Assembly: GCA_034670405.1 (NCBI GenBank)
Contig: JAXDDX010000015.1
Coordinates: 2,294,001 to 2,358,000, forward strand
Direction: 5' to 3'
Source of the DNA: Hoplostethus atlanticus
Lineage: Eukaryota; Chordata; Actinopteri; Trachichthyiformes; Trachichthyidae
Length of the DNA: 64,000 nucleotides
Every line of letters begins with the position of its first letter. Within the stretch, counting starts at the first letter, position 1. Under the pieces are notes generated by a model, which was not told the origin of the DNA, ran no database searches, and saw only the letters and a list, made by a program, of their open reading frames with translations. Positions 1-64,000 of the stretch are shown one piece after another. The translations under genes and the position numbers were made by a program.

Positions 1-59
1 TAATCATGAATATGTGGATGACTCAATTTTGATGAAAAAAAAAAATCAGTTAGAACCAT

Positions 60-235
60 ATAATTCCAAGGTCACGATATTGTGCTTTCAATTTCATCAT
101 TTTCATGGTCAAACACAACCAAGTATTCAGTGTTCCCCCCAGAATTGTATTCTTGTCAGGGTGAAAAAGCCTCTGAAACAGCATCAGACCATGATGGTAC
201 ACTAAAACTCTCAATTGAAAGCCAGACTAACCCTT
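60..235 (+). mobile_element. Family A element, internal part
   Basis: Shares the family's internal blocks 'cattttcatg', 'tattcagtgtt', 'attcttgtcaggg', 'aagcctctgaaacagcat' and 'agaccat-atgg-acactaaaactct'. Neither end is recognisable. Confidence 0.65.
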
Positions 236-817
236 TCTAACACTACAGAAACTGGCCTGAGATGCACATAGAGTGTGTAACTGTTCTCAATCAATAATTG
301 TTTGAGACCGCAAATTCAGCCTCCTATTCATTTTCAATGACGCAGCTCTGTAAAGCGTTTCTCGAGGACATGAATGGCAGACAAAATGGATATAAAGACC
401 GAAAATGACAGACAGGCAAACACATTCAAAAGGAGAAATCAAAAAAAATCGGCAAGATCCAAACTTAAAGCTGCACTGTGCAATTTTTGCATGTTGGCTG
501 TGAGAGGTTTGAATTTTGACAACTTCAGTACCCAGAAATCCGGTAATGTGATGTCAGTAAACTGCTCATGTTTACACATACACACAAACAGACCAGACAG
601 TCCATTTTTTTGGAGTTGATTTCTGCTGATTAAGGTGAATGTATTTGTACAGAAAAAAAATGCCTAGCTCAGATATAAGGAAGCCAAACTTTCTTCTTCA
701 CCAGGAAGAGCATCATCTGGTCTGTCTGGCTCATTAACCCACCCTCAGCTCCCCTTGGAGAGCAGAAACAAGAGCGGGAGGAGGGCTGGATGGATGGAGT
801 GGTATGGGTGATGGGTT

Positions 818-823
<6 letters not shown>

Positions 824-863
<40 letters not shown>
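824..863 (+). repeat. (TG)n microsatellite
   Basis: About twenty uninterrupted TG units. Confidence 0.97.
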
Positions 864-864
<1 letters not shown>

Positions 865-983
865 GGGAGGGCAGACTGAGCAAAGGAGCAGAGGCAAAGA
901 TGAAAGGTAATGAAGTACTGAACTGAAGAGAGAGCACGGAAATGAGAGCATAACAGGAAAAGGATTACTTGATACTAGAGACA

Positions 984-1065
984 AGGGTTTCTTTGACAAC
1001 CAGTGTAGCATTAACTAACTCTACAATAAATATGTAACCAATCAAACTGCATGTGATATATACAG
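984..1065 (+). mobile_element. Family A element, 3' fragment
   Basis: Only the late block is present: 'gacaaccagtgtagcatt' followed by 'ctctacaataaatatgtaac' and 'caatcaaactgcat'. Confidence 0.6.
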
Positions 1066-1665
1066 TGGTAGAAAATAGCATCTATACTGCAGCAGCTTCC
1101 TTTGACCATTTTCTTTTGAAAGTTTAAATAAAATCTGTAAAAAACAATAACATTTGCTCTCTCAGCAATACCATAGCGGCAGTATTGCAAATACACAGTG
1201 ACTATTCAGACTTCTATTGTGGGTTATGCTTTAGGTAACCCCTAAACTGTTATTACCATGGCATGCCAACCCTGGATGTGGCTGGAGAACAGGGGAAGGG
1301 GAAGGGAGTCTATTTCCCAATGATGAATTCATGGAAGGTTCTCTCTCTCTATCTGCACTCATTTCCATTTCCAGTGTTATCAGCCACTGTTAACATGACA
1401 AATCAAAGTCAAACATAAACGCTTTCATTGCCTCCTTCCTGCCCTCCTACCCCACCTCTCCCTCCACTCCTTCCCTAATTCCCTCTCCTCATCCTGGTCT
1501 CCTTAACCCTCTCCTTCACTTTCTCCGTTTCTCCTCTTACAGTATCAAGTATCAGGCGTTCAGTGTTTGGAGGGAATGTCTTTTTTTTTTTCCTCTCTGG
1601 GCTATTATTAATGTGCATCATCATGCAATCTGCTCCCATAGGATCGGGCAAGTCGGCGGATTTAG

Positions 1666-1725
1666 GAGAGGAGGAGAGGAGAGGAGAGGGGAGGAGAAGA
1701 GGAGAGAGGAGGAGAGGGGGTTTAA
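1666..1725 (+). repeat. GA-rich purine tract
   Basis: Imperfect GGAGA/GAGGA repeats that open spurious frames on this strand. A pyrimidine-rich tract of opposite bias lies at 1430-1545. Confidence 0.85.
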
Positions 1726-1974
1726 GCTCTTCGGTCAGGACTCAAGGACAACCCATTATCATCAGCAGGGCAGGACGGGGTGGGGCGGGGTGGCTGTAGA
1801 GGAGGCGGGTGTGTTGGGCCGTAGGACCGCGGTTCAAGAAGCAGGGCTTTGATTCTCTTACTGAGCTGGAGTGAGGAGCTGAGAAATGTCAAGGGCATCT
1901 CATAAACAACCCGCTCCTGCTCGCTCTCCAAATCTACTGCAAGGTGTCTCGGAAAATAACCCCTTACGTCAACG

Positions 1975-2002
1975 GTGTGTGTGTGTGTGTGTGTTTGTGT
2001 GA
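1975..2002 (+). repeat. (GT)n microsatellite
   Basis: A short GT array with one T interruption near its end. Confidence 0.9.
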
Positions 2003-2171
2003 GACAAACTGAGAGAATTTGGGAGACGTGCAAAACAAAGCCTCGTTACAAAAAGCATAACGCAGCTTCATAGTCACCAGTTTCCTATAAACATTTCAGA
2101 AGCAAATTATTACTGGAAAGTTTTAAATTTAATTAAAATTTAAAAAGCTTGGTGATTTCATTTTGCAAGGT

Positions 2172-2240
2172 GAAACTACAACTACTACTATTACAACAAC
2201 TACTACTACTACTACTAATAGTGCTACTACTACTACTACT
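2172..2240 (+). repeat. (CTA)n microsatellite, left of SINE
   Basis: Imperfect ACT/CTA trinucleotide array that continues on the other side of the SINE at 2371-2402. Confidence 0.9.
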
Positions 2241-2370
2241 GGCCCGGACAGCTCAGTTGGTGGAGCATGAGACTCTCAGTCTCAGGGTTGTGGGTTCGAT
2301 CCCCACATAGTGTTAGCTATCACCTTTGTAAGTCGCTTCGGATACAAGCGTCTGCTAAATGACTGTAATG
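2241..2370 (+). mobile_element. tRNA-derived SINE, full length
   Basis: The head folds as a tRNA. It has an A box (CAGCTCAGTTGG, 2249-2260), an anticodon arm TGAGA-CTCTCAG-TCTCA with five perfect pairs (loop triplet CTC), and a T arm GTGGG-TTCGATC-CCCAC containing the B box (2293-2302). The 3' tail GTAAGTCGCTTCGG…CGTCTGCTAAATGACTG is the tail shared by teleost tRNA SINEs such as the salmonid HpaI family and their L2-clade partner LINEs. The 5' half of the acceptor stem has no partner, so this is not a tRNA gene. It sits within a CTA array, which supplies ambiguous target-site duplications. Intact arms suggest a fairly young copy. Confidence 0.92.
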
Positions 2371-2402
2371 TACTACTACTACTACTAATAATGCTACTAC
2401 TG
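2371..2402 (+). repeat. (CTA)n microsatellite, right of SINE
   Basis: Continuation of the trinucleotide array interrupted by the SINE. Confidence 0.85.
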
Positions 2403-2896
2403 GTGCACCTGAATGAAGGCGGTCATGTTGTTATTGCACCTTGCACAATGCATTAGCCATATCAATAAAGGCTTAAGAGCACCTCCTGTTTGTACATTCT
2501 CTAAGCCACAGCACCTTCCTTCCTTCCCCTTTGCTATTTTCCAGCATTATTACTATACAAGTGTCCTGAGCACAATCACAGTCATCAACCCAATCATTTG
2601 GTTCCTTTATGGATGGAGCTATTAGAGCTATGGAGCTATTAGACCACAGAAGACACCTTTCATCACTCCACACACGGCAGAAAAAAGGCCCAACCTCTCT
2701 TAAAGGGGGGGTATTGTACTCATTTTGGGCTATTTAAAAACTGTTCCTGGGGGGTCTTTACAAGACGTTTGTGAAGTCTATATCAAAAAAAATCCTAAAA
2801 CCAGCTTCTGTGGTGTGTGTTTCAGTCTCTCATTTTCTCCATTGTAAAGAACAGGCTGTTTTGAGGGCGTGGAGGTTGTATGTAATGAGCACTGCT

Positions 2897-2930
2897 CTGA
2901 TTGGCTGCCTCGCATGAGGCGGCCAATCAG
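2897..2930 (+). promoter_or_regulatory. Paired inverted CCAAT boxes in the TTAA element
   Basis: CTGATTGG at 2897-2904 and CCAATCAG at 2923-2930 form a short hairpin about 100 bp upstream of the exon 1 ATG. The other copy has the same arrangement at 63006-63042. Confidence 0.5.
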
Positions 2931-3028
2931 CAACAACCTCCACGCAATAGCCTGGCGGAGGCGGAGAGCAGAGCGCTCATGCTGCTCAAGGTAAACAAAT
3001 AAGCTTGATGCAGAAATTTACCATAACC

Positions 3029-3130
3029 ATGGTGGCCGCTCCAGAACCAACACTGAGACCGTACATGTTTGAGCCGGAGTCTGACCCAGAATGGGAAGAG
3101 GCAGCTGAGGCGGTTCCACTTAGTTTCTCA
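3029..3130 (+). pseudogene. P2X7-like intracellular-domain exon 1, decayed copy
   Basis: Begins MVAAPEPTLRPYMFEPESDP and continues EWEEAAEAVPL, matching the exon at 63127-63283. Relative to that copy it lacks 36 bp (the block encoding SVADSGSN…SL) and a further block of about 17 bp that shifts the frame. The donor GGTAAC has become GATAAC. No downstream exons remain. Confidence 0.75.
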
Positions 3131-3925
3131 ATGATAACAATTCTGTGTAATATTGTACTTTGTTTTGTGTATGTGGGTGTGTGAGCGACACTCTCTGCCG
3201 TAGCCGGTCTGTTTATGGCTCATGTCCATAAGCTTATTGAATACAACTTGCAGACAAGCTAGGATTGACAATTTTGTTGAGCTAGTTAGCCAATATATTA
3301 TTGGATGCAATCTATTTGCATCCAACAGCGCAGCGCAAACAACCAAACGTGATTGTACTAATGGTGGCTAAAGTTTACCGAGCCTGACACGTTCGACAGA
3401 CTTATAAAACAGACACTGGTCCCAACAAATAACTTAAAGATGAGTCCTGACTCCAACCAATAACTTTACTTTTACTTTACTTTACTTTTAATGACTCCAG
3501 CTTTAGTTTTCTCTACTTCTTCCACGCCCAACAAGCCCGTGGCTAGCCCCGCTAGCTCATTAGCTAACCAGCAGTCGAATATACTAACCAGACTAATTTG
3601 GTAAATTAAATCAAAACATGGTGACACTTACAGATTCCAATTTTGCAGATGGGTCACGTACCTTATGAATTGCTCCATCTTTAAGCTTCAATTTAGATGC
3701 TAATCCTGCCGTTGCTCAAGCAGTCTGAGGACTGATCATCACACACAGAGGAAAACTGTAGCCGTTGCCGTTAAAAATAAAATTAATCCACTCTGTCCTG
3801 GCATTTTCGCGTGTTGGGAGACTGTGCAGGGATCTATGTTGCTGCCTGCATCCTACAAAATAATAACTGGAGAGTTGATATATCGCCGTAGATATGTTGT
3901 TTTAGCTTCAGTCGTCGCAAAGTAA

Positions 3926-4173
3926 TGGTGCATTCCAGTGTACTCGGAAAAAACGGCGTCCGAATGTGATATGCGCCGATCCTCTTCACTAATGGCGCTG
4001 TAGTAGTTGATGTTGAGTTTAGATGCTTGTAACATTCTGAGACTTGCCATACAAACATGAGTTTGCTGCGGGCGATTATGTTTTCCCGAGCAGATGCACT
4101 GGAACACATTTAGATTGGAAGTTAGGAATACCGACTCGGAATTATCGATTTCCGAGTACAATGGAATGCACCA
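3926..4173 (+). mobile_element. Harbinger-type MITE, 248 bp
   Basis: Terminal inverted repeats of about 25 bp start TGGTGCATTCCA and continue GTGTACTCGGAAA; the right end is ATTTCCGAGTAC then AATGGAATGCACCA. TAA flanks both sides (3923-3925 and 4174-4176), the three-base duplication typical of PIF-Harbinger elements. No coding capacity. It lies inside the TTAA element, so it inserted later. Confidence 0.88.
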
Positions 4174-4620
4174 TAAGCAACGGCTTGCGGCACTGCAAGT
4201 GGGATTGGTTGTTCACCTGGGCGTGGGGATGCTCTGAGAGGGGCTGGATATGTAAGAAGCGCCCGTTATGACGTCCAAAGGAACCACTTTCTGAAACGGG
4301 CTGTTTTTCTCCTATCTTTGGCACCATTTTTGGAAAAAGGAAAATACAGAAAAACGGGTTGACTTCCAGATTTCAAATTTTCTCAGCTGCTTAGGGAAGT
4401 CATTTCCTGTGGAACATGTATAAGCTCCAGGAATAAACCGTTTTCCATAATATGGGACCTTTAATCAACTCATCTCATGCACTTCGTCCACCGACCAATG
4501 GGGGGCCTATCTGGTGTGATGATAGCACGACAATTGACCAATCACGTTGCAATCAGAGGCTCTTCTCTGGTAGCTAGAGAGAGTTGAGGCCATTAACCAA
4601 CAGCTTTGTCAAGCTGTTGG

Positions 4621-4622
<2 letters not shown>

Positions 4623-4661
<39 letters not shown>
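4623..4661 (+). repeat. (AC)n microsatellite
   Basis: About nineteen AC units. The preceding CAACAGCTT…AAGCTGTTGG (from about 4600) is a short hairpin. Confidence 0.95.
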
Positions 4662-4666
<5 letters not shown>

Positions 4667-4767
4667 GGGTGAATGGCTTGCAGTTGGACTGATAACTAGT
4701 AATGATCTGCTCTAATAATAGCCTCATCATTAGAAGGCAGCAAGAAGTAGCACAGGGTGAAAGGTCA

Positions 4768-4798
4768 GTGTGTGTGTGTGTGTGTGGTTGTGTGTGTG
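4768..4798 (+). repeat. (GT)n microsatellite
   Basis: GT array interrupted once by GGTT. Confidence 0.9.
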
Positions 4799-4799
4799 A

Positions 4800-6600
4800 C
4801 CTGCTGGCAAATAATTGCTGAGGAGGGGTGCTATGCTTCATCACTGGGTGCGTATCTAGCTAGAGATGGGTTTGGGAACCAGACTGTGAGGGGTGAAGAG
4901 CGTAAGCCAAACATTGGACTGTTCCAGCGAATCGATGCAGGATTATATAACACGGCTGTTGCCTTCTCTAGACACTCATAACCCAACGTGCACTGAGGGT
5001 AATCTGCGTATCTTCATTTCACATGGATGACCGTACACTCGTATTAACAAATGCATGCAAGGCTTGGTCAGAATCATTTCAAGGCTGGTCGACGGAGGGC
5101 TTTTGGGTGATGTAACGCACCCCCCTGACAGCCATGTTGGAGGTCCTCAGCTCTTGGTCAGGGTTAGAATAAAGTTCTCTTAGGTTTTTTTAAATCTTTT
5201 TTAGATTGTTGTAGCTTTTTCATAATTCAAGACTGTGGGTAAAACACTGAACGAATTCAGCATTTTGTGTCACGAAAGCGTCTTTAATCCACCCTTCACA
5301 TAAAACCCTGTGGCTGCGTTCCACCTTTCCACGGAGGAGGGGTTAAAGGTTGTGAGGTTGAAGCTCTGGACCGGGGAAAGCCAGGTCAGTGTCCATTCCC
5401 CTCCTGGGGCCTTTTGACAGTTAGGTTTGACCGTTTGACCTCTAACTAATGAGCACAGGGCGAGCAAGGCCTTGAAGGGTTCCTCAATCAAAGCACCTCA
5501 ACCCACACTGGGTTTCTAATGGCCATTAAGGCTACGCCACTAATTGTTTCGACCCAACTCGCTCATTTCACCGACGAAGACGTTCGTAATTTGTCTTTGT
5601 GCCGTGTAGTATGTTTGTACACAGACCGCATTCAATCAATACGGGAACAAAGTGTCATGATGTCCTCGTCTTAGCTCGTCTGTCTTGATGTGCCTTTTCG
5701 ATCAGAGCTGCTTGTGTAATTTGGAAGGTAATTAAGGCTAATGACGCCTAATAACCTCCTTTCCAGTGAAAAATGCTGTATTACACAGTATTGGGTAAAG
5801 GTGGGCTGGAATAACTCACTATATAAAACACTGATGGTAATGTCACCGATGCCATTTCCCATATCATGCTGTGATGAACCTTTGAGAAAAAGTGTATTTC
5901 CATCATCCTGCTCAAATGCATGAGGTTTTAAATACAACCTCTTTTCTTTACCATGGAAATTTGATACTGTTGCACTAAAGAAACTCATACACCAGCATTT
6001 AAGGGTAAAACGCCTCATGAATGTGTAAATCCTATGAAGAAAATCCTACTAATTTAATGAAAAGATGCCATGACAAAACAATGCCGCATGCAGTGAAAAT
6101 AGCACAAAAAGACCGGGCACACATTTCGATCTCACATAATTGACGCTGATTTATATTTTACCGGATATTCTTTCATTATTTTTTTTACCATTAAATGCCG
6201 ACATCATCAGCGTATTTGTTTACGTTTGACTTACGAAGAATCTCCCGCAGTCTGAAACCTGAGGGATAGCAGCACTGCCTCTTTAATGCTGTAATTTAGA
6301 AACTTGAGAGCAGATCTATGCCTACGTCTGGGTCTATCAGTGCGCTACGGCGGCAGTACAACTCCCCTGGCCAGAGTGTGTTCCTGTGAACTCACACCCT
6401 GCTTATTCACTGTGATCCGAGAGGCTATGGAGCAGACCTGGTGATATTTCACTCCCACTCTTCTCTCCCGGTCGGTCTCTTAAAATACACCGGGCTTCTC
6501 TGTCTCACAATCCAATTCAGTTGAATCCGTTAGGCTTCAATCGGCGTTAATGTTGCATAAACAATGCTGCTATTAGGGCTCGTCAGGGGTGTGAAGGTCG
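4800..6600. other. Intronic sequence without recognised features
   Basis: No exon, RNA gene or clear element is seen. 'gccatgttggaggtcc-cagctcttgg' at about 5130-5158 recurs at 7563-7590, which marks an undefined dispersed repeat. Confidence 0.5.
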
Positions 6601-6830
6601 GCACAGATTCCAATATTTTCAGGTTGGAACTGCTGAGATATTTTGTGCAAATATTTAGCATCTTCAAATTGGACCGTTTATTCTTACATGTCTATTCCAA
6701 TGTCTCATTAGAATCAATTCATGTTAAGGGATTCCCATAGACAACCAGTGTAGTATTGATCAGTTATACAATACAAACTATCCATCATATCAGAGGTGGA
6801 CGACACTGATTGGCTGATGTCTGACACCCA
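6600..6830 (+). mobile_element. Family A element, partial
   Basis: Degenerate copy that keeps 'agaatcaattcatgtta', 'cccatagacaaccagtgta' and 'catcatatcagaggtggac'. The internal block found in other copies is missing. Confidence 0.65.
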
Positions 6831-6845
6831 GGGATAACCCTTTTG

Positions 6846-6946
6846 CCTCAGTTGCATTCATAAGTGAAATTACCAAATACCCACTCAAATTCACTCATGT
6901 GAATCACACACCTCTCTCTCTCGCACTGTCGAGCTCTGTTTTTTAG
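6846..6946 (+). repeat. Short dispersed repeat, also at 38132-38222
   Basis: Shared text includes 'ttcat-agtgaaattac-caatacccact' and 'cactgtcgagctctgtttt'. The second copy sits inside an L2-like LINE. Confidence 0.7.
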
Positions 6947-8228
6947 ATTCATTAAAAACACCTCCCCCGGGAATGATGAATCCACCCATCCATGCTTATG
7001 TGATATAAATTGGTTTGGTATATTGTGTGGTTTCCCTCAAGTTAGATTTTTTGCCTGTGCATGCTAAAACTTTGGGTCAAATGTTATGTAAGCCTGCATT
7101 ATACATTATAGTGAATAGCATAAATCTGATAGGAGTTACATGAGGATAAAACATAAAATTGAATTTGGTTTTATAATTTTGCTACACCCACTTCTGATGA
7201 GATCGCAGGGCAAAATTAATAATCATGCAGAGGTTGGTAGTGAATGTTTTATGAGATCTAAGAGTATGAAGGAGAGCAGATTTTCTTTTTTAAATATGTT
7301 TATGGCATCCCTGCCTTATTATTGAATGCACAGTACCTTGGTAAGTGGAAAAGGTTGCCAATAAAGCTCTTAATTCTGACCTGAGCCCACAGCATGGGAG
7401 GTACATGGTACATGGTAGGTGTCCTGGTAGAATGACTGGGTTTGTTAATGTGCTTATTTTCTTTTTATCTGTTTATGTCCTCTGCTCTCTTTGTGATGAA
7501 CCAGTCTGTTGAAATCCCTTTATTTCAACAGGCTGGAATCTGAAATCCCCCCCCCCTCTGGTGGCCATGTTGGAGGTCCACAGCTCTTGGCAACAACAGC
7601 TGAGAACTGACTGCATTTCTAAACTTACAACTTAGTATGAAAGTATGGAAGAGACATGGTGCATTTCTGTGCTGTTTTTGTCTGGGAACGGATCATTTCT
7701 GATACATCTGGTTGATGTTGTGTTTAGATAATGGCAACTTGTTAGCTAGCTAACCATAGTATCTGGTCATCTAGCCATCACTGTCTAAGCTCATCTGATT
7801 TGCACAAAAGCTAACGTTACACCTAGCATTAGTAGTGGCTATTAGCCTCATATTAACATTAACATAAATTAGTTGTTTTGCTAAATTAGCCTGCTGGCTA
7901 GTTAGCTAGCTACCAGTTTGTTCTGGTTAACTGAGCTGACTCCTTTCAAGCTACAGTGTTTTGGAGTAGAGACTAGGCCTAAACACAAGACAGTTTACTG
8001 AGTCACAGTAAACTTTTACTTATGATATCACTGAATTGACCTACAGCCATATATTTCGACACAGTTCTCCAGTGAACCTCCATGGTGGCGACAGACCTGT
8101 TTGATAGGAGGTTTATGATGCAACTGCAAAGCCTCTATTATGAAACTGACTTCGCTTGGCTTTCTGCTGGGAAGGTCCAATTTTATGCAGTCTTGGTCGT
8201 CCACAATAAGAGATTTTACATTGAAAAT

Positions 8229-8229
8229 G

Positions 8230-8270
<41 letters not shown>
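8229..8270 (+). repeat. (TCAA)n microsatellite
   Basis: About ten TCAA/ATCA tetranucleotide units. Such tails often mark the 3' end of decayed LINEs, but no LINE was recognised upstream. Confidence 0.95.
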
Positions 8271-8944
8271 GACAACATATTGCTATTTACTGTAACATAA
8301 TTTCCCTCTTTGGCGGGTCAATGGCTGCTCAATAGAAACGCAGGCCTGTCCTCAGCGTCCCAAAGAGATATATTACAAATGCAAGAAAACATGACAGCTG
8401 CCAAAAGAGAAGAGAAAGAGAAATCTCTAAAACATTTGATTAGCACAAAGTAACTGGGCTGATTTGCTGTCCTAGTTCAGCGAAGATCCACCAGGACACC
8501 CTACAATCCAAAAATGGGTTTCTAATTGAATAATCAGCTACTGAGGCCCTGATGGCATGTCCACGTTCAGTCATTCCCTTAATGGTGTAACTAATAGCAT
8601 CTAAAACTTTTTCTCTAACTTCCCCCTGTCTGGCGTGGTCCGCTGGGGGTCTTTTTCTTAAGCGATGCCGACACAGTTCAGTTGCCTTTAAACGGGAAAA
8701 GGGAAAAGCAATTCATTAGGCTTATTCCAAATATATCGGGGGAGTCGATCGACTCACAGTTTACCGATATCACCTCAACGTGCGATATTGTGATTTCTGA
8801 ATAAAATTCAAATCCATTACATCCCTCTGTGTGACATAAGGCACTCCCTCTTTTTAATGATGTTTATATGCTGAAGGTTTGTTGTCAATATGCTCAGTTT
8901 TGGCAGCATTGTCCCAATGTATTTAGGTTGTATATAAATTTAGA

Positions 8945-9403
8945 TTAGAGTTAGACTGATAGACTGATTTGGCAATATATGAGCTGATATTGGGCTTTTA
9001 TTAAAAACTGCATATTGGCTAGTCATTGTGGTCCACCTCTGATACAACGGAGGTTCCTCCCTGACTACAGCTACATAAAAACAGTCTGTACAACCTACAA
9101 TAAAATGTTATTTTCTTTGCACATTTTATTTAATCTTTTAAATAAGGGTTTTAGCGAATTAATTCTTCATTTGAAAGCAGTAATGTTTCACCTAAAATTG
9201 AAGGGTGCTTGGTGCCTTAAGGAGCTGCTAATCTAAGAATTTCATTAGTCTGGGTTTCAATTGAAAATTCTGCATGTAATGTTTTGGTATGAAAATGGTC
9301 CGTTTTAAAGATACTGAATATCGGCGCAAAATCGGTAGCCTCGCTAAAACAAATATCAGTATCGCCATCAGCCTTCGAAAAGCCATATCAGTCGAGCGCT
9401 AGC
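8945..9403 (-). mobile_element. Family A element, both ends present, reversed
   Basis: The left edge GAGTTAGACTGATAG and the right edge CCATATCAGTCGAGCGCT are the two family ends in reverse orientation. The interior is diverged but keeps 'ggtccacctctgata', the complement of the 'tatcagaggtgg' block. Confidence 0.7.
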
Positions 9404-9849
9404 ATGGATGTATGGCAACATGCTGCATCTCTTTCTCTCCCTTAAAAAGATTTATTTCCTCTCCTGCCTCTCCCTTTGTATAATGGCCAAATTATTGTTC
9501 TATCTCTTCTTCCTTTACCCATTTATGTCCTTACAATCTTTGTGGACAGGCAGTTAAACTCGACCTCTTAAGATCACCGAGACTACCATCGAGACGCCTT
9601 GACTGAAACGACGTTCAAAGAAGCGGTACTCAAAGTTGACTGTTTGTCGATACAAGTTCTGTTCCTCAAAATGAAAAGCATTGATGCGAACTCCTTTACA
9701 TTGGCTTTTTTCACCCTCCTGCTTTTGAAATGAGAAAATGTTGATTTCTCCCACTGCAGGGAAGAACCTGATAAAAGTCATAGAGCCTAGGAAGGAGAGG
9801 ATTCTCACAACCTGTGCAACCTCTACTAACATCCCCCCCCCCTTCTTAC

Positions 9850-9869
9850 ACACACACACACACGCACAC

Positions 9870-9931
<62 letters not shown>
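9850..9931 (+). repeat. (CA)n microsatellite
   Basis: The longest CA array in the window, about 80 bp with two CG interruptions. It produces Cys-Val and His-Thr runs that are not genes. Confidence 0.97.
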
Positions 9932-9933
<2 letters not shown>

Positions 9934-11028
9934 CAGGGGGCCACTTACATAACCGGTACACAAAGCAGGGGGGGGAGTGCAGGGAGCCAGAATGGAAAAG
10001 ATGGGGAGGATACAAAACTGGATTGTCACTGAAAAAGAAGGGTGAATGAGAAAGATGGAGGAAGAAAAAGAGACAAAGAGAGACAGGCAGGGAAAATATA
10101 TTTGACATTATATTACATGTGGCACTGGCAGTTACAGCATTAATGCTACACTATTCAAACTAAATGAAATGTTCATTCCTCAAATTACAGTTTACTCAAA
10201 AGTGCAATCTGTAATAGTTGGGGTTTTAACTTGCTGGGCTATCTTTCCTGCAGAAAGTCGGGAGGCAGCAGGAGTCCAATTTTTATATTGTTTCTACTGA
10301 GAAAGGTAGCAACGGCCCTGTTAGCAGCCACAACATGCCAAGGTGCATTTGTGCAACTGCAATGTGTGAGCTTAGCCTACTACAGGTCAGAAATCTAAGA
10401 AATAACAACAATATTATCATTATTACATACATTATTTCAAAACATAGTCACAAAGGGATTCACAAACAAACAAGAAAAATATCAGATATGAAGCAAAAAC
10501 AGCTTCAGAAGAACAAAAAAAGGCAAATCCAATGAGAATAAACCAGGAAGTGATCTAAAACTTGTGTGCAGAAATGTGTTTTAAAATGCAATAAGATGCC
10601 GCGCTCAGCAGCACCTGCATCCCCTTTCTCATGTGCACCTATATAAAATAACTGAAGTTCACGTGGCCGTTGAGCTCATTTACACACAAAGCTCCCAAAT
10701 GTGTGTGAGCATGCATACTAATGTTGCAGGCTGTGTTGCATATATCTCAGAAGAAATGCACGTATCTGTGTTTCCGCCTCGTTACGGTTAATATGATGAT
10801 TTAGGTAGGATGCGTTTTTTTCCTAAGAGGGAAGAAAGGAAGGAAAAGATCAGATATTAAATCCATCGTGAACTTCTCCAGCTAGAAGGCTATTATTAGG
10901 ATAATATCACATGGTGAACCCGGCGCTTTGTGTCAGGTGAATGTGGTGTAATCTTACACCACAATCATTTCGGGTGTAATTTTGGGTAAAATGATGGTAT
11001 TTTGACATGCTGAGAGGAGCAACGCAGG

Positions 11029-11086
11029 AAGGGGAGGGAAAGGAAAGGAAAGGAAAGGAAAGGAAAGGAAAGGAAAGGAAAGGAAT
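11029..11086 (+). repeat. (GGAAA)n microsatellite
   Basis: About ten pentanucleotide units, purine-only on the + strand. Confidence 0.95.
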
Positions 11087-11920
11087 CAATCACCTCCTCT
11101 TTCTTCCCCTTGCCCCTCCATCTTCCTCTCTGCCTCGCCACATTAATCTCTCATTAGTAGCCCCCTCCCCCTTTTCTCCCCATCCCGTTTTTTCTCTTAA
11201 CACCAGCCATTAAGAGACCTCCTAGAGCCACACACACACGCCACCAAAAGGCCTCTGTATTTTCAGCGGCCGCATCAGAAGGATCCTCAAACAAACGAGG
11301 GGCACTGGCAGCCATTTAAAGGGCAGCACTAGAGAGGAGAACAGCCTCTCTGAATAGAGCCCATGGAGAGAAAGATAATAGACTTAAATAGGTCTAACAT
11401 GCTGTATAGCGAGATTATGTGCACGCACGTGAACGCTCGTGCGCGGAGGAGCGTTTTCACAGTCAAGGACAAACATGAAAGGCATTTATTCCTACAGAAG
11501 CAGGGGGAGGAAAAAGTACAGTTTCTAATGTGTGTTTGTATAGGAGCCTGGGCAGGCGATCTCCATCTAGAGTGAGTCAGCGCGACACGCTGAATACAAA
11601 TGAATCATTGCAGATTAAGATGTCACTGTTTCAATAAAGGCAAAGGCAAGGGGGGCAGCATGTAGGAGGTCAAAATAACCCCTCCCACCCTCTCATTTGC
11701 ATTCCCTATAACACTCCCTCTTGCTGTGCAGCCAAGAGGTTACAGTGTAGAGCTAAGATCAGCCCAGTAACACACACCATTGAAGAGAAACGGTGATGAG
11801 GAACTGACCTGGGGGCTGTGAGGCAGTTTGATTATGTTTCTTATTGTTTTTCAGCTAGTGCTGTATTTGTTTCTTTGCTTTGCTTTTATTTGTGCTCTCT
11901 ACCGCGCCTCTGTTACACCC

Positions 11921-13026
11921 AGCTCTCGACAAAACCTATTTCCATTCCTCAGAGGAAGATTTGTACGTGTCCAATTTCCAACTCCCCAATCATTGTACTC
12001 CCTGGATGGCATGTACACCTCTCCTCAGTTCACTCATTTCTTGCATCCCACCACCTGTCCATTCTCCTTCCGGAGTTATTAAAGAGCTACGTAAAGGAAT
12101 ACATTTTTGGGAGATTGTCCCATTTGTCAAAGTGATGAGAACATAGACACCCAACATCAGCCATGTCTCCCTGGTAGATTGTTGGCTCTGGTGCTGCATG
12201 TTAACACTTCAGCATACACTATGTTGATAGATAGTAGGCTCCATGTTAATACTTCAGCATACACTATGTTGATAGATAGTAGGCTCCATGTTAATACTTC
12301 AGCATACACTATGTTGATAGATAGTAGGCTCCATGTTAATACTTCAGCATACACTATGTTGATAGATAGTAGGCTCCATGTTAATACTTCAGCATACACT
12401 ATGTTGATAGATAGTAGGCTCCATGTTAATACTTCAGCATACACTATGTTGATAGATAGTAGGCTCCATGTTAATACTTCAGCATACACTATGTTGATAG
12501 ATAGTAGGCTCCATGCTAACACTTCAGCATACACTATGTTGATAGATAGTAGGCTCCATGCTAATACTTCAGCATACACTATGTTGATAGATAGTAGGCT
12601 CCATGTTAATACTTTAGCATACACTATGTTGAGTGATATTAGGCTCCATGCTAACACTAGCATATACTAGGTCGAGTGATAGCAGTCCACTAGTCATAGT
12701 CCACTCAACATAGTGTATGCTAAAGTGTTAGCATGGAGCCTACTATCACTCAACATAGGGTTTTCTAAAGTGTTAGCATGGAGAGCAACCATCTACCGGG
12801 GACACATGGATGATTTTAGTGTCTATGCTCTCATCACGGCTTAACGGGTAAGTTGACTAATGGACAATCTCCAAAAAACCTGGGCGATTGGGCAGGTGAT
12901 GGGATGGAAGAAATGAGTCAAGTGAAGAGAGGTGTATAGTTCTTGATATACCAAAAAGGGAGTACAATGATTGGGGAGTTGGGACACATTTTCCTTCGAG
13001 GAATGGAAATAGGTTTTTAGAGAGCT
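11921..13026. mobile_element. Foldback element with asymmetric tandem arm
   Basis: The left arm (11921 to about 12250) and right arm (about 12700-13026) are inverted copies. Matching landmarks include 'aaacctatttccattcctc', 'caactccccaatcattgtac', 'actcatttctt-catccca', 'gatgaga-catagacac' and 'catg-gtcccc-ggtagat-gtt'. The outer boundaries are near AGCTCTC/GAGAGCT. No protein is encoded. The left arm contains a 45-bp tandem array of about ten units, the right arm about two units of the same sequence. It may be a foldback transposon or MITE; no clear target duplication was found. Confidence 0.8.
12196..12645 (+). repeat. 45-bp minisatellite, about ten units
   Basis: The unit contains 'ttaatacttcagcatacact' and 'atgttgatagatagtaggct'. 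At least six central units are identical and the outer ones carry scattered changes, the usual sign of recent expansion from the middle. Because 45 is divisible by three, long frames stay open on both strands without implying a protein. Confidence 0.97.
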
Positions 13027-14334
13027 CTATGTATTCCTTTAAGTAAAGTCCAGTGGGGGACTATAGATAGTGAACATAGTGTAAAAGGAATTCCCCTTTC
13101 AGTTATTCTCATCAGATAATACTGTTCATTTTCATTCCAGTCAAATATGTCAAATCTGAATTGTCCTGCAAAGTCTTGTTGAGATCAAATCTCCTTTAGA
13201 GAGAGATTTATTTCGAAGTATCGTATTATACTGAAAATCTGGGTATTTTCTAGTTCAGTATTTGTTGTCATATCATTAGCTGAGAGACATTACACTGGTG
13301 TCACTAGCTCCTCGTACGCTGGCAGTTGTCCAGTCTTTTGCAGAAACACCTGGATGTTCTCATTGACTTTCAGTCTAAATTCCCAGAGGAGAAATCCTCC
13401 TGTCCAAGGGACAAATGGTTGGAAAGCCTTTCAAGTTCAAGGACCCGGCAACTCTAACGGGATTCTCCGAGTGACTCTGGCAGTCCTGAACTTCTGCAGC
13501 TCACCAGCAATGGCACCTTGACAACAAGGCACAGATCCATGAAATTATTTTCACGCAGGCTCAGTGTTTCATTCATACTCCGCATTTAGTAAAGCAAACA
13601 CTTTTGCTTTTTTCTGTCCTAGCAAGCGTTTAAAAAAAGCAACAGACTGAATGCATGTCTGCAACCAGAGTGGACTGTTATGATAAAAAAATAATTTTAC
13701 AATTCAGATTTCACTCTGAATGAAATGCAACTAATGAACCACATCTGTTGGTCCAATGTCAATATTAACAAGGCAACAGTAAACATGTCGTCCCTCTCTG
13801 GACCTATCAGTAACAAATATGTCACTTTTTTTTGACCTGCTATCGTGGCCCCCCTTGGGCCAATCAGTGTCATTTTGAAAATGCCACAATGCAGTGGTGA
13901 GACGCACCATGCCCTAAAGTTTTGTCAATATCCAACAATTTTCGGAGATATGGCCTGCGTCGGATGGATGAAAGAATGAACAACCTGAATAATGAACTAA
14001 GTAACGAGGGATGGATGGAGACCAATCCATAGTCCCACAGCCGACCCGATTTCATTGCCGGGACCAATAAAAATTAAAGAGAATGTGATGCGCATCATAA
14101 AATTTAGGCTAGTCCTACTTAAAATGCTCTTGTAATGGTCTGACTGGCAAATAAAATTGTAATAACACTGCACATTTGCATTGAACTTGATCTGATTGTG
14201 TTAATTATTGTTACCTTTACCTTTGTTACCTGTATTTGGTTTACATGGGGATGTTGAAGCATAAAAAAAGTTTCTTCTTTGACAAAAAAAAAAAAAAAAA
14301 TAGGCTGATACTGGCTATGTGTAACATTTGAACC

Positions 14335-14447
14335 TGATGCTTTCCATGGCGTTTATTTTATTGCCAGGCGGATGGAGTTGGTTGATTTATAGGCAGGGAA
14401 TGAAAAGGAGAGGAGGGGGTAAACTATGACCTCCAGTTGGTGAGCAT
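14335..14447 (+). repeat. 113-bp block inverted relative to 19093-19207
   Basis: Runs from TGATGCTTTCCATGG to CCAGTTGGTGAGCAT and lies in gria4 intron 2, directly beside a reversed family B copy. Its partner lies in intron 1, so the pair brackets exon 2. Confidence 0.9.
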
Positions 14448-14449
14448 TA

Positions 14450-14897
14450 TCATCACATTCATTTTGAGACATTAGTGTATTTACTGAAAACAAACGAGTC
14501 CATCATTAGAAGACTGGAAACCTCTATCATCCTCTACAGTGCATGTGCCACCTGGGTCGGATTTGGACGGGAAATCTGCTGGATTGCTTTGCGGCACAAA
14601 ACAGGAAGAGGGCGTTGTTCTTCCAGCGCTAGCAGAGCTAAAGGCAGATGGTGGAAGCAGTGAAGAGAAGATGGAGAAATCACTTCCAACATGTTTATCC
14701 TCTTCAGTAAAGATGCCAGGGATGGGGAGGGGAGACAGGAAGTAACAGGTTTTATGGGAAATGTAGTGAGAAACATTAGCACTAACAATACCACTGCCAT
14801 GACATCAAGGCTGCCAATCATGGTCTCATTTGTTGAGAGTAATTATACTAAGGTATCGCAATTAATTTGATGTATTGATGTTTGAAAAGCTTAAACT
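14450..14897 (-). mobile_element. Family B element, reversed
   Basis: Aligns to the reverse complement of 24150-24500 through 'gggaaatctgctggattgct', 'cacaaaacaggaagagggcg' and 'atcacttccaacatgtt'. The end nearest 14897 is cut off just before the terminal block. Confidence 0.8.
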
Positions 14898-15314
14898 TAT
14901 AAGACAAAATAAATTAAAATCTTATTAATAGCTTGCCTTCACACAGTACAATTTCATGCTTCGTAACACCATTGCAAATAATAAGGAGAACCAAATGTAT
15001 CAGTGTCTATCTGACGGTCTGGGACTGGGAAATGATTATCAATGGGAACATGCCACAACGTTTGTCCCCGTCCTCCCACCAATTATCCCCGTCATCTCTT
15101 TCGACAGCGGCGAGCCAAGCCGCTGAATGGCGTAATCTTTCTTCACAAATTAGCTCCGTCATTCGCCCACTTCCCAAACGTACAGTATGTCCTTGAACGT
15201 CACACGGCAGCACTGCCTATTCATAACCATTATCTCAGGGACTTTGATAATGGAGTGAAATAGAGGTTAAAGAAGGAAAAGGGAATAAAGACACCGGGAA
15301 ATGTAACGAGGGGA

Positions 15315-15342
15315 GTGTGTGTGTGTGTGGGGGGGGGGGGGG
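15315..15342 (+). repeat. (GT)n-(G)n tract
   Basis: Short GT array running directly into about fourteen G residues. Confidence 0.9.
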
Positions 15343-15905
15343 ACCAAAATCAGCTCTGTGGTTCGATCTCAGATTCCCCGCTGGCCCTGAGCTATCATAG
15401 CCATTGATTGGTTTGTGTAATTCTGCTCTGATTTGGCTTGGCCAATCAATGGGCTGCAGGCTCACTTCCTGTGACTGTGCAGCCATTAGACTGGAGGTGA
15501 AAAAACTTCTCGTTTCTTCTGCTGCTGAGAATATACAGTATATACCTGCCTATGTATCTACAACAGGACTATTGCTTCTCTTTTTGCATCAGTTATTGAT
15601 AACACTTCTTACACACTGTTTCTTGTATTGACTGAAGTAAATTATAGACAAGAGGTGGAAGGAGTATTGCTACTTCTGTTAAACTGTAGTCAGGTCAGAG
15701 TACTTGTCTGGAAATTTGCTCAGTAGTTCAAGAAGAATACTCTAGTATTTAGTGTTTTTTGGAGCTAACAACAATTGAGACTTTGTGCAGGTTCCAAAAT
15801 GTATATATATTGAGAGAGAGAGAGAAATAGGTTTCCCCAAGGACAAATCACTACCCACTACTGTAAGGAGATCTAACCATTGTAGGACATGTGAATGTTG
15901 CCAAA

Positions 15906-15906
<1 letters not shown>

Positions 15907-15948
<42 letters not shown>
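15907..15948 (+). repeat. (TG)n microsatellite, opposed to 16062-16102
   Basis: About twenty-one TG units. With the CA array 113 bp downstream it forms inverted dinucleotide arrays able to pair as a hairpin. Confidence 0.95.
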
Positions 15949-15949
<1 letters not shown>

Positions 15950-16060
15950 ATGCCCCTCAGCATCCCATCAACACATGTTGGATTTAAACCAGCAAACACT
16001 AACAAGCTCAGCTCACATACAATAAAGCCAGAACCTCACACACATGCTGCAAAACTCAAT

Positions 16061-16061
<1 letters not shown>

Positions 16062-16102
<41 letters not shown>
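16062..16102 (+). repeat. (CA)n microsatellite, opposed to 15907-15948
   Basis: About twenty CA units, complementary to the preceding TG array. Confidence 0.95.
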
Positions 16103-16104
<2 letters not shown>

Positions 16105-16254
16105 TTTTTGGGTCGACCACTCAATCGTGTTACTTTTCAAGACAACATATGTGAATAGCAATTCAGGTTGTTATGAACCTAAAACATGTTGTAAAGCAAC
16201 ATTGATGTGGATGTTTTTGATTGACACATCCTTTTGTGATAATTAATATAAATA

Positions 16255-16582
16255 TACATTTTCATGCCAAAAATTGTAAACCCATTCCAAGGAAAAGCCT
16301 CTGAACCAACATTCAGACCATCATGGGATACTAAAAGTCTCCACTGAAACACAGGATAATAATAATAATGACAATAAAACATGCACACTGGTGTGGAATC
16401 TGATCCCTTTAGGATCAGTTCAGGTTCAGGGCTTCCCATAGACAACCAGTGTAATACTTATCAATTCTACAAAAAATATGTAATCGATAGGACTGCATCA
16501 TATCAGAGGTGGCCAACACCGACTGATATCAGATTTTTATTAAAAGACCAATACTGGCAAACCCACATCATCAGCCTAAACT
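16255..16582 (+). mobile_element. Family A element, most of length
   Basis: Covers 'cattttcatgccaaaaat', 'agaccatcatgggatact', 'cagttcaggttcagggct', 'tccc-atagacaaccagtgt' and 'atatcagaggtggccaac', ending near 'ggcaaacccacatca'. It lies within 110 bp of the splice donor of gria4 exon 2. Confidence 0.8.
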
Positions 16583-16684
16583 CAATGCTCACACACCATG
16601 GCACGTACGCCTGCACCTTCCCTCCCTCCTCATGCTGCTGCCAAACCCCAACCGGCGTGACGCCGAGACGCCTCTCTGACTTAC

Positions 16685-16843
16685 AGGCGTTGGTGACGGC
16701 GAAGCTGTTGGCCGTCTCGATGTTGTCCACGTGAGGCACCAGGTTGAAGGGGGCTTCCGAGGCATTGGGGCTGGTGTTGTGCAGGAAGATGGCCAAGCGA
16801 AAGGCGGTGTACTCCTGATCCGTGTTTCTGATGAACAGGCCGC
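16685..16843 (-). CDS. gria4: AMPA glutamate receptor subunit 4, exon 2 (start of amino-terminal domain)
   Basis: This 159-nt exon is read from 16843 to 16685. It completes the split glycine and encodes 52 residues beginning [19 protein letters not shown] and ending [11 protein letters not shown], plus the first T of the next codon. The sequence is diagnostic of GluA4: paralogues read differently here, for example GluA3 has [20 protein letters not shown]. It forms the start of the clamshell amino-terminal domain, which directs subunit assembly and secretion. The acceptor has a good pyrimidine tract (TTCCTTCTCTTTCACCTC then CATCCAG) and the donor is T-GTAAGT. NTS in HNTSPNAS is an N-glycosylation sequon. 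The expected next exon (FCSQYSRGV…) was not found at lower coordinates in the window. Confidence 0.96.
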
Positions 16844-17279
16844 CTGGATGGAGAGGTGAAAGAGAAGGAAGACATTCACATGTGTAATTTGTGCGATCTT
16901 GGACGGTTCAACTGTTCAAGTGGTTCTCAACCGATTTCATCTCGCAGAACCCCCCAAATATACACACGTTAGGGCCATGAAACAAGCAAAGTCATCATAT
17001 TTTGACAAAAAAAAAAAGGTTTTAATAGTGAATATGAGTCAACGACTTGCATTTCCTGCAGCGTAGGCCAGGGTTTCCCAAAGGTTCCCGTGCCAAAAAT
17101 ACATTTTGTCCCAGGGATCCAAAACGGGAGGATTTTAGTTGCAGATTTACCACTCAAGCTGTCTACACTGTAGGCATCTGATAATTTCTAGCGAATTGAA
17201 TTAGAGGGAAATTAAACTATTTTTCAGTTTGCTGGGAATTGCCTGGAATCCCTGGGAGTCCAGTTTGAGAACCGCTGAG

Positions 17280-17512
17280 CTAGGGTTTGACCGATATGGG
17301 ATTTCGAAGGCAAATAACGATATTTTTGCATCGAAGATGCCAGTAGCTGATATTTTGTGCCAATATTCATTTTCTTTGACCATTTTAATGCCAAAATTCA
17401 CTAGCGGTCAGTGTTTGCCCCAAAATGTTACTTTCATCGGGGTGGAAAAGCTTCTGAAACAGCATTTAGACCACAATGGGTCACTAAAACTCTCCACTGA
17501 AACTGAGACACT
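17280..17512 (+). mobile_element. Family A element, 5' half with intact end
   Basis: Starts TAGGGTTTGACCGATATGGG and continues through 'gaaaagcttctgaaacagca' to 'aaaactctccactgaaac'. The 3' half is missing. Confidence 0.8.
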
Positions 17513-18689
17513 TTGGGATACGTTGGGCTTTTAACTGAATCATTTACTGATGCAATGTTTTACACATAAATCAGCTATTATTGTTTTAATGTTCTGAACC
17601 AAAAGCTGTAATTGCAACATAACGTCCATCAAATATCACCCTGAATACACAAAGTCCTTTCTGTTCAGCGCTCTACGCTGGAGCCGCTCCAGAAGGTGTC
17701 ACTTTCTTTTTTTGGCATTAGAGATAAGATTTGTTCTCTTGTCTTTTTCACCTTAGAGAGTCTTGTTCATATATAAAAACTCTTGACTCGGCTGTTCATG
17801 TTCATGGAACTGATCACACAGTAAGAATAAGCAATGGACCTGAGTGCTTTCACATCCCATTGACTTACACTAGCGTTATGAATAGACGTTCACAGGAAGG
17901 GTCATTTCCAGACAAACAAAAAAAAACCCCACTGGTGTGAACCAATTTGAATGGGTTTACACCCACACACCCACCAAGGCCACTCAGAGGGTGTCAACAT
18001 GTCCTGTACATCAGTTTTAGAGCCACAAGAGCTTCAGGATTTGTCAAAGAAACCTGTTAATCCTTCCAAGACCCTTGAAGAACCTTTTATATTGCTTTGA
18101 GGAATCTTGCACTTGCAATTTACAGCTACCAGCATGCTTTGCAGATGTACACATATCGCATCTTGGGCATTTTTATGGTTATTTTATGTATTTTTCACCT
18201 TTATTTTCGCCCTATGATGTACAGGATGTCTCCCTGCCTTCTACCCAGTGCATGCTGGGATAGGCTTGTAATTGATGATTATATTTGCACACTACAAAGC
18301 ATGCAGATTTTCCACTGTTAATAAGTGTTGATTTTTCAATTATTTGGAGTTGACAAATGATTGGAGAGTTGTGTGTCCACTCACGGTGCTGTTGTGGCTC
18401 TGGGGCGGCGGTTCAAAAGTGTTAAATTAACACTGATGGGTGTGGCCTCGCGCAAACACTTCTAGTGGTCTTTTAGTGGCTTCATCGGGCTGCAGGAGGT
18501 GGGTATTACATCACCGATGGTTGTCATCCCTGGCAGCAACCGTGTCACCCAACCGGTGCAGGTAACACGTCATCAACTATGCAATAAAAACTAAAATTTT
18601 CAGAACCCTCGGGAAACATTTCATCTGAGAGGTCTGAAACACCAGACCGACGATAAGCGGAAAGATATTGACTTGAACATTCAGTTGTT

Positions 18690-18800
18690 AGAAAGACCCG
18701 GGTTCGAACACCCCACCCTGCCTAAGTGTTCTTGAGCAAGACGCTGAATGGCTACCACACTGTTCCGACCCTGACCTCTGACCTCGCTATGGAAGGGGTG
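18690..18800 (+). mobile_element. tRNA-derived SINE remnant
   Basis: A B-box-like GGGTTCGAACA is followed by 'ttgagcaagac-ctgaat-gctacca' and 'ccctgacctctgacctc', a body also present at 53041-53140. The tRNA 5' half is not recognisable. Confidence 0.65.
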
Positions 18801-19092
18801 GGGGGAGATGGATGGGGGCCAATTCTGACTTCCACATTGATATTAATGGGTGAGGCAGGGGGAGGGAGTCATCGGAACAGCTTGTCATTTTTTTCACCAG
18901 CCTGCCTGATTCTGCTTCGACTTCCCCTGCGAGCGGGGACGCAGACCAAAGCTCAGTTTAACCACATTTCCGTTGGAGTTTCAACGCCTCTTTAGGCTGA
19001 CATAAAGCAAGTGATGTATATTATATGAATATGGCTGCCCCCCACCTATATTCATATAAACTATGATACATTTTTGGTGATATTGCTTTATG

Positions 19093-19207
19093 ATGCTCAC
19101 CAACTGGAGGTCATAGTTTACCCCCCCTCCTCTCCTTTTCATTCCCTGCCTATAAATCAACCAACTCCATCCGCCTGGCAGTAAAATAAACACCATGGAA
19201 AGCATCA
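19093..19207 (-). repeat. Inverted partner of 14335-14447, in gria4 intron 1
   Basis: The reverse complement of this 115-bp block matches 14335-14447 with two substitutions and a 2-bp difference in a G run. Identity stops sharply at both ends. It belongs to none of the other families recognised here. Confidence 0.9.
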
Positions 19208-19544
19208 GCTTTATTTATTCCCATGCCAGACGCTGTTAAATTGTTCAACTGAGGCAACCGGGGAGGGCAACTGCCTATATGTGACTGTGACAGAGGTTTT
19301 TTATTGCAGAGAGAGGACCGGGGCTGAGAGAGTCCATGCACGGGCAAGCCTGCATTGTGGGACTACACACACTTTCCCCTGCTCTGATCTGCTGCAGTGG
19401 CGGAGCGCATTGGGATGCACACACACTATATAGCCTGCAGATATATAATGCATTAGATGTGTGCATTAAAAAAACACACACACAGCATCAACACGCACAC
19501 TCTCTCCGTGTCATTTCTGCATAAGAAAATAATGGAATTCTGCA

Positions 19545-19545
<1 letters not shown>

Positions 19546-19586
<41 letters not shown>
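19546..19586 (+). repeat. (CA)n microsatellite
   Basis: About twenty CA units near the 5' end of gria4 intron 1, 150 bp from exon 1. Confidence 0.95.
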
Positions 19587-19588
<2 letters not shown>

Positions 19589-19738
19589 TGAGCAGTCCTG
19601 AGGTTGTTATGTGACAATGAGAAAATTACAGGACAGACAATCCCTCATGTTCACAGACGCCTTCACATGATTCGTTTAGTGCTGGGTTGTTTTTTGGTGC
19701 GGGTTCGGGGGTTGGTCGGTATTCGCGGTGCCACTTAC

Positions 19739-19829
19739 CGATCTGAACGCTGCTCGGGAAAGCACCCATCGCCAGTCCCCAAAAGCCAGAGAATACCAAT
19801 AGAAACCGGTCGCAAGAAGAAATCCTCAT
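19739..19829 (-). CDS. gria4: AMPA glutamate receptor subunit 4, exon 1 (signal peptide)
   Basis: Coding part of exon 1, read from 19829 down to 19739 (91 nt, 30 codons plus one base). The product begins [18 protein letters not shown] and continues [12 protein letters not shown]. The hydrophobic core [13 protein letters not shown] is a signal peptide, and [10 protein letters not shown] is the known mature N-terminus of vertebrate GluA4. The protein is a subunit of the postsynaptic AMPA-type glutamate-gated cation channel. The exon ends ATC-G followed by the donor GTAAGT, so the glycine codon is split after its first base and is completed exactly by exon 2. The ATG has A at -3. The open frame extends upstream only to a GTG, and adding those residues would bury the signal peptide, so this ATG is chosen. 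Teleosts usually have gria4a and gria4b; this fragment does not decide which. Confidence 0.95.
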
Positions 19830-19839
19830 TTTGTTTCGG

Positions 19840-19860
19840 TTAAAAACTGATGAGAGACAT
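19840..19860 (-). promoter_or_regulatory. Upstream ORF in the presumptive gria4 5'UTR
   Basis: On the gene strand an ATG at 19860 opens a six-codon frame (MSLISF) that stops at 19840, ten nucleotides before the gria4 ATG and in a different frame. Two further upstream ATGs lie near 19980, one opening a three-codon frame. If the 5'UTR covers them, translation would depend on leaky scanning or reinitiation. The sequence facts are direct; the effect is inference. Confidence 0.6.
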
Positions 19861-20158
19861 CGAGCAGGTTTAACGAACACCCCCCGGGGCCGCCAAAAAA
19901 GAACAAAAACAACAAAAAAAAAAGCAGCACGAGGTTAAAAAAAATATAATAGTAAAAATAAAACGTTCATTAGAAATCCATGTCTGAGTTGAATGGAAGG
20001 GGGGTTGTAGGTATTTTCTTTTTTTCTCTTTTTCTTTTTTAAATATCCCCCCGCAGTGCCGCTGGTTTCGGTAGGGTAAGCTGCGTCCGTCCGTCCGGCG
20101 CTGGAGATTTTTTTTGCGCACAACACCAAGAAGAGGGAGACGGGGGTGCGGGGTGGGG

Positions 20159-20195
20159 GGGGAGAGAGAGAGACAGATAGAGAGAGAGAGAGAGT

Positions 20196-20232
<37 letters not shown>
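20159..20232 (-). repeat. CT array (GA on +) in the presumptive gria4 leader
   Basis: An imperfect (GA)n tract on the + strand, interrupted by GACAGATA, GTGA and AAAG, gives a pyrimidine-rich (CT)n tract on the gene strand about 330-400 bp before the ATG. Confidence 0.95.
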
Positions 20233-20382
20233 CAGCCAGCGGCGGCCAGTGCGTCTGGATGCGGCTCAACTACACATCGCAGCGGCAGCACACATGCGCC
20301 TCTCTCCCCCCTCCTCCCCGACCCCGTCAGAAGGGGCGTCGGTCCGCTCCAAAGTGCTCGCATCTTATTGAACAGCAAAAAC

Positions 20383-20383
<1 letters not shown>

Positions 20384-20425
<42 letters not shown>
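20384..20425 (-). repeat. GT array (CA on +) upstream of gria4
   Basis: About twenty uninterrupted CA units on the + strand, read as (GT)n on the gene strand, at the distal edge of the CpG-rich block. Confidence 0.95.
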
Positions 20426-20427
<2 letters not shown>

Positions 20428-20459
20428 GATGTCTGGGGGACAAGCTGTACTGATGACTG

Positions 20460-23400
20460 ACAACATATTATTATTACTATAATGAATTATGCTTGTATTT
20501 GCTTGTATCATAGCACAGCCCTTTTTTCTTTTTTTTTTTTCAATTCTCCGATTCAATAATTCAAAAAAGATCTTTTTAGGGGCCACACTGGATTATTTAT
20601 TCTGATTTGTCTTTTTATTTTTTATTTGAACAAATCAGAGGGCACTTTGAGTTATTACACTGTTATTACACATCTACTACCCTAACCAAAGACCTCTGGA
20701 AGAACCCATCCTTTTAGACCTCACCCAGCTATCTGGTCCTTAATGTTCCCCGATGGGATTTAAAAAAAAAACTTTAGATATGGTTCCCAAATAGATGATA
20801 AGAAGTACAAGAACTAGTTGGGACTCATCCAGTCTAAGGTATGGAGGAGGGGGCCCATTTGACACCTGTGTCCCTTCCCTCAGCATCAGCATCTCTTCGC
20901 CGCACCTAGTAGGGGGGAATAAGGTCCATTTTAGATCTCAGCAGTGCACACCAGCCTCCTGTAGGGACGATGGAGACCTTTTCAGGGTCCTAACGTGATA
21001 ATGGTGTTTCATCTTGGCATATGGTGCCATGCAGTATACTGCCACAAACATCCAGTTTGAGTCCTGTCTAGGAAGAAAAACCTTCTCCAGGGGTTAGAGG
21101 GTGTATAAGAATGATTGTTGTAATCATAGGTTTCACTCCCGCCACCTACAGTGAAGACAGGCAACAACTAAAATCTCCCCTTTTGGGTTCCTGGGACAAA
21201 ATCTGATCACATGGAGATTCATGGACCTGATGCTCGCTTCTAGAAACTTGAAATTATCTCACGGCAGTGGCAGAAGTTTTCACTCGCTTTGGGGAAAATG
21301 TGATTTTAAGACTGAATATGAGGTTAAATTACTTGTGATGATGAGAATTTTTGTAGTGTTTGCCAGGCTTTCCCAAACTCTTTCACATCAAGGACCCACA
21401 TTATGGCTTGGACCCTCTTTTGTCCCTTGGAGCCTCATCAGGACCAATGCTCCCTCTAAACTGATAGTTTGGTGACCTAAATCTAATACGTCCTCAAACT
21501 GAAAATCCTGTCAGTCATCAGTCATTGCTCCACTTTGTCCATAGAAATTTAGTAGATGTAAACGGGTTTGGAAGTCTGGTGGAGAAGGATATTAGATGCA
21601 GGAATTCTGCTATACTGGATCCTAGGGTTTGGTCACCTTCTAAACCCTGTCCGCACATTCTAATAAGAAATTAAAAAAAAAAACCTTTGGTAAGATTTTC
21701 CTGGAAAAGGAAGTGTAACCTGGCACCCTTGGGATGATGCTGCAAAGTAAAGCTGCTGTCAGCTCAGCTTTTGCTGATTTTCAGATTTGTATTTGCAGCA
21801 CAGCATCTCCACCACCAGGTAGGCCTGCTTTTGAAGGAGCAATTACGTGAGAGTTGCTGTTGGAAATTGCAGGGGGAGTTTCATTTATTTTTGATTTGTC
21901 AGTGTGCTCATAAGAGAAGCAAGGTGCACTCCAGTGACTTCACCAAGGTCTCGAGATGCTTCAGGGGCAACACTGAAAATCTGACATTTCTCTGAAAATG
22001 CAGGGAGGATCAGGACGTTCACCCTCAGGTGAACTTGGTGACTCTGCAACAAGGATTATCATTTGCAACTGTATCTATCTTAACAATGTTAATAAAAGCT
22101 TAAACACCCAATCCAATTAAAGGCAATATTGCCATGATAACCAAATCCTTTAAACTGACTGACAGCACTCTGGACACTAGAACTGATAGTATGTTATTGA
22201 TATTTATGAGTTTTTAAATGCATTTTATGCTATTATTTTGCTATCTAAATAAAATACCATTTGACAATTATACACCGGAGGTTATGATGAACATAACACT
22301 GTGGTGTCGATTTACCTCTCCTCTCCGTGTCAGCAGAAATTCATTCTGTGGAAGGGTTTTGTTTGCATTCATATTAACATAACACTGTGTTCAGAGGTTG
22401 TTGTTTCTTTTAATTGTTTGACAAAAATATTCCTGTAGCGGACAAATACAGTTGAGTTGAAGTGAGCTGAATCTTAGTAACAATGGAACAAAAATGTTGC
22501 AAAAAGCTTATATTTTGGGATTTTTGACAGGATGCATATATGTGCATTTGTGCATATGTACATATACCCAAAACTGACATTGTGAAATTGTGAAATGAGT
22601 CCAGTGAAAACCAGTCATCAGTCACATTTTGTCTGCTACATGATCTTAAAAGGCCCATAATTAAATATTAAGGTCACTCTCCAGCATATATTCCTCCATA
22701 GGCCTACACAAACACCCTACCGCTCTCCCTGCCCAAACTATCACCAAACTGTGATTTGATTTCTTTTCCTGCAGGGTCAGTTGCTCCGAAAACAGAACAG
22801 TATTCTGTTACTGAGCTCCCTATCTCAGAAAAGCAATATCTCGCCACAGATAGTTAGGCAGATCATTCGCTTCCTAATTGCCGTTCTTTGCATTTGTGTC
22901 ATATGTGCATTTCTTTTGAAATATTTGCTTAGTGTGAGAGGCACTTAAGCACAATGGACAAAAATGACAGGGTCGATTGCCCTGCAGTTTAGGATTGCCC
23001 AATAAAAGGAGGAGAATCAGTCGCAAGCCAGGTTGTGCTCGACTCCGCTCATCTACAGTGGATTTTAAAAGTCTGCACAGCCTTTCAAATATTCTAGTTT
23101 TTATTGCCTCGAGGCCTTAAATGAAAACCCATTAAATCAGACTTTTTTCCACTTACATTTTGTTATAGTAAGCAGCAAAAGGTAAAAAAAAACAAAAGGT
23201 GACTCATTTCTAGCAATGCATTAGAAATGGAAAACTAAAACTCCTTAGCTGTGTAAGAATGCCCACCCCTTTATAGCTGGGTCATGCACTTGTGTTACTA
23301 CTAGTCCTCAATGCAAAAAAAAAACTAGAACATTTGAAAAGGTTGTGATATCCAATGTATGAACATTTTGCCAGTAGCAATCATTGTCACTTGGCTGGAG

Positions 23401-23680
23401 AAGTGTTTGCTTATTCCTATGTTTAAATTTGATATTTTGCTTTGGTGTCTCCATACAGACCAAACAAGCAACAACTCAACACCAGTTTGCTCTGATCAGT
23501 GGAAATGGAGCTGACCGTGGTGCTGAAAGGTTGGTAGAGGCCCTCAGTCTTCTCGGTTATGGTCTTGTTTGTTTGTTATTATACTAGCAGAAAAGGTTTT
23601 ATCTGAGTTGCAGGGGATGGCAGAAAAAACACCTACACTGTATGGACACTGGGCATCTGCTCGCTTTGGATGTGCTAAAT
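20460..23680. other. Upstream flank of gria4, no gene recognised
   Basis: Mostly unique-looking sequence without exon-like frames. The stretch 21340-21450 resembles the teleost 'tttcccaaactctttcac' repeat type. Distal regulatory sequence of gria4 could lie here, but none can be shown. Confidence 0.5.
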
Positions 23681-23687
23681 TTGACAG

Positions 23688-24572
23688 TAAATTAAAGGTG
23701 CTACCTGGAGCTTCAAACATCACCATATCATTGTCAAATTAATGATGACACCTTGGTGTAATTACTGTCAACAAATGAGACCGCGGTCAAGACGATTTGT
23801 TAATTTGCTTATTAATGATCCCCATTAGCCGACACATAGGCAACATGAATGAATGACATGAATGAATGACAAAACTAGACAAATTGTTAAAACAGAGGTA
23901 TAAAATAGGACACCTATTACAAAATCAAAATTAACATAGATATATATATATATATATATAACATAGATATATAAAGGTGATTAAGCAACAAGGAACGCAA
24001 TGATGACTATGTGCACCAAATTAGAACGCCAAAAATGAACAAAATTACATTTTGTCAAAGGAATTTCAAATAATAACAAAAAGTTAAAAAAACAACGCAA
24101 AACTCAAAAAGGAACACAACGACAACCCCATAGACAAAGTTAGAATGCAGGTAGCCTCTATCGCACTAATGTTTCTCAAAATTAAGACTATATTTCCCAT
24201 GAACCCTGTTGCTTCCTGCCCCCGCCCCTTGTTGTCTTTGTGTTTACTGAAGAGGCTCAACATGTTGGAAGTGATTTTTCCATCCTCCTTTCACTCCTTC
24301 CACCATCTGCCGTTGCCAGAAACTCTGAAAAATTTAGCTCTGTTAGCGCTGGAAGAACAGCGCCCTCTTCCTGTTTTGTGCGGTAAAGCAATCCAGCAGA
24401 TTTCCCGCCAAGTCTCACCCGGTGGCACACAATGTAAAATGTAATGAGAGGCTAGTAGAGGCTGGTCTTCTTTGTGATGGTCTTATTGGTTTACGGTAAT
24501 TATATGAATGTCTCAAAACTAATGTGGTAATAATTTAGTGATATTAAAAAGCTACACGTTGCACATTTACAA
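23688..24572 (+). mobile_element. Family B element, interrupted
   Basis: Starts TTAAAGGTGCTACCTGGAGC and ends AAAAAGCTACACGTTGCACA, which is roughly its inverted complement. Compared with the copy at 52545 it carries about 350 extra bases (23800-24148). Confidence 0.8.
23800..24148. mobile_element. Insertion inside family B copy
   Basis: Interrupts the B sequence between 'gacgat' and 'ggtagcctctatc'. It starts with 'attaatgatccccattagcc', a motif seen at the ends of teleost LINE tails in reverse, and contains a TA run (23940-23961). The family is not certain. Confidence 0.5.
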
Positions 24573-26728
24573 ATGATGGATTCAACATAGCAGCTCAGGT
24601 CAAATACAGGATTTCGAAGAGTTTTTGTTATGGTGTGCTGGGCAAACACCACAACTCATTACCTTGTCAAAAAAGGTCTAATGAATGTTACCTTCATGTG
24701 CAACACATCTGAGTACAACATTTCTCCAATTATGTGAAATATATGTAAAAAAAAAAAAGCAAAACAAATCAAATATTTCTCTTTAATCTGTGCAGAATCT
24801 AAAGGCAATTTAGCGAATTTAGTGAAACCTTTTAGTGTCGAAGAGAATGACTGGAGATCCTCAGTTATTCATACTTGAGACATCCTAATTGAGCGGTTCA
24901 CCACTGATGGAATATGGATAATGACTGGAAAATGCTGCAAGGCAAAAACACGTTGTATTAAATGTTGGGATTACCTCGTGCATACCTGCAACCAGAAACC
25001 TTTTAAGTGCAAATTAGACTATCAATATGCTTTCATGTTTAATATTTTGTCCAATAGTGAAAAATGTCCTAACCCAAACCTTAACCCACGAGAAGAAATA
25101 CTACAAGCTAATCATCATTACGGTTCTAAAAAAAAACCATGGATGTAATGAAACAAGAAAAACTACTTTGATGATAAAAGGATCTTTCCAAGGGAGGAAA
25201 ATACATGATGTTCTCAACGTGATAGACAGTGTAGAAGGGGAAAACATTATGATCCTCCTCGGGCCTTCATGTGATAAAGACAGCAGCAGGTTCAATTGAG
25301 GACATTTATATTACATTTAGCTGATACTGTGGTCTACAATTAGGAATCAGATAGGGGTTTAGAGGCTTGCCTAAGGCAGTGCTGCTAAGTTGGGCTGGTG
25401 TGGCGATGCTTACATCTGAAGTTGCAATTCTAATGAAAGTTGAGGTCCTGAAATTAGCTGAGACTAACTGAACCGTGTTGTAAAATCCATGTCCTGTTTG
25501 TTGCAGGTTAGGAATACTTGTCTGTATGCATACATACAGTATAACAAGGGTGAAATATTACATATGTTCAACTGGCATCAAATCACTCATTTTTATCATT
25601 CAGTCAAAATGTTTTATGTAAAAAATTACTCTTCTAACAGAGAAGAGCAACCCATCCCCACTAAGTGAGACCTTGTAGACTCACCCTATTGGCCAAAATT
25701 AGATTCCGGTGTCACTGCTCCGCCCACAGGAAGTGACAAATCAAAACTTTAATCAAAACAGCAGTGAGAGATATGACAGACTTTAGACTATACGCATCAC
25801 TCTCAACGTACAAATTCAACAATCAAAATGTAGAACTATGTGCATGTGGGTGACAGAGGATGGTATGGTTGCCGCTGCAGAACTGTAGCGACCATCCATC
25901 TTTACCGTGACTTTAACTGCCTCATTTCCATTGTAAAGCCACAGCATTGCGATAACCCCCACCACCACCTCCCTATGTTGCAATCTCTTTTAAACGTTGC
26001 ACAGCTACTGTTCCGTTGTACAATTTATTGCAGAGCAGTTTTCTGGGACAAGACAAAGTCATATAGATTAGACATCAAGTATGATGTGTATCAGATGTTT
26101 GCATCAGTCTCGCTGCCAGGAGCCTCTTTAAATTCAAACTGGTTTTTTTTTTCTTCAAGAATGATAAGGCCGAGTGCCTTGTACCTCTGTTTTTTCTTTC
26201 ATGGCGAGATATCTTTTTCACTGTGACAGATCAGATGACATTACATTTTAAATTTACACACAACAGAAACATTCAAACATTCCTTCCACTTTTTTTTCTG
26301 TGAAGAAGCCAAATAGTGCAGTCAGTTTGGGTTTAAGGTCCGGACTGAGTGTGAATGTTACAGTGATGGACATTAAATCCAGCAGAAAGTTAACATTGTG
26401 ATGAAACCAGAAGGTTTGTTTGGTTTGGACTCTAGTTTCTGGCAGGCAACTGTCAGAGTCTGGCCATTAGAAACACAGTCAGCATTCTTTCACTTTATTT
26501 CAAATAAAATACTGTTGTATATGACATTGCAGAAGTAGATATGATCAGTCGTTGCAATTGTCTTGTCGGTCTTGTCTAATTCAATTTCTTCAGTGTGAAC
26601 CAACTAGTGAGTAGACTTTCAGCAACACTGATGATTCTGATACCATTCGGCAGCTCACCGTGTTTGGTTTCGCTCTTCCTCACACTCTGTTCCCAGTGGG
26701 TGAATGTCTGACCAATGTTATGAATGGG

Positions 26729-26755
26729 GTGTGTGTGTGTGTGTGTGTGTGTGTG
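26729..26755 (+). repeat. (GT)n microsatellite
   Basis: About thirteen GT units. Confidence 0.95.
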
Positions 26756-26889
26756 GGGTGGATCTTTGCCATCATTCACGAGTTGAACAGATGGGAAGCC
26801 TGCAGTAGGTTTTTCCTGCTCACATCAGGGGTGACTGTGAATGTTGTTCAACCGCTGTTAGGGAATCCCACACGCAGATTGTGTCTTTC

Positions 26890-26925
26890 TGTGTGTGTGT
26901 GTGCGTGTGTGTGTGTGTGTGTGTG
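26890..26925 (+). repeat. (GT)n microsatellite
   Basis: About eighteen GT units with one GC interruption. Confidence 0.95.
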
Positions 26926-27689
26926 GACAGAGTTTGCAGTAAATAAAAAATCCTTACCTCTCTTTGATTCATTTTGGAAAGAATGGCAATTTCCAGGTTT
27001 TAAATAGTAAAAAACAGAATCAGAAAGAGTTTCTGACAGTGCTGATTGTTTATTCTTTGGCAGATGATCACGGTCGATGGTGACTTGTTCACCTCGCAAG
27101 AAATAATGCATGGACACACACATAAATTGGAGGACACAAAAGGAGGAAGTAGAGGAGAGAGGAAAAGGACGTGAAATTGTGAAAGCTTTATGGCCCTGTG
27201 TCAATAAATGCATTGTATAAGGAGCATGTTGGTTAAATATGAATTAGTCTGACTGAAATCAGGTGGCAGGAAAAGGTTGAGGTCATCATTATAGTGTCTC
27301 TACAATAGGGCAGGAGAAAGCAGCATTTTAAAAGCCTTGGACTGCGACCGAATTTGTCTCTGTCCTGGCGCCCATATTTTATAGTTTACGACCAGGTCCA
27401 GCAGAGATACTGTTATCTGGTTTAGAGGCATTATGGGGAAAATTACAAGATGCACTCCTGCTTTCTCCTGTCTGCAGAATGTAATATTTTCTGTCGATAA
27501 CCATCACTGAATAGCATTATTAGTTTAGAGAGACGCGCCCAACCTTTTGGTATCGTTCCCTGAATAATGTCAGTCTGGACGGCAGGTTTCTACTTGCATA
27601 CACAACTTTATTCTCACTGCGTAGCTTCAAGTTCATGTTATCTTACCTGGTCCGAGTACAGCTGTTATCAAGGGCTGCTGGGCCAAACT

Positions 27690-27922
27690 CGTCACCTATT
27701 GCATGCCTGACCGTCCTGGTAGGGGGATTCCTCTCTGAGTAGCCCCTCCCAAGGTTTCCACCATTTTTTCCTGAAGGGGTTTGTGGGGGTTTTTCCTTAT
27801 CAAGGCCGGGGGGGTGTCGTGTACCACCAATTATCGTTTTCACACTTTGGGCACCGTGAAGCTCTTTGAGGCTGTAACCGTGATTAGGGGCTATACAAAT
27901 AAACTTGACTTGACTTGTCACT
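27690..27922 (+). mobile_element. LINE 3' end (L2/Rex-like tail)
   Basis: Contains 'gggtttttccttatc' and the tail 'ctttgaggctgtaaccgtga', 'ttaggggctatacaaataaa' then (CTTGA)n. This is the common 3'-UTR terminus of teleost L2/CR1-group LINEs and ends in a short simple repeat. No coding part is attached. Confidence 0.7.
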
Positions 27923-27984
27923 GGCTCTTATTCTCACTCTTCAAAACAAAAGCCAGGGAGGAAATCTTGGGAATCTTGGGTCCT

Positions 27985-28120
27985 TTGTATGTCAATTGGT
28001 AGAGCATGGCTAACAAAATGACAGTTAGGGGTTCAATTCCCTCTGGGGTTACCCTCAGTAAAAATGTGCGCCCATCTGGTACTTTGAGGCACTTTGAATG
28101 GAAGCGGTTGCCAAATGTCG
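27985..28120 (+). mobile_element. tRNA-derived SINE, degenerate
   Basis: A box GTCAATTGGTAGAGCATGGC and B box GGTTCAATTCC (28030-28040), followed by a tail 'cactttgaatggaagcggtt-gccaaatg', a decayed form of the SINE/L2 tail. Confidence 0.75.
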
Positions 28121-28124
28121 TGAA

Positions 28125-30100
28125 AATCTGGACTTTTTGTGCACTTTTTGGCTGTTGAAAAGCAATTTCTTTCTGACACCTGCCCTACACGTCTCCACAA
28201 ATCCAATGCCACCAAACTTCTTTTCATCCTCGCTGTTCGGCCTCAGGTGTTTGTTCCACATATCTAAGCTCATTTCGCTTCATTGTCAGCGCCTTTCTGG
28301 GAAGGTGAATCTTAAGGGTTTGACATTTTCATCCAGAGATTCTCAAAGTTGCACCGTTGGGGGCCGATGATCTTTTGTTTGGTAGTCTGGTGTTTAATTG
28401 GGCATTTCACAGTGGAGGACGTAGAACAATGTCACATATATCCATTTCTGGGTGATGGAGGAAAGAAATGAGGTATACGCGGAAAGGAGGAGTGTTTCTT
28501 TTCACTAATGTAATGCATCCTCTGTTTCTCTGCTCCATGGAAGAGTCAGCATTACAGGCCCAACCGGGCACAACCTGATGCCATCATAAACCCATCTGAG
28601 TCATCCGGATTACAAAACGGCAGTGACTTAATCTCGACCAGCGTGGACCCCCGTAACTGCGAGGGGCCCCATCTAAATTGCCAAGTGCCTCACTTTGCAT
28701 CGGGAACAGGATTCATGCGACTAGTCATGCAAGATATTAGTCATGCGACCTGAAAATGGGGGGATCTAGACCACAGCTCTGGCAAAGACTTGGCAGCGTC
28801 TCCAATTGCTGTAAATGGGGTCCTGTGGGCATTACTACATGGTGTATCAAGGAGGCTTACATAAGCACAGTTCCACCCATGGAGACTGCTCTACCTCCAG
28901 AGCAAAGAGGGGGGACAAAGAGCCGAGAGAGGGGAGGAGGGGGGGGAGTATTCATTTGTATCTCCTCCACATAACCCACGACTGGATCAAATGTCAAGTT
29001 AAATGGCTGAGGTGTGGAGAAGGCGCGTTATTGATTTCCAGAGCGAGGCTGCAAATGGGGGAAAATAGGAAAGGAATTAAGGGGGGAGAGAGTAGGATGC
29101 CAGTTGGATTTAACTGTGCTTGCCGGAGACAATAAGTAGTGCCAGAGGAGGCAAGAGAGAGAAAAAGGAGGGGAAAGAAGAAGAAAGAAATAGAAAGAGA
29201 TGAGAAAAGACAACGGAGAGGAGAGGCCCTGTAGCAACCCCATGAAAATCCCATAGAGGCACAGTCTGACTCATCGGATGTTTCACACTACTTCCACCTC
29301 AGAGCCGACGGACGGTCACCTCCGATCGGCTTTTCCTCCACCCATTCGCCAAAATCTGCATCCGCATACTGAAAAAGCATAATCTGTGTCACACGTGGCC
29401 TGCCCAGTTTTGAACTCCACGTCCCTCCATTGTGTTTGAACGCTACATTCTTGCCATTACACGGTAGATATGAGCTTCCTACGTGAATGTACTGGTGCTT
29501 TCCAGACGTACATACGATTCGGGAAATTGGGATTTGGCCAATTCTGACATCACAAACGAGTGTAGGGGGATGATGGAGTCATTTAAAATCAAACCAACAA
29601 AATTGTCGTTGCCATGGTTACAATGGTTAGTTTTCTGTAAAGCATGAAGGCAAATGTAAAAAGAAGCAAAGTCTAAAGAAAACCTCAATCATGGGTTCAA
29701 CTGAGCTTATATGCACCAACAGTTATTCCCATATGATATGAATGCAGCACTATTTCCTTTCCCTTACAATGGCACAGAACTAGAGATCAGCTGTTGAACC
29801 AGCAATATTGTAGTTTCAACAAGACAGAGCCAATAAAGCATTTTTTTTTGCTTAGAGGTGCTTTTAGGAATGCCCACAAAGCATTTTGGCTAATATCAGC
29901 TCATCATCAGGTTAAAGGTTCGCAAAGGAGTCGTCCTTGAACAGAACCTACTTCTGAAATTACAGTATAACCACAAAAACATGATCCTCATGGTTTCACG
30001 TGGAGATGCACCTTCATGCATCCTGGCCTGCCAAGACAGTAAGTCACCAGGTTAGATCTATGTGATTTTAATAGCAGTAACTAACTCTGATTTATTATTA

Positions 30101-30131
<31 letters not shown>

Positions 30132-31510
30132 TTTTTACCTCAAATTGCTTAGTTGTAGCACGATGGAGAGAACAAATCAGCACACTATTATAGAGGCCAT
30201 ATTTATTTGGTTTGGGAATGCTCCAGAAGTATTGATAGAAAGCAGGCTGCAGCAGCAGGTGCGTTGAGGTTGTTAAGCAGTGAAAAACCCAGTTGGGGAC
30301 TATCTTTCTTCAAATAAACAGTGAACAAAGCCCAAATAACATTATGCTCTTAGAAGAGATGAATGAGCCCTGCCTATTGTTAGTCTTTGGCATGTGGCCA
30401 TGGTTGGAGCAGGAAAAGGCCCTCTGAGGTGGCTCTTCACCTCCGTGGCATCCATTTAAGTCATTTAACATGCACCTCGTCGAGTCTCATCCTTTACTAC
30501 CTCTGTGAATTCTTTTGGCCGACGCAAAGCGCTGCCGGTGCCGAGGAGCAGGCAAGGCGGGTTGAGTTCATGAGTTGAGTTTAATAGTAATCTTTCTGTT
30601 TTTTCGCTCTGCACCTTTTTTCCATCGCGGCAGCACGCGCATCAGATGCAGCACAGACGACGAAACCTGTTTACAGCTGCAGGGCACGCAGCGAGGGAAG
30701 AAATCAATTAGTGTACTGGATGGGATGTATTTTACAGTTACATCGCAGTCGGAACAGTGCGGCTGCATCAACCCGCCGTGTTGTTTTCTCCGGCATCAGG
30801 CTGACAGCTTCCTATAGCCACCAGCCATCCCCCCGCTATTCAGGCCACGTGGAACCCATTGCAAGAACACTCACTTTTACACCCCCAGGATGGTGTGTGT
30901 ACTTGCATTATTTCTGTGTGTGTGTGTGTGTGCGTACGTGAATCAGTGTGCAGATCTAAACCAGTGTATATATGTTTTCTGCCTGCGTGCTGCTTGCATG
31001 CGGCGGTGTGTCTGTATTTGCAATCTCGGCTGCTGCTCCAGGCTGGATTACTCTCCCTGTGTAAGTCGGAAACAGTCCTATTTTTTTTAAATTATTTTTT
31101 TTTATGATAAATAGCCTTTTCTTATTCTCAACACCCGCCCTCCCCCCAACACGTTGTTAGCTCAGTGAACCAGGTTGGCCTCCCCGATCCCGTACACATG
31201 ACATTTACTGCGGCGAAATTCATTTGTTTTTAGCGCAGTGCTGCAGCTCACGTCGCCAACAACCCCCCACAAACCCACCCAACAAACCCTCCAGGGTGCC
31301 CACCCCCCCCCAGTGGAGCCAGCTGACTTAGTGGAAAAGGAGGGGAGTGTGGGGGGGTGGGAGTGTAGAGGAAGGATTTGGAGTGGGGGGGGGTTCTTTT
31401 TAGAGGACACTTGGGGGTTACATTCCTGACAGATTCTGACAGACTTGATATAGATGACAAAGAAGAGGGGGGGATGAAGAGGTGGAAGGGTGTAGAGGGA
31501 AAGCATTGCT
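28125..31510. other. Intergenic DNA, no gene recognised
   Basis: Contains an (AT)n run (30100-30122) and a GT run (30917-30932). A block near 29470-29755 ends 'ttattcccatatgatatgaa', resembling the right end of the element at 31519-31906. C runs and G runs alternate at 31260-31395. Confidence 0.5.
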
Positions 31511-31518
31511 GGGTCTTA

Positions 31519-31906
31519 TGCTGCATTCATTTTCTTATGGGGAACCCAGTAAATATGACTTTATTAGTAGCATTTACCAGAAAATACCGTTAAATACTAC
31601 CGGTAAATACTACTTGGAAGCTCCGTATTTGGCGTATGGACCCTGATTTCTCTGACTTCCTGAATTCTGACGTCACCACCATTGTCATTTTGTGATCACA
31701 ACTCTTTAATAACGGGCCACAACTACTTGCTGGATTTCTCGTTTGTGGTTGGCATTGCAATGTCCGGCTCGCTGTAAAACATGAATTCAGATGTATCATC
31801 ACTAAATTCAGAAAACCGAGACCAACGAGTTCAAACACTTCCGATTCGTTGCTTTAAACCCGTCACGTTATTACGCCGGTTATTCCCATGTGACATGAAC
31901 GCAGCA
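31519..31906 (+). mobile_element. MITE, 388 bp
   Basis: Terminal inverted repeats TGCTGCATTCAT…ATGAACGCAGCA; just inside, 'ttatggggaac' at the left opposes 'ttattcccatgtgac' at the right. Flanks are TTA and TAA, so the three-base duplication is uncertain. No coding capacity. Confidence 0.7.
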
Positions 31907-32459
31907 TAAGTGCAGGGACATATTGATTGCCGCAATTGGAAACCCCACCGCCCTCTCCCTTCAGACACACCCTTCCAATTTGCCCACACCAGAGTCTTCA
32001 CAGTGCTTCGCCATTGGTCCATTGATCTGGCCCCCCCCCCACCACCACCCAAGATGATTACCTCCACTTTCCATGGCAACTGGAGGCTCATAGAAACATG
32101 AATGGGGGATGATTAGTCCCTCCCTCCGCCCCTCCCCCGCTCTGCTCATTCTTGTCTCTCTCGGTCTTTACCATCGGTGAGAATAATCCGCAGCTTCTCT
32201 ATAAGCTCCTTCCTGTACTCCAGTACTTTTCTACTGTGGCGTTTGGGCTGAAAAGAATGAGAGCCACCGTATCATCGGCCGGGCTTAGCGTGACTCACGG
32301 GGGGCCATGAGTCATGATGTGCAGTTGAGGATTTGGCCTATAAAAACGAGTGACTTTAGTAAATAGGTTAACCTATTTGTATGCTGCACCACCTTCCTCC
32401 GGGTCCTCGGGTCATACATCAGCATAAACGATCTCCCTTAGCGTGGAACGTATGAGTAG

Positions 32460-33232
32460 GATTCGATTGATATGGGTTTTGGAAGGCAGATATTTTGCAG
32501 GTTGTTTCGTTAAAGCTGCCGATTATATTTTTGCTGATATTTCATATATTTAAATATCTTTATCTTATCTTTTCATTTAAAAAAAAGTATTCAGTGTTTC
32601 CCTGGAATTTTATTCTTGGCAGGGCGGAAAAGCCTCTGAAACAGCATTTAGATCATCAGGGGACACTTCACTTATTTGTCTGAGCTCTTGTTTATTAGCT
32701 CTTGTTTATTTGATTCACTTATTTGTCTCATTTGTTTAAGTAAAAAGTAGGTAGCTAACTTATTGCTCTTTTACCTTAGCACTTATGTTATGCTCTTAGT
32801 TGCTTGTTTAGGAAAGAAATGCACTTACGATTTCTGGTGACTAGTAGTTCTCTTGCCTACCTACCTTGAATGCACTTATTGTAAGTCGCTTTGGATAAAA
32901 GCGTCTGCTAAATGACTGTAATGTAATGTAATGTACAACTCATTGAAACACTGAACATTGAAACCCAGGATGCTAGTACTACTATTATTACTACTATTAT
33001 TATTACTATAAAATGTTGCATTAGAATCAATTCAGGTTCAGGGGTTTCCTAGTGGGCCCCATTAACAGATAATACAAGTCAAACCGATCAAAAAGGGTGC
33101 ATTTTTTCCTCAGATGCTTTTCTTAGCTTTATTAAACCATGGCAGTAACTCATTGTAGCCCATCACTGTTTCGTATCAGATTTTTATTAAAAGGCCAACC
33201 TCAGCCTGGCGAACCGATATACGGCGCTAACC
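32460..33232 (+). mobile_element. Family A element, both ends, with nested LINE tail
   Basis: Starts GATTCGATTGATATGGGTTT and ends GCGAACCGATATACGGCGCT. The internal blocks 'tattcagtgtttccctgg' and 'cctctgaaacagcattta' are present. The element is interrupted at 32668-32936. Confidence 0.8.
32668..32936 (+). mobile_element. LINE/SINE 3' end (L2-type tail) nested in family A
   Basis: Ends 'gtaagtcgctttggataaaa', 'gcgtctgctaaatgactg' and (TAATG)n, the same tail as the SINE at 2241. No tRNA head is present and the upstream 200 bp are LINE 3'-UTR-like, so a 5'-truncated L2-clade LINE is more likely than a SINE. Confidence 0.75.
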
Positions 33233-33239
33233 TTATACT

Positions 33240-34190
33240 TTAAAGAATAACCTTAACACTGAAGGCGAGCTGAATCAAAGCCAACAGCACCGTGATTTAA
33301 AGCTCCTGAGAGATGGTATATATAACTAGATAAGACATCGCTCCACTGTACCTACGGGCTTTTATTCTTTTTTTTTTTTTACTCGGTGCGAGGGAGCCCG
33401 AGAGGTCGACCCGCATCCATCAGCATCTTCCACTCAGGTGTGAATGAATGCCACCAACACTGCCCCCCAAAAGAAAATCACAAAAAAAAGAGAGGCGGAG
33501 GGAGCTGAAGGAGGAAACGGGACTCCCCCGGCGTTCATCCTCTGCGACAACGACGGGGTCTAGCAGGCGAGGTAGACGTCATTGTAACACTGAGCACAGA
33601 CAAATCCTCATCCTTTTGGAGGTGTGTGTGTGTGTGTGTGTGCGCTCACACAAGTCCGCGGAGGCAAGCACATTCATATCAGCCTTGTTCTGAATGCATT
33701 TCCCCAAAGCCAGTGTCTTTTCTGCTGACAGAACAAACGCCTGTGCACCTGTGATTAGAGCTACTGCCACGGCATTTTCATCAGAGGCTCCTCTCTCTCT
33801 CTATCTCTCTCTCTATCTCTTCACCTCTTTCTTTCTCGGCCCTGCCTTTCCTCATTCCCCCAGCTCTATCCACACAGCTACATCGCTGGCAGCCTGATAG
33901 CGCTCCAGGAGAGCACTATCAAGGACTTGAGGGGAAATGAAAAAAAAACAAACAGCGGTTACAGCGGTGAAGTGAAACTGAGGGAAGACCGAAGAGGCTA
34001 TGAGGAGTGTATATCGGCCTTGCTGGGAAAGCTGGAGGACGGGGAGCAGTAAATGTGAACATATCGGAATCACCGCTATGTGGTGAAATGCGCTGTGACA
34101 CCGTCCTCCATCGGTGAACAGTTGAAAACGCCGGATTGGGAGATTGGGAGGGTCTCGACACTCCAGTGATACGGGCCAGAAAACCAATTT
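33240..34190. other. Intergenic DNA, no gene recognised
   Basis: Includes a GT run (33621-33642) and a CT-rich tract (33790-33835). Open frames here show no family resemblance. Confidence 0.5.
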
Positions 34191-34194
34191 TGAA

Positions 34195-34323
34195 AGCCAG
34201 AAATTCCAGCGTCTGTTGAAATAATTACTGAGTCACTGGTATTGATCAGTGACTCTATCAATCCCCTGTAGATATATCATGGTCATTTTGTGCTGGACAG
34301 TTTTCTTCAGTTCTATTGCCCCT
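34195..34323 (-). mobile_element. Family F element, partial, reversed
   Basis: Reverse complement of the block 'cacaaaatgacc-t-atatatct' and 'gatcaataccagtgact' at 60590-60660. It ends in TTAAAGGGGC when read from 34326 downward. Confidence 0.65.
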
Positions 34324-34329
34324 TTAACA

Positions 34330-35300
34330 AAGGGATACCATTTTCTTGGCTGTCTTTGTAGTCTTTGTTGCTACTTCTCAATTAGAGATATAATATTTAA
34401 GCTGGCTATACGTTTATCCAGGTTCCAGTTTCTACTGGTGGGGCTTTGAGATACGTTTTGTGCTCAGGCTCATCTCCAGTCAGCCAATGTGCATAATTTT
34501 AATGCTGATATGAAAATATTCCATTGACATGGAATCAGTTTGTAGATAAAATTATACTTAATGCAGTATGTATATTTCTGTCAGCAGATTGGAGGCAGAG
34601 AGAAACTCATTGGTTGAGTTAAACCTCAAGGGGCGGAGCCAAAGAACCACAGTTTTTAAGTAATTTTAGACTACCTAGAAGCCTAGTGAAAAGGCAAGGG
34701 GTATTAGAGGAGTTAGCTAATATTATGAAGTCTAGTGCTCTTGCTACTAACTCAAAAAATGCAATCAACCCATACTAAGCTATTTAGGTTGGCTAGCTGA
34801 CCTGCCAGGTTCAAACTTGCCATGCTAGCCTATAGGTATCTAGGTAAGCTAGTTAGCTAGCCTGCAGACCTATCAAGATTATAAATGCCATGGTTATTAA
34901 TGAATGGAAAAAAAGTCATTCAAGGTTGCCAGTTATCTAACTTTAACTTTTATTTATTTATTTATTTATTTATTTCTGCAGCGAGCAGCTCTGCCACTGA
35001 GAAATGGTAGAAGAACTAAATGTGGAACTAAAGCTCCAATCTGCTTGCTATCAGCAATAATTTAAGTTAATTAATAGGCTTGGAATCAAAGTGTATTAGT
35101 TTTTTCTTTGTTTCTGTCTCTACAACTGAACATCTCATAAAAGGTCTAATTATTCTTCTTTTTAAAATATTATTAATACTCAGAAGTAGACTTGGGTAAT
35201 GACCGTCAAGCTCTGACTGGCTGTTAGAGAATAAGTTATTTTATAAAATCATAATTATGAGAGAAAAGCAAATGCTTTTAGAAAAAGCTTTTAATCATGG
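34330..35300. other. Intergenic DNA, low complexity in part
   Basis: Holds repeated 'gctagctagcc'-like text (34790-34870) and a (TTTA)n microsatellite (34947-34976). No gene is seen. Confidence 0.55.
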
Positions 35301-35304
35301 ATCA

Positions 35305-35512
35305 CGGCCTAAATGCTGTTTCAGAGGCCAAAAATAAAACTCTGGGGAACCACTGCATACTTTTTTTTTTTTTTTTCATGCCAGATTTTATTTGGCATGA
35401 AAATGATCAAATTTGAAGACATTGAATATTGGTACAAAATATAATTTAGCGCTTCAATCCAAAAATGCTGGTATCAGCCTTCAAAACCCATACTGGTCGA
35501 ACCCTAGGCCCG
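35305..35512 (-). mobile_element. Family A element, 5' half, reversed
   Basis: The family 5' end CTAGGGTTCGACCAGTATGG is read from 35508 downward, and 'gcctctgaaacagcattta' in complement lies at 35306-35325. Confidence 0.75.
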
Positions 35513-35514
35513 AC

Positions 35515-36670
35515 ATCCCTCCACCACCCAGCCTCCTCCTTATTAATCAATGTACTTGTCTGTTGAATTGAAGTATATTCAGTATCTCATGATGTGTATT
35601 CTATATGAGTGGCATGTGATCTATCGGCACTCGATTCTAGGGAAGTAACCCGTTTCTCCGGACACTAACTCATCAGAGTCCCTACAGAGTTTCTATTTCA
35701 AAAATGTCATACTTCATCCTTTATTTCTTGATTTGATTTGAAGATTTTGGGTGCGCAATATGATTTTCTCCAGCAGTTATCCCACCCTTATTAACTATGC
35801 CCTATCGCTCTATAGATGAAGATTATTCTTCATAGCAACAAATCTCAGAATATGTGAGATGACAGGGCCTCTAAAAGCACAGAAAAGCAGATGCAAGAAT
35901 AAATAAAACGCTAAAACTATAACTATAAATCCAGTCAAACACCCATCAATATGAAGAGCAATCAATTATATTCTCAGAAAAGCATTAACCTTTTTTATAC
36001 TACTCAGTATAATATATGGGATATGAGGTACACTATGAATTTAAGCCAAGATTTATGTCAGCCTGGATAAATTCCCTTCTGCAAATAAAAAAGTGCTAAA
36101 ACTGACTTTTGGTGGGCTTACCCTCCACTACATCCTATTCCACATCAACGCGTTATGAATCATACCTGCCAGTTCAACAACAGAGAAGCAGGTATCATTA
36201 TTCTTACAGGGAAAAGCGCTTTGCTTCCTAAAAATAAATAAATCAGATGCTACATTGCTGCAGTCAATAGTTTGCATTGTGTGACAGGCCAGCTGTATTC
36301 TATGATGAATTGTTTCTCATTATATTTTCAGTTTTGGTTTATCAGAGTTGTTAGTCCCATTACAAAGAGCTGAGCTCTGTGCCGCTGAGAGCTAAACACC
36401 GACGGACAGGCGCTGCATACCAAATGCGGAGGGGAAAATGTTGCTTTATTTAATCATTCAAATGCTGTTTTAACTATGTATGCCAATTTGCAACGTTGAC
36501 TAATACTTCTATTCAGCATACAAGAGGAAGAAGATATTGCGTTAACTCAGACACACACTAAAGACGCGTAGACAGCAGATGAAGTGAATCCTCTTCAAAT
36601 CATCTTCATCTTTATGAAGAGGTTTCCAGGGTGGGAGTTTGACAGGAGTGTCAAAAATTATAGGTGATGC
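35515..36670. other. Intergenic DNA, no repeat or gene recognised
   Basis: AT-rich unique-looking sequence. 36280-36430 has no resemblance to the repeat families here. Confidence 0.5.
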
Positions 36671-36675
36671 GTCAA

Positions 36676-36912
36676 TTCTTTAATTTGTGCAGAGTGTCCT
36701 TGAGGTGGTTCCGGAGGTATGTGAGGTAGTTTCCAGTTTTTTTTAGTCCATTTTTTAATTTGTGCAGAGTGTCCTTGAGGTGGTTCCAGAGGTCTGTGAG
36801 GTGTTTCCAGAGGTCCTTGATGGGGTTCCAGAGGTCTGTGAGGTGTTTCCAGTTTTGTTTAGGTGGTTCCAGGGGTCCTTGAGGGGGTTCCAGGGGGTCC
36901 CCAGCAAACTAA
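36676..36912 (+). repeat. Minisatellite of 'ttccagaggtctgtgaggtg' type
   Basis: Irregular repeats of a roughly 19-bp motif (GGTTCCAGAGGTCNGTGAG), with a longer duplication of 'tttaatttgtgcagagtgtc' at 36679 and 36754. Confidence 0.85.
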
Positions 36913-37479
36913 GGACTAATTTCATTTCGCTATTATTGAATTTATATAAGATAATGTATAATTATCAATTCAACAACTAAAACCTGAATGATTTAAAATA
37001 CCGCAACGAGCCACAGAGCTGTGCTCCAGATGTACTCATCTCCACTCCTGCCCACTAGCTCAGAGACAAACATTTGCCCAGCCTACCCTCATTTTCGAAA
37101 GTAGCACAGTGCCAGTCAAGTGTAGGACAGTCATCAGACCCCTTGCCAACACTATCTGGCCCAGCTGAGTGAAATCGCCACCACCGCCCTCAGATAGTGA
37201 AACAATAGCTCAAGGCTGAAGATGCCTTTCAGAACGGCTCACTTTGCCCTACCTACCCTTGATTTTAAATGGAGTCATACATCAGTCTGACATCACAGAT
37301 TAAGAGACAGGACCGACTCTTCTCTCTTGTCTCTCACTTCGGAGGACGGCGGTGAGCTGCCTCGTCAAGGTCCGGCAACTGTTATTGTTTGCCTATGCTC
37401 GAGCCCAGGCTTCAGTCATGGTTTACTCTGGGCTTTTGAGGTGCTTGCATCTCGGACTCCTGGTTCCTTTTTACCTCCT

Positions 37480-38740
37480 AGACATGTGGATTGTGTATTG
37501 GATGGGATTTAAAAATGTTACAAATGTGGAAATTCCCAATGGCATCACCTGTTTCTCTGGTGCAAAAGTCTCAGATGTCCAAGAGTGTGCACACTGTTAA
37601 CATTCATGCTGGTACCAACAATGACAATCTATAGGGATTTTGAGATCTTGGTTGAAACTGTCTGGAGCCTCAGTAGGTCCTGAATTTTGTCTGGTCCTAT
37701 TCCAAACCATGGACACTGGCTAAAGAACTATAGTGCTTCTGTCTGCAATAATTTAATTGATAATTCTGATACGTTTTGGATGAGTGATGCTTTCAGAAAT
37801 GATGGTTTGCACCCTAGAAGCAGTCTGTCTTTGAAGAATCCTCCCTCAAGGCCTGACGCCAGGCTAGTCCTGCCCTTTAACACATGTCATTGTGGAACAT
37901 TGGCCCTCTAAAGAATCTGACGTCAACCAACCTGTCATTCCTGCACCAGTTAGTGGAAGGGCACAAAATGCTGGTAATCTGAACAGAATTAATGGGAATT
38001 ATTTTCACTCCTTTTCTACGATAGGATCCTGTTGCTATGAAACTTGAAGTCCTCAACCTCTCTCCTTGACCCTATCCCAGCCCCGTTCTTTAAAATGCCT
38101 TTCAGTTCATTAGCTGAGGAGATACTGCTGCTTCATTCATGAGTGAAATTACCCAATACCCACTTATAGTCAATCATATGTGAACCACACCTCAACCCTG
38201 TCTCACTGTCGAGCTCTGTTTTGTTATGACCAAGCTAAAAATTTAAGTTTCATCATAGGCCAAGACCTTTGTTTTGAAAAACATATCAGCAACATAACTA
38301 AATCTGTTTTGTACCATCTGAACTATAGCCATTTCTTTCCCCAGGCAAACACAGAACAATGCATTCATGCCTTCATAATAATCAGGTTAGACTGTAATGC
38401 AGTGTTTTCTGGCCAATCAAAAATAGCAATAAATCAACTAAGGCTGGTCCAAAATTTAGCTGCTAGACTAGACAAAACAGTCCAGCAGGACCACGTTTCC
38501 AGCAGGATCTGCAGACGGCTTTAAAAAAGGCCTTGAAATGCACCTTTTTAACATTGGATTTTTATTGCCATTTAAATTTTTTTACTATTTTCTCTTATCG
38601 TATTCCTTGTTTGATTACTTATTGTGTCCCTTTGCAAAGCATTATTTTACCCTTTTACTGTGTTATGTTATTTGAGTTGCCATCCATGCATGAAATGTGC
38701 TATACAAATAAAGGCTGATTGATTCATTGATTGGTTGATT
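37480..38740 (+). mobile_element. L2-like LINE fragment with SGNH-esterase ORF1 and RT C-terminal relics
   Basis: Four pieces lie in the order of an L2/CR1-clade element. At 37515-37700 the frames read NVTNVEIPNGITCFSGAKVS and HTVNIHAGTNND; at 37687-37830 they read SGPIPN and NDGLHPRSS. GTND and DGLHP are blocks III and V of an SGNH esterase, the ORF1 domain of this clade. Near 38070 the frame reads LDPIPAPFFKMPFSSLAEEI, an early ORF2 reverse-transcriptase motif. At 38220-38500 it reads LSFIIGQDLCFEKHISNITK and RLVQNLAARL, the end of ORF2. The 3' tail 'gaaatgtgctatacaaataa' plus TTGATTGA repeats closes at about 38745. Most of ORF2 is missing, and stops and frame changes are present throughout. 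Confidence 0.85.
38132..38222 (+). repeat. Short repeat inside the L2-like LINE
   Basis: Related to 6846-6946. It lies exactly where ORF2 jumps from its start to its C-terminal part. Confidence 0.7.
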
Positions 38741-38749
38741 GATATTTCT

Positions 38750-40055
38750 TTTTCTGTTTTGTTTCCCTCTGTCCTTTAGTCCTTTTTGCATTGCCTGGGA
38801 AAGATCATATGTAACAATGTCTGTTTTTTAATGTAACTCAGCAAGTTTAACTAAGTTGCTATCATTTTAACATCAATACATTATTACCACGTTAATATAA
38901 TTACCATAAACAATTTCATCCAGAGCAACTTAACATGCAACGAATGAGCAGGAAAAGGTTTGGTGCCTTGCTCAAGGACACTTCAGCAGGACACATGGCT
39001 GTTGCAGGGATAAAACCGTCTCTGTAACCACCCAACCTCCCTACCAGGGTGGATACCAAGGGCGCGCACATACCTAACTTCATAAAATATACATACATCT
39101 GCCCAGATAAAGATATGTATATTTTAGCATATGATAATTTTCTCTTCCTCTGAGCTGTTAGTGCGTTGTTGGAGCAATGAGCCAGCGGTGGCATGGAAAA
39201 AAGGCCTCACCACAGGAGAGCTTCTTCAGATGGTCCTTACCGAGGAGAAATGGGGAGAAACCTACACACCGCTAGCTAATCTCATTGTGAAAAGATAAAT
39301 CCACTGCATTTTCCGCCGTAGACTTTTTCATCTGCAGAGCGCCGGGACGTGTGTAGGCGGTGTTGTTCTGCCAGTCGATTAACAGTAGGAATTAAGATGA
39401 ATTAGGCTAATTAATGGCTTCATAGTCAGTGCAATTAAGCTTATTTGCTGTTGCATTACGGAAGGGATAAGTGTGAGTTTAAAGATTAATGTATTGGAAA
39501 TTGTCAATGGGAATTGGCATGGAACGAATAGGAAATTATCAATGCTTTGATTGTTTTTTTTATGGTTTTACCTCTGTTTCTCTCCCCCTTTATTCTGTTT
39601 TTCTTCTCATATTGTCTGTTACTTATTAAGAAATGTATTTATTGTTGTTCCGTCTGTTACTAAAAGGTCTCCAATTGTAATAGACATCCTTGATCTCAAC
39701 AGGACTACACCAGGATAAAAAAAAAAGGTTATATAAATAAGATAAACAAAGAAAGAGATATCTCCAACTCTAAATCAACAACCCGTTTACTAACAAAATT
39801 GATGAAAAAAAAAAGCCTAACCGACTCATTATGGTTTTAATAATGCACAATGAGACAATGAAATATTAATTGGTATTTTATTAAGTGGTTATTTATTAAG
39901 TGGAGGAGAGGCAACTGCATGCATTTTTAAACAGGGCTTAGACAAGCTAACAGTAATTCATGGTAGCAATGTTCTTTGCAGGGCATATTCCTATTTAATA
40001 CGAGCAGGGCCATGATAGCTGTTATACACACAAACACACACTCCCTTTAACAGAA
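38750..40055. other. Intergenic DNA, no gene recognised
   Basis: 38930-39055 in reverse looks like a degenerate SINE body ('ttggtgccttgctcaaggac'). 39400-39480 is rich in TAAT/ATTA cores with no repeat resemblance. Confidence 0.5.
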
Positions 40056-40186
40056 GTTCAATGCTACAGTGCAGGGATAGCAGTCATAGCAACAACAACC
40101 ATGGAGGAAAACAAAACTACATCAAGCTTGACAAGAGCTGTTCAAAAGTCTCAGGCTAGATGCTGTTTAGGTAGACAGCTTATTAA

Positions 40187-40957
40187 TGCCGGGATCAGAC
40201 TACACGATATTTGTGTCTGTTACGATGGTCACTGTGTCAGATTAGGCGATTATAGAGTGAAGATTTGTGCCGTGATTTGGCCGACAGACATGACAGACTA
40301 CACGTTGGTCACCGACCAATAATCGCTTGCCTACTTGCGTGATGGCGTCGCAAAGCAGGTGCTAGGCAACAAGAATGTAAACAAACAATGGCGTCCGAAG
40401 TGGTATGTATGATACTGGCTGTCTTGTGTTCCGAAAAGCCTAAAAAAAAGAAAAAACGACTGTGGACCCGTTCTTGGGTCGCATGAAGAGAACAGTATGG
40501 GTTGTCAATCCTTCAAAGAGAACTTGAGGTAAAAAATAACGATGTTTTAGCCTGTAGTGAAACCTAAATGTAGCTAGCTGGCTAGCCTCTACAGGGGTGT
40601 TGTTGCCAGAGCTCGACAAACCTTTCCTCTGTTTCATAGTTCCGCCTAGCGGCACCAACAACTTCATTCCTCTTTCGCTTCGCCATTTTTGTTTATAGCG
40701 CTCCATGCTCCTATTGGTCAACGTCACGGACGAGACGGAACACGTTGTGGACGGCAAAAAAAAATTCTAACATGCTAGTCTTTTGTCGGGACGTCGTGAG
40801 GCGTCCCAGATGCGGCGTCGGTTGTCGTCCACTATGTCACACTACACAAGATAAAACGATCGATTGTCGCACCCTGTCGTTCCCGACTCGACCCGACGCC
40901 CTACGTCTGCCGAATCTGGCTATAATCGGCCTGATATCGTGTAGTCTGATCCCGCCA
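40187..40957 (+). mobile_element. PIF-Harbinger element, 771 bp, internally deleted
   Basis: Terminal inverted repeats TGCCGGGATCAGACTACACG and its complement at the right end (CGTGTAGTCTGATCCCGCCA). TAA duplications lie at 40184-40186 and 40958-40960. It retains the start of a transposase gene but no catalytic region. Confidence 0.9.
40388..40566 (+). pseudogene. Harbinger transposase N-terminal fragment
   Basis: The frame from ATG 40388 reads MASEVVCMILAVLC, then KPKKKKKRLWTRSWVA, a stop, then REQYGLSILQRELE. The pattern K-rich then RLWxRxWxxRxxxYGxxxxLxxEL is the conserved N-terminus of HARBI1-like transposases. One in-frame TGA falls in the motif (near 40485). The DDE catalytic domain is absent, so it cannot mobilise itself. 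Confidence 0.8.
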
Positions 40958-41390
40958 TAAAATGAGGAGTTTTGGGGCGGGAATTTGACCACCTGAGGGG
41001 AGGGGGGCGCGACTAACAATACACTTTCTGCCTCAAGATGAAAAGTTGCAAATTGTAGCTGTAACACTAGAAAGACCAACTGAAAATAAAATAAATAAAT
41101 GCAATTATAAATATTTCCTTACATAATTTGGGAAATATTACAACACTGGTTTGTGCAGAAAGTAGGTGTTGGGAAATTCATGGAGGGGCATTTTGAAAGC
41201 TGCAATATTTCAACTCTAAACAGCCGTCAATTGTCCACAGCTTGACTTTTCTAGTGTTAAATTCCTAAAATCGGTGAAGAAAACATATGTCGGAGTAATG
41301 CTCACTTCTAACTTTTTTTTTTACATTGCTGTGGATGGGTGCTATTAGGATGGAATATTTAACGGGCTAATCACAATGGCAGGCACAGCT

Positions 41391-41526
41391 AGCTTCCAGC
41401 TGGAGCTCCAGGCCTTCGCGCTCCATCAGATCAGAGAAAGTACACCTTTGGCATTGCTAGCTTCCAGCTGGAGCTCCAGGCCTTCGCGCTCCATCAGATC
41501 AGAGAAAGTACACCTTTGGCATTGTT
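41391..41526 (+). repeat. 68-bp tandem duplication
   Basis: Two adjacent copies of a 68-bp unit starting AGCTTCCAGCTGGAGCTCCA and ending TTTGGCATTGCT(T). They appear identical. Confidence 0.95.
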
Positions 41527-41739
41527 TGTTTAAACCACTTTTCGTGTGGTTTCAGTGGAAAGATAAATATGTTATCTTTAATTAGTTGTGAGATGAATGC
41601 GGAAATCTCCCTCAGAGCTCTCAGAATTAGCTCAGAAAGTTTCCTCGAACATTATTCAAGGTCTTTAAACATTAAACGTTAACTTGCAACACTCAAAACT
41701 ACAAAATTGAAATGTTTGTATTTATTATTGTCCATGGTT

Positions 41740-41888
41740 TCAGTGGAGATTTTTAGTGCCCCATGTACTTTCATGGACTTTTTTGGCATGAAAATTGCCC
41801 AATTTAAAGATATTGAATATCGACACAAAGTATCGGCCTCAATCCAAAATTATCAATATCGATTAAGGCCTTCAAAAACCGATAATGG
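41740..41888 (-). mobile_element. Family A element, 5' part, reversed
   Basis: Complement of the family 5' region: 'tttggcatgaaaattgccca', 'aaagatattgaatatcgaca' and 'aaggccttcaaaaaccgata'. The outermost bases are degraded. Confidence 0.65.
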
Positions 41889-42193
41889 CCCCTTACTGTA
41901 GCACAAATGACAGACAAACCTTCCATGGACTGAGACCAAATTTAGATCCTTTAAACTTATCAGGGAAAAAAATAACATGTTCAAATTTCTCTCACAAGCA
42001 ATGTCGTTTTTTTTCCCCCATGCAGTGCAAGTGTAACATTCAACAAGCTGTAACATTCTTGTCAGTGGCAACCGAAGGAAAACCTCATAGAGTTCCAGCA
42101 TCTAGACGACTAACTAGACTACACAAACTGCAGGTTGGACTAATGCAACAAAATGGATGATATGCTTCTTCTGACAAACACTATAAGCTCAGA

Positions 42194-42195
<2 letters not shown>

Positions 42196-42228
<33 letters not shown>
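42196..42228 (+). repeat. (CT)n microsatellite
   Basis: About sixteen CT units. Confidence 0.95.
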
Positions 42229-42231
<3 letters not shown>

Positions 42232-42564
42232 ATCTGCTATCTCTTTTACCCCCATCCTGGGTGCGCGGCTGGTGTGTAATTGGTTCATCTGTCCTTAGCG
42301 CTGGTGTGATTGGTGGAGCTGGCACTGGGCCCCGGGCCCCGATGATCTCAGTGACACCAGCATTTCACACAAGAGGACGGCCAAACACACAGGCGCAGCA
42401 GCAGCACGCTCGGCATTAATTATAAAGGGCAAGGCATGGATAACATAGGTGTGGTACCATTAATGCCAAATACGCTCTAAAATTAGCTTGCTGGAAATCT
42501 GTCAGGAAGGAATAGTTATGCCAAGTGTGTATAGGCTTGGCATATACTGACTGAATGACTGACT

Positions 42565-42583
42565 AAATGAATGAATGAATGAA
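42565..42583 (+). repeat. (AATG)n microsatellite
   Basis: About five tetranucleotide units. Confidence 0.85.
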
Positions 42584-43049
42584 ACGACAGCATGTGGGGT
42601 GGTAAAAATGCACGTGCACAGCTCATTTTTGTAGCGCTACATAATTGTACTGCAGTGCATTTCTCTCAAAAGAGGGCCAAGACTACAGTGAATGCCTGCA
42701 AGACACCAAGCTTGAGTTTATGCAGCAACATACCATAAATAGAAACATGCACACCCCCTGTAGGCTAAGATCCCACCCCCCCCACCCTTTAAATTCAAGG
42801 CTGGGCCTAATCCCTTGGCTGAGCTGTGAGTTGCACAGCACTGAAATCTTCACTGGAAGGGAGCGCAGTGGCGGATGCTTTGATCTTCCACGACAACAGC
42901 TAAATAGACCCTATGAAGCGTGGTTTATGGCCCTTGGTTTCTCCTTTCTACCCACTATCTCCCTCTCACTGTTTTTTTTATTTTTTATTTGTCTCTGTAT
43001 GTGTGCGGTGCGTCTGAATGGTTAGGAATATTGGCTGCCAATATGGCTG

Positions 43050-44080
43050 TGTGCTTTTATGTGTGTATTATAAACAGAGATAACGTCTTAGTCGCACAGC
43101 AGCACAACTCAGTTCACTACGTAGGAGATGCTGCGTGGAAGGCTACAAAGCGTATGTAAACAGTGGCGGGCTCAACTGGTCTTTGGACAAAAAAGATTAA
43201 ATACACACCAAAGGTTTCAAACACAGACCACGGCAAATAGATTGAGAGAAACATCCATGATGTTGAAAATGAGACAAAACCAAACGCCACTGGTTCACCT
43301 AGCCATAACGTTAGCTAACGTTAGCAGTCAGGTACTTTATGTTTATCTCCAAACCAGCCGGGTCTAATACTTATTAGCTGACAGCATTTAAAGCCTTTAT
43401 TACACAGCTTTGTTGAATACTCAATTCTGATTGGCCAATGGGCATTCTGAACTCTGCTATTTCTGAATTACAGACCACTGTTTCACATGTAATCTTACCC
43501 ATTTGTTGATTTCTAATCAGATTAACTGGCACCATCTGGTGGCAAAAAGACACTTTGGTTACTGGACTAGCTTCTTTTGGCAGAAACTTGTAAATTACTT
43601 TAACTTCTAATACAATAATTTTAATTCAATATTAAATATTTTTTGTCAAATGATTAATGTCTTCCGTAAGCAGCTGTGTCAAAAGAAGGATAATGTACAG
43701 TGAGACATCATTATCACAAAGTCAACCCACCCTGACGTGAATAGCTGTACATTTATCTCTTACTTATCTTTAATATTAGTAATATGCTAACTTTATTCTT
43801 TATATCCTTAGTGGAGCTTCTTTTATAGTCAAATTGTTTGTGTTAGGTGTCTGCTAGCTAACGCTAAGTACTTAGCTGGTTAATACTACTCCTGTTAGCT
43901 GGTTTGGAGCTAAATATAACGTTAACATGAAGAACATTAGCGAGCTAACATGCGCTAACATTATCAATACGTGAAGTACTGAGGTGAGCAGTGAGCTTTT
44001 ATGTGTGTATTATAAACAGAGTCACACAGCAGCAAAATTCAATTTACTATGTAGGAGACGCTGCATTGACTGAATTCACA
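43050..44080. repeat. Locally repeated block of mixed orientation
   Basis: 'ttttatgtgtgtattataaa' with 'cacagcagca-aa-tca' recurs in the same direction at 43055 and 43998, while 'ccaaaccagc' with 'aacgttagc' recurs in inverted orientation at about 43310-43365 and 43890-43930. The middle resembles a teleost repeat ('aatactcaattctgattggc'). Confidence 0.55.
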
Positions 44081-44157
44081 GTGTCTCTCCATGACTTCCT
44101 ATAGCCAACATCTGTACAAACTAGTGTTGTTAGATTTACAAAATCATGCAAGGAAGT

Positions 44158-44159
44158 AC

Positions 44160-44193
<34 letters not shown>
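44158..44193 (+). repeat. (ATT)n microsatellite
   Basis: About twelve ATT units. A second, imperfect array lies at 45043-45098. Confidence 0.95.
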
Positions 44194-44879
44194 CTGTATT
44201 TACCCCTTTCAATTGTCAGCTTGTCTTAGATCCCCAAAATCCACTGGCCTTTCTGGTGTTCAGTCTGTGTGCTCAGGCTGTATGACCGCAACCATTCCCA
44301 GGAATGGAGATTTCTAAAAGCACCCTGGCTCTGCGGCTTCAGTAACAAAACTGCCCGCTGATACAGAGAGGCTGACACAGGCTCAAGCATGAATGCGTTC
44401 TCATCTCTCTACTGTCACACACTCTCATATTCAGACTCCATCTCATCCTCAGACCCTCCAGTCGCCTCTATGTTCACCCATCTTCAACCCAATTTGAAGG
44501 GAAGGGAAGCAGAAAGAAAGATATGGAGTCTTGGCGTATAGTCGTCTACCTCTCCATCGACTTAACCTCCTCTGCTTGACTGACAGTGCAGCGCCACCGA
44601 ATCTGGGCTGTTCCCCGCTGCATGTTTGCTCATATATATTACAGTTTGTGTTCATGGACTGCTAGGCTGTGTTATGTATTAAATATTAAGCATTCAGCTA
44701 TCAGACTAGATGGCTTCCACCCAAGGCAGAAATTCTTTGAGGGCTTCAAACTTCAAATATACACATTGCAAGAGCACCATATTCAGCCTAATGATAGCTT
44801 AATGATTGTGGCAAGCATGAATACTGCAGATTGTACTGAATGCATTAGCACATAGATATAAAGTTATCAAGACAAATTT

Positions 44880-46270
44880 CTCTGGGAATCATTTCTGGGA
44901 ATTTCATCCTATCAAAATGAAATTTTAGAACACTTTTTGTGTTCGAAATTTTATAGTTTATATTTGTTTTGTTTTGTTTGTCTCCCTATTGTCCAGCGTA
45001 TTGGGTTAGAGAAATGCGCTTAATAAATCTGTTTTATTTTTATTATTATTATGATTATTATTATTGTTGTTGTTATTATTATTATTATTATTATTATATC
45101 TATTTTGTTAAAAATATAAATTAGCTAAAATTTATTAAAAATGTGCACATTTTATATCAGAACACTCAGTGAATAAAGTCAGAGGGCATTGTAATGAAAA
45201 CATGTTTTTTGATGAATTATTATCAAAATACTATGTACAGTATATGGCACAGTATGTCCCCTATTTTGTTTTTCTGTGGCCGTGCAAAACAACAGTTAAA
45301 TAATCATAATAATAAATATTTTATCATGTCATATTTGTCCCCAAAAATAAGGGTGACCATATCTACTAGTTAAGTTGGGAAAAGAATGTTTTGCAGAAAG
45401 GGAATATGTCATTTTGAGATAATGGCCATTAAAGGAAAAATCCATCCTAAAATACTTTAAACACTTTAAACAGCTGTTGGCGATGGATGTAGTTTGCATT
45501 TCTGGGTCCATTTTGTTGTTTGGTATACCACTAATTCCCGTGGATAACTAACTACCAAATATTGACGACGTGATGTCACAATGAGATATTTTCAGCGCAG
45601 CTGGATTTGGTTTTGGTTTTGGTGTCAGGTCCCTCAGAATCAAAGAACAAGAGCTTCTTTCTAGACCGACAACAATCATCAACAATCATACAGGGAGAAA
45701 TCCATCGTAGAAGAGGAAGAGACACCAATTTCTCCACCAACAGAAGCCTCAATAGACCAGAATGCAATGCAGCACAAGTTACGTTGTGTTTTGAGTTAGG
45801 CATGCAACTCTCACTTTTTCTCGACTGGAAAACCTCTCGCTCTCTTGCTCTTGCTATTCCATCAGTATCGATATGACTCACTCCACATACACATATTGAA
45901 TGCAACAAGTTCACACCGAAACACACTCGAAAGGCATTCTGGGAAATGTAGGAAATCACTAACCAGTAGAAGTAGACTAGGCAGGTTGAGGGAAAGTGGG
46001 TACATCAAAAATTACATCACTTCATCACAAAATAACTCCTGGAACTTACTGAAAATAGATTGATGATACATAACAGCGTATGTTATGTATGTATTTTTCC
46101 TATATATATATATATTTTAGCTAATTTTGCACAGCTGGTATTAAACATAAAAAATAACTGCTATACTTGTTTTTACTGAAATTACAGTAGTTTGTCAATA
46201 TTTGTCAAAGTTGACCAGTCCAGTGAAACTTTTCACCTGTGGTGCCTCGCCTTACCAAAGTGCCTTTTTA
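44880..46270 (+). repeat. Diverged direct repeat, left copy
   Basis: Shares ordered landmarks with 48230-48890: 'catcctatcaaaatgaaatt', 'accatatctac', 'ttttgcag-a-ggaatatgtc', 'cacagctggtat' and 'acctgtggtgcctcgcctta'. 45430-45960 is extra sequence in this copy and may itself be an insertion (it begins near TTAAAGGAAAAATCC). Confidence 0.65.
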
Positions 46271-46279
46271 ACACTGAAG

Positions 46280-48225
46280 TGTAGGACAGTGTAACTTCCC
46301 TTTGCCTTTGTATGACCGTAACCATGTGTTGGGGGTGATAACTGCGGCCTCAATTACATTAGCAAGGTGAGGGAACAGGACAGGCTCATCCATCATGACA
46401 GAGTGGCGAGGCAGTCTGAATTGGCAGCTGTCTCTCCCTGAACACTGTGGAGGCTTCTTATTTTATTTACGATGCAAAGCCAGACCCACTGCCAGGTTTT
46501 CAATGAAGCCTTGTTCTGGGATGTGTTTGAGCACATACATTTATGGCTACATACAATACACGCTCAGAGGTCCATTTTGCTCCAGTGTTGACAGGCGATG
46601 CAAATATCAATAAACCATTTCCATCTTCTGGCTAGACTACTACATATTGCCGTTTCTTGCATCATGGTCTGCGTCGATTATCTCAAAGAGTTCAGAAGAG
46701 AAAACCAATGTCTAAGACCTCTTACTCCGATTGGTAATCATCATAAGGCAAACAACCACCAGTATCAACGCAAATCAATTATATTTTCAGAAACACATTC
46801 ATTTATGTTTTTTTTATGTCAATTTACCTTTTCCATGTTATGATAGGAGTACCACCGAAATCATGCCTTGTGCACATGCTGACATGTTAGCGTACAGTAT
46901 GTTACATAGGCAACTAGCGCTATCTAACGTAGAAGGCAGATCGTTTAGTAATCCTGAGTTGGTGTTTTTTTTCTGCCTGCCTCTTGTTAGATGAATAGTA
47001 AATTGACCTTTAACTTAGGTCAGTTTGACCCTACCTACTCAGAATTTATCTCATGAACCTTTATGTCGGGTTACAAATGTGGTGAACTGTATTCTGCACA
47101 TTGAAAAGAGACTGAGTTTAGGTGGGTCGACCATCCAATACATCCCCGATTACGCGTATATACACATAGATTCTCATACACATTGGACTGGGCCTTACAA
47201 TGACACATGATCTCTTGTTTAGTCTTACTTAGACATATTGCATTGCGTCATTGCATCAAGGTCTGCATCAGTTAACGAAAATAAATGTCTTTCAACCTAT
47301 GAAATATGCATGAACGAAACCAGCAGTGGGGTAATTTTGGTCCAAAGTGGATCCAACTTATAATGCATGAATATAAAAAATAATCAATTTCCTTGTCAAA
47401 AAGTGTAATTAGATAACAATTGTTTAGTTTAATTTTGGGGTTCTTATTATTATGGGTCTGGAGTTGGAGTTGGTCTGGTTTTGGGCTTATTGCTAGCGGG
47501 TCTCTGCATGACCGGAGCAATATTAATATTAATGTGTCCCAGAACGTGAGACCAATTTCTAATTTAGGACCTGGGCCTTAAAAAATCTCTTCAGCTGTCT
47601 AGGTCACACTTCTTCATAATTTATTTATTTCTCAGTAGATTTACCCCCAAAATAATTAATTTTCAAGCAAGCAAAATAAAGTGGCTCTGATTTGCATCGT
47701 GCCTCCTCCTTGGGTGCTTCACAGATAGCACACACCTTAAATAAATAATGAAACAGAAGCTGAGTAATCCATTTTATCCATAGTTGTATTTTGGAATTGA
47801 TAATGATGAAATATGTGACAGAGGGATGGAAACAACACAAAACTTTAAATAGAATTATTTTGGTTCAGAGGCACGAAATCTGTTTAAAATGCAAACCTGA
47901 CATAATGTACCTTTATTTAATGTAGACACTGGGAGTCAAATGGTAATCAACCCTTTAGTGTTATAGGACTGGAAGAAAGTATAAAAAAAATGAATAAAAT
48001 ATGTATGAATTGAAAATATACTACATGAAATAAGTAATAAATTATTAAAAATACTGAGATATATGCAGTATATGAGAGGAATCATGGGGATATGAAGAAA
48101 ACAAATTAAATTACAGCTTATATAAATGTAATGTATGATGGCACACAGGCCTGAAGCCTCTGTGTAATTGGCACCATTAGTGTAGCCTGCACTGATCTAC
48201 ATGAATTAGTCAAATCTCTCCCCCA
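46280..48225. other. Intergenic DNA, AT-rich, no gene recognised
   Basis: No element or exon recognised. The open frames show no conserved family motifs. Confidence 0.5.
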
Positions 48226-48229
48226 GTAG

Positions 48230-48890
48230 TTCCTGTTACACTAGGCTGTTTGATTTTTAGTTTTATTTTGACAATAATAATATGATTAGTATCATCAATA
48301 ACATCATAAACAAAACAAAAAAGTGTTCCTAATAGGAAAAAAAATCGTTTCATCCTATCACAATGACATTTTATATGTTGAATATGGACACAAAAACATT
48401 TTGTATTATGACTTTTATTTTGAAGGTCATACATGTCAACATGTTTTTGATTAATTATTTACAAATTAGTATGTATATGGCAAGAATATCTGATTTTTCT
48501 CTATTTTTCATGTAAAATACCCCATGAAATAGAAATGATATATGAAATAGAAAAGATATCAAAAATAATTATCAACAGATTATCAGCTATTTGTGTTACG
48601 AAGCAGCAGGTCAGATTTGGTGGCCATATCTACAAGGTAAGCTGAAGAAAAAGTGTTTTGCACACAGGAAATATGTAATTTTGAGAAAATGTTAAAGTTT
48701 AAAGTTTACGTGTTAAACTTTTTTTTTTTAAGTATCTTGTCCTTGTAGTACGTGGCACAGCTGGTATAAAAGGACATACACAATCTAATTATAGTTGTTT
48801 TTGATGACTGTTTTGTATATTTTATGAAACTGCAATAGAAAAATAAGATTTACCAAATCTTCATTTTTACCTGTGGTGCCTCGCCTTAAG
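48230..48890 (+). repeat. Diverged direct repeat, right copy
   Basis: Shorter partner of 44880-46270, with the same landmarks in the same order. Confidence 0.65.
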
Positions 48891-48908
48891 TGCTGCAGAA
48901 TGTTGCAA

Positions 48909-48931
48909 TGTGTGTGTATATGTGTGTGTAT

Positions 48932-48987
<56 letters not shown>
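48909..48987 (+). repeat. (TG)n microsatellite
   Basis: About 78 bp of TG units with several TA interruptions in the first third. Confidence 0.97.
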
Positions 48988-48989
48988 CA

Positions 48990-50565
48990 GAGAGGACTCC
49001 AGCACAGCATATGGCTTTGTTTAGAAAAGGCCTTTATTGTTTGAAGTGACCAGACGGAAAGATGCAACCCTGAAAACATCGCCAAGTCCCCCCGAGGCAA
49101 ACCAACAAGAAAAAATGTGGGTCACAGCGAATATAAAGAAGAGGAAATTAAAAAAATCTGAAAATCAGATGGCAACAATTGTAGTTCATAATATATATCC
49201 TGTCTACGCTTCAATAAAATCCTACAACTTGTTTCCCTCCCATCCATAAGTTTTTGCAAATCCTCAACATCTTTGCAGTGTGATCATAATTTTCTTCACT
49301 TTAAAATTCTTGCCTCATTTTCAGCCTGTGATTAGAACAAAATCTAGAAATGTGAAATCAACATATCTGTAGCAGTAATTGCCCCGGCAGCCGACAGATG
49401 TGCTTTAAAGTGCTAATGCGGAGGAAGACCGGACCGAGCTTTTCACATGAGGGATATGAGCTGGTGTCAGCACATCCCGGCCGATAACGAGCTCGGTGCA
49501 AAGTCAGTTAAAAGTCAATCAATGTTGTTTAGGGGAACTTTCACAACTTCAAATGAACGGCGGGGGAGGCTGATTTGCTGTTTGCACTGAGGAGAACCTT
49601 GTCTAAGTAATGATATTTTGTAATGATGTCCGGCTGATCTGAAGTCAGATCCCGTTTATTTCAAAGGATCACAAAAAAAAGGTCTTTGGTGGTGTGAAAA
49701 ATGGCTTCTGGTCTAAGCACCCCACCTTTCCTAGACACTCTGGAGTTGCTCACTTGAAGCATTTATATCACTTCCAGTATTGAGACCCCTCCCCCAACTA
49801 GGGTTATTTATAGGGCGTCCAGCTTAAGCACTGCATGTGTCTAAAGCTGTATTGATTAACAGCCAGGAGAAACACAAGCTCCTACATTAATGATGGGCTG
49901 GCAATAAGGTAGCTTGCAAGCTGTGTATGTCTAACAGTGTGTGTTGTTTATATTTGTGTGTGTGTGTGAGTGTGTGTGTGGAGGTGATTTTATGCATTGC
50001 AATGGGTGGGCGCTATACTGACTTCCGGACAACCTGCAATTCCCTTGCATGTTAGTGCGTTTCGTGCTCCCCTTTTCCTGCTTGGCTGCTACTTCATCTC
50101 TATAAAAAAGCATAAGGCCCAGCATCTCATGTACCCTCGGCATCTCAATCTCTCGTGGCCACTACCATGAATCAGCAGAAATGCATCATGGTTAGTTGAG
50201 ATTGGTGACAGGTGCAGCACCTTGCGATTGGAGGTGGATGGGAGGGAAAACAATATTTCAGAGGCCGAGAGACTCCTTAATTCCAACACTCACATGGCTC
50301 TAAGTTACATATTGTTGTTAAAGCTGCACTAAGGAAGATTTCTTTGCAAAAAGACACTCATCTTGTCAGCCTAAATCACTAAGTAAGGCTGCAGCAGAGC
50401 AGAGCATCCCATTCGCGCTGATTGAGATGCCATAGATTCACTCGAATTACCCAAATGAAACTCTCAATGGTCAATGGTGGGAAATCTCCTCTTGAAGTGA
50501 ATAAACAGTTGCCTCTTGCTGCCATCTGTATCACTCCTGTCTATTCCAATAGGTTGCATATTACT
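48990..50565. other. Intergenic DNA, no gene recognised
   Basis: A GT run lies at 49955-49980. 49360-49500 is non-repetitive and relatively GC-rich, but no function can be assigned. Confidence 0.5.
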
Positions 50566-50569
50566 CGAT

Positions 50570-50825
50570 ATCAGCATTTCTTCTCCTCCAGGGTTTTTCT
50601 GGGAGTTTTTCCTTGTCTTGGCTGGTGGTGCAGGCCAGGTTAGGCCAGCCTCCTCTCTGTTAAATCCTTCCAGTCCTCTTCAACCTGTTACTCTGTTTTG
50701 ATTTTATTACCGTATTCTGTAACATCGTATTTGTCATAATTGACAAAATTGATTTTCAGCGAACTTAGTTCAGCCTAAAAAATCCTTTGAGGCTTGTTTG
50801 TGATAAAGGGCTACATAAATACACA
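50570..50825 (+). mobile_element. LINE 3' end (L2/Rex-like tail)
   Basis: Same type as 27690-27922: 'gggagtttttccttgtcttg' and a tail 'ctttgaggcttgtttgtgat', 'aaagggctacataaata'. It abuts a family A fragment. Confidence 0.7.
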
Positions 50826-50985
50826 TGATTTGACAGTTATTGATCAACTCTACAATAAACATGTGACCAATCAAACTGCATCATATCCATCATATCAGAG
50901 GTGGCTGGACCATATCCCATTTTTTATAAAAGGATAATATTGGTCCCATACAGACCGGGTCCGATCTATCAGTCTAGCCCTACAG
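50826..50985 (+). mobile_element. Family A element, 3' part
   Basis: 'gatcaactctacaataaaca', 'tccatcatatcagaggtggc' and the end 'ccgatctatcagtctagccc'. Confidence 0.75.
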
Positions 50986-50989
50986 ACCA

Positions 50990-52540
50990 TTACCGCATTC
51001 AAACAAATAGTGCAGACAGCAGTCTTCAAGTTTGCACTCAGTTTACCAATGCCATTCATTTGAATGAGGTGGATGTCTGGAGCTTTTGCATTTAAAACAT
51101 GGTGTCGGGTGGAAGAAAACAAGAGGGATGATGCATTTGCTGTTGACTTAATAGTAGACATTCATAGCATACTCAGTGTTCCACCTATATTTTCTTTTCA
51201 AATCTTTTTGTAAGGTCTACAGATGTTTTGTTCTGTTGTGTTTCATCTGAGGGTGTTGTTTTCTTTGAAGGCTTTTTAATGAGACTTATTTCAGGAGATC
51301 TCAAATGTTTTCCCACCCATCCGAAAGGTTTTGTCCCAGGATCCGAAGGATTTGTATCTGTTTGTCTGTAGGTGGGAAGATAAAAGTGAGAGAGTGAACC
51401 CTCTGATCACAATACTCATTATTATACAGTACATTCTCTCCTAATGCTAACTTCTAGTGAATGAAAAAGGTTAGAGTAATTTACCTATTAAAATTACTGT
51501 AACCTTTTCCATTTAGTGGGGAACCCCTCAAGCACCCTTGGGTGTCCCTTGACTCTAGTGAATTTCCGAGCCTTAGCATGGGTACAATATTAAAACAATG
51601 TAAGTTCTACTTATTAGAAAGGGTGATTCACCGATCCACAACAATAAATAGATGGATTGCTGGTGTTTCATTCACGATGCCCACAAAGTGCAAATCCTTG
51701 CACTTGCACTTGGAAGTCAATTAAAACCACTTCTTAAACCACATACTGTATTACAGAACAGCTGCCTAATCAAAGTACCTGTCCAAGGAGCAGTACATTG
51801 CTTGCCAACGCACTCATCAGGCAGGATAATCAATATCCTCTCGTTTTTTTGTCAAAAGCCTCTTCTCCCCTAATCAGCTGTGGTTTGCCAAGGTCTTTGG
51901 CATAAAATATGTCCTTCTGAAAGCCATCCTCGTCTAGAAAACACAAAGAAGTGTGCTCTCAGAGGACAATACACAAGCTAATTAACCGCTAATTAGCTCC
52001 AACCGCTGGGCTGAAAATGTTAACAGGATGTTGAACCACTGCATTAGACCACTGTTCCAAAAACAACACATTGACAAAAGTGAAAGAGCCAGAATACATA
52101 CTTTTCTCCAGTGTTTTCTGAGTTTGACAAGTCTGCACACACTTTCAACAGTTTCACTCCTCACCTCTGGAAACCCATTCACTTTCCCCTCCCCTTCTCG
52201 ACACTATGTAGAGGTTGGCAGAATTAATGGCCAACTAAATTTATGAGGGAGGGTTATGAATAATGTTTACGTATTAATCATTAATGGTGGCCAGCCAAGC
52301 TCATAGGCTACCAGTCCCCTGGAAATTACAAGATCCATAAATTATCCATCAGATCTCAATCAGACCCTCTCACCACAGCAGGCCAAAGCCAAAGACACAT
52401 GCGGGCATGCAAAGTGCTCAGTCAAACCAATAAAGAACATGCACCATAGTTATATCCCTATGGCGGTTCACGTGGTGACAGGATACACATTGTGACTACA
52501 TAGCAGTGCATGCAACAAGGCACACTACCATCTTTTTTCG
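50990..52540. other. Intergenic DNA, no gene recognised
   Basis: 51300-51360 resembles the repeat at 17090-17140 ('ttttgtcccaggatccgaa'). 51975-52350 has many TAATTA/ATTA cores and no repeat resemblance. Confidence 0.5.
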
Positions 52541-52544
52541 TTTC

Positions 52545-52975
52545 AAAATTAAAGGTGCTGTAGTAGCATTTTTAAACATCTATATATGATTGTCAAATAA
52601 ATTGTGACACCTTGGTATAATTACCGTAAACAAATGAGACCATGGTGGAGATGATCGGTAGCCTCTATCTCACACCAGTGGTATTGTTAGTGCTAGTGTT
52701 GCTCAAAAGACAACATTTCCCATAAACCTTGTTGTTTCCTGCTGCAAAGAGAAAGTGGCTTCTTCAGTCAGGTTTTCCCTTTGGCTTTGCTGAAGAGGAT
52801 AATGTCAGAATCTAGCATTGGCAGAAACTCTGGAAGAACAGCGCCCTCTTCCTTTTTGTGCCATAAAGCAATCCAGCAGATTTCCCACCAAATCCGACCC
52901 GGTGGCACAAACTGTAAAATGCAATGTAGAGGCCGGTAGAGGCTGCAAGTCTTCTTGATCAATCCAATACACTGC
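52545..52975 (+). mobile_element. Family B element, uninterrupted
   Basis: Starts TTAAAGGTGCTGTAGTAGCA and runs through 'ggtagcctctatctcaca', 'acatttcccataaaccttgt' and 'agcagatttcccacc'. The far terminal block is missing. Confidence 0.8.
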
Positions 52976-52984
52976 ACAATAACA

Positions 52985-53150
52985 CAGCAGAGTGGCATAG
53001 TAATTAAGCTAGAGGACTGGGGTTGAAACCCCCATGTCAGCAATCAACCGCCCTGCTGAAGTATCCTTGAGCAAGACACTGAATCCCTACCAGCTCCAGA
53101 GGTGTTGTTCTGTAGCTGACACTGACCTCTGACCTCCAAGAAAGAGAAGA
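52985..53150 (+). mobile_element. tRNA-derived SINE
   Basis: A box region GTGGCATAGTAATTAAGC and B box GGTTGAAACCC (53031-53041). The body 'gtatccttgagcaagacact' and 'actgacctctgacctcc' is shared with 18725-18785. It lies directly after the family B copy. Confidence 0.75.
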
Positions 53151-53289
53151 CTTAAGAGAATTATTAATAAACATTAAATTATTATTATAAGGGCTTAGAA
53201 ATTATGTTTTTTAATGTTATTTTCTCCACATAATTATATGGAATAACAAAATGGAATATACTGTATAACCATTAAGAAGAAATCTATTT

Positions 53290-53876
53290 ATTTACAACAC
53301 GGGATTTATAAAGGCATTATTTTAAATGATTTATTTGATTCCAATGGGACGTTGATTACTTACGAGGGTTTCCTGGAATATTTCCTATTCCATATAAGGA
53401 ATATAGCTCTGTAAGCAAAGCTATCCCTGTGGGCATTTATCATCTAATTAAAAGTCACACTGGAATACATGATAGAATAGAATTTAAATTATTTCTTAAT
53501 GGTATTGAGATTGTAACCCCTAAATACACCAAGAAGTCTAGAGAAGTCTTTATAATGAAAGAAAGATAAAGAGGAAAATGATAATCTTTCTACTGATGAA
53601 CCTGAAACTATTCTATGGCTGCTCTTATTCCACCAAGCTTTGGACAGATTTGGATATATATTTAGTAAAACTGGTTATCACATTAAGATTGACTGTAAAA
53701 GTGTCACAAGCTTTGACCATGATTATATCTTCATGAATAAACTTGTAAACCTCATTTTATTTGAAAAATATCATATACATAATCTAATTTTTAAATATTA
53801 CTTTATTTTAAATGTGAGTTGAATTTATACTGAATGTCTGATTGCTTGTAATATAGTTAATAAAAAAAAGAAAAAG
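53290..53876 (+). mobile_element. L1/Tx1-like LINE, 3' end of ORF2 with poly(A)
   Basis: One frame reads ILNDLFDSNGTLITYEGFLE, then KAIPVGIYHLIKSH, matching the 'LNDLvdenGxxLsYeeF' region of teleost L1/Tx1-group ORF2. A later frame reads SKTGYHIKID and EKYHIHNLIFKYYFIL, the extreme C-terminus of the same protein. It ends in AATAAAAAAAAGAAAAA, an A-rich tail as L1 elements have. It is 5'-truncated, with at least one frame change between the two parts. Confidence 0.78.
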
Positions 53877-54245
53877 TGGTTTGTTTGGAATAAACTGGGT
53901 AGTTAGCATGAGCATCAATAGCCATGCCTGAACAGAAGAAAAGAGGCCTGCCTACAGAAACTCAAACTTCATCAACAGAAAATCCATGGAAGACGTCACA
54001 GTACTGGAAACACTGTTTGATTGACAGGTGATCTCTGGGAAGTGCAGTGCAGAAACACCACAGCAATGAGCATTGAGCACCAAAGATGGAGACTAAATAA
54101 AAACATGTGAGATGGTAGTCTTTGGTGGGTCTTTGTTTTTGCAGCGGGGCGTCAGGCTGGTTTACTGAGGGCCACAGCACAGGCTCAAGTTCATAGGAAG
54201 TTAAATGATTCATCTTTGGCGATTGTTGAGCCACATATAGTTATG

Positions 54246-54275
54246 TTGTAATAATAATAATAATAATAATAATAA
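54246..54275 (+). repeat. (ATA)n microsatellite
   Basis: About ten AAT units. Confidence 0.95.
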
Positions 54276-54439
54276 TGTTTCCACCCAACTGTCAAGCAAT
54301 TTTTTGAAATGTTAAATTTTGGCCATATTTCATGCTTTCATCTGAAGACCAAAACAAAGTAATGCACTTAGCAATATTATTTTGTACCAACTAATGGTCA
54401 TACAACCACAACATCAGAAAACGTCAATGCACCTGTCTC

Positions 54440-54882
54440 CGATGGAGCCTTTATTGTTGGTGGTGTCAGGGTGGTGTCATCTGCAAACTTGAGGAGTTTA
54501 TGTCTATGCCACTTATTAGTCTTGTTCAGGAAGTGGGGCTGTGACAGAGAAGACTGAAAGCTAAGGGTAAGTCCTCAAAAATACAATCAGTAACCTCTGG
54601 CTGCCACTAGGGGCCGCCAACAATTAAATTACATAAAGTTACATAGTGCAGGTTTAAATAAGGTGTCTTTGAAGGTGCATTCATTTGTGAGGAGAGAGAA
54701 GAACAGTGGCAAGCTCCAGTGCTGATGGTTAGGGCCCTGCTATGTGTTTTCTCATACTCACAAATTGTTTTCCAATCTGTCAGAGAGTTGGTGATCCACT
54801 GACAAATGGAGCCAGGCACGTTTAATTTGAACTGGAACAATTTGGGGATAATTGTGCTGAATGCCACACTGAAATCCACAAA
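54440..54882 (-). mobile_element. LINE reverse-transcriptase fragment
   Basis: On the minus strand the frame from 54879 reads MDFSVAFSTIIPKLFQFKLN and ICQWITNSLTD, then TISTGA: RT motifs A and B of the L2/CR1/Rex-type pattern DFSxAFnTI…STGAPQGC. Further on, HKLLKFADDTT at 54510-54478 gives motif C (FADDT). An unrelated segment of about 110 bp (54550-54665, with 'aaagttacatagtgcagg') separates the B and C motifs. Both flanks are lost. Confidence 0.78.
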
Positions 54883-54989
54883 TGAAATACCATAGCAGCA
54901 GAGATGGAGAAAACAGAAATTCAGCTACAGGCAAGAAGTCAGCTACCACAGAGATAAATATGATACCAAAGTACATCTTTATCATAACC

Positions 54990-56095
54990 TTTTATGACAG
55001 AGTCACATGGTTATTTTGCTTAATTTTCAAAGAGGAAATGTATACAGGGGATTTAATTTCTTTGTCATTACACATGGACATTTACATAGAAAAAACAGGA
55101 AAGAGAACAGAAAAAAAGGAGAAATGCTTACTTTTTACTTCTACTTGTGCAATACAACAGCATGCTTGGCAGAGCACTGGCTAGAGGAAGTGCTGGAAGT
55201 ACACCAATCCAGGCATACCTCTTCTTCTAGCCTGTAGAACTAACTAAAGCATGCACAACAGACTTCATAAGTAATTTAATAACACCTTACCAACTCAAGC
55301 CATTTCTGCTTGAGCGCTGCCTGGTTTATTTCAGTGAATACATTAACATTCTGAAGCAGTCCTAATGATGAAACTAGGGATTGCCAACACAACTTTATTG
55401 GATACATTTTATAGAGTGATGCAATATTTTCAGCGTACCATTTAGTTAATATGATGGTGTACACAATGAATCATCTTAAATGTTCATGAGTAATGTGATA
55501 CAGCAACAGAGAGTGATATAGAAAAACAAAAATAAAAACTGACTGGCAGCTTAACAGGAACCCATTAAAATACCCACATTAAAATAACAATGAATAGTGA
55601 GGCTGTAGGTATTCTACGTCAACACATGGCATATCCTATTTAATTTTATTATTTTATCATTAGATATTTAAATGGTGACCTACAAAGTCATGGAAAGTGT
55701 TTTTTTAACTGTTTAAATTTATTGATTGAAATGTATTGCTTTATGTGGTGAAAGAAGCACCATAATAGTCATTTTCTAACTGGTGTGTGAGGTTAATTTG
55801 TTAAGAAAATAATTTGCATAATACATGGCCTCTCATTTAAGATTAATTGTAACATGGCTTGAGAAAAAATAAAAGATTAGTTGGACCAATATGCAAAACA
55901 AGTAGGACAAGTAGGCAATCATCCTGAAAACTGCAGCTTCCTACTTTGCCAGATACTGCAGGGTCAGTATCTGCAGTATGTTAAGTCCAGTTTGAGTATT
56001 CAGTATACAGGTTATGTTTCGATGTAGTTGTACCAGTGCATACCATTGCAGACTCTGTATGTTTCAAAATCAAAATTATTTCTTTGTTCTTTTTT
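54990..56095. other. Intergenic DNA, no gene recognised
   Basis: AT-rich, with no element or exon recognised. Confidence 0.5.
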
Positions 56096-56099
56096 ACCT

Positions 56100-56370
56100 A
56101 GCACTAGTGGCCACAGTGCAGGAAAGCCACAGCAGCAACAACTATGGTGGAAAGCAGTAAGAAAAACAAAAAAAAAGCGAAGCTAAATGTGTTTTCCGTC
56201 TGCTTTTTCCTACGCCTCTGGTGGCTTTATGGGTGCAAGTTAGACAGCTCATCAAGATGAGCGACAAGCGGTGGAGCAGGCACTTGACCAATTGAGGAGG
56301 AGGAGGGCAGGACTAACAACACACTTCCAGTCCGAAGGAGAAAAGTTACATAATGTAGCTTCAAGAATAA
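56100..56370 (+). mobile_element. Family D element, uninterrupted
   Basis: Undisturbed counterpart of 40060-41070. It reads through the position of the Harbinger insertion as 'agacagctcatcaagatgag'. Confidence 0.7.
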
Positions 56371-56374
56371 AAAA

Positions 56375-57240
56375 GGCAATATGGGACAGGTGGTGGCTGA
56401 GAGCCTTTTCATTATGGCATTAGGGTTAGGGCTGGGTTAGGGTTATTGGGTACTTAATAGTCACCTGAGTGGGACAAGTCAAAAGGACAAGACAGGACTG
56501 AGTGGGCTTAAAATCCACACACACTTTACCTTATTGGTCCAGTGACACAGCAGCGGAGAGCCGGTACAATAATTAGTTTCACAGGAGCAGCGTGTTTAAG
56601 AACGATAAGCGTTGCTTTGGCTGAAGAGGAGTCAGCAGATGGATGTAGCTGCTTGTTATCTGCACACTGCAGAAGGAAAGAAGACACACTCCTTTAATAA
56701 CTTTGAGAGAGAGAGAGAGAGTGAGCGAGCGAGAGAGGTGAGGAGGGAGGAGAATGACAAAACCAAGCTGAGATCAAGATCTTTTGCATTTCCTATGCCT
56801 ATCAAATATTGTCTGGGGAAAGCCTGTTCTAGTTGAGATCCATGTATTTTTTTAATGTCCCAGAACGTCCCTGTTTATGAGGGGAGGCCTGCTTGCCTTT
56901 AAAGCCATTGTGCTCGTTTTACGGCATAGCGGCTCATCCGCTGCATTCTCACAAGAATATACACCAGTCAGTGCCACGGCAACATTATTGTTAACAACAA
57001 CGGGCCAGACAATATCTGGCATAATTGCTGGTTCTGGTGCTCGCCCAAGTTAGCATCGCGGACAGATGCCAGCATCATTCTTCATGGTGCATCACGGTTG
57101 CAGGACTACTTGTGACGCAGTGCATGTCAGGATGCGCTTGCCAAGTGAGCCTGACCACCGTATGATGTGAGGAAGAAGAACATGAGCTTGGATAGCTGAA
57201 GTGGCAGCTTGGGAAATGGATCAAACAGTCATAGCTGCAT
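56375..57240. other. Intergenic DNA, no gene recognised
   Basis: A GA-rich stretch lies at 56702-56740. Nothing else is recognised. Confidence 0.5.
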
Positions 57241-57249
57241 GTTCAAGCT

Positions 57250-57642
57250 ATTTCCAAAGATGCACATGCTTTGGTCCAACAGCAGTGAAAGGCCAATACC
57301 GACATATTTGGATTCAAGCTGCCAATAGCCAATATTTTCTGCCAGTATATATAAATGTGACCATTTTCAGACCAAAAACATACAAATATTTCCCCCCATA
57401 AATGTATTCTTATCAGGGTGGAAAAGCCCCTTAAACAGCATGTAGACCATCATGGGGCATTCAAACTCTCCACTGAGGCTTTACAGACAGCCACCCTTGT
57501 AGCTGCTGAGAAAAATCCTCCCAACCCACACTGGAATGAGTTCTCTGCTCAGACATCTGATATAAAAATATCTATAAAACACATTGACTAGCAGTGGACA
57601 GGGAGGAACCTTCATCATATCAGAGATGGATGACACTTAACT
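57250..57642 (+). mobile_element. Family A element, most of length
   Basis: 'ggccaataccgacatatttg', 'attcttatcagggtggaaaa', 'agaccatcatggggca' and 'atatcagagatggatgacac'. The interior between 57490 and 57610 is replaced by unrelated sequence. Confidence 0.75.
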
Positions 57643-57643
57643 G

Positions 57644-57676
<33 letters not shown>
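57643..57676 (+). repeat. (TCTA)n microsatellite
   Basis: About eight units, starting where the family A end would read 'ctgatcggc', so it may have grown from the element end. Confidence 0.95.
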
Positions 57677-58082
57677 GGTCTGCACCTTGCCACATAGCCT
57701 CCTTCAGGCCTGCCATATTGAGCATACTGAGCATATTGGACTGGGTGAAGAAACTTGCATGCCTCCCTAAATTGGAAAAAAACAAATACTAAATTGGAAA
57801 GGATTCCAATGATTGCAGATAAAATGTTTGAATGTTTTTTCACATTAAGTCTGCCATTTTAGTCTTTTGCCATCTGGAGGAGGGTGTCTGGCGGGGCTCG
57901 AGGGATGTTTTTCTTTGGAGGCAATCGCTTTGTCAAGGCCATTCTCGGCTGGCTGAAGGCAAAACACCAATCAATAGGTGTTACCAGCTATCAGTTCTGT
58001 CCTCAAGGTTGAATTTCAATTGTAAGAATGCGTGACCAATGTGGCATACTTGTAGAATTTCTACATAACTGGACTGTCCTGA

Positions 58083-58190
58083 AGGCTCAGTTGGTCAAGA
58101 CCATCTATACCTGGAACGTCCTGGGTTCAAATCCAGCTTGCGAACTTTGCCACGTCACCCCCACTGTCTGTACTGACCTAAAAAAGATAC
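58083..58190 (+). mobile_element. tRNA-derived SINE, degenerate
   Basis: A box GGCTCAGTTGGTCAAGACC and B box GGGTTCAAATCC (58123-58134), followed by 'tttgccacgtcacccccact', typical of a teleost SINE body. Confidence 0.75.
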
Positions 58191-58244
58191 ATTTCTACAT
58201 GAATGTATAGCATTTCATCATCATATCAAAACACAAACTATATT

Positions 58245-58400
58245 TAAAAGTGCAAATGCTAAGATGTATTCCGCCCCATTCCACAAAATGACCATAATGT
58301 ATCTGTGGAGTTTGATAGGATTGTTGATCAATACCAATGACTCAATGATAAGTCAGCTAGCAACATCCTCCATGATCCTAACCGATCATGAAATCGCATT
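58245..58400 (+). mobile_element. Family F element, partial
   Basis: 'ccacaaaatgaccataatgt' and 'gatcaataccaatgactcaa' match 60590-60660. Confidence 0.65.
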
Positions 58401-59274
58401 CTATCACACACTTTCTTTCACCTGCCTTCAATGATGTCATGTCATGTATTAATACCTCAAAACTAATAAAACAGATGAACAAAAATCTTTTTAAGGAAAA
58501 CCATCTAGTCTTGTATTACAACTTAAAAGTCTATTTTGGTGGATTTCTCCTCTTAATAAAAGTGACTTTTTGTTGAACTTGAACTCTGTGTTGGCTCTCT
58601 CATTTCATCTACTTTGACTCCCACATACTTGATGGCTGAATTATGGCAGACAAGGTACCAGACGTTGCACATAACCAGCCATAAGTAGACAATGTGGTTT
58701 CTCCCATTTCCACAATTGCTGTGAGGTTCTGTCTGTTCAACCAGGTCACATTCTGGGGAGAATTGGAGAATTGCCTGAGGTTGGCTGATAAGTGAGACGA
58801 GCAGCAGTGCTGGGTGGGCGCTTGTAATGAGCCCAGTAATGAGTAGTGTAACAAATTACCTTTTAAATTTCAATAATATAACAGCAGTTGCCAATCAAAA
58901 AAGTAAGTTGTTACTTTTGTTAGCAACCCCTCCAAATAGCAGAATTAACCAAAAAGAGATCAGGGGCCTCATTTATAAAACTTTGCGTAGATTCCATCCT
59001 AAAACATTGCTTACGCACAAACCTCAGAATCTACTAATGCAAGAAAATATTCAGATCTATAAAACCGTGTGGCGCACACCTGTACGCAGTCTTCTCTTTA
59101 TAAATACCCACCTGCGGTGAATTGTGCGCTCGTGTACTCCTCCCAGTGTCCTCCCACTACTCCTCCCAGTGTCGTCCCACAATCATCCATAAATGGTCAA
59201 TGCTAAATAGGTCATGAATATGCCGACGTTGTTAAGGAGCCTTTGTTGGACTATCAATGAGGGAAAGACGGAGA

Positions 59275-59373
59275 GACGCCAACTGCAAGAAAGGCGAAAG
59301 TGCGAGATCGAGGTGCTCATCACTGAGGTTGAGCGCCGTAAAGGTGTACTGTCTGGGGCTCAGTAGAGGCATC
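59275..59373 (+). pseudogene. Harbinger Myb-like protein fragment
   Basis: The frame reads RQLQERRKCEIEVLITEVER then RKGVL, followed after a small indel by LSRGI. This matches the Myb/SANT-like DNA-binding protein of Harbinger elements, whose pattern is FS..EIEVLvxEVExRKxvLFGxLSxGI. Only the first helix region survives. Confidence 0.75.
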
Positions 59374-59422
59374 TGTGCCACATTGTGGAGAACCGCACAA
59401 GCCCTAATAATCCGGCACACCT
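59370..59422 (-). pseudogene. Harbinger transposase C-terminal fragment
   Basis: On the minus strand it reads VCRIIRACAVLHNVAQMPL. ACAVLHN is the hallmark near the C-terminus of PIF-Harbinger transposases. It abuts the Myb-like fragment tail to tail, which implies a deletion that removed the rest of both genes. Confidence 0.8.
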
Positions 59423-59424
59423 TA

Positions 59425-60235
59425 ATAATAATAAAAATAAACTTTAGGTATATAGCACTTTTCAAAACAAAGTTACAAAGTGCTTTAGAATACAAAATAA
59501 AAATGGTAGACAAACTGATGAACAAAATGATAAAAATAATTTAAAAACAGTTTAAAAGTTATACAACATTGAGCATAAGGAGCTACATATGAGAGAGTAA
59601 AATATGCTTAGCCCCTCAGTTGTATTTTTGCCCCCTCTGTTTAAGCTTTATGTATCTATAGAAAAATATTTCCATAGGTGTATGCTAGGGCGTCCATAGT
59701 AGCCCACTGAAACGGAGCGGAGGAGATCGATAGACAGACAGACACGTCACTTAGTTCGGTTTCTCAGCCTGCTTGCTTTTCGTGGTAGGTAAATACAACT
59801 TTATGGCCCTAATTCCATTTCCCCCCGTTGTAGAGGGAGAGAGAGAGGAGAGAGAGAGATGCAAGCTGCAAACTGCTGTTTCTACTCCTCCCCCTGCTGA
59901 TTTTGACAGAGAATCGTTTTCGTTCATAAATTCTCTGCAGTGCTCCGTTCTTATGTGAGTCTCTGATTAATAAATGTATATTCTTTGATTTTGAACAGTA
60001 GCCTTATGTTGTTGTTATTTAGCCTTTCTGAGGCTATTGCATGGTTAAATCAATGAGTTTTATTTCATGACAAATTGCCCCCTCAGTCACTTCATCCTGG
60101 CGCCGGCCTGGTAAAATAATCAATAAAATAAGAGTTAAGAGAATGCCTTTGTATAAAAATAGGTTTTAAGTAGTAACTTAACAGATACAACAGACCACAA
60201 TCCCTGTGAAAGCACACTTATAAAACTATGTTTTT
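59425..60235 (-). mobile_element. LINE 3' tail inserted in the Harbinger element, itself interrupted
   Basis: In reverse, 59425-59575 reads 'gcactttgtaactttgtttt' then 'gaaaagtgctatata', the L2-type tail ending in TTATTATTA. The LINE text appears to resume at 60105-60235. Between them (about 59580-60100) is a further unidentified insert with GA-rich sequence at 59837-59861. Confidence 0.6.
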
Positions 60236-60557
60236 AAGAGGACTGAGCTTTATTTTGTGATCTCCCCATCGGGCGTTGCTGATTCCCGTGTCTGAAAAAC
60301 CTTGCGGTGAGCTCTACACATGGGTGAAAGGATGCGTAGAAGTGCGCACCTTTTACCGCATAGGATTTTTCTATAAATCCCGACGTTTGCGGTAAAATAT
60401 GCGTACGCACATTTCACCCCCGTTAACGCCACTTTTTGTGCGTAGCAACCTTTATAAATGAGGCCCCTGGTCTCAGATCTGCTCCGTTAGCCTAGATGTT
60501 CTCTTTCCCACTATCCACACTTTGATTTTGGCAAGAAAAACAAGTGCAGTGAATTAA

Positions 60558-61042
60558 AGGCGCAATAAATCAGATGATTTTTATTGCCCCATAGCACAAA
60601 ATGACCGTAATATATCTGAGATATTAATAAGGTTGATGATCAATACCAGTGACTTAATGATTACTTCACCAGGTGCTGAGATTTCTGCCTTTCAAAACTC
60701 CCTTTTTCAGCCCTGTTTGGGAACAAAAACTCTCTGTCCATTGGAGCTTCAAGACACTCCCACTCCCCACGCCCTAATCTACTGGCATTTTCAACTGCTC
60801 AACGATGGATGACGGTGCTACCAGCTATAAAGGGTATAAAGCTTCGTTCTCATATACAAATTTATTAGCATTATTATTCCAGTATTGATGGAATATGCAT
60901 GATGATATATTACCTCTTCACTACACATTTCTGTTGATGTTCCAGTTAGCTAGCTTGTGAAAATGTAACTTAATTGTTTGTGTCAATATCAGGCCACCAT
61001 AAGCCGTTGCAATTCCTACTGGTCAGTGACAGATGTGCCCCT
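60558..61042 (+). mobile_element. Family F element, TTAA-flanked, 485 bp
   Basis: TTAA lies at 60554-60557 and 61043-61046. The left end is AGGCGCAATAAATC and the right end, reverse-complemented, is AGGGGCACATCTG. No coding capacity. Confidence 0.72.
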
Positions 61043-61439
61043 TTAAAACTTGCCACAACAGAAACACTTGCTTGGTTACACTGTTTTGATCTGCTTTGGT
61101 GGTTGTAGTGAGCTGCTTGTTTTCCAAAACAGTACTAGTACTTGAAGTGTTAAATATCCTCAACATATTGCACACAAGGGCACGCCACGATTTCTCAGGC
61201 CTTGAAAGCTTTGGTCTTGACATTTGATGCAGATTGGCAGAATGACAGATGTCATTGCCCTGACCTCTCCCTCCGCTTTGAACAAAACACTCTGCATAGC
61301 ATTGTTGCTATATTTATTACCTGTCGTGATGCAGATAATTACATTAAATTCATGCTTGTACATACAGTGTAGGTCTTGTACGTGTGCTTTGTATGGGTCT
61401 GGTCTGTAGTGTCCAGGAACTCTACACCTTCGGACCCTG

Positions 61440-61735
61440 TAATTGTGAACCTGCTGCGACATGCTTCCAGAGATGAAGCCTTCAACACCTGGGGCGGGGA
61501 AGCGCCTGGTAATGGTGAGCTTTCATCCGTGTCCATGTTATTCGCAACCGCCATCTACAGACAGCAAAGTGGCAGCTGATGTCATCTTTACTGTCAGTCG
61601 TCAGCTACTCTGTCACCCCGATGCCTTCATGGCCCCATCAGGTGATTTTAACCACCGGCCATCCTTCCTCTGCTGTACCCATGTTTTCCCAGTGTGTGAC
61701 ATATCCAACTAGGGACAATAAGACATGCAAATATG
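61440..61735 (+). mobile_element. LINE endonuclease fragment
   Basis: One frame reads KRLVMVSFHPCPC, then ADVIFTVSRQLLCHPDAFMA and PSGDFNH. A shifted frame continues MFSQCVTYPTRDNKT. GDFNH is a conserved block of the AP-like endonuclease of non-LTR retrotransposons, and 'QyVTcPTRdnKTLDLLY' follows it in teleost elements. The frame changes just after GDFNH. Its continuation is found beyond the family A insertion. Confidence 0.8.
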
Positions 61736-61751
61736 AAGGGATATATATTAT

Positions 61752-62224
61752 AAAAGGGTTAGATTGATATGTGACTTTGAAGGCCAATATTGCTAACAGT
61801 ATTTTTAAATTGAAGTTGCCAATAGTCCATTTTCTAGCCACGAAAATCTCAAAAAAGCATTCAGTGTTTACCTAGAATTTTATTCTTGTCAGGTAGAAAA
61901 GCCTCTGAAACAGTATTTAGACCATCATGGGACACAAACGCTCCATTGAAACCAAGAATAATAATTGCAGTAATAATAATAATAACAATAATAAAACATA
62001 TTCATGCATACCATGTGGAATTTGATCAAAATGTCCCATTAGAATCAGTTCAGGTTCAGGGCTTCCCATAGACAAACAGTGTAGCATTGATCAATTCTAC
62101 AATAAATATCTAATCAAACAAACTGCATCATATCCATCATATCAGAGGGCGACACTGATTGGCCGATATCCTTTTGTAAATAAAAGGCCAATATCAGGGC
62201 AAACCAATATATCGGTCTAATCCT
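61752..62224 (+). mobile_element. Family A element, complete, inside a LINE
   Basis: Starts AAGGGTTAGATTGATATGTG and ends CAATATATCGGTCTAATCCT. All internal blocks are present in order. This is the best full-length copy for defining the family, about 470 bp including a short (AAT)n run. Confidence 0.85.
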
Positions 62225-62227
62225 AGC

Positions 62228-62765
62228 TCGCTGGCTCACTCCACTTGAGAAATTTGACTCCAAGGTCCATCTCATTTGTAAATAGCAGCCTATCGCCACC
62301 AGGACGGGGAGGGAGCAGTCCACTGCAGTGGAGCTGCTGAGGCAGATGGAAAGGACATTGATGATCTCACCCATTGTGCAACAATACAGCTTGACAGTAC
62401 GCGGATAAAACTGTCCCTACTGTGCTGTTTTCTCAATATAAACTCTGGATAACTAAGGAGCTTAAGGACTTAGTGAAGGAGGAAAAACAGCCATTCAGAA
62501 CAGGGGTAAAGGACGAGGACTGAGGAAACTTGCTGGGTAGACGCAGCCTGGAGGGTTATCTGGACGGCGCTCATGAACTCAATCTGTATTTCAGTAGATT
62601 TGATAGATGCAGCTCCTGATGCCACCTTCAGAAGTTCCCCGATGACTGAGGAGGATGAAGTACAGGAGTACAGCGGGGAGCTGTGTACTGCAGGAGGAGG
62701 AAGAAGAAACCACTGACTACAGGACTGACGTGGAGGTGGTCCGGCCCTACATGCACCTTGGGGCA
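62228..62765 (+). mobile_element. LINE ORF2 linker fragment, continuation of 61440-61735
   Basis: Frames read EADGKDIDDLTHCATIQLDS, then KLWITKELKDLVKEEKQPFR, then HELNLYFSRFD. This is the conserved linker between endonuclease and reverse transcriptase in L2/CR1/Rex-group LINEs (pattern DIDxLTHcaT…NNKPWiTKeLKdLlkeKKraFR…LNxFFnRFD). Several stops and frame changes are present. The RT domain itself is absent. Confidence 0.78.
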
Positions 62766-62785
62766 AATATTACAGTGATTCGACA

Positions 62786-62816
62786 TTAATGGTGCTACAT
62801 GTAGCATTTTTAAACA
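62786..62816 (+). mobile_element. Family B terminal fragment
   Basis: 'aatggtgctacatgtagcat' then 'ttttaaacat' equals the first 30 bp of the copy at 52545. It is cut at a TTAA by the next element. Confidence 0.65.
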
Positions 62817-63005
62817 TTAAAGGGGGGGTATTGTACTAATTTGGGCTATTTAAAACTGTTCCTGGGGGTCTTGAAAAGATGTTTGTGAAGTCTATATCAA
62901 AAAAAATCCTAAAACCAGCTTCTGTGGTGTGTGTTTCAGTCTCTCATTTTCTCCATTGTAAAGAACAGGCTGTTTTGAGGGGGTGGAGTAGTGTGTAATG
63001 AGCAT

Positions 63006-63059
63006 GTGCTCTGATTGGCCGCCTCACGACCAATCAGAGCACGGAGTGAGGCGACCAAT
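63006..63059 (+). promoter_or_regulatory. CCAAT-box cluster and hairpin upstream of the P2X7-like gene
   Basis: GTGCTCTGATTGG (63006-63018) and CCAATCAGAGCAC (63030-63042) are perfect 13-bp inverted repeats. A third CCAAT lies at 63055-63059. The cluster is 70-120 bp before the ATG, a usual distance for NF-Y sites. Promoter function is inference. Confidence 0.5.
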
Positions 63060-63126
63060 CGCCTGGTGGGGGCGGGAGCAGAGCGCCCATGCTGCTAAAG
63101 GTAAACAAGCCTGACTACGTTAACCA

Positions 63127-63283
63127 TGGCGGCCGCTCCAGAAGCAACACTCAGTGTTGCAGACTCCGGCTCAAACATGTCCAGTCTCAGACCGTACATG
63201 TTTGAGCCGGAGTCTGACCCAGAATGGGAAGAGGCAGCTGAGGCAGTTCCACTTACAAGAACCCAGCAGAACGTTTCTCAGTG
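63127..63283 (+). CDS. P2X7-like intracellular-domain protein, exon 1
   Basis: ATG 63127 in a fair context (ACCATGG). The frame reads MAAAPEATLSVADSGSN, then RPYMFEPESDPEWEEAAEAV, then TRTQQNVSQ, and ends TG before the donor GTAACA. 'RPYMFEPESDPE' followed by an acidic stretch and 'W-C-x-C-x-N-C' is the N-terminal layout of fish proteins annotated as P2X purinoceptor 7-like, which carry only the receptor's intracellular C-terminal domain. The split tryptophan codon (TG|G) is completed by exon 2. No membrane segment is encoded, so this is not a receptor channel. Confidence 0.72.
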
Positions 63284-63566
63284 GTAACAATTTCGTGTAA
63301 TATTGTACTTTAGTGCGTGCGTGTGTTTTGCGCTTGTGTGTATGTGGGTGTGTGAGCTACACTCTCTGCTGTAGCGGTCTGTTTATGGCTCATGTCCATA
63401 AGCTTATTGAATGCAACTTGCAGACAAGCTAGGATTGACAATTTTGTTGAGCTAGTTAGCCAATATATTATTGGATGCAACCTATTTGCATCCAAACACC
63501 GCAGCGCTACGTTGTTTGGTATACTGTAGTCATATTGAGTGAATTTTCTGCACTACTTCTCAACAG

Positions 63567-63670
63567 GTGTACTTGTAGAAATTGTGCCACAATGCCAAGT
63601 GAAAGAGAAAACGTGTGCTTGCAGGGAGATCCAAACGGTGACTTGTGATAAAAGACATTCTATCTTCCGT
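63567..63670 (+). pseudogene. P2X7-like intracellular-domain protein, exon 2 (one-base frameshift)
   Basis: Acceptor CTTCTCAACAG. The exon completes W and reads CTCRNCATMPSERENVC, matching the W-C-x-C-x-N-C zinc-ligand motif of the P2X7 cytoplasmic ballast domain. After this one extra T shifts the frame; the other frame continues CREIQTVTCDKRHSIFR to a GTAATC donor. The exon is 104 nt where the phases require 103, supporting a single insertion. The gene copy is therefore probably non-functional, unless this is a sequencing error. Confidence 0.7.
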
Positions 63671-63735
63671 GTAATCAATGTAGTGTTTATGAAGTTTGGA
63701 AAATCCCTGTAGACTTACCGTTTCTCACTCAATAG

Positions 63736-63890
63736 GTTCTTCGGCGAATGAATGAAATCCGAGAACCACCTACATGTATGGTGGATCATAGGGGTTTCGG
63801 CAATGTTTGCTTGGACATGTTCGTCCTCCAAATGTCAGCTAACCGGTATAGAGCAGACTATGGGCGTTTACAGCATAGGCAAATGGCGAA
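63736..63890 (+). CDS. P2X7-like intracellular-domain protein, exon 3
   Basis: Acceptor TCACTCAATAG, donor GTAAGT. The open frame reads VLRRMNEIREPPTCMVDHRG, then FGNVCLDMFVLQMSANRYRA, then DYGRLQHRQMAK. This fits the second half of the domain, pattern CIT-HPGF--vCLd-wVLqtA---yr. Its Cys and His residues are candidate zinc ligands. The coding sequence should continue in a further exon beyond the window. Confidence 0.68.
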
Positions 63891-64000
63891 GTAAGTATTT
63901 TAGTTATTCTATGCATGACACAATTTCTCTAATAATCATAACCAATGGATAATACTGTGCATGACAATAAAAATGAGGACAGTAAGTGTTTGCATTCGGG

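Follow-up and report, generated by a model that had tools for sequence, protein, structure and literature searches.

The window, by which we mean the whole 64,000-base stretch analysed here (C15:2294001-2358000), contains at its right-hand end (62817..64000, + strand) the first 1,184 nt, counted from the left, of an element 4,291 nt long. Judged from its sequence, this element is almost certainly a Kol0-type Kolobok DNA transposon, the type being set by published description. This copy is a nonautonomous derivative, with a deletion in the transposase core and a broken KolX gene. KolX resembles the ballast domain, the zinc-binding domain of the C-terminal tail of P2X7, an immune receptor. In the accessible text of Kojima and Bao 2022 (PMC9587614), KolX is similar to residues 476-595 of P2X7 and is identified as the P2X7 ballast fold, and Kol0 Kolobok elements are described as duplicating TTAA, ending in 5'-RR/YY-3' and encoding both a DDD/E transposase and KolX. 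Since these Kol0 features were published together with KolX, and the link of the P2X7 ballast to Kolobok has been in print since 2022, the element here is a new example, of the same kind, of a known association. An earlier note on this DNA had proposed that a ballast-like domain was "captured and spread" by a TTAA-targeting transposon; a transposon that carries and spreads the domain is what we recover, whereas capture is the reverse of the direction given in the accessible part of that paper, in which a P2X4-like gene fused with KolX to give P2X7 (PMC9587614).

Ends and extent of the right-hand element

The element begins with a TTAA target copy (62817-62820), which together with the 5' terminus occupies 62817..62837 (+ strand; AGGGGGGGTATTGTACT). 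The genome sequence past the window supplies the remaining 3,111 nt, to C15:2361111, and a TTAA on the other side; the length of 4,291 nt leaves one TTAA uncounted. The first 21 nt are identical at 2700 and 62817, in both places starting from TTAA, which bears out the earlier claim of two copies about 60 kb apart with the same start beside TTAA; a search allowing up to five substitutions found no third site for this start within the 64,000-base window. TTAA occurs 404 times in the 64,000 bases (0.63% of positions), and chance is therefore an unlikely reason for finding it at each of the three ends that the window shows. The right- and left-hand copies align over 717 columns at 79.5% identity, including blocks of 87% (301 columns), 95% (175) and 97% (70), and the termini of both the right-hand family and the left copy are AG...CT, that is, of the 5'-RR/YY-3' form.

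Copies across the genome and empty sites

A search of the genome (632.8 Mb in 1,161 contigs), for which the query was the initial 724 nt of the right-hand element, returned at least 78 matches (40 scored of 1,309 candidates), several of them 99-100% identical; the copy counts from this and our other DNA searches are lower bounds. We sampled the 20 places that scored highest, taking 0.3-0.5 kb of sequence before each and as much as 9.7 kb after it (shorter at three contig ends); these copies were picked through their 5' ends, and proportions among them are not a genome count. TTAA is present at both ends in 19 of the 20, which start with TTAA-AGGGGGGG and end with GGGCCCT-TTAA. The exception, L027, has altered ends and by its flanks represents the same locus as L020 (94.7% over 10,100 columns). 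Flanks are likewise common to L016/L017/L022 and to L025/L026, so that the 20 places reduce to 16 distinct sites. Three sampled copies (L012-L014) are complete elements of about 6.66 kb (6,663-6,667 nt), whose short, imperfectly inverted ends, AGGGGGGG... and ...GGGCCCT, lie beside the TTAA duplications. A single deletion junction, at which about 2.2 kb of the transposase core is gone, is common to 16/20 copies, the window's included; L027 is too degraded for this comparison.

The right-hand copy sits in a dispersed repeat, and its two 100-nt flanks, joined around one TTAA and searched against the whole genome, gave at least 41 matches (40 scored of 1,649 candidates), comprising its own two flanks, one fragment and 38 that span the joint in one aligned piece. 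The letters of the joint were read at one of these, a paralogous empty site within the window (52542..52683, + strand), which has TCTA where the occupied site has TTAA. A paralogous empty site of another copy, L015, lies at 60023..60239 (- strand). It aligns at 90% over 217 columns and has TTAA once, slightly to the left of a 12-nt gap. These uninterrupted paralogues, together with the TTAA ends, indicate precise insertion with duplication of TTAA, for which the earlier note had suggested testing.

Several sampled loci have further features of their own. L016, L017 and L022 (on C801, C683 and C212) have the same flanks, yet the start of KolX exon 4 is missing in L017 alone; they may be a duplicated locus, alleles or products of gene conversion. 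In L019 a second element, about 88% similar and in the same orientation, lies 53 nt past the end of the first (L019:5108-6873). The right flank of L023 consists, from the TTAA on, of sequence of the 1.76-kb family described below (compare window 3488-3593), so the target of this insertion was probably a member of that family. L020 also holds a 1,060-residue reading frame that is LINE-like by eye.

The transposase

The three complete copies, L012-L014 (3/20), do encode a transposase, a point that the earlier note had raised; it is a multi-exon gene on the opposite strand, convergent with KolX. We followed it through seven stop-to-stop pieces selected in L013, all of which are matched in L012-L014; the six beyond the THAP piece are colinear, at 99.6-99.8%. 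The THAP domain itself is recovered in L013 with PF05485 (4.9e-13, 50.1 bits, cut-off 23.9); AVPTL stands at the position of the AVPTIF box. By eye, the core has the motifs GGDMRADSPG, TDRHPQIQ...DVWH (a DxxH) and ALESYH. We take these, leaning also on the published description, to be the first D, the second D with its DxxH, and the E, respectively; with the pieces in order, DVWH falls by eye between the second D and the E. No Pfam model scored above its cut-off against the DDE core, and the identity of the core therefore rests on the THAP domain, the order of the pieces, the published description and the motifs that we recognized by eye. The accessible literature gives C/DxxH as a signature of Kolobok transposases (PMC9587614) and THAP domains as usual in them (PMC6004289). 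The two D's lie in four pieces that are absent from 17/20 copies, the seventeenth being L027.

These features bear on whether the element is instead a piggyBac transposon that acquired a ballast-like gene. PiggyBac also duplicates TTAA, the target seen here, and according to the accessible text of PMC9587614 a few piggyBac families encode a protein like the C-terminus of KolX. That protein lacks most of the seven cysteines (PMC9587614), whereas the L013 KolX has its cysteine clusters in order; the 5'-RR/YY-3' termini found here are contrasted with piggyBac in the same source; and the transposase has a THAP domain and, by eye, DVWH. As both the ends and the THAP domain contradict it, we dropped the piggyBac identity, which we regard as very improbable.

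Pairing of KolX with the transposase in two families

Searched against the genome, KolX residues 53-180 had 107 matches among 125 candidates, and 61 residues from the transposase core had 19 among 24; in both searches every candidate was scored. Fifteen of the 19 core matches have a convergent match to the KolX 3' exon within 6 kb (at 0.75-2.2 kb), against a chance expectation of about 0.0002 per match; the other four (C9:5961188, C42, C591 and C431) have no KolX match nearby. The pairing count used 49 hand-listed KolX matches extending into the 3' exon, of which 15 are paired; a duplicate fragment (C822:4214) and matches to 5' exons only were set aside. Among the pairs is a second, diverged family (C49, C100:1406104, C114 and C358), with the core 42% identical and the KolX exons 44-54%; in its members L031 and L032 the WCxCxxC, CC and IPSC clusters are present where they were read. 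The KolX-transposase pair is old.

The same observations weigh on the idea that KolX is a host gene, nanor-like or P2X7-like, that stood beside repeats and was carried along once. Channel-less, nanor-like ballast genes do exist in fish, according to the accessible text of Rump et al. 2020 (PMC7016195); the KolX gene, on the other hand, lies inside the TTAA boundaries of copies that are nearly identical yet sit at different sites, and two families that have diverged from each other both pair it with the transposase; we consider a host gene even less probable than a piggyBac element. More distant ballast-like matches were also seen at C117:672790-673110, C52:3940-4104 and C30:53397-53561, some of which may be host P2X7 or nanor-like genes.

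The KolX gene and its ballast domain

In the window, KolX comprises exon 1 at 63126..63283 (158 nt, phase-2 donor GTAACA), exon 2 at 63567..63637, with a CxCxxC motif whose preceding W is completed across the intron, and exon 3 at 63736..63890 (TCMVDH...CLD...VLQ, donor GTAAGT), all on the + strand, with GT...AG introns in phases 2, 0 and 2. The earlier note had recognized these exons and their matching phases correctly, while placing the start of exon 1 one base late, at 63127. It had also postulated a frameshift before CCREI, and this holds: in the window copy one inserted nucleotide changes the frame just after ENVC, and CCREI is in a single frame in 16/20 copies (the exon was not located by script in three). 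Besides this insertion in exon 2, the window copy has lost about 45 nt, which removes the acceptor and start of exon 4. A 28-nt inverted repeat in exon 1 (63160..63216; 93% complementary, 1 nt between the arms), which has no counterpart in the left copy, could stem from a template switch.

We called KolX open where the start and stop codons, the reading frame and each of the six splice dinucleotides are in place. This is so in five of the 20 copies (L012, L013, L014, L024 and L028), of which L028 lacks 12 nt of exon 1 in frame. Another five (L015, L019, L020, L021 and L030) miss 5 nt near the 3' end of KolX and match without a stop to two residues before its end. The gene fails in other ways in the remaining 10/20, the window copy among them. 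The L013 gene has four exons with GT-AG introns and an open, 180-residue predicted protein, which matches P2RX7_C (PF20478) at 8e-18 (65.5 bits) and solved P2X7 chains in the PDB at 2.6e-11, confirming the ballast-like domain that had been proposed from the window; exon 4 alone reaches 7e-11 against P2RX7_C. The seven cysteines given in the accessible text of PMC9587614 are present in the L013 KolX by motif order (WCxCxxC, CC, C, LPAC). The PDB alignment puts the KolX CC pair five residues before human 498-499, and another alignment sets ENVC-R opposite EELCCR of two other P2X7 chains.

Within the window alone the evidence for the domain is no more than suggestive. Exons 1-3 joined, with X at the frameshift, match PF20478 at E=0.0013 (19.1 bits against a cut-off of 23.5) and exons 1-2 at E=0.0072; neither the exon-3 piece nor any single window exon matched Pfam (exon 1 being scanned one base out of frame), and a PDB search with the three exons joined gave chance matches only. 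The remainder of exon 4 of the same copy, past the window end, does exceed the 23.5-bit cut-off (3.3e-6, 27.6 bits), so that of the comparison of exon translations with Pfam suggested earlier, the portion inside the window falls short and the portion beyond it succeeds. CxCxxC occurs 13 times in the six frames of the window, and the longer CxCxxCxx[ML]P solely at KolX. In pairwise shuffles, the score of the exon 2-3 reading was reached in 5/2000 cases against human P2X7 and in 0/2000 against each of two other chains. Alternatively, noncoding repeat DNA might read as ballast motifs by chance. This would accord with the single exons lacking Pfam matches and with a profile of three P2X7 ballast sequences, which, applied to 3,325 stop-to-stop peptides of the window, left the window exons outside the top 12. 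Its probability is negligible, given that the open natural copy matches P2RX7_C and P2X7 structures, and exon 4 P2RX7_C, at the values given above.

The left-hand copy and other repeats of the window

The left-hand copy (2700..4464, + strand) has TTAA at both ends, at 2700 and at 4461-4464, as had been noted earlier. Its segment 2700-3336 matches the full element on the left side, at 79.8%, and 3341-3925 (77%) and 4207-4464 (88%) match it on the right. It retains a remnant of KolX exon 1 (3029..3124, + strand), in which by eye the donor GT is lost (ATAACA), and one of the THAP exon of the transposase (3614..3901, - strand), 56% identical to that of L013. The stretch 3925..4174 is bounded by a 26-nt inverted repeat and is missing from the full element; it is included in the full-length matches of the 1.76-kb family and is presumably an old nested insertion. 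The full 1,765 nt have at least 24 other matches in the genome at 87-94% (40 scored of 1,991 candidates). These full-length matches, taken with the partial homology, make the left copy a diverged, internally deleted relative of the right-hand element, from a multi-copy family.

Elsewhere in the window, 12103-12732 is a tandem array of a 45-bp unit, present about ten times or more, in which either strand has an open frame (191 and 169 aa, stop to stop); an inverted stretch, 89% complementary, is at 12702-12783. A further element may be marked by an 89-nt inverted repeat whose arms, 14331-14419 and 19123-19211, are 97% complementary and separated by 4.7 kb.

Relationship to known systems

The closest described relative is Kol0, represented by Kolobok-1_XT, which, in the accessible text of PMC9587614, has the same TTAA duplication, 5'-RR/YY-3' ends, and transposase together with a KolX bearing the ballast cysteines. 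Compared with this published description we found no difference in kind; the window copy differs from it as a deletion derivative with a broken KolX. The Xenopus Kolobok elements and T2-MITEs, as presented in the accessible part of PMC6004289, are alike in TTAA target, AG/AGGRR-type termini, THAP transposase and nonautonomous derivatives; unlike the element here, they have other end sequences, and the word KolX is absent from that text.

With the P2X7 ballast, KolX shares the WCxCxxC, CC, C-[IM] and LPxC...RIR.EFP clusters in unchanged order, and unlike P2X7 it stands without the channel part. The guanosine-site residues of rat P2X7 are given in the accessible text of PMC7016195 as R546, H547, R574, R578 and K583; read from the PDB alignment, the L013 KolX keeps R546 and R578, but not H547, R574 and K583. 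Stand-alone ballast proteins were already described by Rump et al. 2020 (PMC7016195), and zebrafish nanor and the nanor-like proteins of that work, as far as its accessible text goes, similarly have a stand-alone ballast domain with a short N-terminal part; in contrast to nanor, KolX here is still within a multi-copy transposon, alongside the transposase. The string "transpos" has 0 occurrences in the main text of that paper as accessible (PMC7016195). Seven pattern matches in viral contigs yielded no confirmed relative, and no relative was found in the phage records.

Possible function and implications

By analogy with known families, the complete element, with its two convergent multi-exon genes for KolX and a THAP transposase, would be mobilized by the transposase binding the element ends through THAP, excising the element by DDE chemistry and inserting it at TTAA. 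The persistence of the pairing across diverged families points to KolX as a putative, zinc-stabilised accessory protein of transposition, a role to which we give about even chances. It is quite improbable that KolX itself favours its carriers, for instance by preferring DNA that encodes KolX or by blunting a host response. This idea draws on the KolX-bearing derivative (16/20) being commoner than the full element (3/20) among the sampled copies; it is counted against by the fully open state of KolX in only two of the 16 derivative copies (L024 and L028; five more are altered near the end) and by the 1.76-kb family, which is likewise multi-copy without KolX. Amplification of a single derivative explains the abundance of derivatives without any role of KolX.

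Independently, and at the level of whole elements, one more genome thus confirms that Kolobok-like TTAA transposons contain the P2X7 ballast domain; the support comes from copies that are nearly identical, from the convergent arrangement of the two genes and from a second, diverged family in which this pairing recurs. The finding helps to make testable what has been proposed in print on how the P2X7 tail arose, and natural KolX proteins are material for measuring zinc and nucleotide binding.
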